From an uncultured Spartobacteria bacterium (GTDB taxonomy: Bacteria; Verrucomicrobiota; Verrucomicrobiia; Chthoniobacterales; UBA6821), in contig CAIJRY010000068.1 of assembly GCA_903823215.1 (NCBI GenBank), forward strand, positions 1 to 37,513: DNA of 37,513 nucleotides, given 5' to 3'. Shown piece after piece: positions 1 to 37,513 of this stretch. The position numbers and the translations under genes are program-made. How positions within the stretch are numbered: the first letter of the stretch is position 1; each line of letters opens with the position of its first letter. The notes under the pieces are model-generated. The model ran no database searches. It was not told the origin of the DNA and was given only the letters and a program-made list of their open reading frames with translations.

Positions 1-78
1 CCCCACCTTGGAGGCAATCTCATTAAGATCGACATCCTCACACTTCAACAACCCATCAACATAACGAAAAGAATGCAT
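1..78 (-). CDS. lysA: Diaminopimelate decarboxylase, N-terminal fragment (probable)
   Basis: Only the first 26 codons lie in the window; the gene continues past base 1. The reading begins MHSFRYVDGLLKCEDV and continues DLNEIASKVG. That matches the usual opening of LysA proteins: an aromatic-rich start, then an E/D-V-x-L-x-x-IA-x-x-VG segment just before the PLP-binding barrel. LysA decarboxylates meso-diaminopimelate to L-lysine with pyridoxal phosphate in the cytosol. The start is the ATG at 76-78, and no convincing ribosome binding site precedes it. It diverges from the phoH-like gene across a 389-bp spacer. The assignment rests on a short segment, so another member of the ornithine/DAP decarboxylase family is possible. 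Confidence 0.66.
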   Translation of the reverse strand, partial: MHSFRYVDGLLKCEDVDLNEIASKVG

Positions 79-93
79 GTGGCGGAAAAGGGT

Positions 94-195
94 AAATGAA
101 AAATGAAAAATGAAAAATGAATAAGCCCGGGAGAGAGGTTCTTTTTCCTCTCGTTGTTTTATTCTTCATTTTGCATTTTTCCTTCTTCATTTTCC
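94..195. repeat. Heptamer tract and imperfect inverted repeat in the lysA/phoH spacer
   Basis: Bases 94-121 are four head-to-tail copies of the heptamer AAATGAA. Bases 157-195 carry a related sequence in the opposite orientation (TTCATTTTGCATTTTTCC and so on), so the two arms could fold into a long imperfect AT-rich hairpin. Its centre holds a small stem, GAGAGG (133-138) with CCTCTC (147-152), followed by GTTGTTTT, which looks like a weak intrinsic terminator on the plus strand. A terminator is unexpected between divergent genes, so this may be a dispersed intergenic repeat instead. Confidence 0.6.
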
Positions 196-212
196 TCCAC
201 TCACCACTACCC

Positions 213-260
213 ATTGTGGTCAAGTGACAATATTGCCACAATTTTGTGGTTGAATTGTGG
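213..260. promoter_or_regulatory. Clustered palindromic half-sites, possible operator
   Basis: Four TTGTGG or CCACAA hexamers fall within 48 bp: ATTGTGG at 213-219, CCACAA at 236-241, TTGTGG at 244-249 and ATTGTGG at 254-260. The middle two form a palindrome with 6-bp arms and a 2-bp centre. It overlaps a second palindrome, GTGACAATATTGCCAC at 224-239, which has one mismatched pair. Such symmetry between divergent genes is typical of a dimeric regulator site. No regulator is identifiable from the sequence, so the operator role is inference. Confidence 0.35.
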
Positions 261-467
261 GGCCCACGCTGCAATACAGAAACGAATTGAGTTCCTCCTG
301 CCACCAGATTTCTACGGTGTGGTTCGAGCATTCCCAAAATTTCAGGGAAGCTCCCACGGGCAGTTTCGTCTCGCCACTCCTCGATTGTCCCGGAGTCGAG
401 GTCATACCCCTGGAACGATTTCACCCGCAGTCACGCAGCAATTCACACCTACAACCCAAATAACATC

Positions 468-2003
468 ATGCACCGAACCGCCTCGATGGAAACTCCCGAA
501 GAACAGAGCTCTTTCTTCCCAACCCCATCGAAACGGGATCGAATGAAGACCCCCGGCCTCGTGAAGAATTTTGTCCTCGATACCAATGTCCTGCTGCATG
601 ACCCGCATTGCCTCAACCTCTTTGAGAACAACCACCTCTTCATTCCCGTCGAGGTGCTCGGTGAACTGGATCGCTTTAAGAACGAACAGACCGAGCGCGG
701 AGCCAACGCCCGCACCGTGCATCGTTTTCTAACTCAGATTTTCGACCATCAGACCAAAAAAGTCACCAAGGGAGTCAAAACCACTGGCGGAGGGAGTGTC
801 CGCATCTATATCAATGATGCCCTGCGCAGAGAGCGCCTCAGCCCTGCAATGCGCCGTTTCGCCAAGATTTTCCCAGACAAGGAACCTGTTGATCACCGCA
901 TCATGGCCGCCTGCATTTCCCTGCAGGAGACTGATGAAAACCCCACCATCCTCGTCACCAAGGATCTCAACATGCAACTCAAGGCGATGTCGGTCGGCAT
1001 CACCTGTCAGGATTACCTCAACGACAAGGTGGCCGCTTCCGAAGTCGAGGATCTTGAGATACGCACCATTAACGTCGAGGCGCATGAGCTTCAGCGATTT
1101 GGCAGCTCCAATCAGCTCGATCTTGAAGTCGCCAGAACCGGCCCTCTGGAGATCAACGAGTATGTCCTTCTCTCCGCTTCGGCGCAGAAGCTCATGCCCG
1201 CGCGACATGTCGGAGGTGGACATTTCATCCGGCTTAAGGTTCCACACAGCCTCCAGATGCCCAGAGGCATCGAATTGAAGGCTGCAAATCTGGGCCAGCT
1301 TTGCTTCCTGGATGCTCTGCTCGATCCGACCATCTCGTTGATCACCTGCTATGGACAAGCAGGAACGGGCAAGACCCTCATCGCAGTCGGTGCAGGTCTC
1401 TGGCTCACCACGCAGAAGGAATACAACGGCATGACCGTCAGCCGCCCTGTGGTCGCCATGGGGGAGACGCTGGGCTTTCTGCCCGGCACTCTGAACGAGA
1501 AGCTCCACCCTTGGCTCCAGTCCATCTACGATGCCTTCGAAGTACTCATGCCACTCCATCCCTATCGCCCCGAAGGACAGGCTGGACAGCATGCCTCGGA
1601 GCGCAAGCAGCAGAAGCGTAAGTCCATACAGCAACAAGATCCAGGTCTCCCAGGACAGAAACCGCTCAAACCCTACGAGCAGCTCATCGAGCGTGGATTG
1701 CTTGAGATCGAGGCCCTCTGCTACATTCGAGGCCGCTCCATCCCGAACCGCTTCTTCGTCCTCGATGAGGCCCAGCAGCTCACCCCGCTGGAAGCCAAGA
1801 CCGTGGTTACTCGTATGTCCAAGGGCTCCAAACTCGTCATGGTCGGCGACCCCGCGCAGATCGACAATCCCTACGTCGATAGCCGCTCCAACGGCCTAGT
1901 GCATACACGCAACCGGCTGCGAGGGCAGAAGCTTACCGCGCACATCTCGCTCACCAAAGGAGAGAGGTCCCCGCTTGCCGAAATGGGTGCCCAGATGATG
2001 TGA
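468..2003 (+). CDS. PIN domain-PhoH family ATPase
   Basis: This cytosolic protein of 511 residues fuses an N-terminal PIN ribonuclease-like domain to a C-terminal PhoH P-loop ATPase, the architecture of PhoH2/YlaK proteins. Those couple NTP-driven RNA unwinding with cleavage. The PIN domain opens with VLDTNVLLHDP, with the acidic metal ligand near D38. Walker A is GQAGTGKT at about residues 296-303, and Walker B is VLDEAQQ with the aspartate near D433. MVGDPAQID follows, a motif typical of PhoH. The reading starts at the ATG at 468; ATGs at 486 and 543 are in frame and no ribosome site decides between them. The first 30 residues are low in recognisable structure, so 543 (486 residues) is a real alternative. 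The GH75 gene follows 46 bp downstream. Confidence 0.93.
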   Translation: MHRTASMETPEEQSSFFPTPSKRDRMKTPGLVKNFVLDTNVLLHDPHCLNLFENNHLFIPVEVLGELDRFKNEQTERGANARTVHRFLTQIFDHQTKKVTKGVKTTGGGSVRIYINDALRRERLSPAMRRFAKIFPDKEPVDHRIMAACISLQETDENPTILVTKDLNMQLKAMSVGITCQDYLNDKVAASEVEDLEIRTINVEAHELQRFGSSNQLDLEVARTGPLEINEYVLLSASAQKLMPARHVGGGHFIRLKVPHSLQMPRGIELKAANLGQLCFLDALLDPTISLITCYGQAGTGKTLIAVGAGLWLTTQKEYNGMTVSRPVVAMGETLGFLPGTLNEKLHPWLQSIYDAFEVLMPLHPYRPEGQAGQHASERKQQKRKSIQQQDPGLPGQKPLKPYEQLIERGLLEIEALCYIRGRSIPNRFFVLDEAQQLTPLEAKTVVTRMSKGSKLVMVGDPAQIDNPYVDSRSNGLVHTRNRLRGQKLTAHISLTKGERSPLAEMGAQMM

Positions 2004-2049
2004 CAGAGGGACTCCTGAATCCTCGTCATCCCTCTACCCCTTGCTTCCC

Positions 2050-2646
2050 ATGTCTCGTCTGCTCGCCACCATCTCCGATCAGGAAATCATCCAACACGAC
2101 AACGGAGCTTTTGGATTTCTTGCAGGACTTACCATTGACGGTGATGGTTCACCCAGGTGCTACGGCCCTGACAATAGCGGACTTGATCATACCGCCAATG
2201 CTGGAAGCATTGGTGACTGGTATGGCATCGTAACCGATGCAGAAGGCGAACCCATTGTTCAGGGAACCACCGATCCGTGCCCCGGAATGTATATCTCCAC
2301 CACCAGCCTTGAGCACCGCCAATATGCGAGCACCGATCCACGCCGCTACATTGATAGCGAGACGGTGGCCTATGTCGTCTGTCCCGGCTCACTTGCCCGC
2401 AAGGCAGCAGGGGCAGTTCTTGGATGTAAGGTTGTTGTTACCAATACGCGCACTGAAAAATCAATCCACGCCGTCTGCGCGGACATCGGCCCCGCGACCC
2501 ATCTTGGAGAGGCCTCCATCCGCACCGCAGAATTACTCGGCATCCCCAGTTCTCCCCGACATGGAGGTACTGAGGATCACATCATCCGATACACCTTCCA
2601 CGCAGGCGAAGCCGCCGAGGGCTATAAACTTCAGCCTCTGGGATAA
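2050..2646 (+). CDS. Glycoside hydrolase family 75 (chitosanase-like) protein
   Basis: The 198-residue product resembles GH75, a family best known from fungal endo-chitosanases that cleave beta-1,4-linked glucosamine polymers. Family-like segments are GLTIDGDGSPRCYGP (residues 26-40), GLDHTANAG (44-52), CPGMYISTTSL (77-87) and CADIGPATHLGEASI (143-157). The last carries D145 and E154, nine residues apart, the spacing of the catalytic Asp/Glu pair described for the fungal enzymes. The chosen start is the ATG at 2050; a TTG nine bases upstream is possible. No signal peptide is visible, which is odd for a polysaccharide hydrolase. It may act inside the cell, or the true start or export route may be missed. 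It converges with the PEP-CTERM gene, leaving 23 bp between stops. Confidence 0.75.
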   Translation: MSRLLATISDQEIIQHDNGAFGFLAGLTIDGDGSPRCYGPDNSGLDHTANAGSIGDWYGIVTDAEGEPIVQGTTDPCPGMYISTTSLEHRQYASTDPRRYIDSETVAYVVCPGSLARKAAGAVLGCKVVVTNTRTEKSIHAVCADIGPATHLGEASIRTAELLGIPSSPRHGGTEDHIIRYTFHAGEAAEGYKLQPLG

Positions 2647-2669
2647 AACCCACCGATCTATGAATGGTA

Positions 2670-4046
2670 TTACACTTGTTTCCGGCGACAGACTGCAAGC
2701 AGCACCAACCCACCGAGTCCGAAGAGCGCGATGGCCGAAGGTTCCGGAACCGGATTTGGAAATCCACCTGCCTGGGCTGAGAAGAAGACAGTACCATTGC
2801 CAACCAGAGAGGAACCATAATCATTAGTCAGGAGTCCCATGTAGCCGTTCTGCGCATCGTAGAGCATGTTGAAAGCATCAAAGACATTCCTCCCCGTGTT
2901 GAAGTAGGAATACCCGTAGGGAGAGGCATTCTGGGAAAAGATTCCGTTCGTTCCTGAATTGGAGAGGTCGATGGCCGATGGGTTGAGAGCGCTGTTGCTG
3001 CCCATATTAATATTATAGCCTACTCCCCCATTCGTTGCCCCGCCTGAGTTCATGAGCTGGACGGTGAAATTTGTCGGAGCGGTCACCAGGTTACTGGCGC
3101 TAATGTATGCATTACTGATCCCGGAATCCATCACGATGCTTCCCGGGGTATTGGTCACCCCGTTGATGACGGTGGTTCCCATCGGTGTCTGCCAGTCAGG
3201 CACGGAGTTGGAGGAGGTAAGGCCGGTAGAATTGAGTTTCGTGTAGGCATACCCAGAAACATTGGTCGCCAGACCAAGTTGGATGCCGTTGGTCTTGACG
3301 ATATAACCCGCAACAAGGTTGCTGCTGGTAAGGTTGATGAGGGGATTGTAAGTTTGGTTTTTATTATTAGCGATCGGACCTGTTGTGGTCGAGTTAGTAG
3401 CTTCTCCAAGATAAAATCCAACTCCGAAGTTCTCTTCATTGGCAAGGTTAGTATTCAAGGCGTAGGAGACGGAGAGCCCCTGATTCACGGTGACACTACC
3501 ACCGGTAAACAAAAGCGTTGTGGTATTGGTAGTGCCAATGATATTGGCGATGACCGTCCCTGAATCCGTAGTGGTCGTGAAGGTGGCGCTGGCATGGTTG
3601 GAATCACAAGTCAAACTCTGGACATCAAGCACCGTGACCGAGGATGTAACCATATCAGCTAGACCGGTCGCCAGGTTCGTCACATTAAAAGTCATGATGG
3701 TAGGGGTCCAATATCCCTGAAAGACACGACCGGAGCTGCTTAGTCCGATTTGACCGGCATAGGAATCAGCATTGGTGAAAGCCGCTCCCAACGCCGTGGA
3801 GGAAGAATAGAACCCTCGCGAACCTGTATCAACTTGCACATTGAAGTTGGTTTTTGTTCCTGTACTCTCCGGCAGGGAGAAGCTGACAAATACATCACCG
3901 CCGTTATTCGGAGTGAATGATCCACTGGAATAGGGAAGGAAATACGAGCTGGTGTTGGTGTATCCCGCATAGGGATCAGCTTGGGCAAAGAGAGCAGAGC
4001 AACCCAGAGTGGCTTGCAGAAGTATGAGGAAAGGGAGTTTTTTCAT
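2670..4046 (-). CDS. PEP-CTERM protein with aspartic-peptidase-like motifs
   Basis: This 458-residue exported protein has a Sec signal peptide (MKKLPFLILLQATLG, likely cut after ALFAQA near residue 23). It ends in a PEP-CTERM sorting signal: PVPEPSAIALFGLGGL, a hydrophobic helix, then CRRKQ. Such tails are processed by an exosortase and are linked to envelope or extracellular polysaccharide. The body is rich in Ser, Thr, Asn and Gly. Two segments resemble the active-site loops of bilobed pepsin-like enzymes: VQVDTGSRGFYSSS (D73) and IVMDSGISNAYIS (D307). GYIVKTNGIQLGLA lies between them. A peptidase role is inference; many PEP-CTERM proteins have no known activity. The gene has its own upstream spacer with a possible promoter. 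Confidence 0.85.
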   Translation of the reverse strand: MKKLPFLILLQATLGCSALFAQADPYAGYTNTSSYFLPYSSGSFTPNNGGDVFVSFSLPESTGTKTNFNVQVDTGSRGFYSSSTALGAAFTNADSYAGQIGLSSSGRVFQGYWTPTIMTFNVTNLATGLADMVTSSVTVLDVQSLTCDSNHASATFTTTTDSGTVIANIIGTTNTTTLLFTGGSVTVNQGLSVSYALNTNLANEENFGVGFYLGEATNSTTTGPIANNKNQTYNPLINLTSSNLVAGYIVKTNGIQLGLATNVSGYAYTKLNSTGLTSSNSVPDWQTPMGTTVINGVTNTPGSIVMDSGISNAYISASNLVTAPTNFTVQLMNSGGATNGGVGYNINMGSNSALNPSAIDLSNSGTNGIFSQNASPYGYSYFNTGRNVFDAFNMLYDAQNGYMGLLTNDYGSSLVGNGTVFFSAQAGGFPNPVPEPSAIALFGLGGLVLLAVCRRKQV

Positions 4047-4082
4047 GGATTCCAGAAAGGTGCGATATGCAAAACGCCGAGC

Positions 4083-4112
4083 GGTATAAATCGCGCAGGC
4101 GAAAAATGTAAA
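4083..4112 (-). promoter_or_regulatory. Possible sigma70-type promoter of the PEP-CTERM gene
   Basis: Read on the minus strand, TTTACA (4112-4107) is followed after 18 bases by TATACC (4088-4083), which ends 36 bases before the ATG at 4046. The boxes match the consensus at 5 of 6 and 4 of 6 positions. The spacer is AT-rich compared with its surroundings. This is pattern matching only. Confidence 0.33.
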
Positions 4113-4124
4113 TGATATAAATTC

Positions 4125-4553
4125 TTAAACTGGCGTGACTCCTTTCTTGATCAGAAGATTGCCGTATTTTCGCATCTCACCCGTCATCACCACGGCATAG
4201 GCCCCACGCGCCCGCTCGTAGAAGGCAAAGCGGTCGATCCGTTCAGGAGATTTGGCCGAGGGAGCGTGGCGATGCACGACCTTCATGTATTGCTCTCCGA
4301 CAGCGGGATCAAGCTGATCGCCCTCCACAGCGGCCATCATCACGAGCGGCGTGGAGTAGCTGTCGAGTTCAAAGAGCGGCAGAATTCCATCCAGCAGGGT
4401 CGTAACATCAAGCCCATCGGCTCTCACGACCCTCTCGTTGAAGGTATGTCCAGGAAAGTGAGCATCGGCGAGGATGATCTCGTCCCCATGACCCATTTCG
4501 GCAAGGATGAGCAGAAGTTCGGGACTGATGCAGGGATGGATTCCTTTGAGCAT
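4125..4553 (-). CDS. fucU: RbsD/FucU family sugar mutarotase
   Basis: The product has 142 residues, the usual length of L-fucose mutarotase FucU. These enzymes interconvert the anomers of fucose or ribose and form cytosolic decamers. Typical segments are [14 protein letters not shown], the [19 protein letters not shown] block with its conserved histidines and aspartates, and the C-terminal [20 protein letters not shown], where Tyr and Asn close the sugar site. The start is the ATG at 4551-4553, preceded by a good ribosome site (TAGGAG, 7 bases upstream). A longer reading from 4589 would bury that site. It lies 61 bp after the U32 gene on the same strand. FucU fits better than RbsD because of the TGEMRKYGN ending, but the substrate is not proven. 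Confidence 0.85.
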
Positions 4554-4614
4554 GATCACTCTCCTAGCCCCTATGCCCCACCTTGACAAGTCAGCACAAA
4601 AGTTGGGTCGGTCT

Positions 4615-7068
4615 TCAGGGGGTTCGGAGTGTTCCTGCCGTCACTCCCAGCTGTGCCCTCGCACGGAGGGAACGCCAGGTTTCCGAGCCTTGGGTATCGC
4701 CGATCAGAAGGGCTTTGTAAGCATTGAGGATGGCCCTGGTTTGTGCGGCATCCTCTTCCAGCAGTTCGACACGGTAGTTGCGCAATCCCACGGCATGGAG
4801 TTCACGGTGATAGTCGGCTCCCGTCTGGGCTATGGCATTGAAGAGGGTATTGCGACAGCCGACATCGGCTCGAAGGGGATGTCTCATCCCGACTCGATCC
4901 TTGAGATGGAGGCGATGGATGTCACAGGGGCGACCGCAGTTGGTATGATCGGTTCCCTCGGAGAGGAACGCCGCAAAGACGCAATGCTCCATGTGAAACA
5001 TCGGCATGTGCTGATGGATCGTCAGTTCAAACCACTCGGGGGGTGCCTCCCTCAGGAGATCGAGCACCTGGGCGATATTGAGATCGTAGCTGATCGTGAC
5101 GCGCTTCAATCCCTGACTCATGAAGAACTGCGCGGAGAGAGGATTGGAAATATTGAGGGAAAAGTCTCCGATGCACTCCAACTCACTCCCTGCAAAGTGG
5201 GTGATCGCGCCGAGATTGCGGATAAGCACGCCATCGGGGGCAGCATTTTCGATCAGCTTGAAGAATCCCTCCTCCGCAGCTTTTTGAATGCGCGGAGTTG
5301 CAAGCAGGATGCGTGCCTTGGGACTGCCGCCACCCGCAGTGCGTTCATGTTCGCTCACCAAAGCCACGGCCTCTTTGTAGCGGCGGATATCCTCAAAGTC
5401 GGCGTAGAGTTCCGTAATATTGCAATCAAGCGCAGCCTCCAGCTGCTCCATGGAGCGGCAGAGCACATGCAACACAGATTGTCTTCCAGACTCAGCCCCG
5501 GACACGACGGGTGCTGACCGATCATAGAGTTCATGCCATGAGGCTGCTACCTCAGTTCGTGGGAGATTCCGAGCCACGACCATCTTCTCCATCAGATCAC
5601 GCCGCATCCGATTGATCTCAGAAAGCGGCAGGATGACATTTTCTTCGATTTGAAAATGCAGCTCCCGAAGAGCAAATCCACTCTCCGAGGTTTTACTCAA
5701 CTGAGCACGCAGTTTTTCGTCACTCAGCGGTGCCGTGCGGGCTGCCTCAAGCAGGATCGCGGAACGGATGGTAATGCCTGATGAGGTGATCTCCAAGGGT
5801 TCCCCCACCCGGCCTGAAACAGTCACATCGAAGGGCTCTGCCTTGCGCGCATCGATGCGTCCGGCATAAGAATTGCGGAGGCGTTTGTCTAGCTCAGGAT
5901 CGTCGGTTTTCCAGACACGATCTCCGATGTTGAGACGACTTGGGTCGAGATGCCCGTGCCGGAAATAGAAGCGACTCCCACGGATTTCGAAAATACGACC
6001 TCCCTGCTCATGGTCGGTATCCTCTCCGGTGTCAAAGACCACGCCATCACCCGGTCTGAGAGGAACCTTTGTTTCAAAAGCAATGTAGTCCTGATTGATC
6101 TCGGCAATTGTTCCCAGAAAGGGGCCGCGCTTCTTCCCGAAGCGGGCATGAACGAGTGCCTGATGATCTACCCCGTGCAACCATCCACTGTAGAGTCCTC
6201 GGGAGAAGGCCATCTCCAACTGATAAAGATCCTCTTCACTTGCTTCCTGAGCCCGACCCGCCAAGGCCGCATCGATAGCCTTCCGATAAACCTGGCAGAC
6301 GGCAGCAACATACTCTGGTGACTTGAGCCGTCCCTCGATCTTGAAACTCGTGACGCCACATTCCAGAAGCTTCGGAATATCATTCACCGCCGCGAGATCC
6401 TGCGGAGAGAGGAGATAACGCCTGTCTCCGAGATCACGCAGGACTCCATCGACGATGAGTTCATACGGCATCCGGCATGCTTGGGCGCACTCGCCACGGT
6501 TGGCGCTCCGCTGACCGAGAGACTCACTGGTGAGGCACTGACCCGAGTAGGCCACGCAGAGTGCTCCATGGACAAAAACTTCCAGTGGCATCCGCACCGG
6601 ATCAAATCGTTTTAATTCCCTCAACGACAACTCCCGCGCCAGCACACATCGGGTGATGCCAAGACCCCTCGCCACCTCCACCCCCTGCGGAGAGGTCAGT
6701 GTCATCTGTGTCGAGGCATGGATGGGAAGCTCTGGCACGACCGCTGCGGCCAAACGCACGAGTCCTATATCCTGAACGATCAGGGCATCGACTCCGCCAC
6801 GGTTGAGCAAGCGGAGATAATCAACTGCGGCATCCAGTTCACCGGTGAAGACAAGAGTGTTGAGTGTCACATAGGCCTTCACCCCATGCCGGTGACAGAA
6901 ATCAACGACCTCAGGCAATTCCTCCTCGGTAAAGTTATCGGCCCTGATGCGTGCATTGAAGCGAGGGAGGCCGAAGAAGACGGCGTCGGCTCCGTTGGCG
7001 ACAGCCGCTTTCAGGCAATCCCATCCTCCGGCAGGGGCGAGAAGTTCGGGATGTTCGGTTGGTTCCAT
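4615..7068 (-). CDS. Peptidase U32 family protein, RlhA-like
   Basis: This 817-residue cytosolic protein belongs to the U32 family, whose best-studied members are RNA hydroxylation enzymes rather than peptidases (RlhA makes 5-hydroxycytidine in 23S rRNA; TrhP acts on tRNA). The N-terminal barrel starts [20 protein letters not shown]. The signature region has four cysteines at 171, 178, 194 and 198 (in CVAYSGQCL and [12 protein letters not shown]), expected iron-sulfur ligands. The C-terminal half matches the longer DUF3656-containing members and carries another Cys-rich stretch ([19 protein letters not shown]). It is longer than E. coli RlhA (about 650 residues). The start ATG has a strong ribosome site (GGAGGG) and sits 3 bp after the thiS stop codon. 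The exact RNA target is unknown. Confidence 0.88.
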
Positions 7069-7071
7069 GAG

Positions 7072-7272
7072 TCACCCTCCCGCCGCCACCTTCATCAGTT
7101 CGAAGCGATCTCCATCGGAAATGATAATTTCCTGCCATTCCGAACGAGTGAGAGCTGCGCCGTTGTATTCCACAAGCATCAGAGGCGTGGGAAGATCGAG
7201 CTCTGCAAACAAGCCATCAAGATCAGTCGCACTCGTTTCCCTCAACTCCCCGTTGACCGTTATCCTTCTCAT
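7072..7272 (-). CDS. thiS: Sulfur carrier protein ThiS
   Basis: This 66-residue ubiquitin-fold protein ends in the diglycine (KVAAGG) that is adenylated and thiocarboxylated to carry sulfur for the thiazole ring of thiamine. MRRITVNGEL at the start and the LMLVEYNGAAL segment are typical. Length is normal for the family. The start ATG overlaps the thiH stop by four bases (ATGA), so translation is probably coupled. The U32 gene follows 3 bp downstream. ThiG and ThiF, which normally act on ThiS, are not in the window. Confidence 0.9.
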   Translation of the reverse strand: MRRITVNGELRETSATDLDGLFAELDLPTPLMLVEYNGAALTRSEWQEIIISDGDRFELMKVAAGG

Positions 7273-8390
7273 GCTGTACTTCCCAAAATAGCCACATCCC
7301 AGTCTTTCCAGACAGGTTCCAGTCCCCGCGCCCTCAACATCGAAGCCACCTCGAAGGAACTCCGTTCATCTCCTATAGAAAATTGTTCCGTGGCCGTCGT
7401 TGCGGAACAGGAACTCTCCACTTTGCGGCCCCTCAATGTTTCGTGCAGCTGATCGGCTCCCTGCCCCGTATAACCACCAGGCTCAGTGTGGCTCCCGGCA
7501 CTCATCATCGTCACTCCGAGCGTGGAAAGCGCATCGCGTAGCGGTGCCGGTTCCCGTGTGCTCAAGACGATGCCGACCTGGGGAAAGGTGATGCGCAGGG
7601 CGCAGAGCAACTGGGTGAATTCCCGATCTTTGAAGGGATGCTTCGGCTCGAAGGAACCGGCTGCGGGACGCAATCTGGGCATGCTGACTGTTAGTTGGGA
7701 CTTCCAGCAGACACGCTGAAGATGGAAGAGATGGGCGGCGAGTGCCACAGCCTCCCTCCGCCATTCCGAAAGACCGAACAGCACGCCGATACCAAGCCGT
7801 CGAAATCCCGCCTCATAGCCTCTCTCCGCAGTATCAAGGCGCCAGTCGTAATCCTTTTTGGGCCCTGCCGTGTGGAGTTCGCGATAGGCCTCGCGATCAT
7901 AGGTCTCCTGATAAACGACGAGTCCCTCGGCTCCGGCCTCCACCAAGGGACGATATTCCTCCGCCTCCATCGGCGCCACTTCGAGGGAGATGCTGGGAAT
8001 TTCTCTGGAGAGTCGCCTGATGCATTGCTCCATGTAACCGCCGGAGACAAATTTGGGATGTTCTCCCGCCACAAGCAGCACATTGCGAAACCCCTCCTGC
8101 GCAAGATGCCTCGCCTCGACGGCCATCTGCTCCACCTCCAGCGTCACCCTCATGATGGCGTTGTCGCGGGAAAATCCGCAGTAGGCGCAGTTATTGATGC
8201 ACTCGTTGGAGAGATAGAGTGGGGCAAACATGCGCATCGTCCTCCCAAAATAGCGGCGGGTCAGAGCCATCGATCTGCAGGCCATCTCCTCAAGGGCTCG
8301 ATCGCTACACGGTTCAAGCAATCGGCGAAATGCCGTCAGCTCTGATGTTGGGGCAGCCAGAATCGAATCAATCTGTGCGGAAAAAGACAT
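7269..8390 (-). CDS. thiH: 2-iminoacetate synthase ThiH (radical SAM)
   Basis: ThiH cleaves tyrosine with S-adenosylmethionine radical chemistry to give dehydroglycine (2-iminoacetate) for thiazole synthesis. The product has 373 residues from the ATG at 8390, close to the 377 of the E. coli enzyme. The radical SAM cluster motif is CINNCAYCGF (C64, C68, C71), preceded by APLYLSNE, a ThiH signature. A TTG at 8408 would add six residues and has a GAGGGG upstream, so the start is not certain. It overlaps thiS by four bases and lies 33 bp after the GT9 gene, in what looks like a common transcript. ThiH usually works with ThiG, which is not visible here. Confidence 0.92.
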   Translation of the reverse strand: MSFSAQIDSILAAPTSELTAFRRLLEPCSDRALEEMACRSMALTRRYFGRTMRMFAPLYLSNECINNCAYCGFSRDNAIMRVTLEVEQMAVEARHLAQEGFRNVLLVAGEHPKFVSGGYMEQCIRRLSREIPSISLEVAPMEAEEYRPLVEAGAEGLVVYQETYDREAYRELHTAGPKKDYDWRLDTAERGYEAGFRRLGIGVLFGLSEWRREAVALAAHLFHLQRVCWKSQLTVSMPRLRPAAGSFEPKHPFKDREFTQLLCALRITFPQVGIVLSTREPAPLRDALSTLGVTMMSAGSHTEPGGYTGQGADQLHETLRGRKVESSCSATTATEQFSIGDERSSFEVASMLRARGLEPVWKDWDVAILGSTA

Positions 8391-8423
8391 TCTCAGATTA
8401 AGATGCAAGATACCCCTCGGTTT

Positions 8424-9419
8424 TCATACTTCATAATTCATCCTTTTTCCCTCGATCCTCCGACCAAGTTCTTCCATCTCTGATTCGGTCGGAGCACGGC
8501 CCTCCGCTCGCCAGCTATCATCGAGATCTGACACCCGGGCGATGCGCCCCTCTTTCCAGATCAGAGAGTTGGGAAAGTAAGGGCCGACTTTCAGAGGATC
8601 GCTCCAGCGATGGATTGCAACCGTCCTGTCGGCATGGAGAGCTGCCGCCAGATGCATCGGTCCGCTGTCGGAACTGACAATAAAAGAGGCTCCGCGCAGG
8701 ATGCCGAGCAGTTCCAGGAGATCGGTTCGGTTACTCCAATCCTCGACATGGGATGGCAGATCACTGGGCGACTTACCACGCCCAACGATCATGACCCGTT
8801 GGGTTCCCGTGCCTCTGATGAATGCACGGATCTGAGATTCGTTCAGGTTCTTTCCTTCACCACGGGCATAGGGATGGAGAACAATGTAGGGTCGGGTGGC
8901 ATCAAAGCCATGGGGAAGAGTTCCCTGCGGAAGTTGAAATTCCGGGCTCTCAGGCCGTGGAATTCCAAGTTGATCGAGTACTCCGAGATAGCGATTCACG
9001 GCATGGTCATCACGGTTCACCAAAGCCGTCTCATGATAAAGAAATCGTGAACCTTCCCGGGCGTCGGAAAGACCGATTATCCTCCCAGCGCCGGAGATCC
9101 GAGCAAAAAGAGCACTCCGCATCAAACCCTGAAGATCAATGGCAAGATCGGGTTGCCAGCCCCGTAACAGACGCAGCCATGCCAAGGAGCGCAGCCACCC
9201 CGATGGCCCCCGGAATCTGTCCCGCGGAAACAGGATGGTGTCGGAGACCGCTGGATGTACTTCGACAAGGGAACGCCAGGAGGGATGAATGAGCCAGCGG
9301 ATTTCGGCCTCCGGCCAGTGATCGTGCAGTACCGAAACCACAGGAAGTGCATGGATCACATCACCGAGGGAACTCGGCTTAATCAAGAGGATGCGCCGTG
9401 GATGTCGCCGTGTTGTCAT
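8424..9419 (-). CDS. Glycosyltransferase family 9 (heptosyltransferase-like)
   Basis: This 331-residue protein resembles ADP-heptose:LPS heptosyltransferases (WaaC/WaaF type), which add heptose to the lipopolysaccharide inner core at the cytoplasmic face of the inner membrane. The N-terminal RILLIKPSSLGDVIHALPVV is the classic opening. DLAIDLQGLMRSALFA (acceptor domain) and VSSDSGPMHLAAAL (nucleotide-sugar domain) are hallmark blocks. The family is usually 320-350 residues. It lies 19 bp after the metallophosphoesterase gene and upstream of thiH, so it is probably cotranscribed. The opening favours WaaC over WaaF, but the donor sugar cannot be fixed from sequence. Confidence 0.88.
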   Translation of the reverse strand: MTTRRHPRRILLIKPSSLGDVIHALPVVSVLHDHWPEAEIRWLIHPSWRSLVEVHPAVSDTILFPRDRFRGPSGWLRSLAWLRLLRGWQPDLAIDLQGLMRSALFARISGAGRIIGLSDAREGSRFLYHETALVNRDDHAVNRYLGVLDQLGIPRPESPEFQLPQGTLPHGFDATRPYIVLHPYARGEGKNLNESQIRAFIRGTGTQRVMIVGRGKSPSDLPSHVEDWSNRTDLLELLGILRGASFIVSSDSGPMHLAAALHADRTVAIHRWSDPLKVGPYFPNSLIWKEGRIARVSDLDDSWRAEGRAPTESEMEELGRRIEGKRMNYEV

Positions 9420-9438
9420 GAGCCTCCAGAAGACGGTT

Positions 9439-10158
9439 TTACAGACCGATCAGAAGCCTGTCGCCGAGCTTGACAGGGAGACCGGCATCAAGCACGGCCT
9501 GACGGGCTGTCTGAACATTGTATTCCACTCGGCGCAGCCAGAGACCCGCACTCTCCTCGTCATGTATCAGGTAGGAGGCACGCCAGTCACCATCGCGAGG
9601 CTGGCCGACGGAACCGGCATTGATAAAAAATTTCTGATCTGGGGGAAGTTGCACTCCTTCATCCAGAAGAATCTCTCTCCCTCCTTGCACGAAGATACCC
9701 GGCACATGGGTATGTCCGAAGAAACAGAGAGGCGTGCGTTGGCAGGCAAGACTCATTTCGGCCGCCGAAGATGTGCGGATATATCCCCAGGAAGTAGGTG
9801 AGTCGAGCGTGGCATGAACAAGTGTGGCCGTGCGAATCTGACGGGTCGGCCGAAGTGCTGCCAGCCAATCCCGTTGTTCGTCTGTCAGGCTGGCCCGCGT
9901 CCACTCCAGCACACTGATCGCTGAGGGACTGAAGTGATCAAGCGGTTCCAGTCCCGCAACCGCCGAATCATGGTTGCCGAGCACGCAGACCCCGGGGAGA
10001 GTACGCACGATTTCCACGCACTCTGACGGATTTGCATTGTAGCCGACAACATCACCAAGCACATGGAATTCCTCGCATCCATACTCGCGCGCATCGGCAA
10101 CCACAGCCTCCAGCGCCTGAAGGTTGGCATGAATATCGGCAATGATCGCGCAGCGCAT
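9439..10158 (-). CDS. Metallophosphoesterase (YfcE/DUF2 type)
   Basis: This 239-residue cytosolic phosphoesterase has the dimetal-site motifs in order: IADIHAN (residues 6-12), LGDVVGYNANP (34-44), VLGNHDSAV (near 59-67) and FFGHTHVPG (near 140-150). These bind two metal ions, often Mn, Fe or Ni. Homologues hydrolyse phosphodiesters or phosphomonoesters, and some act on nucleotides or diadenosine polyphosphates. The start codon shares a base with the stop of the upstream TPR-like gene (TGATG), indicating translational coupling. The natural substrate is unknown. Confidence 0.87.
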   Translation of the reverse strand: MRCAIIADIHANLQALEAVVADAREYGCEEFHVLGDVVGYNANPSECVEIVRTLPGVCVLGNHDSAVAGLEPLDHFSPSAISVLEWTRASLTDEQRDWLAALRPTRQIRTATLVHATLDSPTSWGYIRTSSAAEMSLACQRTPLCFFGHTHVPGIFVQGGREILLDEGVQLPPDQKFFINAGSVGQPRDGDWRASYLIHDEESAGLWLRRVEYNVQTARQAVLDAGLPVKLGDRLLIGL

Positions 10159-10958
10159 CAGCGGTGTGATTGGTTGATGACAGCAGGCTGTCGAGGTTTT
10201 ACCCGCTCCCCTTCAGGAATCCGAAGTTTCTCCTCCATCTGGCCCAGCAACTTGAGAAGTGTCGGCAGGCGTTGCTTTTCACCTTCCACATAGAGGGCCT
10301 TAAGACGATCGTAGGCTTCCCTCTCCCTGCCCGGTACCTGGGCCATCTCATAGGCGGCGAAGCGCTTCACATAGGCAGGGGCATCGGAAAATGAAGCAGC
10401 CTTGGTGAAGGCCTCGGCCGCACCGGCATGATCCTTCCGACGATCACGCAAAAGAATGCCGAGCCGCTCATAGAGATAATAATCTTTGGGATTGTTACGG
10501 ATTCCACGCTCCAGGATGTCCTGACCAAGATCGATATACTGACTACTAGTCCGCTGCCTCAGCACCTCACTCTGCTGATTTTTATCCTGTTCCGCAGCCA
10601 TGCTGGCATTCCAGGCCATATGCCACGCGGCGATATCCCAGTAGAGACGGGTGTGTGGCTGGAGAGTCGTCACCGTTTCGAAAAGAGCCGCCATGCGACC
10701 CCACTCGGTATTTTCCCAAGCGATGTGGGACTTGATCCACAGGAAGGCGGCTACCGGCGAACGAAAACCACTCAGGGCGGCAAGGAATCCCGATTGACCG
10801 ATCTGTTCCCTCAGACTCAGGTCAAGAGCAACAGTTCGGAACCCTGCCTCTCTTCCCGATTTCTGAAGTTGGATCTCCCAAGGAAGCAGGACCGCACCCA
10901 CAATCGTCAGCATCACGGTTGCACCCAGAAGGCGGATTGGTGCGATGCGTCCAGTCAT
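10158..10958 (-). CDS. Membrane-anchored TPR-like protein of unknown function
   Basis: This 266-residue protein has one N-terminal membrane helix (IRLLGATVMLTIVGAVLLPW, residues 8-27) with the rest probably on the periplasmic side. The soluble part is helical with TPR-like repeats, for example around NPKDYYLYERLGILLRDRR and HAGAAEAFTKAASF, and a Trp-rich stretch (SHIAWENTEWGRMAALF) before them. TPR arrays usually bind other proteins. The C-terminus is basic and Pro/Arg-rich. It sits between the ABC-2 permease (74 bp) and the phosphoesterase (1-base overlap). I do not recognise a defined family. Confidence 0.7.
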   Translation of the reverse strand: MTGRIAPIRLLGATVMLTIVGAVLLPWEIQLQKSGREAGFRTVALDLSLREQIGQSGFLAALSGFRSPVAAFLWIKSHIAWENTEWGRMAALFETVTTLQPHTRLYWDIAAWHMAWNASMAAEQDKNQQSEVLRQRTSSQYIDLGQDILERGIRNNPKDYYLYERLGILLRDRRKDHAGAAEAFTKAASFSDAPAYVKRFAAYEMAQVPGREREAYDRLKALYVEGEKQRLPTLLKLLGQMEEKLRIPEGERVKPRQPAVINQSHR

Positions 10959-11032
10959 AGAGGAAAAGGCCGTGAGGAGAGAGATGAATGAAAGGAGATT
11001 TCCCTTTTCAGGTTTCGTTGTGACTGGGGTTG

Positions 11033-11908
11033 CTAAAGTTCCCTGTTTTGGAAAAGAAAACAGGCGAGTGCGTAATAAACAGATGCATAGGCACCTCCGA
11101 GTGCCACCGTCTGCCAGAAAACATCCATCGGAAGATGAACCCCGGCCACGATGTCATCCGTCAGATTAAACGCCTGAAGATCTGGAAAAATGAGCGCGAT
11201 CAACGCGGTGAAAAGCCGTGTCCACCAATGCATGCCAATACCACTTAGCCAGTATTCGCGCGCAGTGACCTGAAGGTGTCCAATGAAATAGGCACACGCC
11301 GCGACGAGTATGGCAAAGATTCCGGAAGTGGCAAAAGTGGAGATGAATAGAGTTAGTGATGCCAGCAACACCGACTTCACCAGCAGGATCGCCATTCCGG
11401 GAATCAGATCCCATGTGAAGGCGGAGCGCTTCACTTCGGCGATGGCGGCCGCCAACTCCTGCGGGGATCCTGCAAGGGATCGGTGGGTATCCGCCAGAAC
11501 AACCTGTTCGCGCATCAGCAGAACGGCCAGAAAAAGCATTCCCATCACCACTGTCGAGAGTGCCAGCATCATGACGACCCCAAGCAGCTTGCCAAGCAGG
11601 TATTCATAACGGGGAACAGGTTTGGAGAGAATGGTGAAGATCGTCCTTTCCTCCAGATCGCGGGGAAGCAGCATTGCCGTGGCGAGTATTGCCAGAAGGC
11701 AAAGAAAAACCGACATGGCCCCAAGGGCGACATCCTTGAGCATCTGAAATTCCCCCTGAAACGAGATCTTTGCGAGAAATGAGGAACTGCCGATCATGAT
11801 CAGGGCAAAAAGCAGAAGGAAGTAGAAGACCTTTTGCCTGACAAGTTCGGTGAAGGTATTGCGCCCGATCGCCATCACCCGGGCCGTGGAGAAGATGGGG
11901 GCTTTCAT
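11033..11908 (-). CDS. ABC-2 type transporter permease
   Basis: This 291-residue integral membrane protein has about six hydrophobic helices, beginning with VFYFLLLFALIMIGSSSFLA after an N-terminal amphipathic segment (ARVMAIGRNTFTELVRQK). The DLEERTIFTILSKPVPRYEYLLGK segment after helix 2 is the cytoplasmic coupling region typical of ABC-2 permeases of the NosY/GldF type. Such permeases need a partner ATPase, and none is next to it. The start overlaps the proB stop by four bases. The transported substrate is unknown. The ATPase may be encoded elsewhere. Confidence 0.83.
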   Translation of the reverse strand: MKAPIFSTARVMAIGRNTFTELVRQKVFYFLLLFALIMIGSSSFLAKISFQGEFQMLKDVALGAMSVFLCLLAILATAMLLPRDLEERTIFTILSKPVPRYEYLLGKLLGVVMMLALSTVVMGMLFLAVLLMREQVVLADTHRSLAGSPQELAAAIAEVKRSAFTWDLIPGMAILLVKSVLLASLTLFISTFATSGIFAILVAACAYFIGHLQVTAREYWLSGIGMHWWTRLFTALIALIFPDLQAFNLTDDIVAGVHLPMDVFWQTVALGGAYASVYYALACFLFQNREL

Positions 11909-12696
11909 GAATGCTTGCGATTTTTTCCAATGGGAAATCTCGTTCCGACATCGAGTCCCGATACGGCACTGGAGATCTGATCTTTTTTCCTACCATGGGC
12001 GATGACCGTCTCCACCCCGGCACTCACAGCAGTCTGCACAGCCTGAAGTTTGGCCTTCATTCCTCCCGTCGAGTGTTCTCCCTTCTCGGGTGTGACATGT
12101 CGAAATGCTTCTGCAATATCAGTCACGACTGGAATCCTGGCGGGTTTTGAATTCCTGGAAGCTTTGGCGAGCAGTCCGTCGGCACTCGTCAGCAGAATCA
12201 GTAATCGGGCGTTGAGCAGTTTAGCGACTTCCGCCGAAAGCCGGTCATTATCGCCGAATCGAAGTTCCTCCACGGCTACAGAATCATTCTCGTTGATAAT
12301 GGGAATAATGCCCGGTGAGGCGAGCAACCTGTTCAGCGTGACGCTGGCATTGCGACGACGTCCTTCATTGAAAATATCATCATGTGTCAGGAGAAGCTGG
12401 GCCGGCCTGAGCCCGTGAGGGGCCAGGTGACGCGTGTAGGCTCCCATGAGGGCGGGCTGGCCGACTGCCGCACAGGCCTGTTTCCCGGCGAGATCGGCGG
12501 GACGCTTCTGCAAGCCCATCGCATCGACCCCGGCAGCCACCGCCGCACTTGAGACAACCACGCAGGGAATACCCTCTGCACTCAAGGCGGCAATATCAGC
12601 GCAGAGCCTGCCGAACTGGGTTGTGTCGAGGGAGCAGCCTCCCTCACGGGCCAGGATGCCGGTGCCAAATTTCAAAACGACAGGTCGGTGTTTCAT
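11905..12696 (-). CDS. proB: Glutamate 5-kinase, short form
   Basis: ProB phosphorylates L-glutamate to glutamyl 5-phosphate, the first step of proline synthesis. This 263-residue protein contains the amino-acid kinase fold: VLKFGTGIL (residues 8-16), SSAAVAAGVDAMGL (49-62), IPIINENDSVAVEEL (about 132-146), FGDNDRLSAEVAKLL and LLTSADGLL. The GGMKAKLQAV segment near residue 215 is typical. It stops after the kinase domain and lacks the C-terminal PUA domain of the about 370-residue E. coli enzyme; such short forms are known. It overlaps the downstream permease gene (ATGA) and lies 15 bp after holB. proA is not in the window. Confidence 0.92.
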   Translation of the reverse strand: MKHRPVVLKFGTGILAREGGCSLDTTQFGRLCADIAALSAEGIPCVVVSSAAVAAGVDAMGLQKRPADLAGKQACAAVGQPALMGAYTRHLAPHGLRPAQLLLTHDDIFNEGRRRNASVTLNRLLASPGIIPIINENDSVAVEELRFGDNDRLSAEVAKLLNARLLILLTSADGLLAKASRNSKPARIPVVTDIAEAFRHVTPEKGEHSTGGMKAKLQAVQTAVSAGVETVIAHGRKKDQISSAVSGLDVGTRFPIGKNRKHS

Positions 12697-12711
12697 GGGA
12701 TATTGATCAGT

Positions 12712-13653
12712 TCATTCTACCCGAGAAGCCAACATCAGTTCCAGAAATCCCGTTTCCAAGGCAAGGGCTTCCTGAATCCCGCGCTCCAGCGAGGATCGAA
12801 GTTTTTCAACGGCATCCAGACATCGGATCAGGCGAAGGGATTCCGCCGGATCAGGATTCGTGCCACCGTCATGCAAATGTCTCAGGGAGGAACCAAAGTA
12901 GTTCGCGACGAGTCCCAACAGACGCGTTCGTTCCTGCAACGCCTCCGACTCGGCACTGGCCTTGAGAGATTCCTCCCTCTCATCCCAGTCATTCTCTGTC
13001 GTTTTGCCAAAATGTGCTTTTTCTGTCGTCAGCTCCTCTTTCATCCTCTCCGAGGCAATCTCGCGCGCTTCTTCCAGCAAATCCCTGAACACCCGGGTCA
13101 GTCCAAAAGCCGCCGTCGCATCGGCACGGGAATCAGGTGCAAAATATTTTCTCATGACGGCAGTGATGCGTTCCTCGCGTGAATCAGCGGGAGGATGGGC
13201 TTTGGAATAGAGCACGACGGAAATGCACCGCGAACGGATTGTCTCAAGCAATGCTTCGGGCATCTCACTGGTGAGCAGCAGAAGTGAGCCATCGGTTGGC
13301 TCTTCCAGCGTTTTAAGAAAGGCATTTGCAGCCTGCGGCATGAGCCGGTCGGCATCACGGATCACAGCAACCTTACGCGATCCCCTGTTAGGAGTGCGAT
13401 GGATTGCATCTTCCAACTCCCTCACCTGCTCGATCAGCAGACGACGCGATTTGGAGCCAGGCTCGATGGCGTGATAATCGGGATGTTGCTGCACTGCGAT
13501 TTCTCCACTTCCTAGAAAAAGTCCGGCAAGTTCGTTGGCAAACTCATCCACTCCGGAGTCAGGAGTACCCGAGATCAGGTAGGCATGGCCGAGCCGCCCT
13601 TCTTCAAGAGCCTTCTCCAGCAGCAGCAGTGCTTCTTCTTTAGAAAAGGCCAT
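12712..13653 (-). CDS. holB: DNA polymerase III delta' subunit
   Basis: The product of 313 residues is a clamp-loader subunit of the AAA+ fold. GHAYLISGTPDSGVDEF stands where a P-loop would be, without a Walker lysine, as is normal for delta'. HPDYHAIEPGSKSRRLLIEQVRE, KVAVIRDADRLMPQAANAFL, KTLEEP and IRSRC (the arginine-finger motif) follow in the usual order. The cysteine zinc module seen in many delta' proteins is absent. The start ATG at 13653 has a good ribosome site (GGAGG) and lies 14 bases inside the end of tmk. A longer frame to 13872 only overlaps tmk and is not credible. The tmk-holB pairing is common in bacteria. Confidence 0.9.
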   Translation of the reverse strand: MAFSKEEALLLLEKALEEGRLGHAYLISGTPDSGVDEFANELAGLFLGSGEIAVQQHPDYHAIEPGSKSRRLLIEQVRELEDAIHRTPNRGSRKVAVIRDADRLMPQAANAFLKTLEEPTDGSLLLLTSEMPEALLETIRSRCISVVLYSKAHPPADSREERITAVMRKYFAPDSRADATAAFGLTRVFRDLLEEAREIASERMKEELTTEKAHFGKTTENDWDEREESLKASAESEALQERTRLLGLVANYFGSSLRHLHDGGTNPDPAESLRLIRCLDAVEKLRSSLERGIQEALALETGFLELMLASRVE

Positions 13654-14293
13654 CTGTTCTTTCCTCCAATCGCAATTTGAGTGCCGCTGCGATCTGCGCC
13701 TCCACGGTTTCAATATTTCCAGAGGCATCAATGATCGCGATACGCTCGGGATGAGCAGCGGCCAGCATGAGGTAACCTTCGCGGACAGCTTCGTAAAACT
13801 CCGCCCCCTCCTGTTCCATGCGATCCTTCTCCCGAGATCGGGCTGCGGCCCTCCGTCGCCCCTTCGCCGCATCCAGATCGAGCAGCAGGGTCAGATCAGG
13901 CAATGTTCCTTCGACGGCAAATCGATTGATTGCGGCCACTTGATCAGCTTCGAGTCGTCGTGCCACCCCCTGATAGACGGTCGTCGAATCCAAAAATCGG
14001 TCGCAGAGCACGATGGCACCCCGTTCCAGAGCAGGACGAATCACTTCACGGACAAGCTGGGCGCGGCTTGCGGCAAAGAGGAGCAGTTCGGCCTCCGGAG
14101 TCATCGCTCCAGCTTGCTCATCATGCTTGAGCAGATGACGGATCGTCTCACCGATACGAGTCCCTCCCGGTTCACGAAGCTGCACGACTTCACGGCCAAG
14201 GGCGTGCATACGCTGGGCCAAGCGGAGAATCTGCGTCGATTTGCCGCAACCTTCAGAACCTTCAAATGAAATGAAAATGCCTTTTCCTGCCAT
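13640..14293 (-). CDS. tmk: Thymidylate kinase
   Basis: This 217-residue enzyme phosphorylates dTMP to dTDP with ATP in the cytosol. The P-loop is GSEGCGKS (residues 12-19). The LREPGGTRIGETIRHLL block (about 39-55) binds the substrate phosphate, and CDRFLDSTTVYQG (near 95-108) is the DR[YF] region. The lid has RAAARSREKDRMEQ. Length is normal. It is the first gene of the long minus-strand run and diverges from the EVE-domain gene across 130 bp, which probably holds promoters for both directions. Confidence 0.95.
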   Translation of the reverse strand: MAGKGIFISFEGSEGCGKSTQILRLAQRMHALGREVVQLREPGGTRIGETIRHLLKHDEQAGAMTPEAELLLFAASRAQLVREVIRPALERGAIVLCDRFLDSTTVYQGVARRLEADQVAAINRFAVEGTLPDLTLLLDLDAAKGRRRAAARSREKDRMEQEGAEFYEAVREGYLMLAAAHPERIAIIDASGNIETVEAQIAAALKLRLEERTDGLF

Positions 14294-14349
14294 GAGCCGA
14301 TCATCTTAACGAAAAGCACGGGAGTGTCACAACTCGCTAATTGTGATTT

Positions 14350-14373
14350 AAGGAAACACTGATTTAATCCCAC
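14350..14373 (+). repeat. 24-bp dispersed repeat, copy 1
   Basis: The word AAGGAAACACTGATTTAATC followed by CCAC is matched at 21 of 24 bases by the segment at 18345-18368. Both copies lie shortly upstream of a plus-strand gene (51 and 18 bp) in a divergent spacer. The role is unknown: it could be a shared regulatory site or part of a dispersed repeat. Confidence 0.5.
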
Positions 14374-14423
14374 AAAGACCATCACCCCGCTACCTCTGCC
14401 TCCTTATAATTTTCCATAATCCC

Positions 14424-14834
14424 ATGGCGCAACACTGGCTCATCAAATCAGAACCCTCCGCCTACTCGTGGAGCGATCTCGTTCGGGATCACAAAACCGC
14501 GTGGACTGGAGTGCGGAACTTTCAAGCCCGCAATAATCTCCGAGCCATGAAAAGAGGCGACTTGGTGCTTTTCTACCACAGCGTGAAAGATCCGGCCGTG
14601 GTCGGCATCAGCAAAGTGGAAAAAGAGTTCTATCCCGATCCAACAGCATCCGAAGGCGACTGGAGTTGTGTCGATCTGGTGCCAGTCAAGCAACTCCCCT
14701 CACCCGTTCCACTTGCCGAGATCAAAGCCGATCCCTTACTGAAGGAAATCTCCCTGATCCGTCAATCGCGTCTCAGTGTCATGCCTCTGACAGCCCATGA
14801 GTATCAGCGGATACTGAAACTGGGTGAACGATGA
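14424..14834 (+). CDS. EVE domain protein
   Basis: This 136-residue protein is essentially one EVE domain, a PUA/YTH-related fold that is thought to bind modified bases in RNA or DNA. It opens HWLIKSEPSAYSWSDL (the WLxKSEP signature) and has the typical TAWTGVRNFQARNNL and MKRGDLVLFYHS segments, which form the binding pocket. Length matches stand-alone bacterial members. A TATAAT at 14405-14410 lies only 13 bases before the ATG, so the transcript could have a very short leader. No cellular role can be read from its neighbours: tmk diverges upstream, and a small membrane protein gene converges downstream. Confidence 0.9.
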   Translation: MAQHWLIKSEPSAYSWSDLVRDHKTAWTGVRNFQARNNLRAMKRGDLVLFYHSVKDPAVVGISKVEKEFYPDPTASEGDWSCVDLVPVKQLPSPVPLAEIKADPLLKEISLIRQSRLSVMPLTAHEYQRILKLGER

Positions 14835-14914
14835 ATCGAACCGTTTCCTTGAAGATCCTGGTTTCAGGGAGTGAGGGTCCTCATGCCCTACACGGCAATC
14901 TTCCATAAGATATT

Positions 14915-15121
14915 CTATTTCTTATTCTTCTCCAGAATGGCAAATCCCCACATGAGACCGCCGAAAAGGAGTAGGACGATGCCCCAAACAAGGTTGATAT
15001 TGATTCCTAGTGAGATTTTGTAAAAAGCCGGGTCACCGCCGGTGACAAATCCGGTGACGGTGAGGAGGAGTCCGATCAGGGTGAACATGATGCCGATTGG
15101 AAAGCGAATATCGAGGCCCAT
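14915..15121 (-). CDS. Small two-helix membrane protein
   Basis: The 68-residue product has two hydrophobic helices: IGIMFTLIGLLLTVTGFVTG (residues 9-28) and NLVWGIVLLLFGGLMWGFAIL (about 43-63), with a charged tail (EKNKK). It follows the sugar symporter gene by 57 bp on the same strand, so it may be cotranscribed and assist the transporter. This is inferred from position only. I do not recognise the family. Confidence 0.68.
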   Translation of the reverse strand: MGLDIRFPIGIMFTLIGLLLTVTGFVTGGDPAFYKISLGININLVWGIVLLLFGGLMWGFAILEKNKK

Positions 15122-15178
15122 AGAAATTTGAAAGTTGGAGGTTAGGAGTGGAAAGCAGGCGATACAGGGAAATGAATT

Positions 15179-17128
15179 TTACCAGAAGAGATAGTTGAAA
15201 TAGATGCAGACAATCAGCAGCACGATACCGATGAACTCAGGGCGTGCGTACCAGGCCTGTGTGACGATTTGTTTCGGCGTGAGGGAATAAACCAGCCCCT
15301 TGAGATCCTCATCACTCTTCGTGCGCTTGGTGGCTAGGGAGATAACCACCGTCAGGACAAAGCAGACGGTGAAGGCGAAACTCGCCAGCCAGAAGTTCTG
15401 AGCCATGTCACTGGGGAGGACGGCTAGCTTGGCAAGATAACCTCCTTTCACTCCCGGCACATTGCCCTGGGAAATGGTGCAGGCATGAAAGAGGGCCGAG
15501 GCCGTCGTCCCGCTTACCAGTCCAATGAATGCTCCGGTCGCCGTGGTGCGTGACCAGAACATACCAAGCAGGAAGGTGGCGAAGAGGGGTGCATTGACGA
15601 AGCCGAAGACGAGTTGAATGATGTCCATGGCATTGCTCCACATGCTCGCGAAGTAGGCGGCTCCGATACTCAGCAGGATACCAACGATCGTCACCATGCG
15701 CCCCATCCAGGCATAGTGGTCATCACTCTTGTCCGGCGCGATATAGGCCTGATAGAGATCGTAGGTCCAGACGGTATTGAACGCTGTCACATTCCCCGCC
15801 ATGCCTGACATGAAGGAAGCAAGCAGGGCGGTGAGTGCAAGACCGAGCAATCCTGTCGGGCAGTAGCGTTTGACCAGTGAAAGGATCACTCCATCGTAAT
15901 CATTGACCACCGCATCCTGGAGACGGATGGCAAGTTTCTCATCGCTGACAGTGAGTGTCTCAGGAGATTTGAGCAGAGTTGCAACTTTGGCAGGATTGAA
16001 GGAAACTCCGGCCTTGGCAGAAAGATTTTCCTGCGCCGCGGCAAGATCGGTTCCCCCGGAAACAGATTGCTTGATGGAAGCAATCGTCGTTGTCATGCGT
16101 GCCTGAGTGATAATTGCCTGAGGAAGCCGATATTCCTTTCCTGCTGTCGCACTGAGGGCAAGAGCGATCATACCCGGCAGGATCACCAGCAGCGGAAAGA
16201 GCATCTTGGGCACAGCTGCGACAAGCGGGGTGTTGCGAGCAGCGGTCATATCCTTTGCTGCCATGGCGCGTTGCACGACGAGGAAGTTTGTGCACCAGTA
16301 GCCGAATGAGAGCACGAACCCGAGTCCGAAGATCATCGCAAAGAGATCAACACCCATGGGATTCTGCGACGGACCGGCGATCAGGGGAGTCCAGGCACTT
16401 GTCCAAGCATCCGGCTTGAAGGTCTTGCTTGCATCGCTCACCAGATTAAGTGCCACTGGATCAGTTGCCACACCTGCAAGCTTGTCTTTCACGGAAGTCC
16501 ATCCACCTGCATCCTTGAGTCCCAGCCAGACAACGGGAGCAAATCCGAGGACGATCATGAAGAACTGAAGTACCTCGGTGTAGATGGCTGAGGTAAGACC
16601 TCCCTTGAGTACATAGAGAAGAACGATCAGGGAACAGACCCAGAGACAGATGTTGTATTCCCAGCCGAGGAGTTGATTGAGAAGCTTGGCAAGGGCATTA
16701 AGGGAAATACCCGAGGCAAAAACCGTCATGATCGCAAATGAGATCGAATTGAAGGCGCGTGCTCGCTCATCGAACCGAAGTTTCAGATACTCGGGTACCG
16801 ATCGGGCTTTCGATCCGTAGTAAAAGGGCATCATAAAGACCGCCAAGAAGATCATGGCGGGGATGGCTCCAACCCAGTAGAAATGACAAGTGGCTATGCC
16901 ATACTTGGCACCTGAGGCTGCCATACCGACGAGCTCGAGCGCACCGAGATTGGCTGAAAGGAAAGCAAGTCCCGTCACCCACGCCGGAATGCTTCTGCCT
17001 GACAGGAAGAAGTCAGCCGAGGTCTTCATGTAGCGCTTGAGCGCAAAACCAATTCCGATCACAAAGGCGATGTAGAGCCCAAGGATGGAGTAATCAATGA
17101 AGGTCAGGTTAATGGCAGTCTGGTGCAT
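15179..17128 (-). CDS. Sodium:solute symporter (SSS family), sugar type
   Basis: This 649-residue inner-membrane protein belongs to the sodium/solute symporter family (SGLT-like). Helix 1 is IDYSILGLYIAFVIGIGFAL. FFLSGRSIPAWVTGLAFLSANLGALE follows, the usual early motif of SGLT-type members, and SVPEYLKLRFDERAR comes after helix 3. There are about 14 hydrophobic segments. A hydrophilic stretch of nearly 90 residues (about 328-415) between two helices is longer than in basic SSS proteins. galM lies 44 bp upstream on the same strand, and a beta-glycosidase gene diverges from galM, so a hexose such as galactose or glucose is the likely cargo. Specificity is inferred from context. Confidence 0.9.
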   Translation of the reverse strand: MHQTAINLTFIDYSILGLYIAFVIGIGFALKRYMKTSADFFLSGRSIPAWVTGLAFLSANLGALELVGMAASGAKYGIATCHFYWVGAIPAMIFLAVFMMPFYYGSKARSVPEYLKLRFDERARAFNSISFAIMTVFASGISLNALAKLLNQLLGWEYNICLWVCSLIVLLYVLKGGLTSAIYTEVLQFFMIVLGFAPVVWLGLKDAGGWTSVKDKLAGVATDPVALNLVSDASKTFKPDAWTSAWTPLIAGPSQNPMGVDLFAMIFGLGFVLSFGYWCTNFLVVQRAMAAKDMTAARNTPLVAAVPKMLFPLLVILPGMIALALSATAGKEYRLPQAIITQARMTTTIASIKQSVSGGTDLAAAQENLSAKAGVSFNPAKVATLLKSPETLTVSDEKLAIRLQDAVVNDYDGVILSLVKRYCPTGLLGLALTALLASFMSGMAGNVTAFNTVWTYDLYQAYIAPDKSDDHYAWMGRMVTIVGILLSIGAAYFASMWSNAMDIIQLVFGFVNAPLFATFLLGMFWSRTTATGAFIGLVSGTTASALFHACTISQGNVPGVKGGYLAKLAVLPSDMAQNFWLASFAFTVCFVLTVVISLATKRTKSDEDLKGLVYSLTPKQIVTQAWYARPEFIGIVLLIVCIYFNYLFW

Positions 17129-17172
17129 GGTGTCTGGGTAGGAGCAATAGGTGGAGTGATAAGAGTGGTGGG

Positions 17173-18246
17173 TTACTTTGCTGAAAACCGATAGATGATT
17201 GTATTCTTGAAAGTTTGGCCTGGCTTGAGGACGACCGATGGAAAATTTTTGTGGTTTGGAGAATCGGGATAATGCTGTGGTTCGATACAGAATCCCGCGC
17301 GGAAATTATAGATACTACTACCCTTACCAGTGAGAGTGCCATCGAGAAAATTGCCCGTGTAGAACTGGAAACCGGGCGCGGTGGTGAGTACTTCCATGAC
17401 ACGCCCGCTCTTGGGATCTTCGACCTTGGCAACGATAGCCAGCTTGCCGAGGAACTTCGCCGCAACCCAGTTATGGTCGTAACCTTTGCAAAATTTCAAC
17501 TGTTCATCCTTTTCGTTAATGCGTGCACCGATTGTTGTCGGCTTGCGAAAATCAAAAGGAGTCCCTTTCACCGAAGCGATCTTACCTGTCGGAATGAGGT
17601 TCTTATCAACGGGCGTGAATCGGTCGGCTTTGAGCGTCACGAGATGATCGAGGATGTCACCCTTCCCCTGTCCAGCTAGGTTGAAATAGCTGTGGTGGGT
17701 GAGGTTGACGATCGTCTTCTTGTCGGTCTTGGCACGATAAACGAGTTTCAGCTCATTCCTATTTGTCATGGTGTAGGTGGCTGTGACCACGAGTGTGCCA
17801 GGGTATCCCTCTTCTCCATCCTTGCTGATGTAAGTCAGCTTAAGCGAGGGCCCCTGCTTGGTCATGAGCGGTATCGCATTCCAGACCACCTTGTCAAATC
17901 CCTTGATCCCTCCATGCAGGGAGTTGGGCTTGTTATTGATAGCAAGTTGGTAAGTCTTGCCATCCAAAGAGAATTTTCCACATGCGATACGGTTACCGTA
18001 ACGCCCAACGAGACAACCGAAGTAAGGGCTTTTTGTTTCATATTCCGGGAGCGTCTTGAAACCAAGTACGATGTCGCTGAATTTCCCGTTACGGTCAGGC
18101 ATCTTGAGGGTGGTAACGATACCACCGTAATTACTGATTGTCGCTGTTGCTCCCTTGCAATTGGTCAGCGTGTAAATTAAGACTTTTTGGCCCTCCGCGG
18201 TGATGCCAAATGGTTTTGATGGGATGTTCGGTTCTGCGGTATGCAT
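17173..18246 (-). CDS. galM: Aldose 1-epimerase (galactose mutarotase)
   Basis: GalM interconverts alpha and beta anomers of galactose and glucose. The 357-residue product has the expected motifs: ISNYGGIVTTLKMPDRNG, GRYGNRIACGKF, NNKPNSLHGGIKGFDKVVW with its catalytic-site histidine, LTHHSYFNLAGQG with the second histidine, and FCIEPQHYPDSPN with the catalytic glutamate near the C-terminus. The start is the ATG at 18246. A longer open frame to 18444 runs into the divergent GH1 gene and is not credible. No ribosome site is evident. It stands first in a likely operon with the SSS symporter and feeds the same sugar route as the GH1 enzyme. Confidence 0.93.
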   Translation of the reverse strand: MHTAEPNIPSKPFGITAEGQKVLIYTLTNCKGATATISNYGGIVTTLKMPDRNGKFSDIVLGFKTLPEYETKSPYFGCLVGRYGNRIACGKFSLDGKTYQLAINNKPNSLHGGIKGFDKVVWNAIPLMTKQGPSLKLTYISKDGEEGYPGTLVVTATYTMTNRNELKLVYRAKTDKKTIVNLTHHSYFNLAGQGKGDILDHLVTLKADRFTPVDKNLIPTGKIASVKGTPFDFRKPTTIGARINEKDEQLKFCKGYDHNWVAAKFLGKLAIVAKVEDPKSGRVMEVLTTAPGFQFYTGNFLDGTLTGKGSSIYNFRAGFCIEPQHYPDSPNHKNFPSVVLKPGQTFKNTIIYRFSAK

Positions 18247-18344
18247 GAAGGGGAGGGGTAGCCAATACGGCAGTAATCGGCAGAGTATAAGGTGCCAATG
18301 TGTGCAAAAAATGTCTACTCTTTGCAAGACTACTTGATGATCAT

Positions 18345-18368
18345 AAGGAACCACTGAGTAAATCCCAC
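18345..18368 (+). repeat. 24-bp dispersed repeat, copy 2
   Basis: The word AAGGAACCACTGAGTAAATC followed by CCAC matches 14350-14373 at 21 of 24 bases. It lies 18 bases before the GH1 start and about 100 bases upstream of galM, which reads the other way. Confidence 0.5.
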
Positions 18369-18385
18369 TAGCTACCAAGTTGATT

Positions 18386-19873
18386 ATGGACTCCCCCACT
18401 GCTTTATCCCGCAGATCTTTTCTCGGCACGACGGCAGCCGCCATTGCTTCCGGACTACTACCTCATTCGTCAACAGCCAAGGAAACGGCTACTCAGCAAG
18501 GAGCTAAGCATGGTGGAATTTTCCCAAAAGATTTTCAATGGGGCACGGCAACAGCAGCCTATCAGATTGAGGGTGCGGCAGCAGCGGATGGTAAGGGGCC
18601 AAGCATCTGGGATGTTTTTTCCAAGAAACCAGGAGTCATCAAAAATGGCGACAACGCCGATGTCGCCTGTGATTTCTACGACCGCTTCCCCGATGATGTG
18701 AAGCTGATGGCGGAGTTGGGGGTGAAGCATTTTCGCTTCAGTATCTCTTGGCCTCGAGTGCTCCCACAAGGGACGGGAAAGGTGAACGCAAAAGGCTTGG
18801 ATTTTTACAAGAAGCTCACAGACACCCTGCTCGCACACGGGATCACTCCCCACGTCACGCTCTACCACTGGGATCTGCCGCAAGCTCTTCAGGATCGCTA
18901 TGCCGGATGGCAGAATCGTCAGGTTGTGGAGGACTTCGGTGCCTATGCCTCCCTCATGGGAAAAGAGCTTGGCGATCGCATCCAATACTGGATGACGCTC
19001 AATGAGATTGCGAGTTTCACGGGTGGACCCTACGGCATTGGTAAACCTGGTACCGCCGCACCCGGTGTCACTCTTTCCTCAGAGAAGGAGCGCAATCAGA
19101 TCATCCACAACGCACTACTTGCTCATGGCACCGCCTGCATGGCGCTGAGAGCATCGTGTCCAAAAAAACCTAATGTCTCCCTCGCGGAAAATTACTCGCC
19201 TTTTGTGCCTGTCGTGGCAAGTACCGCCGGAGTCGAGGCTGCGTGCAAAGCCTTCCGACGCGAGAACGGTGGCAAGCTCATTCCCATCCTCACCGGAAGC
19301 TATGATCAAGGTTGGTTGGAGGATCACAAGAACTCCCTGCCGGACATCCTCCCCGGTGACATGAAGATCATTCATCAACCTCTCGATGCCCTAGGTTGTA
19401 ACTGTTACACTGGAAGGTATGTCGCACCCTCGGCTGATCCCAAGGGATATGAGATGATTCCCTGGTTTCCCAATTTCCCGATGGGAAATATCTCATGGTT
19501 GCACATAGTTCCCGAGTCGATCTACTGGGCGGTACGCCTTGTCGGGGAGGCAGTGCATCTTCCCGAGTTGCCGATCTTTATCAGTGAGAATGGCTATGCC
19601 GACGGCGCGGTGGCTGATAGCGCGGGGCTTGTGAAGGACATTGATCGGATCATGTATTTCCGAGCCTACCTGACCCAGCTTGCACGGGCCAAATCCGAGG
19701 GAATACCTGTCATCGGTTATTTCCCATGGAGCCTCATGGATAACTTTGAGTGGAGTGATGGTTTCTCAGCGCGATTCGGACTCGTGCATGTGGACTATGC
19801 CACCCTGAAGCGAACCCCAAAACTGAGCTACCACTGGTATCAGGGAGTCATCCGCACTGGCAGCATAGTTTGA
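18386..19873 (+). CDS. GH1 family beta-glycosidase with Tat signal
   Basis: This 495-residue enzyme hydrolyses beta-linked glucosides or galactosides. It begins with a twin-arginine export signal (ALSRRSFLGTTAAAIASGL), so it should be folded in the cytoplasm and exported. The GH1 barrel starts FQWGTATAAYQIEGA. YHWDLPQAL and the acid/base motif WMTLNEIAS (E207) follow, then the nucleophile motif FISENGYADG (E401). GYFPWSLMDNFEWSDGF is the usual aglycone-site segment. The proline that normally follows the acid/base Glu (NEP) is Ile here. The ATG at 18386 is preferred over a TTG six bases upstream. With divergent galM and the symporter it makes a small sugar-use module. Confidence 0.94.
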   Translation: MDSPTALSRRSFLGTTAAAIASGLLPHSSTAKETATQQGAKHGGIFPKDFQWGTATAAYQIEGAAAADGKGPSIWDVFSKKPGVIKNGDNADVACDFYDRFPDDVKLMAELGVKHFRFSISWPRVLPQGTGKVNAKGLDFYKKLTDTLLAHGITPHVTLYHWDLPQALQDRYAGWQNRQVVEDFGAYASLMGKELGDRIQYWMTLNEIASFTGGPYGIGKPGTAAPGVTLSSEKERNQIIHNALLAHGTACMALRASCPKKPNVSLAENYSPFVPVVASTAGVEAACKAFRRENGGKLIPILTGSYDQGWLEDHKNSLPDILPGDMKIIHQPLDALGCNCYTGRYVAPSADPKGYEMIPWFPNFPMGNISWLHIVPESIYWAVRLVGEAVHLPELPIFISENGYADGAVADSAGLVKDIDRIMYFRAYLTQLARAKSEGIPVIGYFPWSLMDNFEWSDGFSARFGLVHVDYATLKRTPKLSYHWYQGVIRTGSIV

Positions 19874-19882
19874 TCCATCAGA

Positions 19883-21043
19883 TCAGCACCCCAAAAGCAG
19901 TTTCAGATTTTTCACGGAATCAAAATATTCCACGGCTGTTACGCGGGCGGCATTGGAGAGTTGCTTCCAATCCACGATCACACGCTGTGTCGCATCAACC
20001 GCCTCATCTAAAGTCCGGACAAAAAGCATTCCAGACTCCGGGGGTAAGAATCGTTCCGCTCCCGTTGGCTCCGTCACCACGGGACGACCCAAGGCTAGAA
20101 AAGCCGCCGCACGATCGCTCAGCCATCCGCTTCCCATGAGCGCTTCCAATTTAACCGCCGTAAACTCAGCCGTTGCCCCTGCGAGATAACGGTAGTAGGC
20201 GGCAGGTGTACGCGTCAGACGATGTGGTGTCACCACACTCCAACCATGGGATCGAAGCCTTTCCCTTTCGGGATCATCGGCGTTAAGGTTCATAGCAAGT
20301 TCAAAAGTCACACCATTGACTCGCTTCGGCAGTTCCATATAGGGAGCGAAAGCCGCTTGCTTTGAGTAATCGCGCCATTCCCCTCCTATCGTGATATTTC
20401 CATCCCAATACCATTGTCCGATCGTGGTAAAACGGGGTTTGGGCGGACTCTTCGGGCGCGGTTGTGCTTTGAGCAGTTCGGTATCGACCAGAGGAAAATA
20501 ACTTTTCCAAGCGACAATCGGCTTGGGCAATCGCTGATCAATCTGATCCATGCAAAGCCCGATTGACCAAAACTCATCATGGCAAGACTGCCCCATCTCC
20601 ATTTGATCCATCCAGAAGAGTACTTCCGTGGGATCAAGACTGCAAAGGAGCCTCCGCCCGAAGAGGTTCGCAAGCGGCGGCTTCAGCGAGTAGCTGAGAT
20701 TCAGCAACACACCATGCCGCGCAAGCTCCAGCAGCATCTTTTGCGAGAGACCAAAGGACTGCATCTGGTCAAGGTGATGCTCCTCGGGTCCCTGCTCCTT
20801 CTGCACAGGTCGTAGCAGCAAACAAGACTCCAGATCATAAGCAGCCATCCGCCGCTGAAAAACACGAATGCAATGGGCATCCTTTACGGGATCACCACTC
20901 GCTTGCAGTACTTCCAGCCAAATGCCGCGATACTCGGGCATCCTCTTGAGACCCATCAGGTATTGCAATGGTACAGAGAAATTCCCTCCACCTTCGGGAT
21001 ATTTTGCGGCGAACCCACAACCGACAAAAACTGGCGTTGTCAT
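19883..21043 (-). CDS. Glycosyltransferase-like protein, paralogue 1
   Basis: This 386-residue protein has the outline of a GT-B glycosyltransferase. The C-terminal block SGWLSDRAAAFLALGRPVVT then EPTGAERFLP resembles the donor-binding region of GT4/CgeB-like enzymes. The same block occurs in the gene just upstream (21040-22221), and the N-termini also align (a GxxxxxxxYLxGLxRM/LxxxxG pattern). No signal peptide or membrane segment is visible. The start overlaps the stop of the upstream paralogue by four bases (ATGA), and an ABC exporter begins the operon. It is probably involved in building a surface glycoconjugate. The donor and acceptor are unknown, and family assignment needs a profile search. 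Confidence 0.7.
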   Translation of the reverse strand: MTTPVFVGCGFAAKYPEGGGNFSVPLQYLMGLKRMPEYRGIWLEVLQASGDPVKDAHCIRVFQRRMAAYDLESCLLLRPVQKEQGPEEHHLDQMQSFGLSQKMLLELARHGVLLNLSYSLKPPLANLFGRRLLCSLDPTEVLFWMDQMEMGQSCHDEFWSIGLCMDQIDQRLPKPIVAWKSYFPLVDTELLKAQPRPKSPPKPRFTTIGQWYWDGNITIGGEWRDYSKQAAFAPYMELPKRVNGVTFELAMNLNADDPERERLRSHGWSVVTPHRLTRTPAAYYRYLAGATAEFTAVKLEALMGSGWLSDRAAAFLALGRPVVTEPTGAERFLPPESGMLFVRTLDEAVDATQRVIVDWKQLSNAARVTAVEYFDSVKNLKLLLGC

Positions 21044-22221
21044 ACTCCTGCTCGGTCTAGGAGTGACTTCAACACTTTCTCAGCCTCAAAAACCTCACGG
21101 GCAATTTCCAAAGCAGCACGGCTATGCTTTTTATAGTCGGCTCGGATGGCGGCGACTCCCTCGACGATTTCTTCCATGGAGGAGAAGGCGATGAGCCCCT
21201 CCCTGCCACCGTAGTGGGCTTCAAATCCGGTGGCCTGAGTCAGCACGGGTCGTCCGGCAGCCAGATAGCAGGCGGTGCGGTCGCTGAACCAACCTGTATT
21301 CAGGCGGACATACTGATCCTTGGCACAGGTGAATTCCCCCTTGGAGTTGCGGATATAATCCCGATACCCATCCCAATCGACACTCAGGTCGTGGGGCAAC
21401 ACAAGCCTCCAGTCATTTTTTTTAAAAAGCTCGCGCTCCTCTTCCTTCTTGATGTCGGTTGCCATTTCAAATGGTTCGCCCGAGAGCCTTGGTGCCTCGA
21501 TAAACCGGAGGAACTCAAGGGATTTGCTCCAGAGGTAGTTCGACTCATGCCAGATGATGTCTTTCTTGCCGCTGGTGGACCAGTTGCAAATCGTCGTGAA
21601 GAGTGCGGCTGGATCGGGGGCGGGAGCCTCAGGCGTAGGACACCAGAGATCGGTCACGATCGGTTGCCTTGTCGTGAGCCACGGCAGATCATGCGTCGGA
21701 ACGGCAAATGCCGGGGTGCCGATATTCTCACCAAAAGTGAAGAGATGCCTGTGGGCCTTGAGGTAATCAATGGTCTCGCTCTCACCCAGATCGATCTTGA
21801 TCTGCTCCACCCCGGGATCGCTCTCGACATAGATCAGATGACGGATGAAATTCAGCTCGTCGTTGAGATTATGCGAGCCACAGATATTCAGGGCACAATC
21901 GGCATCCTTGTAGAGTTGATTGAGAGCCTCACGCGACATTCCCGCAACCTCAACGGGATCCTTGTAACGGGCGCAGTAGGCCCACCGACCCTCGAATCCA
22001 TGCTGAACTGCAAGTTTTCTAAGTGTCTGCGCGGCGTAGGAGTAATCGGAATTGATGTCGAAAGCGACGGGGTTATAGGGATAATTGGAGGTATCCTCGA
22101 CATAATACACCTCATGGCCGAGTCGCTGGAGGCCAACAAGGTAATGAATGTGCTGCCAGATGACCCCAGCGATGGGCATTCCTCCCATGAATCCGAGAAC
22201 GATGATTTTTTTCTTACTCAT
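21040..22221 (-). CDS. Glycosyltransferase-like protein, paralogue 2
   Basis: The 393-residue product begins KKIIVLGFMGGMPIAGVIWQ, then HIHYLVGLQRLGHEVYYVED, the N-terminal Rossmann opening of a GT-B enzyme. FTFGENIG lies mid-protein. The C-terminal LNTGWFSDRTACYLAAGRPV then LTQATGFEAHYGG block is the likely nucleotide-sugar site and is shared with the downstream paralogue. Both ends of the gene overlap neighbours by four bases (ATGA with the ABC gene and with paralogue 1), so the three genes are translationally coupled. It should be cytosolic. It probably supplies sugar residues to a molecule exported by the ABC transporter. That role is inferred from context. Confidence 0.72.
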   Translation of the reverse strand: MSKKKIIVLGFMGGMPIAGVIWQHIHYLVGLQRLGHEVYYVEDTSNYPYNPVAFDINSDYSYAAQTLRKLAVQHGFEGRWAYCARYKDPVEVAGMSREALNQLYKDADCALNICGSHNLNDELNFIRHLIYVESDPGVEQIKIDLGESETIDYLKAHRHLFTFGENIGTPAFAVPTHDLPWLTTRQPIVTDLWCPTPEAPAPDPAALFTTICNWSTSGKKDIIWHESNYLWSKSLEFLRFIEAPRLSGEPFEMATDIKKEEERELFKKNDWRLVLPHDLSVDWDGYRDYIRNSKGEFTCAKDQYVRLNTGWFSDRTACYLAAGRPVLTQATGFEAHYGGREGLIAFSSMEEIVEGVAAIRADYKKHSRAALEIAREVFEAEKVLKSLLDRAGV

Positions 22222-24035
22222 GATGATTGGATTTTTGAATTGATCGAAGTTTCCGGTTCATGCCCGGCGGCACGATAGAGCCGGGCGTAGGAGCCATTCA
22301 GCGCGAGGAGTTGCGGCCCTGTTCCCTGTTCGGCGATACGGCCATTTTCCAAAAGCACCACCCGTCCCAGATGGTGTATCGTGGAGAGTCGGTGCGTGAT
22401 GATAAGAGTCGTACGCCCCTTCATCAGGTCGGCGATGGTCTCCATGATCGCCTTCTCGGTCGAGGGATCGAGAGCGGAAGTCGGCTCATCTAGCAGGAGG
22501 ATCGGTGCATTCTTGAGAAAGGCCCGTGCGATGCCAAGCCGCTGTCGTTGGCCCACGCTGAGGTGTCCGCCTCGTTCACCGACAGGCGTGTCAAATCCCT
22601 GTGGCTGCGCCATGATGAAGTCATAAGCCTGTGCCCGCTTGGCCGCCTCGATGATCTCGGCTTCGGTAGCCCCCTCACGGCCATAGGCGATATTTTCACG
22701 GATGCTGCTCGAAAAGAGAAGCGTATCCTGTAGCACCATCCCGATCTGGGCTCGCAGAGAAGCCTTTTTCAGTGATTTGAGATCATGGCCGTCAAGACGC
22801 ACCACTCCCGCACTCGGATCATAAAAGCGTGGCACCAGACTGATCAGCGTGCTTTTGCCTGCACCGGTGCCACCGACAAAGGCCACTGTCTCACCCGGCG
22901 CGATCGCAAGATCGATCCCGGCGAGCACCGGAGCCTTCGGGTCATAATGGAAGACGACTCCGGAAAAGCTGATTTCTCCTTTGGCAGACGGAATGTCAAT
23001 GGCTCCCGGAGTGTCCTTAGTCTCCTCTTCTCGGTCGAGTACCTCGAAGCAGCGTTGAGCTCCGGCTGCCGCTCCCTCCAGTGCCCAAGCGGTGTAAGTC
23101 AGTTGTTGGATCGGCTGATAGAGCGTGGCGAGATAGGCGACAAAAACAGTGAGATCCCCAAGACTCAGGTTGCCAGCGAGCACCTGCACAGATCCCTCGT
23201 AATACATGGCGGAGGTACCCAAGGCGATTAGGGTCGTCACGACGAGCGCACTCCGCATGGAGGTCATCTGAAGACGAAAGTTGGCCTCCAGACTACGTGT
23301 GGCATGACGGATGAACTGCGAAACTTCAAACGATTCCCGTCCAAAAGCCTGCACCATCCTGATCGCCCCGAGACCCTCCTGAGTCGTCGCCAGCAGATCA
23401 CTTTCCCGCTCCTGGATCGTCGTCGATTCACTTCGGATCCGATCCCCATAATGGCGGATCGCCCAGAATAGGGGAGGCACCACCACCAGCGAAACGAGGG
23501 TCAGCTGCCAGTTCATCTTCAGCATGATGGAGAAGGCACCGACCAGCGTCACGATGGCCCCGAAGATCGTCGTGAATCCTTTATTGTAGATCGTCTGGAT
23601 CGACTGCGAATCATAGGCGACGCGGAAAGATGAGTCACTGCTTCGCCGCGCATCATGGAATTGCAAGGGCAACGCCTGAAGGCAGGTATAGATCTGGGTG
23701 CGAAGATGAAGGAGAGCCTTGAGTCCCACCTTGATGAAGAGGGCGTTGGAGAAAAGATTCACCAGTCCTGCCAGCACCGTGATGAGCAGAAGCACGGCAC
23801 TCAGCACCAAGGCCGCACCATAAGAATTCGTCCATCCCAACCAATGGGCAATGACCTCTCTCGACCCCGCCACACCCGGCGCGGTCTTGTTCTGCAGGAC
23901 TCCGTCGATCAGGTATTTCACAGGCCATGGAGCGAGGAGATTGAAACCTATCCCAGCTGCCATGAGAACGATGGCAACAATTGTCTGCCCCGTGTAGGCA
24001 CGGAAATATCTGAGGGTTCTGAGGTAAATGGACAT
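22218..24035 (-). CDS. ABC exporter, fused permease and ATPase (MsbA-like)
   Basis: This 605-residue half-transporter has a six-helix permease domain (residues about 15-320, first helix IVAIVLMAAGIGFNLLAPWP) and a C-terminal nucleotide-binding domain. In order it has Walker A GGTGAGKST (near 386-394), the Q-loop segment IGMVLQDTLLFSSSI, the signature LSVGQRQ (near 490), Walker B ILLLDEPTSALD and the switch histidine in LIITHRLS. It would work as a homodimer in the inner membrane and export a lipid, glycolipid or peptide. The coupled glycosyltransferase-like genes point to a lipid-linked or glycosylated cargo. MsbA itself is one candidate, but the operon context argues for a more specialised exporter. 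Confidence 0.92.
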   Translation of the reverse strand: MSIYLRTLRYFRAYTGQTIVAIVLMAAGIGFNLLAPWPVKYLIDGVLQNKTAPGVAGSREVIAHWLGWTNSYGAALVLSAVLLLITVLAGLVNLFSNALFIKVGLKALLHLRTQIYTCLQALPLQFHDARRSSDSSFRVAYDSQSIQTIYNKGFTTIFGAIVTLVGAFSIMLKMNWQLTLVSLVVVPPLFWAIRHYGDRIRSESTTIQERESDLLATTQEGLGAIRMVQAFGRESFEVSQFIRHATRSLEANFRLQMTSMRSALVVTTLIALGTSAMYYEGSVQVLAGNLSLGDLTVFVAYLATLYQPIQQLTYTAWALEGAAAGAQRCFEVLDREEETKDTPGAIDIPSAKGEISFSGVVFHYDPKAPVLAGIDLAIAPGETVAFVGGTGAGKSTLISLVPRFYDPSAGVVRLDGHDLKSLKKASLRAQIGMVLQDTLLFSSSIRENIAYGREGATEAEIIEAAKRAQAYDFIMAQPQGFDTPVGERGGHLSVGQRQRLGIARAFLKNAPILLLDEPTSALDPSTEKAIMETIADLMKGRTTLIITHRLSTIHHLGRVVLLENGRIAEQGTGPQLLALNGSYARLYRAAGHEPETSINSKIQSS

Positions 24036-24188
24036 GCTGAAAAGCTCCCAATGAGGAAAGCCGATGATTTCAAGTTACTTCTTCGACGCGGAAGGTCACG
24101 CCGGAACACTTTGTCAACGCAAAGATTTTTCTAATTCGTTGAACGCTGTACCCCCCATACCTGTCTCACCCTATACAAAGACACCACT

Positions 24189-24380
24189 ATGAAATCCTCC
24201 TACAAATCTAAAAAAACACTTTCTAAGATCACCACAATGTCACTTGGTGATCTGGTGTCTGCGGTCTCCAGCTACGCCCGCAACGAGCGGGAGACTCTTG
24301 CCGCCATTCAGGATCTCTTTCGTAAGGGAAGCGTTGTCGCCCAGACCGCCCAGGGCCGCAAACGCCTCAGATTGGCATAA
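24189..24380 (+). CDS. Small basic protein of unknown function
   Basis: The 63-residue frame starts at an ATG and encodes a basic N-terminus (KSSYKSKKTLSK), then a predicted helical stretch (LGDLVSAVSSYARNERETLAAIQDLF) and a basic end (GRKRLRLA). There is no membrane segment. The composition and the codon choice after the first ten codons look like coding sequence of the region, and nothing overlaps it. It stands alone between the divergent ABC gene and purB. No clear ribosome site is visible and no family is recognised. It could bind nucleic acid, judging only from charge. Confidence 0.55.
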   Translation: MKSSYKSKKTLSKITTMSLGDLVSAVSSYARNERETLAAIQDLFRKGSVVAQTAQGRKRLRLA

Positions 24381-24567
24381 GGGAAAAAGCCGGATTCAGG
24401 AATAAGGATTCCGGATTCAACCCATTCTCCTGACCCGCTTCGTATGCAGTCGGCGATGCTCTGATCTCTGAATCCCGATCACTTACCCACTTGATTTTCT
24501 GAACGTCAATCGGTTGATTTTTTCATTTTTCCTTCTGCCTTTTGACTTTGCTTCTTAGGCTTGAGGG
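24381..24567 (+). other. purB upstream region with short repeats
   Basis: The 187-bp leader region contains three GGATTC words (two as CCGGATTCA), including the small palindrome GGAATAAGGATTCC. It also holds a T-rich segment with CATTTTTCCTTCT at 24524-24536; the same 13 bases occur at 174-186 in the lysA/phoH spacer. No RNA gene or riboswitch was recognised. Confidence 0.4.
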
Positions 24568-25866
24568 ATGATTGAACGCTACAGCCTGCCAAAGATGCGC
24601 TCCATTTGGACGGAGCAACGGAAACTCGAGATCTGGCTCGAAATCGAAACCCTTGCCTGTGAAGGGATGGCCGAGCTGGGTATCGTCCCCAAGGAAGATG
24701 CCGCCACGATCCGTGCCAAGGGAACCTTCAAGATCGAGAATGTGCGCGAGATCGAGAAACGGACCAATCACGATGTCATCGCCTTTCTCGAAGAAGTCGC
24801 CACCCATGTCGGGGAACCAGCCCGCTGGATTCATCGCGGCCTGACCTCTTCCGACCTTCTCGATACCACACTCGCCGTGCAGATGTGCGAATCGACCGAC
24901 ATCCTGCTGGCTGATCTGGAGGAGCTTCGCAAGGCCATCGCCGTGCGGGCCATCGAGCACAAATTCACCCCGATGATCGGTCGCAGCCATGGCATCCATG
25001 CCGAACCCGTCACCTTCGGACTGAAACTCGGCGTCATGTATGATGAGTTTGGCCGTGCCATCGAGCGGCTGAAGCAGACCCGCGAGCGCATCGCCTACGG
25101 GATGCTCAGCGGAGCCGTTGGCACCAATGCCCACCTTGACCCCAAGGTCGAAGCCTTCGTCTGCGAAAAACTCGGCCTCAAGCCAGCCGCAATCTCGACC
25201 CAGATCATCCAGCGTGACCGTCATGCGGAGTTCATGACCACACTCGCCCTCATCGGATGTAGTATCGATTGCTGGGCCACCGAGTTCCGCCATCTTCAGC
25301 GCACCGAGGTACTGGAAGTAGAGGAAGCCTTTGCCAAGGGACAGAAAGGGAGCTCCGCCATGCCCCACAAACGGAACCCCATCACCGGCGAACGCCTCTG
25401 CGGACTCGCCCGAGTCCTGCGTGGAAATACCCAGACCGCTATGGAAAATGTCGCCCTCTGGCATGAACGCGACATCAGCCACAGCAGCGCCGAGCGGATC
25501 ATCCTGCCCGACTCCTGCACCCTGCTCGACTACATGCTCGTCCTCCTCACCCGCCTGGTGCGCGATCTCACCATCTATCCCGAGCACATGAAGCGGAATA
25601 TGGAGATCACTCTCGGTCTCTACGGGAGCCAAGCGGTTCTCCTCGAACTCACCGATCGGGGCATGGCACGCAAGAACGCCTATGAGGCCGTCCAACGCGC
25701 CGCCATGCGGACCTGGGCTGAGAAGATTCCCCTCTTAAAGACCCTCAGCGAAGAGAGCGAAGTCATCGCCTATATCCCTGCCGGAGAGCTTGAGAAAATC
25801 TGTTCACCCGAACGCCACTTCACCCATGTGGAGACGAGACTCAGAGCCGTGGGAATTGAGTGCTGA
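24568..25866 (+). CDS. purB: Adenylosuccinate lyase
   Basis: PurB removes fumarate from SAICAR and from adenylosuccinate in purine synthesis. The 432-residue product opens MIERYSLPKMRSIWTEQRKL. It has the substrate-binding TSSDLLDT (about 92-99), the histidine motif GRSHGIHAEPVTFG (about 137-150) and the fumarase/aspartase-superfamily signature GSSAMPHKRNP (261-271) with the catalytic serine loop. Length is typical of the bacterial type similar to B. subtilis PurB. The cassette array starts 104 bp downstream in the same orientation, so purB transcripts could read into it. Confidence 0.96.
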   Translation: MIERYSLPKMRSIWTEQRKLEIWLEIETLACEGMAELGIVPKEDAATIRAKGTFKIENVREIEKRTNHDVIAFLEEVATHVGEPARWIHRGLTSSDLLDTTLAVQMCESTDILLADLEELRKAIAVRAIEHKFTPMIGRSHGIHAEPVTFGLKLGVMYDEFGRAIERLKQTRERIAYGMLSGAVGTNAHLDPKVEAFVCEKLGLKPAAISTQIIQRDRHAEFMTTLALIGCSIDCWATEFRHLQRTEVLEVEEAFAKGQKGSSAMPHKRNPITGERLCGLARVLRGNTQTAMENVALWHERDISHSSAERIILPDSCTLLDYMLVLLTRLVRDLTIYPEHMKRNMEITLGLYGSQAVLLELTDRGMARKNAYEAVQRAAMRTWAEKIPLLKTLSEESEVIAYIPAGELEKICSPERHFTHVETRLRAVGIEC

Positions 25867-25937
25867 TAAACCAACACGGTAGGAACCGGGGCGGTAGACT
25901 ACGATGATACTTGGTAAGGGTGAGATGTCGGCCATTA

Positions 25938-25967
25938 TTGCAATAGAATGACATGTCGTTCTAAAAT
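25938..25967 (+). promoter_or_regulatory. Possible promoter at the head of the cassette array
   Basis: TTGCAA (25938-25943) and TAAAAT (25962-25967) are separated by 18 bases and end three bases before the GTTAGCG box that begins the first cassette. Boxes match the sigma70 consensus at 4 and 5 of 6 positions. If used, it would act like an integron Pc promoter and give an almost leaderless transcript for the ATG at 25978. It overlaps an imperfect hairpin (about 25925-25953) that might be the purB terminator or part of an att site. Confidence 0.3.
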
Positions 25968-25977
25968 ACGTTAGCGC

Positions 25978-26490
25978 ATGAAATATCTTCTCTTCATTAT
26001 CATGCTCATCGTAGCCACAGGGCATCTTCGTGCTTCATATGTCCTCCAGTCATTTGAACAGCGTTGGCAGCATTTAGGACTGGTGGCTGTTGTCGATGTA
26101 GGACCAGTTACTGAAGTCTCTACACCTCAAGGACTAATCCTACAAAGTGCCACGGCAAAAATAATCGATTTGATTTACCGATGGGATGAGCCCGACAAAA
26201 GAATTTCTAAGGATGAAGTCATTTTATATTCTTTGATAATAAATGGATTGTCTGTCGAAGGATTGACTTTTGAGAGCGGTGGTCTACGTATAAAATCGGG
26301 AAAGGCTTTTATAATGGTTGAGCAGAAAGGATTTAATAAATTCTTTCCATCCGATCCTTGGGAGTTTCAGAGTTTGACTACGGACAAAATTCTATGGCCT
26401 GTTGGATTAAAGATTGAGGAAAAACCTTTGAAAGATGTTATTTCAGAAATTCGGACCTTCGTTGCAAAGCATAAAGATGATAAACGCTAA
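25978..26490 (+). CDS. Cassette 1: exported protein of unknown function
   Basis: The 170-residue product has a clear Sec signal peptide (MKYLLFIIMLIVATGHLRAS, likely cut after ASYV or RAS). The mature part is mixed alpha/beta without cysteines. It contains a WDEPDKRISKDEVI segment and a C-terminal helix rich in Lys. The gene is AT-rich compared with purB. It starts seven bases inside the cassette, and its TAA stop lies within the R'' box of attC1. I do not recognise a family. A periplasmic or surface location is the only thing the sequence supports. Confidence 0.75.
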   Translation: MKYLLFIIMLIVATGHLRASYVLQSFEQRWQHLGLVAVVDVGPVTEVSTPQGLILQSATAKIIDLIYRWDEPDKRISKDEVILYSLIINGLSVEGLTFESGGLRIKSGKAFIMVEQKGFNKFFPSDPWEFQSLTTDKILWPVGLKIEEKPLKDVISEIRTFVAKHKDDKR

Positions 26491-26529
26491 CCCATCACTG
26501 GAAAGAATCCTCAGTTTGAGCCGTTAGAT
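26486..26529 (+). repeat. attC site 1 (short type)
   Basis: R'' is CGCTAAC (complement of GTTAGCG at the start of cassette 1) and R' is GTTAGAT, contributed by cassette 2. The 44-bp site aligns well with attC 2 (shared CTAACCCATCACT, AATCCTCA and GCCGTTAG). It is shorter than the usual 55-140 bp and its inner stem is weak (ACTG with CAGT). Confidence 0.6.
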
Positions 26530-26545
26530 CAAATACCAACTCACT

Positions 26546-26857
26546 ATGAACCTACAAAGAATCTTAACGGAACCTCCAAAAAAACTGAGATCACCTGCAT
26601 TGTTCTACAGTGTTTTATTTTTTATACTTTTTTCTTTCGCTTTCAGCGTTTGGGTTTTTGTGACAACTCCTGCCACATATCCGCATGATCGCTACGGAAA
26701 TCTCGTGCTAAGCGTTGGGATCCTATTGAACTTTCTCGCATTTGCCGTTCGTTGGAAACCAGTAGTGACAGCGACACTTCGTATATTCAGCATTGCAATG
26801 ACATTGTTTACGTTATTTTACATATTCTATTGGTCACACATTTTGTTTCCTAGATAA
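26546..26857 (+). CDS. Cassette 2: small membrane protein
   Basis: The 103-residue product has three predicted membrane helices: LFYSVLFFILFSFAFSVWVF (about 19-38), NLVLSVGILLNFLAFAV (about 52-68) and LRIFSIAMTLFTLFYIFYW (about 78-96). The short N-terminus is basic (LTEPPKKLRS). It sits alone in its cassette, ends before attC2 and begins with an ATG 22 bases after the cassette boundary. No family is recognised. Confidence 0.7.
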   Translation: MNLQRILTEPPKKLRSPALFYSVLFFILFSFAFSVWVFVTTPATYPHDRYGNLVLSVGILLNFLAFAVRWKPVVTATLRIFSIAMTLFTLFYIFYWSHILFPR

Positions 26858-26864
26858 TCGACTT

Positions 26865-26909
26865 CCCTAACCCATCACTAGAGAAAATCCTCACTTCAAG
26901 CCGTTAGGC
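26865..26909 (+). repeat. attC site 2 (short type)
   Basis: R'' is CCCTAAC and R' is GTTAGGC (from cassette 3). The 45-bp site is a close relative of attC 1. The R'' box matches the head of its own cassette (TTAGAT) only in the core, the one exception in the array, so the cassette may have drifted. Confidence 0.6.
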
Positions 26910-26913
26910 TATT

Positions 26914-27330
26914 ATGCTTATGAAGCCATTACAAATTGCGAAAGTCATAACCATAATAATTGGATGGTTATGGTTATTGATTTTTTTGATTAATCTATTT
27001 TTTTATAAGGGGGGGTGGGACATTGCTAAAATGACGGAATATGCCAAGGGGGTTCTTTCATATCCGACACTTGGACTAACATTATTATTTATGTCACAGG
27101 TCAGAATGAAGCGCTTGTTGTGGGATATAACATTTTCCATATATGTGCTCGCATGTTTGTATCTGCTGCCGTTTCTTTTATTAACGATAAAATATATACC
27201 TGAATTAAAATTGATACCATGGTTTGCAATAATAATTATGTTGATCCCTTTCGGATGGATAATTCCGATAAGAATTGCAGAAGCAAATCCTAACCAAACG
27301 ATGCAGCGAACGCCCTTCGGTCGTCACTGA
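26914..27330 (+). CDS. Cassette 3: membrane protein with attC-encoded tail
   Basis: The 138-residue product has about four membrane helices: VITIIIGWLWLLIFLINLFF (about 11-30), VLSYPTLGLTLLFMSQV, ISIY-like ITFSIYVLACLYLLPFLLLT, and LIPWFAIIIMLIPFGWIIPI. The last residues, NQTMQRTPFGRH, are read from the attC3 sequence itself because the frame stays open into the site. This tail is therefore a by-product of the recombination site, not part of the functional fold. A second ATG two codons in (26920) is possible. No family is recognised. Confidence 0.7.
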   Translation: MLMKPLQIAKVITIIIGWLWLLIFLINLFFYKGGWDIAKMTEYAKGVLSYPTLGLTLLFMSQVRMKRLLWDITFSIYVLACLYLLPFLLLTIKYIPELKLIPWFAIIIMLIPFGWIIPIRIAEANPNQTMQRTPFGRH

Positions 27331-27345
27331 TCTTGTACGTTCGGC
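27289..27345 (+). repeat. attC site 3
   Basis: R'' is CCTAACC and R' is GTTCGGC, which comes from cassette 4. The 57-bp site shares the inner sequence CGATGCAGCGAACGCCC with sites 5 and, with two changes, 6. The two outer boxes do not match each other, as expected where two different cassettes are joined. Confidence 0.75.
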
Positions 27346-27355
27346 AGAGAAATAA

Positions 27356-27841
27356 ATGAAGAAAAAATGCCACAGGTGGGAGCCCATATCTGGAATCGTT
27401 GGCCCAGCCGCAGATATTTCTTTCTCATATGCCGGACGCGACCTGGGAACGGTAACTCTGCACTTTTCCCGCGTGAAAGGCTTGCCGTCGGAAGACTTGT
27501 CTCTTCATTTTACGCATTTAGTTGCTTTAAGGTGGGAATTGGAGTGTCCGGGATTCGATCCAACGCCAGAGAATTTACCAAAATGTATTTCACCAAAATG
27601 GAGTGGGTGGACATTCCCTCTACTGGAAATAGAAAATTCCTCATGGTTGGATCAGTATGCTCCGACTTACATTCATCCTAATGGGCCATCGCTCTCGCAC
27701 TTCCTGTTAGTTTCCATGAATGATCTTGTTCAGATTATTGCCTGCTCGGATGTTAAGTCAGAGTGGGTTGCTCCTCTAGAGGATACAACAAAGAACGCCG
27801 AACCAGCGCATTCAGCCAACCCGCGAAACGCGGGTGGCTGA
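27356..27841 (+). CDS. Cassette 4: soluble protein of unknown function
   Basis: The 161-residue product has no signal peptide or membrane helix. It begins with a basic patch (MKKKCHRWEP) and contains LHFTHLVALRWELECPGFDP and a Trp-rich segment (PKWSGWTFPLLEIENSSWL). A hydrophobic strand precedes the end (LSHFLLVSMNDLVQIIAC). It is acidic to neutral overall. The last 15 residues (NAEPAHSANPRNAGG) are read from attC4. Its size and single-domain look would suit a cassette-borne accessory factor. No family is recognised, and immunity- or defence-related roles would be guesses. Confidence 0.65.
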   Translation: MKKKCHRWEPISGIVGPAADISFSYAGRDLGTVTLHFSRVKGLPSEDLSLHFTHLVALRWELECPGFDPTPENLPKCISPKWSGWTFPLLEIENSSWLDQYAPTYIHPNGPSLSHFLLVSMNDLVQIIACSDVKSEWVAPLEDTTKNAEPAHSANPRNAGG

Positions 27842-27856
27842 TGCGGGACGTTCGGC
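27797..27856 (+). repeat. attC site 4 (canonical hairpin)
   Basis: R'' is GCCGAAC and R' is GTTCGGC. Inside, bases 27807-27825 pair with 27829-27845 around an AAA loop. The left arm is 19 bases and the right arm 17, leaving one T and one A unpaired on the left arm, like the extrahelical bases that give attC sites their polarity. This is the most diagnostic site of the array. Confidence 0.85.
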
Positions 27857-27864
27857 CCCAAGCT

Positions 27865-28559
27865 ATGAGTGAATTTCGTGTCAAACTTCGAAGACGAAAT
27901 ATTCCTGATGAGGAATTGCTCGCTGACATGCAGCGCGTTGCCAGTCATCTCAGCAAGAAATCACTAACAAGAGTCGAATACGATGCGAATGGTGATTTCG
28001 GAGCGACTACAGTTTTGCGGAAATTCAAATATGGAATCTTGCAGTTGAGGCGGCTGGGCTGGGAGCTCCTTATCGACAAGACATCCCCGATGCCGAGTTG
28101 TTTGAGAACATTGCAGCAGTTTGGACACGCCTTGGAAACCAGCCCGTTGGCCGTCAAATAGACAAAACGATCGGCCTATCCAAATTCGCGCTCGGCACCT
28201 ATGAGAAGAGATTTGGTTCGTGGAACAAAGCGCTCCTCGCATTTCAGGAATTCATCAAAACCGGAATTGTTGATCAACTACCCGCGCCCGAGACTACGGT
28301 GCTCCAGTCTCGAAGGACAAAGCGGAAGATCAATTGGCGGCTGAGAGCCCAAGTGCTGATCCGAGACAACTGCATTTGCCAGATGTGCGGTGCAAGTCCA
28401 GCAAAGGATCCAAGCGTGAATCTTCATGCAGACCATATCAAGCCATGGTCTAAAGGTGGTGAAACAGTGCTGGAAAACCTAAAAACTCTCTGTTCAACGT
28501 GCAATATCGGAAAGAGCGACATTGACGACGTTCTCGAACCGCACAGTGTTTCGGGATGA
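27865..28559 (+). pseudogene. Cassette 5: HNH endonuclease gene broken by a single-base frameshift
   Basis: Reading from the ATG at 27865 gives MSEFRVKLRRRNIPDEELLA and on to TVLRKF near 28026. The homologous continuation is in another frame from TGG at 28032 (WNLAVEAAGLGAPY, then IPDAELFENIAAVW) to the stop at 28559. One missing base near 28027-28032 explains this. Joined, the protein would be about 231 residues. It would have two helical HNH-associated repeats (IPDEELLADMQRVASHL and IPDAELFENIAAVWTRL) and then an HNH nuclease domain with CQMC, LHADHIKPWSKGG and LCSTCNIGKSD, that is, two CxxC zinc knuckles around the His-Asp-His core. It could be a true pseudogene or a sequencing error. Confidence 0.8.
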
Positions 28560-28571
28560 ACCAGGAAGCAG

Positions 28572-28629
28572 GCCGAACCAAGCGATGCAGCGAACGCCCT
28601 ACGGTCGTCGCTGATCTTATACGTTAGGC
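28572..28629 (+). repeat. attC site 5
   Basis: R'' is GCCGAAC, complementary to the TTCGGC that starts cassette 5; R' is GTTAGGC, from cassette 6. CAGCGAACG (28588-28596) pairs with CGTCGCTG (28606-28613) leaving one extra A on the left arm. It is 58 bp long and close in sequence to sites 3 and 6. Confidence 0.8.
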
Positions 28630-28638
28630 AAAATACAT

Positions 28639-28884
28639 ATGAACGATTCATCCAGCCCGCGATCTTGCATATGGCCAGTCATGTCCCTGATTCTATTTCT
28701 AGTGGGAGTTAGTTTACTGCGAAGCGCTTATATTGCACAGATGATGCACACAGATATTCCGGCAACATGGAAAGATCCTCCAATGCAGCCAATTCTTGGA
28801 TTTATTACTGGATTTTTTATTTGCGCCATCTCTTTGGTATTGTTTTTTAGGTGGCGTTATTTAAATCGAAATCCAAATGAATAA
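28639..28884 (+). CDS. Cassette 6: small membrane protein
   Basis: The 81-residue product has two predicted helices: CIWPVMSLILFLVGVSLLRS (about 10-29) and ILGFITGFFICAISLVLFFR (about 52-71), joined by a loop with HTDIPATWKDPP. The C-terminus is polar (YLNRNPNE). The start ATG is 15 bases after the cassette boundary and the stop ends one base before attC6. No family is recognised. Confidence 0.68.
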   Translation: MNDSSSPRSCIWPVMSLILFLVGVSLLRSAYIAQMMHTDIPATWKDPPMQPILGFITGFFICAISLVLFFRWRYLNRNPNE

Positions 28885-28942
28885 GCCTAACCAAGCGATG
28901 CTGCGAACACCCTCCGGTCGTCGCTGATCTTATACGTTAAGC
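28885..28942 (+). repeat. attC site 6, right end of the array
   Basis: R'' is GCCTAAC, the complement of the TTAGGC that starts cassette 6; R' is GTTAAGC. It is 58 bp, a sequence relative of sites 3 and 5. No further R'' box is seen before the aldo/keto reductase gene, so this is the last recognisable site. Confidence 0.75.
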
Positions 28943-29023
28943 TTTCTTATGTGATACTCTGTCTTCGCATTGATCACACAATCAAAGTTCCAGTTTGAAC
29001 CCGAGGAGAGCCTCATGTTGCCA

Positions 29024-29053
29024 CTGACTTCTGACTCCTCTGACGTCTGATTT
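29024..29053. repeat. Heptamer tract (CTGACTT type)
   Basis: Four heptamers, CTGACTT, CTGACTC, CTGACGT and CTGATTT, follow each other with a two-base interruption, in the spacer between the array and the aldo/keto reductase gene. The period matches the AAATGAA tract at 94-121, although the word differs. Confidence 0.5.
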
Positions 29054-29090
29054 CTAAATCCTCACTACCCTTCCCCACCCTCCTAACTTC

Positions 29091-30080
29091 CTAGCCCGCT
29101 ACGAATTTCATCGCCGCCGTCGGATAGCGGTCTCCATGGAAGGTTCCTTCAGGGAAGGCCGTATCGAGCAGGGCGATGTCGGCGGGACTCAGACGGACAT
29201 TCAGTGCCCCGAGGTTTTCTTTCAGCCTCGTACTGTTGCTGGTGCCGATCAGGGGCACAATATCATCCCCCTGCGCCAGAACCCAGGCGATGGCGAGCTG
29301 GGCGGGCGTGCAGCCCTTGGATTCCGCGATGTCGGCCAGCGTCTCCACAAGCTGTAAATTGGCCTGCAAATTCGCAGCCATGTAGCGGGGCGTAATGGAT
29401 CGAAAGTCGCCTCTCTCGAATTTTCCATCCAATTTTCCCGAGAGGAGCCCCCGCGAGAGGGCACCATAAGCCACGATGCCGACTCCGAGTTCGCGGGCAA
29501 CCGAGAGGATTTCCCCTTCGATGAAGCGGGTGGAGAGCGAATATTCTATCTCCAGTGCGGTGACGGGATGGACGGCATGGGCGCGGCGCAGGATGTCGGG
29601 AGTCACTTCCGAGAGTCCGAGGTATTTCACCTTTCCCTCCCTGATAAGCTGGGCGATAGAACCCACTGTCTCCTCAATAGGCACATCGTGGTCGAGGCGA
29701 GCCGGTTGGTAGAGGTCGATATGATCCACTCCAAGTCGCTGGAGGGAGTAGGCACAGAAGTTTTTGACCGCGGCAGGCCGGCAGTCGTGGCCAAGCCAAA
29801 GTCCCTTGGGATCACGGAGCGCCCCGAATTTCACACTGAGGACGACCTGATCGCGACGACCTGCGATGGCACGGCCTACGAGCATCTCATTGTGGCCCAT
29901 GCCATAGAAATCCCCCGTGTTGATGAGATTGATCCCGGCGTCAAGTGCAGCCCTGATCGTCGCTTCCCCCCCAGCATCGTCCTTGCGGGCACTCGTGGCG
30001 TAGATGTCAGAAATACCCATGGCCCCGAAGCCGACTTCGGAAACCTCTGGACCGTTCTTACCGAGCAGATGCGTCTTCAT
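29091..30080 (-). CDS. Aldo/keto reductase
   Basis: This 329-residue NADPH-dependent oxidoreductase has the TIM-barrel motifs in order: VGFGAMGISDIY, INLINTGDFYGMGHNEMLVG (catalytic Asp and Tyr), QVVLSVKFGAL (catalytic Lys) and DHIDLYQPARLD. The last stands where many relatives have a histidine; the QPAR form is a known variant. VPLIGTSNSTRLKENLGAL binds the cofactor phosphate. The start is the ATG at 30080; a TTG at 30119 would add 13 residues. It diverges from nuoH across 109 bp. The substrate cannot be told from sequence. Confidence 0.92.
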   Translation of the reverse strand: MKTHLLGKNGPEVSEVGFGAMGISDIYATSARKDDAGGEATIRAALDAGINLINTGDFYGMGHNEMLVGRAIAGRRDQVVLSVKFGALRDPKGLWLGHDCRPAAVKNFCAYSLQRLGVDHIDLYQPARLDHDVPIEETVGSIAQLIREGKVKYLGLSEVTPDILRRAHAVHPVTALEIEYSLSTRFIEGEILSVARELGVGIVAYGALSRGLLSGKLDGKFERGDFRSITPRYMAANLQANLQLVETLADIAESKGCTPAQLAIAWVLAQGDDIVPLIGTSNSTRLKENLGALNVRLSPADIALLDTAFPEGTFHGDRYPTAAMKFVAG

Positions 30081-30189
30081 GACAGTCCCACCGTGGCGCA
30101 AGGAATGAAAGAACTGCAAGGAGGAAAGGGTTTCCTAAGATTTTTCTCTCTTGTGTCTGGACAGTAGAATCGCCGGAAGATAAATATCC

Positions 30190-31401
30190 ATGCTTCGATT
30201 CCGATTCATGGACACCGCCCTGATCCTCAATTTTCTAACAACCCCATGGGTGTTCCTTATCTGGACGACCATCGTCAAGGCCTCCGTACTGCTCAGCATC
30301 GTCCTTGGGCTTGTCTCTCTAACGGTCTATGCCGAACGCCGCGTGAGTGCCCTGATTCAGGATCGTGTCGGCCCAAACCGCGTCGGCATCCCGATGACTC
30401 TCCTTGGCGGCAAGAAGGACATCTTCCTCTGGGGTCTCGGTCAGATGATCGCCGATCCGGTGAAGCTTCTGCTCAAAGAAAATTTCCAACCAGCCTCTGT
30501 CAACGGCTTTTACTACTGGCTTGCACCGAAGCTGGTGATGATTCCGCCCATTCTGGTGCTCGCGGTTCTTCCCTTTGGAAGTTCAATCCTCGGGGTTCAG
30601 ATGACCATCGCCGATGTGAATATCGGAGTGCTCTATATTTTCGCCATCTCCTCGCTGAGCGTCTATGGTATCACGCTGGCCGGCTGGGCCTCCAACTCGA
30701 AGTTCCCCTTCCTGGGAGGTATCCGCTCCTCCTCGCAGATGATTTCCTACGAACTTTCCCTTGGGCTTTCCGTCGTGCCGGTGCTCATGATCTGCGGTTC
30801 GATCAATCTCAATGACATCGTGGACTGGCAGGTGAAGAATGGCTGGCTGGTAGCTCCTTACTGGCCTCAGGGATTCTCGATCTCATCCTTGCTCCATCCC
30901 GACCAACTGCTCCACGCTTTTGTCGCCGGGTTCAGCTGGCAGCGTATCGCCCTCTGGATTCCTCTGCTTATCTCATTTGTCATTTTTCTCGTCTCGATCT
31001 TTGCCGAAACAAACCGTCTTCCGTTCGATCTTCCCGAAGCGGAGCAAGAGCTGGTCGGCGGCTATCACACGGAATATGGCTCGATGAACTTCGCTCTCTT
31101 TTTCCTCGGTGAATATGCAGCCATGATCGCCGGATCGGGTGCTGTGGTCTCCCTCTTCCTTGGCGGATGGAGCTTTCCGCTGATCCCGGACGGATCGCAT
31201 GGCGTCCTCTGGGGCCTCGTCAACATCGGTGTCTTCTTTGCAAAGATCTGCGCGCTGCTCCTGTTCTTCATCTGGGTTCGCTGGACAATTCCCCGTTTCC
31301 GCTATGATCAGCTGATGAAACTGGGATGGCTCGGTTTCTTTCCCATCGCTCTGGCCAATATCTTCGTCACCGCCCTGATTCTCGCGTACATCAAGCACTA
31401 A
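30190..31401 (+). CDS. nuoH: NADH-quinone oxidoreductase subunit H
   Basis: NuoH lies at the junction of the membrane and peripheral arms of respiratory complex I and forms much of the quinone channel. The 403-residue protein has about eight or nine helices. The VYAERRVSALIQDRVGPNRVG loop is conserved, and the ETNRLPFDLPEAEQELVGGY stretch holds acidic residues at the quinone site and is followed by HTEYGSMNFALFF. It is longer than the E. coli protein (325), with extra sequence around WLVAPYWPQGFSISSLLHPDQ. The ATG at 30190 has a GGAAG upstream; an in-frame ATG at 30208 is possible. It begins the visible nuo run. Confidence 0.95.
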   Translation: MLRFRFMDTALILNFLTTPWVFLIWTTIVKASVLLSIVLGLVSLTVYAERRVSALIQDRVGPNRVGIPMTLLGGKKDIFLWGLGQMIADPVKLLLKENFQPASVNGFYYWLAPKLVMIPPILVLAVLPFGSSILGVQMTIADVNIGVLYIFAISSLSVYGITLAGWASNSKFPFLGGIRSSSQMISYELSLGLSVVPVLMICGSINLNDIVDWQVKNGWLVAPYWPQGFSISSLLHPDQLLHAFVAGFSWQRIALWIPLLISFVIFLVSIFAETNRLPFDLPEAEQELVGGYHTEYGSMNFALFFLGEYAAMIAGSGAVVSLFLGGWSFPLIPDGSHGVLWGLVNIGVFFAKICALLLFFIWVRWTIPRFRYDQLMKLGWLGFFPIALANIFVTALILAYIKH

Positions 31402-31428
31402 TCATGAACATGATTGTTCACTAATCCT

Positions 31429-31959
31429 ATGGCACTCGTCGTCAAGCGCCCAAAACTCTCACTGGCCGAGAAATTCTATCTGCCAGCTTTGCTCTCTGGT
31501 CTGGTCATCACCTGGAATCACCTCAAACGGGCAATCTTCAACAAGGGGATCGTGACCATGCAGTATCCAGAGCAGAAATGGGATGCGAACCTTCCCGACT
31601 GGTATCGCGGAGCACCGACGCTCGTAAGCGACGAACACGGAAAGGATCGCTGCGTGGCCTGCCAGCTCTGCGAGTTCATCTGCCCTCCCCGCGCCATCAC
31701 CATCATACCAATGGAGATCCCAAGCGATGACAGGTGGAAAAAAGTCGAGAAGCGACCCGAGGAGTTCGACATCGACATGACCCGATGCATCTACTGCGGC
31801 CTCTGCGAGGAGGTCTGTCCCGAGCAGGCGATTTACCTCCGCAAGGATTACTCGATCACCGGCCTGAACCGCGCGGCAATGGTGCACGACAAAAAGACGC
31901 TCTACAAACTCGGCGGCGTCCGCACGGGCCTCGTCTTTAAATGGAACGAACTGAAATAG
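31429..31959 (+). CDS. nuoI: NADH-quinone oxidoreductase subunit I
   Basis: This 176-residue subunit carries two 4Fe-4S clusters (N6a and N6b) that pass electrons toward quinone. The ligand motifs are CVACQLCEFICP (C75, C78, C81, C85) and CIYCGLCEEVCP (C120, C123, C126, C130). The N-terminal helix segment (LPALLSGLVITWNHLKRAIF) contacts the membrane arm. The ATG at 31429 is chosen over a TTG 15 bases upstream. The order nuoH-I-J-K follows the standard operon. Confidence 0.95.
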   Translation: MALVVKRPKLSLAEKFYLPALLSGLVITWNHLKRAIFNKGIVTMQYPEQKWDANLPDWYRGAPTLVSDEHGKDRCVACQLCEFICPPRAITIIPMEIPSDDRWKKVEKRPEEFDIDMTRCIYCGLCEEVCPEQAIYLRKDYSITGLNRAAMVHDKKTLYKLGGVRTGLVFKWNELK

Positions 31960-32009
31960 CTGTGCTCAAAAAGCTGAACTTCTGAATCCTTAATCTTACT
32001 CTCCGCATC

Positions 32010-32513
32010 ATGCTCTCCGCCGCTTTCTGGTTCTTTGCCACGCTAATGATCGCCTTCGGTCTGGGTGTCGTGCTTCTGCGCAATCCGGTCTCCTGTGCCA
32101 TGAGCCTGGTGATGTCCTTTATCTGTCTGGCGGCCCTCTTTGTGACACTTGATGCCTGTTTCATCGGCATCATTCAGGTGCTGGTCTATGCCGGAGCTGT
32201 GATGGTTCTCTTTCTCTTCATCATCATGCTGCTGGATCTCCGCAGCGAGGAGAGCCGTCGTCTGAATGTGGGAGCCACGATCGGAGGCGTGCTCGTTGTC
32301 AGTATTTTCATCTCTCTCTTGATCAAGGTCGTCTCCTCTTCTCCCGTTTTTTCTCAGACCCTGCCAGCTCTCATCGGCCCTCAGCAAAGCGATGTGAAGC
32401 TCGTCGGTATGACCCTTTTTCGCTACTTCGGACTCCCTTTTGAGGTCGTCGGCGTCCTCCTCCTGGTGGCCACTGTCGGGGTAATCGTCCTCAGTCGAAA
32501 ATCCCTGCGTTAA
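32010..32513 (+). CDS. nuoJ: NADH-quinone oxidoreductase subunit J
   Basis: This 167-residue membrane subunit has five predicted helices, starting [20 protein letters not shown]. The conserved third helix, [20 protein letters not shown], contains the glycine pi-bulge segment that takes part in coupling. The ligand-free loop after helix 3 ([10 protein letters not shown]) is on the cytoplasmic side. It is seven bases upstream of nuoK. Confidence 0.94.
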
Positions 32514-32520
32514 CTTTCCC

Positions 32521-32838
32521 ATGCCGACACTTGCCAATTATCTTCTCGCCAGCGGCATCCTCTTCGCCATCGGACTCGGTGGAGTGATGCTCCGCCGTAG
32601 CATCATCATCATCTTCATGAGTCTGGAAATGATGCTTAGTGCGGCAAACCTCTCTCTAGTTGCCTTTTCCCGTTACGGATTGGTCTCCGGTCATCAGAAT
32701 TATAATGCCCAGGTGCTGGTATTCTTCATCATCACGGTCGCAGCGGCAGAAGTGGCTGTGGGACTGGCCATTATCGTCTCGCTCTACAGAGCACGCCAGA
32801 CAACCCATGTCGAGGATCTCGACACTTTGAAATTCTGA
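32521..32838 (+). CDS. nuoK: NADH-quinone oxidoreductase subunit K
   Basis: This 105-residue subunit has three helices: [41 protein letters not shown] with the conserved membrane glutamate, and [19 protein letters not shown] with the second glutamate. Both acidic residues belong to the proton path. Length matches the family (about 100). Confidence 0.95.
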
Positions 32839-32849
32839 TTTATTCCATC

Positions 32850-34664
32850 ATGAACATCAGCATCATAGCCTGGATCATTCTTGCGGCTCCCCTTCTCGCC
32901 GCAGCCCTGATCGTGCTAGTCACCCGTACCAGCAAGCCCCTTGCTGCAGGCCTTGCCATTCTCTCTTCACTCATTGCCTTTGTGGGTGCCTGGATACTCT
33001 TCGGTTCGGGAGTGACCGGCGACTACTTTGGCTTCAACTGGATCGATCTTGGAAAAGGCTTCACCATCCCGATCGGTCTCTCCATCGACTCCCTTAGCCG
33101 TACGATGCTGGTGATCGTCTGTTCGATTGCCCCGCTGGTTTTCATCTACTCCCTCGGATACATGAAGGAAGAGGAGGGCTACTGGCGCTACTTTGCAGGG
33201 TTGGCCCTCTTCCTGTTTTCCATGCTGGGCATCGTCATGGCCGACAATCTGGTCATGATGTTCATCTTCTGGGAACTCGTCGGCGTCAGTTCCTACATCC
33301 TCATCGGCCATTATTTCCGCAAGGACTCTGCAGCGGATGCCGCCAAACAGGCTTTTCTCGTCAACCGCATCGGTGATTTCGGGTTCATGCTTGGCATCCT
33401 GCTTTTCTGGATCACGACCGGAACCACCACATTTGCTGGAATCAATGCCGCAATCGGAACTCTTCCTCCTGCCATTCTTGCCCTCGCCGTTGTCCTGATT
33501 TTCTGTGGAACAGTAGGCAAATCAGCTCAATTCCCTCTGCATGTCTGGCTTCCCAATTCGATGGAAGGTCCCACGCCTGTTTCCTCCCTCCTCCATGCGG
33601 CAACGATGGTGGCAGCCGGTGTCTACCTCCTGGCTCGCATTTTCCCGCTGATCGCCGCCTCTCCCGATGCCGCTGAAATCATCGCATGGATCGGAGCCAT
33701 CACGGCACTCGGCGGGGGCATACTGGCTATTGGTCAGGATGACATCAAAGGCATTCTTGCCTACTCCACGATCTCCCAACTCGGCTACATGGTTGCAGGA
33801 GCGGGGCTTGCCATCTCGGCGGCACTCCCGATGTTCCATCTCTTCACACATGCCTTTTTCAAGTGTCTCCTCTTCCTATGCGCGGGATCCGTCATTCTTG
33901 GAATGCACCACGAGCAGAATATCTGGAAGATGGGTGGTCTGAAGAACAAGATGCCGCTTACCTTCATCGCCTACATGGCTGGTATGCTCGCCCTGTCGGG
34001 ATGTCCTGGGTTTAGCGGCGCTTTCAGTAAGGATCTGATCATGGCCAGCGCATGGGAGCATCACCAAGCGATCTTCTGGTTTCTCGTCATTGCGGCAGGC
34101 CTGACTCCTTTCTACATGACGCGTCAGGCGGCGGTGGTTTTCTTCGGCGCACCCCGTTCCGATGCCGCCAGACATGCCCATGAATCACCCATGGTGATGA
34201 TTGCCCCCCTCTTTCTTCTGGCGATCCCATCCATTGTCGCAGGATATGGTTTCTTCCAACACCATTTCTTTGCCGGAGTCGGATCGCTCGAAGAGCCCGA
34301 GCATTTGCCTCACATCGTGGAGTTTATTTTTCTCGGTGCCTTTGTGGTAGGTCTTGGCCTTGCGTTTCTGCTCTACCGCAACCGGGCTAGTGACCCCCTT
34401 CGCATTCCCCTTCTCTCACACCGATTTTATATCGATGCAATCTACGACTGGGCCGTGGCGAACATCCAAGGTGGTTTTGCCCGTTTGTGTTCCTTCGTCG
34501 ATCGCTGGTTCATCAATGGGGTTCTCGTGCAGGGCAGCGCAACTGCTGTCTGGTTCCTTGGTTTCTGCCTCCGTTTTCTTCAGGTTGGGAATCTTCAGGC
34601 GTATGCCTTCTTTTTTGGAGCCGGTGTGATCGGCCTGATTTATGTGCTTCTCACCGTGCACTAA
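32850..34664 (+). CDS. nuoL: NADH-quinone oxidoreductase subunit L
   Basis: NuoL is the distal antiporter-like proton-pumping subunit. This 604-residue protein (E. coli 613) has the conserved core: MFIFWELVGVSSYILIGHYF with the key glutamate, KSAQFPLHVWLPNSMEGPTP with the pump lysine, VSSLLHAATMVAAGVYLLAR, and DDIKGILAYSTISQLGYM. The C-terminal part holds the long lateral helix and the last membrane helix (FFFGAGVIGLIYVLLTV). It is 11 bp after nuoK. Confidence 0.96.
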   Translation: MNISIIAWIILAAPLLAAALIVLVTRTSKPLAAGLAILSSLIAFVGAWILFGSGVTGDYFGFNWIDLGKGFTIPIGLSIDSLSRTMLVIVCSIAPLVFIYSLGYMKEEEGYWRYFAGLALFLFSMLGIVMADNLVMMFIFWELVGVSSYILIGHYFRKDSAADAAKQAFLVNRIGDFGFMLGILLFWITTGTTTFAGINAAIGTLPPAILALAVVLIFCGTVGKSAQFPLHVWLPNSMEGPTPVSSLLHAATMVAAGVYLLARIFPLIAASPDAAEIIAWIGAITALGGGILAIGQDDIKGILAYSTISQLGYMVAGAGLAISAALPMFHLFTHAFFKCLLFLCAGSVILGMHHEQNIWKMGGLKNKMPLTFIAYMAGMLALSGCPGFSGAFSKDLIMASAWEHHQAIFWFLVIAAGLTPFYMTRQAAVVFFGAPRSDAARHAHESPMVMIAPLFLLAIPSIVAGYGFFQHHFFAGVGSLEEPEHLPHIVEFIFLGAFVVGLGLAFLLYRNRASDPLRIPLLSHRFYIDAIYDWAVANIQGGFARLCSFVDRWFINGVLVQGSATAVWFLGFCLRFLQVGNLQAYAFFFGAGVIGLIYVLLTVH

Positions 34665-34677
34665 TATTTATCCGTTC

Positions 34678-36132
34678 ATGAGCCCACTTCTCCTGTTGAT
34701 CCTTCTACCGCTGGTTGCCTCGCTCCTTATTACGGTTGGTGCAAATCCCCGTCGCACGGCCCTCGGTGCTGCATTTCTCAATCTTGTTCTCTCGATTGTT
34801 CTTTTTGCCCGCTATGACCTGCATCAGGGAGGCTGGCAGTTGGTCTCGGAGTGGCATGTATTACCCCAACTCGGCATCAATCTGATTCTGGGTGCCGATG
34901 GACTGACCCTGACCATGCTGCTTCTCTCCACTCTTGTGACATTCTCCGCCCTCTGGGTGGCTCCGAAGATTGAGAAACAGGAGGGCCTTTATTATATCGC
35001 ATTGCTCTTCATCTCGGCGGGCGTGATCGGGGCTTTCTCCTCGCTGGACATCCTCTTCCTCTACTCCTTCCATGAGCTTGCCCTGATACCCACCTTTCTA
35101 CTGATCGGCATCTGGGGTTCCGGCGACCGACAGGCTGCCGCATGGAAAGCGACCATCTATCTCGGAGCTGCCAGCTTCGTCCTTCTGATCGGTCTCCTGG
35201 CACTCTATATCAGTATGCCTGCGGAGATCAGAACATTTGATCTTCGTACGCTCAATCAGCTTGCAGCCTCCGGTGCATTCACCCCAGCTCCTTGGATCTA
35301 TCTCATCCTTCTCGTGGGATTCGGCACTCTCGTCTCAATTTTCCCCTTTCACTCGTGGGCTCCCGCAGCATATGCCTCCGCTCCCGCTCCCGCAGCGATG
35401 CTTCATGCCGGAGTGCTCAAAAAATTCGGCCTCTACGGGCTGATCCGCATTGCCCTTCCTCTCTTTCCCGGAGCAATGCATGATTTCAACGGACTCCTGA
35501 TCCTTCTGCTGATCGGCAATATCGGCTACATCGGATATGTCACAGTGGCCCAGAAACGCCTCGACTGGACGGTTGGATACTCAAGTGTGATGCACATGGG
35601 ATATATCTTCCTCGGTCTTGCCGCAATGAATCTCATCAGTTTCAACGGAGCGGGGATGTTGATGTTCGCCCATGGTCTCTCCGTCGCCGCCGCTTTCGCT
35701 CTCTGCGGAGAGATTCGTCAGCGCACCGGCACGCTCGATTACGCGGAGCTTGGAGGGCTGGCCAAGTCATTGCCTGTTCTCGGTCTGCTCTTTGGATTTG
35801 TCACAATGGCCTCGGTCGGCCTGCCGGGGTTTGCCAATTTTGCCGGTGAAATCCTTGTCTTTTTCGGTGCCACCTATTCGATTGCCGCCTATGGAAATCT
35901 CATGATCATTGCCATCGTGATCGGCGTCTGGGGCGTGGTCATATCGGCCATCTACATGCTAAGGGCCTATCGCAATATTTTCTGGGGACCGATTGCCGCA
36001 CGCTGGGAGACACTGACCGACATCAGCCTGACAGCCCGGTGCAGCGTGATCCTTCTTCTCATTCCTCTGATTATCGCGGGTTTCTATCCTCAATTCATCC
36101 TGAACATGGTGGCATCTGCCCTTCCCCGATGA
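34678..36132 (+). CDS. nuoM: NADH-quinone oxidoreductase subunit M
   Basis: NuoM is the middle antiporter-like subunit. The 484-residue protein has the early glutamate segment LYSFHELALIPTFLLIGIWG, the later FPFHSWAPAAYASAPAPAAM segment and VLKKFGLYGLIRI with the lysine of the proton path, and WTVGYSSVMHMGYIFLGLA. The start is the ATG at 34678, 13 bases after nuoL. An upstream frame from 34642 overlaps nuoL and is not credible. Confidence 0.95.
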   Translation: MSPLLLLILLPLVASLLITVGANPRRTALGAAFLNLVLSIVLFARYDLHQGGWQLVSEWHVLPQLGINLILGADGLTLTMLLLSTLVTFSALWVAPKIEKQEGLYYIALLFISAGVIGAFSSLDILFLYSFHELALIPTFLLIGIWGSGDRQAAAWKATIYLGAASFVLLIGLLALYISMPAEIRTFDLRTLNQLAASGAFTPAPWIYLILLVGFGTLVSIFPFHSWAPAAYASAPAPAAMLHAGVLKKFGLYGLIRIALPLFPGAMHDFNGLLILLLIGNIGYIGYVTVAQKRLDWTVGYSSVMHMGYIFLGLAAMNLISFNGAGMLMFAHGLSVAAAFALCGEIRQRTGTLDYAELGGLAKSLPVLGLLFGFVTMASVGLPGFANFAGEILVFFGATYSIAAYGNLMIIAIVIGVWGVVISAIYMLRAYRNIFWGPIAARWETLTDISLTARCSVILLLIPLIIAGFYPQFILNMVASALPR

Positions 36133-36165
36133 TGCTCCTGACGACACTTCGATAATTCCCATCCT

Positions 36166-37513
36166 GTGAATACCCTTCTTCTTGAAATTGCAGTTGTTTC
36201 CCTCGGGATCGCGCTCCTGCTTCTCGACGCTTTCAGCGATCGTTCCGACAAAAATTTCCTTTCCTATCTCGGTGCGCTGGGACTGGGAGGAGTGCTCCTC
36301 CTGAGTTTTGTTCATCAGAACAGTCCCGATCCTGGAAGTCCTTCTGCCGCTTTTGTGACGGCTGATGTCCTCTCCGTCTTCTTTATCCGTTTCCTGTTGG
36401 TGGCCACGATGATCGTGGTCCTGATGCCCCCCTCCTTCCTTCCGGTGCTGGAACGCTATGTACCCGCAGAACGCAAGGGTGGTGGTGTCGGGGAGTTCTC
36501 CATTCTGCCGATTTTCTCCTGCGCGGGATTGATGTGGATGGTGCAGGCGGTCGATTTCATCATGATCTTTGTGGCCCTCGAGCTGGCCACCATCACGCTC
36601 TATATCCTCGTCACTTATCTACGCCAGAATCAGGCGTCTCTGGAAGCCGGCACCAAGTATCTCATCCTCGGCGCACTCTCCACGGGTTTTCTGGTCTATG
36701 GCATCACTTGGATATTCGGTGTCACAGGCACCACCAGTCTGGCCACCCTTCCCTATGCCATCGCTTCGCTTTCTGAAGATGCTCTCACTCCCCTGCTCTT
36801 CGGAATAGCCCTGATTCTCGTCGCATTGAGTTTCAAGATCGCTGCCTTCCCCTTCCAGTTCTGGGTTCCCGATGTCTATCAGGGCGCTCCGACCCCTGTC
36901 ACGGCCTACCTCTCCGTCGCTTCCAAGGCTGCCGGGTTTGTCGTCCTGATCCGGCTGCTCTTTGCGCTGGAGCAGATCCCCGTCCTCGCACAAAAAATCG
37001 AAGCCGTCATCATCCTGCTGGCTGCCCTGACGCTCATCTTTGGTAACTTCTCAGCCATGCCTCAGACCAATCTGAAGCGACTCCTCGGTTACTCCAGCAT
37101 CGCCCATGCGGGCTATCTCCTCATGGGTGTCGCCAGCCTTGCCTCGGCACTGGCAATCCCCGCAATCGGATTCTACTTTGCCGGTTATCTTGCCATGACC
37201 ATGCTCTCCTTCCTCGTTCTGCTCGTTGTTGCGGAGAATACGGGTGGTGACGATATCTCGCGCTTCAACGGTCTCTCCCAACGCTCACCCCTCCTTGCGG
37301 GAGCAATGCTGCTCTCCATGGCTTCCCTTGCCGGCATTCCCTTCACCGCAGGATTCATCGGAAAACTGATGATCTTTGAAGTGGCCCTCAAACAGGGACA
37401 TTACGGACTCGTCACTCTCGGCTGTGTCACAGTGGCGGCTGGCTTCTACTATTACTTCAAGGTAGTGCGGGCGATGTATTGGCAGCAACCGGTGGAAACA
37501 ACACAGATACCGG
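36166..37513 (+). CDS. nuoN: NADH-quinone oxidoreductase subunit N, C-terminus outside the window
   Basis: The frame opens at a GTG (36166) and stays open for 449 codons to the window end. It shows the third antiporter-like subunit: FVALELATITLYILVTYL with the glutamate, LEAGTKYLILGALSTGFLVY with the conserved lysine, SFKIAAFPFQFWVPDVYQGA (lysine and the standard PDVYQGAPTP block), and LLGYSSIAHAGYLLMG. E. coli NuoN has 485 residues, so some 30-50 are probably missing. The GTG gives a good N-terminal membrane helix (TLLLEIAVVSLGIALLLLD). It is 33 bp after nuoM. Confidence 0.94.
   Translation, partial: MNTLLLEIAVVSLGIALLLLDAFSDRSDKNFLSYLGALGLGGVLLLSFVHQNSPDPGSPSAAFVTADVLSVFFIRFLLVATMIVVLMPPSFLPVLERYVPAERKGGGVGEFSILPIFSCAGLMWMVQAVDFIMIFVALELATITLYILVTYLRQNQASLEAGTKYLILGALSTGFLVYGITWIFGVTGTTSLATLPYAIASLSEDALTPLLFGIALILVALSFKIAAFPFQFWVPDVYQGAPTPVTAYLSVASKAAGFVVLIRLLFALEQIPVLAQKIEAVIILLAALTLIFGNFSAMPQTNLKRLLGYSSIAHAGYLLMGVASLASALAIPAIGFYFAGYLAMTMLSFLVLLVVAENTGGDDISRFNGLSQRSPLLAGAMLLSMASLAGIPFTAGFIGKLMIFEVALKQGHYGLVTLGCVTVAAGFYYYFKVVRAMYWQQPVETTQIP

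Follow-up and report, generated by a model that had tools for sequence, protein, structure and literature searches.

A predicted extracytoplasmic pepsin-fold protein with a PEP-CTERM tail in Verrucomicrobiota, and its relatives

The window analyzed here, a stretch of 37,513 nucleotides from an uncultured Spartobacteria bacterium, encodes on its minus strand (2670–4046) a protein, P0001, that is probably an extracytoplasmic homologue of the pepsin-fold aspartic peptidases and, most likely, an active endopeptidase. This assignment is based on a predicted structure, on two invariant aspartates and on profile matches to known aspartic peptidases. P0001 and its relatives are referred to below as family A.

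Gene, product and sequence motifs

The reading frame is open and gives 458 residues from an ATG; the coordinates of all its parts refer to the minus strand. The N-terminus (residues 1–23; 3978–4046) resembles a signal peptide, with KK, a hydrophobic stretch and AQA before D24. The signal is likely cleaved between AQA and D24; the next residue, P25, is invariant in all 20 rows of the family alignment described below. The C-terminus (residues 432–455; 2682–2753) is a PEP-CTERM sorting tail that matches PF07589 (26.1 bits, cut-off 20.7) and TIGR02595 (23.8 bits, cut-off 16). Two further PEP-CTERM families match below their cut-offs, and the tail is the sole region of the protein recognized above the curated cut-offs of Pfam and NCBIfam; neither collection gave a peptidase family match in P0001. 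Thr, Ser, Asn and Gly are abundant in the protein.

Two short motifs mark the putative functional site. Asp73 of DTGS (3828–3830) lies within QVDTGSRGFY in the first lobe, and Asp307 of DSG (3126–3128) lies within VMDSGISNAY in the second. The block GYIVKTNGIQLGL (residues 247–259) is located between them. A preliminary description had noted both motifs, the intervening block and the PEP-CTERM tail; all are present in the translated frame, and the tail is recognized by both models named above.

Predicted structure

A model was obtained with AlphaFold2 from alignment A6, which consists of P0001 and 19 of 20 loci found in public genomes (the partial locus L041 was left out), with a pLDDT of 79.7 and a pTM of 0.81. 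The model adopts the two-lobed pepsin fold and is neither a beta-sandwich nor a repeat fold, the two outcomes named in advance as speaking against a pepsin-like protein. At E≤0.001, Foldseek matched 540 chains of the PDB. The best 50 of these are BACE, renin or plasmepsin II without exception, and their whole-chain TM-scores reach only 0.35–0.42 of the query, with rmsds of 7–11 Å. VIA-align matched plasmepsin II with a Z-score of 18.8 (267 residues, 3.5 Å) and human pepsin with a Z-score of 18.2 (265 residues, 3.6 Å), and gave Z≥5 for 626 of 997 chains. A beta-rich insert in the first lobe (approximately residues 148–205; 3432–3605), whose strands have high pLDDT in the model, is mostly missing from the Proteobacterial rows of A6. 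A propeptide of the pepsin type does not seem to fit in, since the first strand of the model starts 11 residues after the probable signal cleavage.

A phmmer search of PDB sequences with P0001 gave no match. With the family A profile, 19 sequences matched at E≤10; all but one, a decorin-binding protein (E = 0.93), are aspartic peptidases or PE_PGRS16. The list is headed by 4ehc (E = 5.5e-4), followed by pepsin 1am5 (0.022), by tethered dimers of HIV protease and by renin (0.091). The match to 4ehc spans the first motif only, with its DTG aligned to that of Asp73. In 1am5, the two DTG motifs fall on both motifs of family A, the first on Asp73 and the second on Asp307, with weak i-Evalues for the two stretches (89 and 2.1). 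The sequence link to PE_PGRS16 is modest, because a profile built only from Proteobacterial members matches the PDB more weakly than the mixed profile and drops 4ehc to E = 0.33. Weak sequence matches and predicted fold jointly name one superfamily, and the fold and homology of family A can be considered well supported. The proposal that the motif pair corresponds to that of two-lobed aspartic peptidases is supported by the predicted fold, by the invariance of the aspartates and by the motif alignment with 1am5.

Sequence conservation

D73, G75, S76, D307 and G309 are invariant in all 20 rows of A6, and T74 is kept in 19. The scan used to find the loci relied on a C-terminal pattern that contains neither motif, so this invariance is not built in. 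Loss of either aspartate in homologues had been set beforehand as grounds for rejection; neither is lost in any row. Judged by the aligned sequences, the D73/D307 pair is more than a product of chance.

The second motif varies in its middle position. It is DSG in four (including P0001) of the seven Verrucomicrobial rows, DIG in two and DAG in one, and DTG in 12 of the 13 Proteobacterial rows and DSG in the remaining one. In a hand alignment, Leu102 (3741–3743) occupies the position equivalent to the flap residue Tyr75 of pepsin; this column is Leu in 7/7 Verrucomicrobial and Tyr in 13/13 Proteobacterial rows. The same hand alignment places Asn-Phe-Gly (residues 206–208; 3423–3431) at the glycine motif of the first psi-loop, as in the Verrucomicrobial rows generally, where the Proteobacterial rows have two hydrophobic residues followed by Gly. 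Asn-Thr-Gly (residues 383–385; 2892–2900) falls at the glycine motif of the second psi-loop, with N383 present in 20/20 rows and Gly385 in 18/20. Only 4/20 rows match a PEP-CTERM model at E≤0.1, and the 13 Proteobacterial rows end without a tail of this type.

The Verrucomicrobial proteins make up a single clade (100/99) in a 22-row tree, and within it the four DSG proteins form a clade of their own (89/89) that excludes the DIG and DAG rows; the program warned of long branches and uneven composition in this tree, P0001 included.

Distribution of family A

Within the genus, near full-length copies are present in 3 of 16 genomes (G000, G007 with two copies, and G021), and five others match only as stretches from residue 301 on. 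At the level of the taxonomic family, 8 of 22 genomes match P0001 at E≤0.01. Nine of the 213 genomes of the order have family A matches at E≤0.001, five of them a near full-length copy (G000, G007, G021, G106 and G114); the remaining matches are a fragment in two pieces in G101 and short C-terminal stretches in three genomes. A sample of the phylum gave matches in 6 of 387 genomes, namely the genome of the window itself, more distant A-like genes in G376 and G388, and short matches in the other three. Weak matches of P0001 elsewhere in its own genome all start at residue 371 or later and are most likely matches to the tail.

When genome contigs were scanned with P0001 alone as query, no relative was recovered; the same scan with alignment A3 recovered relatives in public genomes. 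These comprise 20 loci, seven from Verrucomicrobiota MAGs (L041 being partial) and 13 from Proteobacteria: Atlantibacter (two), Citrobacter freundii M-21, Serratia sp. H1w, Methylobacterium (six), Mesorhizobium, a Beijerinckiaceae MAG and one "Proteobacteria bacterium". The public and genome-derived locus sets are not independent, because several loci are identical sequences (L035=L005, L037=L019, L038=L006, L039=L012 and L040=L018). Two more plasmid records, from Xanthomonas and Azospirillum, encode similar proteins annotated as hypothetical, with 25–27% identity to the Citrobacter protein. The Citrobacter gene has no blastn match in E. coli genomes.

Several individual loci show features of their own. 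In Atlantibacter and Citrobacter (L042, L043 and L044), the A-type gene adjoins carotenoid synthesis genes, as named by eye. A fragmented family A gene, with one frame for the C-terminal part only (L020 1441–1992; L041 175–810), occurs with identical sequence in G101 and in a MAG labelled Chthoniobacter flavus. The protein encoded at L039 1613–3439 (L012 988–2814) is of the DAG type and carries extra C-terminal sequence without a PEP-CTERM match.

Genomic context

In the window, the family A gene stands alone, without the second gene described below beside it. It lies tail to tail with an RlpA-like gene (2041–2646, plus strand) and adjoins a FucU/RbsD-like gene (4125–4589, minus strand), both named by eye. 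The stretch that holds these genes, between a phoH-like and a U32-peptidase-like gene, looks variable, because each of the two neighbors is found in only 2 of 16 genomes of the genus, its own included. Exosortase PF09721 matches above cut-off at four places in the genome of the window, one of them partial, so the tail of P0001 has a plausible partner.

Elsewhere in the window, three similar repeats (27289–27347, 28573–28630 and 28886–28942) start with GCC..AAC and end with a sequence similar to GTTAGGC; they resemble attC sites. A further copy in L035 (11120–11177) is 95, 89 and 88% identical to the three. Their 24-base core has three matches, and none is expected from shuffled sequences. The repeats look like a chromosomal integron cassette array.

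A second pepsin-like family

At four loci, an A or A-like gene has a second gene, which defines family B, ahead of it in the same orientation: G007 (L006/L038), G114 (L018/L040), G388 (L030) and G376 (L031, where the start of the B gene lies outside the locus). All six B proteins in alignment A7 contain two motifs, DTG/DTG in five and DTG/DSG in one. Read by eye, the flap position is Tyr in four of the six and Phe in two, and a PEP-CTERM model matches four of the six at E≤0.1. Likeness of A and B through their tails only is rejected: with the tails removed, hhalign gave 97.2% along the domain with both motifs in register, compared to at most 0.6% in eight column-shuffled controls. The B profile matches a Trichoderma aspartic protease in the PDB (E = 0.0056). 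A structure predicted from three B sequences reached a pLDDT of only 30.8 and was not used, and the assignment of family B is based on its motifs and on the profile comparison with family A.

At E≤1e-6, 11 of the 213 genomes of the order contain B matches; in G103 the match is a short C-terminal stretch only. Three genomes of the order (G107, G108 and G109) have three, three and four matches, respectively, an expansion of the family. In the genome of the window, contig C252 carries two divergent B genes. Two further pieces, each at the end of a contig, overlap at their ends and are probably one additional B gene. At a syntenic site beside a GH26-like gene (named by eye), the order is B-B-A in G007 and B-B in G000. 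The B gene in G000 has the tail end FQRGRPSQKGLATP, and its terminal part matches that of the A gene in G007 (L059 2598–2676 versus L038 6344–6425), as if A had been deleted by exchange within the PEP-CTERM region.

Functional implications

The features above are best explained by the following scheme. P0001 would leave the cytoplasm by its Sec-type signal peptide, its PEP-CTERM tail would hand it to an exosortase, and its final location would be the cell surface or the matrix. D73 and D307 would activate a water molecule in the cleft between the two lobes, and the substrates may be surface proteins or protein from the environment.

The sequence evidence on predicted activity points both ways. 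The aspartates are invariant and DTG and DSG are intact in P0001, which argues for activity; the lack of a flap Tyr, the second psi-loop with Asn-Thr-Gly and the relatives that carry DIG or DAG argue against it. A binding or structural surface protein that keeps the pepsin fold and whose catalysis is lost or fading is therefore a possible reading, one that we favor less. Leu at the flap position throughout the Verrucomicrobial rows, the three rows with DIG or DAG, which fall outside the DSG clade, and the DAG-type relative (L012/L039) with extra C-terminal sequence in place of a recognizable tail are all consistent with such a loss. Pregnancy-associated glycoproteins and a xylanase inhibitor are A1 homologues that are not peptidases, and serve as precedents. 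Both are named among the A1 homologues in PMC2761423. However, a decayed enzyme should drift at precisely the positions (both Asp, G75, S76 and G309) that are invariant here, and P0001 itself retains DTG and DSG. That the motifs are coincidental, in an ordinary repetitive PEP-CTERM surface protein, might be suggested by the composition of P0001 and by the fact that, taken alone, it has family matches in the tail region only. This is highly improbable, being contradicted by the predicted pepsin fold with Z-scores above 18, by the fact that neither Asp varies across two phyla, and by PDB profile matches of which 18/19 are of the aspartic peptidase kind.

If P0001 is an active endopeptidase, as we favor, a more specific role is conceivable, namely maturation of other exosortase-sorted surface proteins in the manner of PecA, a surface protease described as acting on PE proteins (PMC6819658). 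P0001 itself carries a sorting tail, and several loci have a gene of a second tailed family, B, in front of A. However, near full-length copies of A are patchy, even within the genus and the order, and the 13 Proteobacterial rows have no PEP-CTERM-type tail, and we consider this role unlikely. Families A and B could also be seen as a branch of the two-lobed aspartic peptidases of bacteria that has so far escaped description and whose members, in exosortase-bearing Verrucomicrobiota, form a surface pair. B, with its standard motifs and an aromatic residue in the flap, would cut, A (with its Leu flap and DSG, DIG or DAG) would be turning into a non-catalytic partner or a specialized enzyme, and other PEP-CTERM surface proteins would be substrates of the two together, just as PE proteins are of PecA. 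We offer this as a speculation of low probability.

In 2009, pepsin homologues were described from seven bacterial species, as proteins without signal peptides and predicted to be intracellular (PMC2761423). An apparently exported pepsin-like family in Verrucomicrobiota, Enterobacteriaceae, Yersiniaceae and Methylobacteriaceae would widen that range. Family A is not detected by the standard pepsin model (PF00026), and it provides new sequences for the origin of the two-lobed enzyme. An aspartic peptidase would join the proteins sorted by exosortases, and the DSG, DIG and DAG variants lend themselves naturally to testing the requirements of the second motif.

Comparison with known families

P0001 resembles the pepsins of peptidase family A1 and the shewasins in its predicted fold (Z-scores of 18.2 to human pepsin and 18.8 to plasmepsin II), in having two lobes, and in the presence of Asp-Thr/Ser-Gly twice (D73-T-G and D307-S-G, weakly aligned with 1am5). 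It differs from A1 at the sequence level. By hand alignment, the flap Tyr75 is replaced by Leu102, and the hydrophobic-hydrophobic-Gly sequence described for both psi-loops of A1 (PMC2761423) is replaced by Asn-Phe-Gly and Asn-Thr-Gly. PF00026 (Pfam Asp) has no match in P0001, nor in any of the 20 rows at E≤0.1; a scan of 194 genomes of the phylum was likewise without a match, as were the controls, so absence is not implied. P0001 also starts with a signal-peptide-like sequence, whereas shewasin D is reported as mainly cytoplasmic (PMC4814920).

The single-lobed retropepsin-like bacterial proteases, Rickettsia APRc and Pseudomonas enzymes, share the superfamily fold and the DTG motif with family A. 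The Pseudomonas enzymes are reportedly single-lobed, and APRc is described as single-lobed in PMC4814920, whereas P0001 has both lobes in one chain. Amuc_1434 of Akkermansia, compared here by its description only, is, like P0001, Verrucomicrobial and DTG-bearing; it is reported to have pepstatin-sensitive activity and DTG and LLG motifs (PMC6982040). A search of the open-access literature found no PEP-CTERM pepsin-like protein.

By sequence, the nearest named family is mycobacterial PecA/PE_PGRS16, whose C-terminal domain (PF20729, NF038019, PDB 4EHC) has, like family A, a bacterial aspartic-protease fold with DTG and DSG. The first Asp of PecA (Asp293) is reported to be required (PMC6819658). 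PF20729 (PE-PGRS_C) matches 12/20 rows at E≤0.1. Of five Proteobacterial members scanned singly, four match, and only the Serratia protein (L054) exceeds the gathering score (34.7 bits versus 33, model positions 17–254 of 265); five Verrucomicrobial relatives scanned singly had no match to PF20729, and P0001 had none to PF20729 or NF038019. PecA has a PE domain and type VII export, whereas P0001 has a Sec-like start and a PEP-CTERM tail, and no PE domain was matched in it by Pfam. P0001 may work in a pepsin-like manner, but some of the sequence features typical of A1 are missing from it and it does not qualify as a PecA, and we file family A as an unnamed family of the same superfamily.
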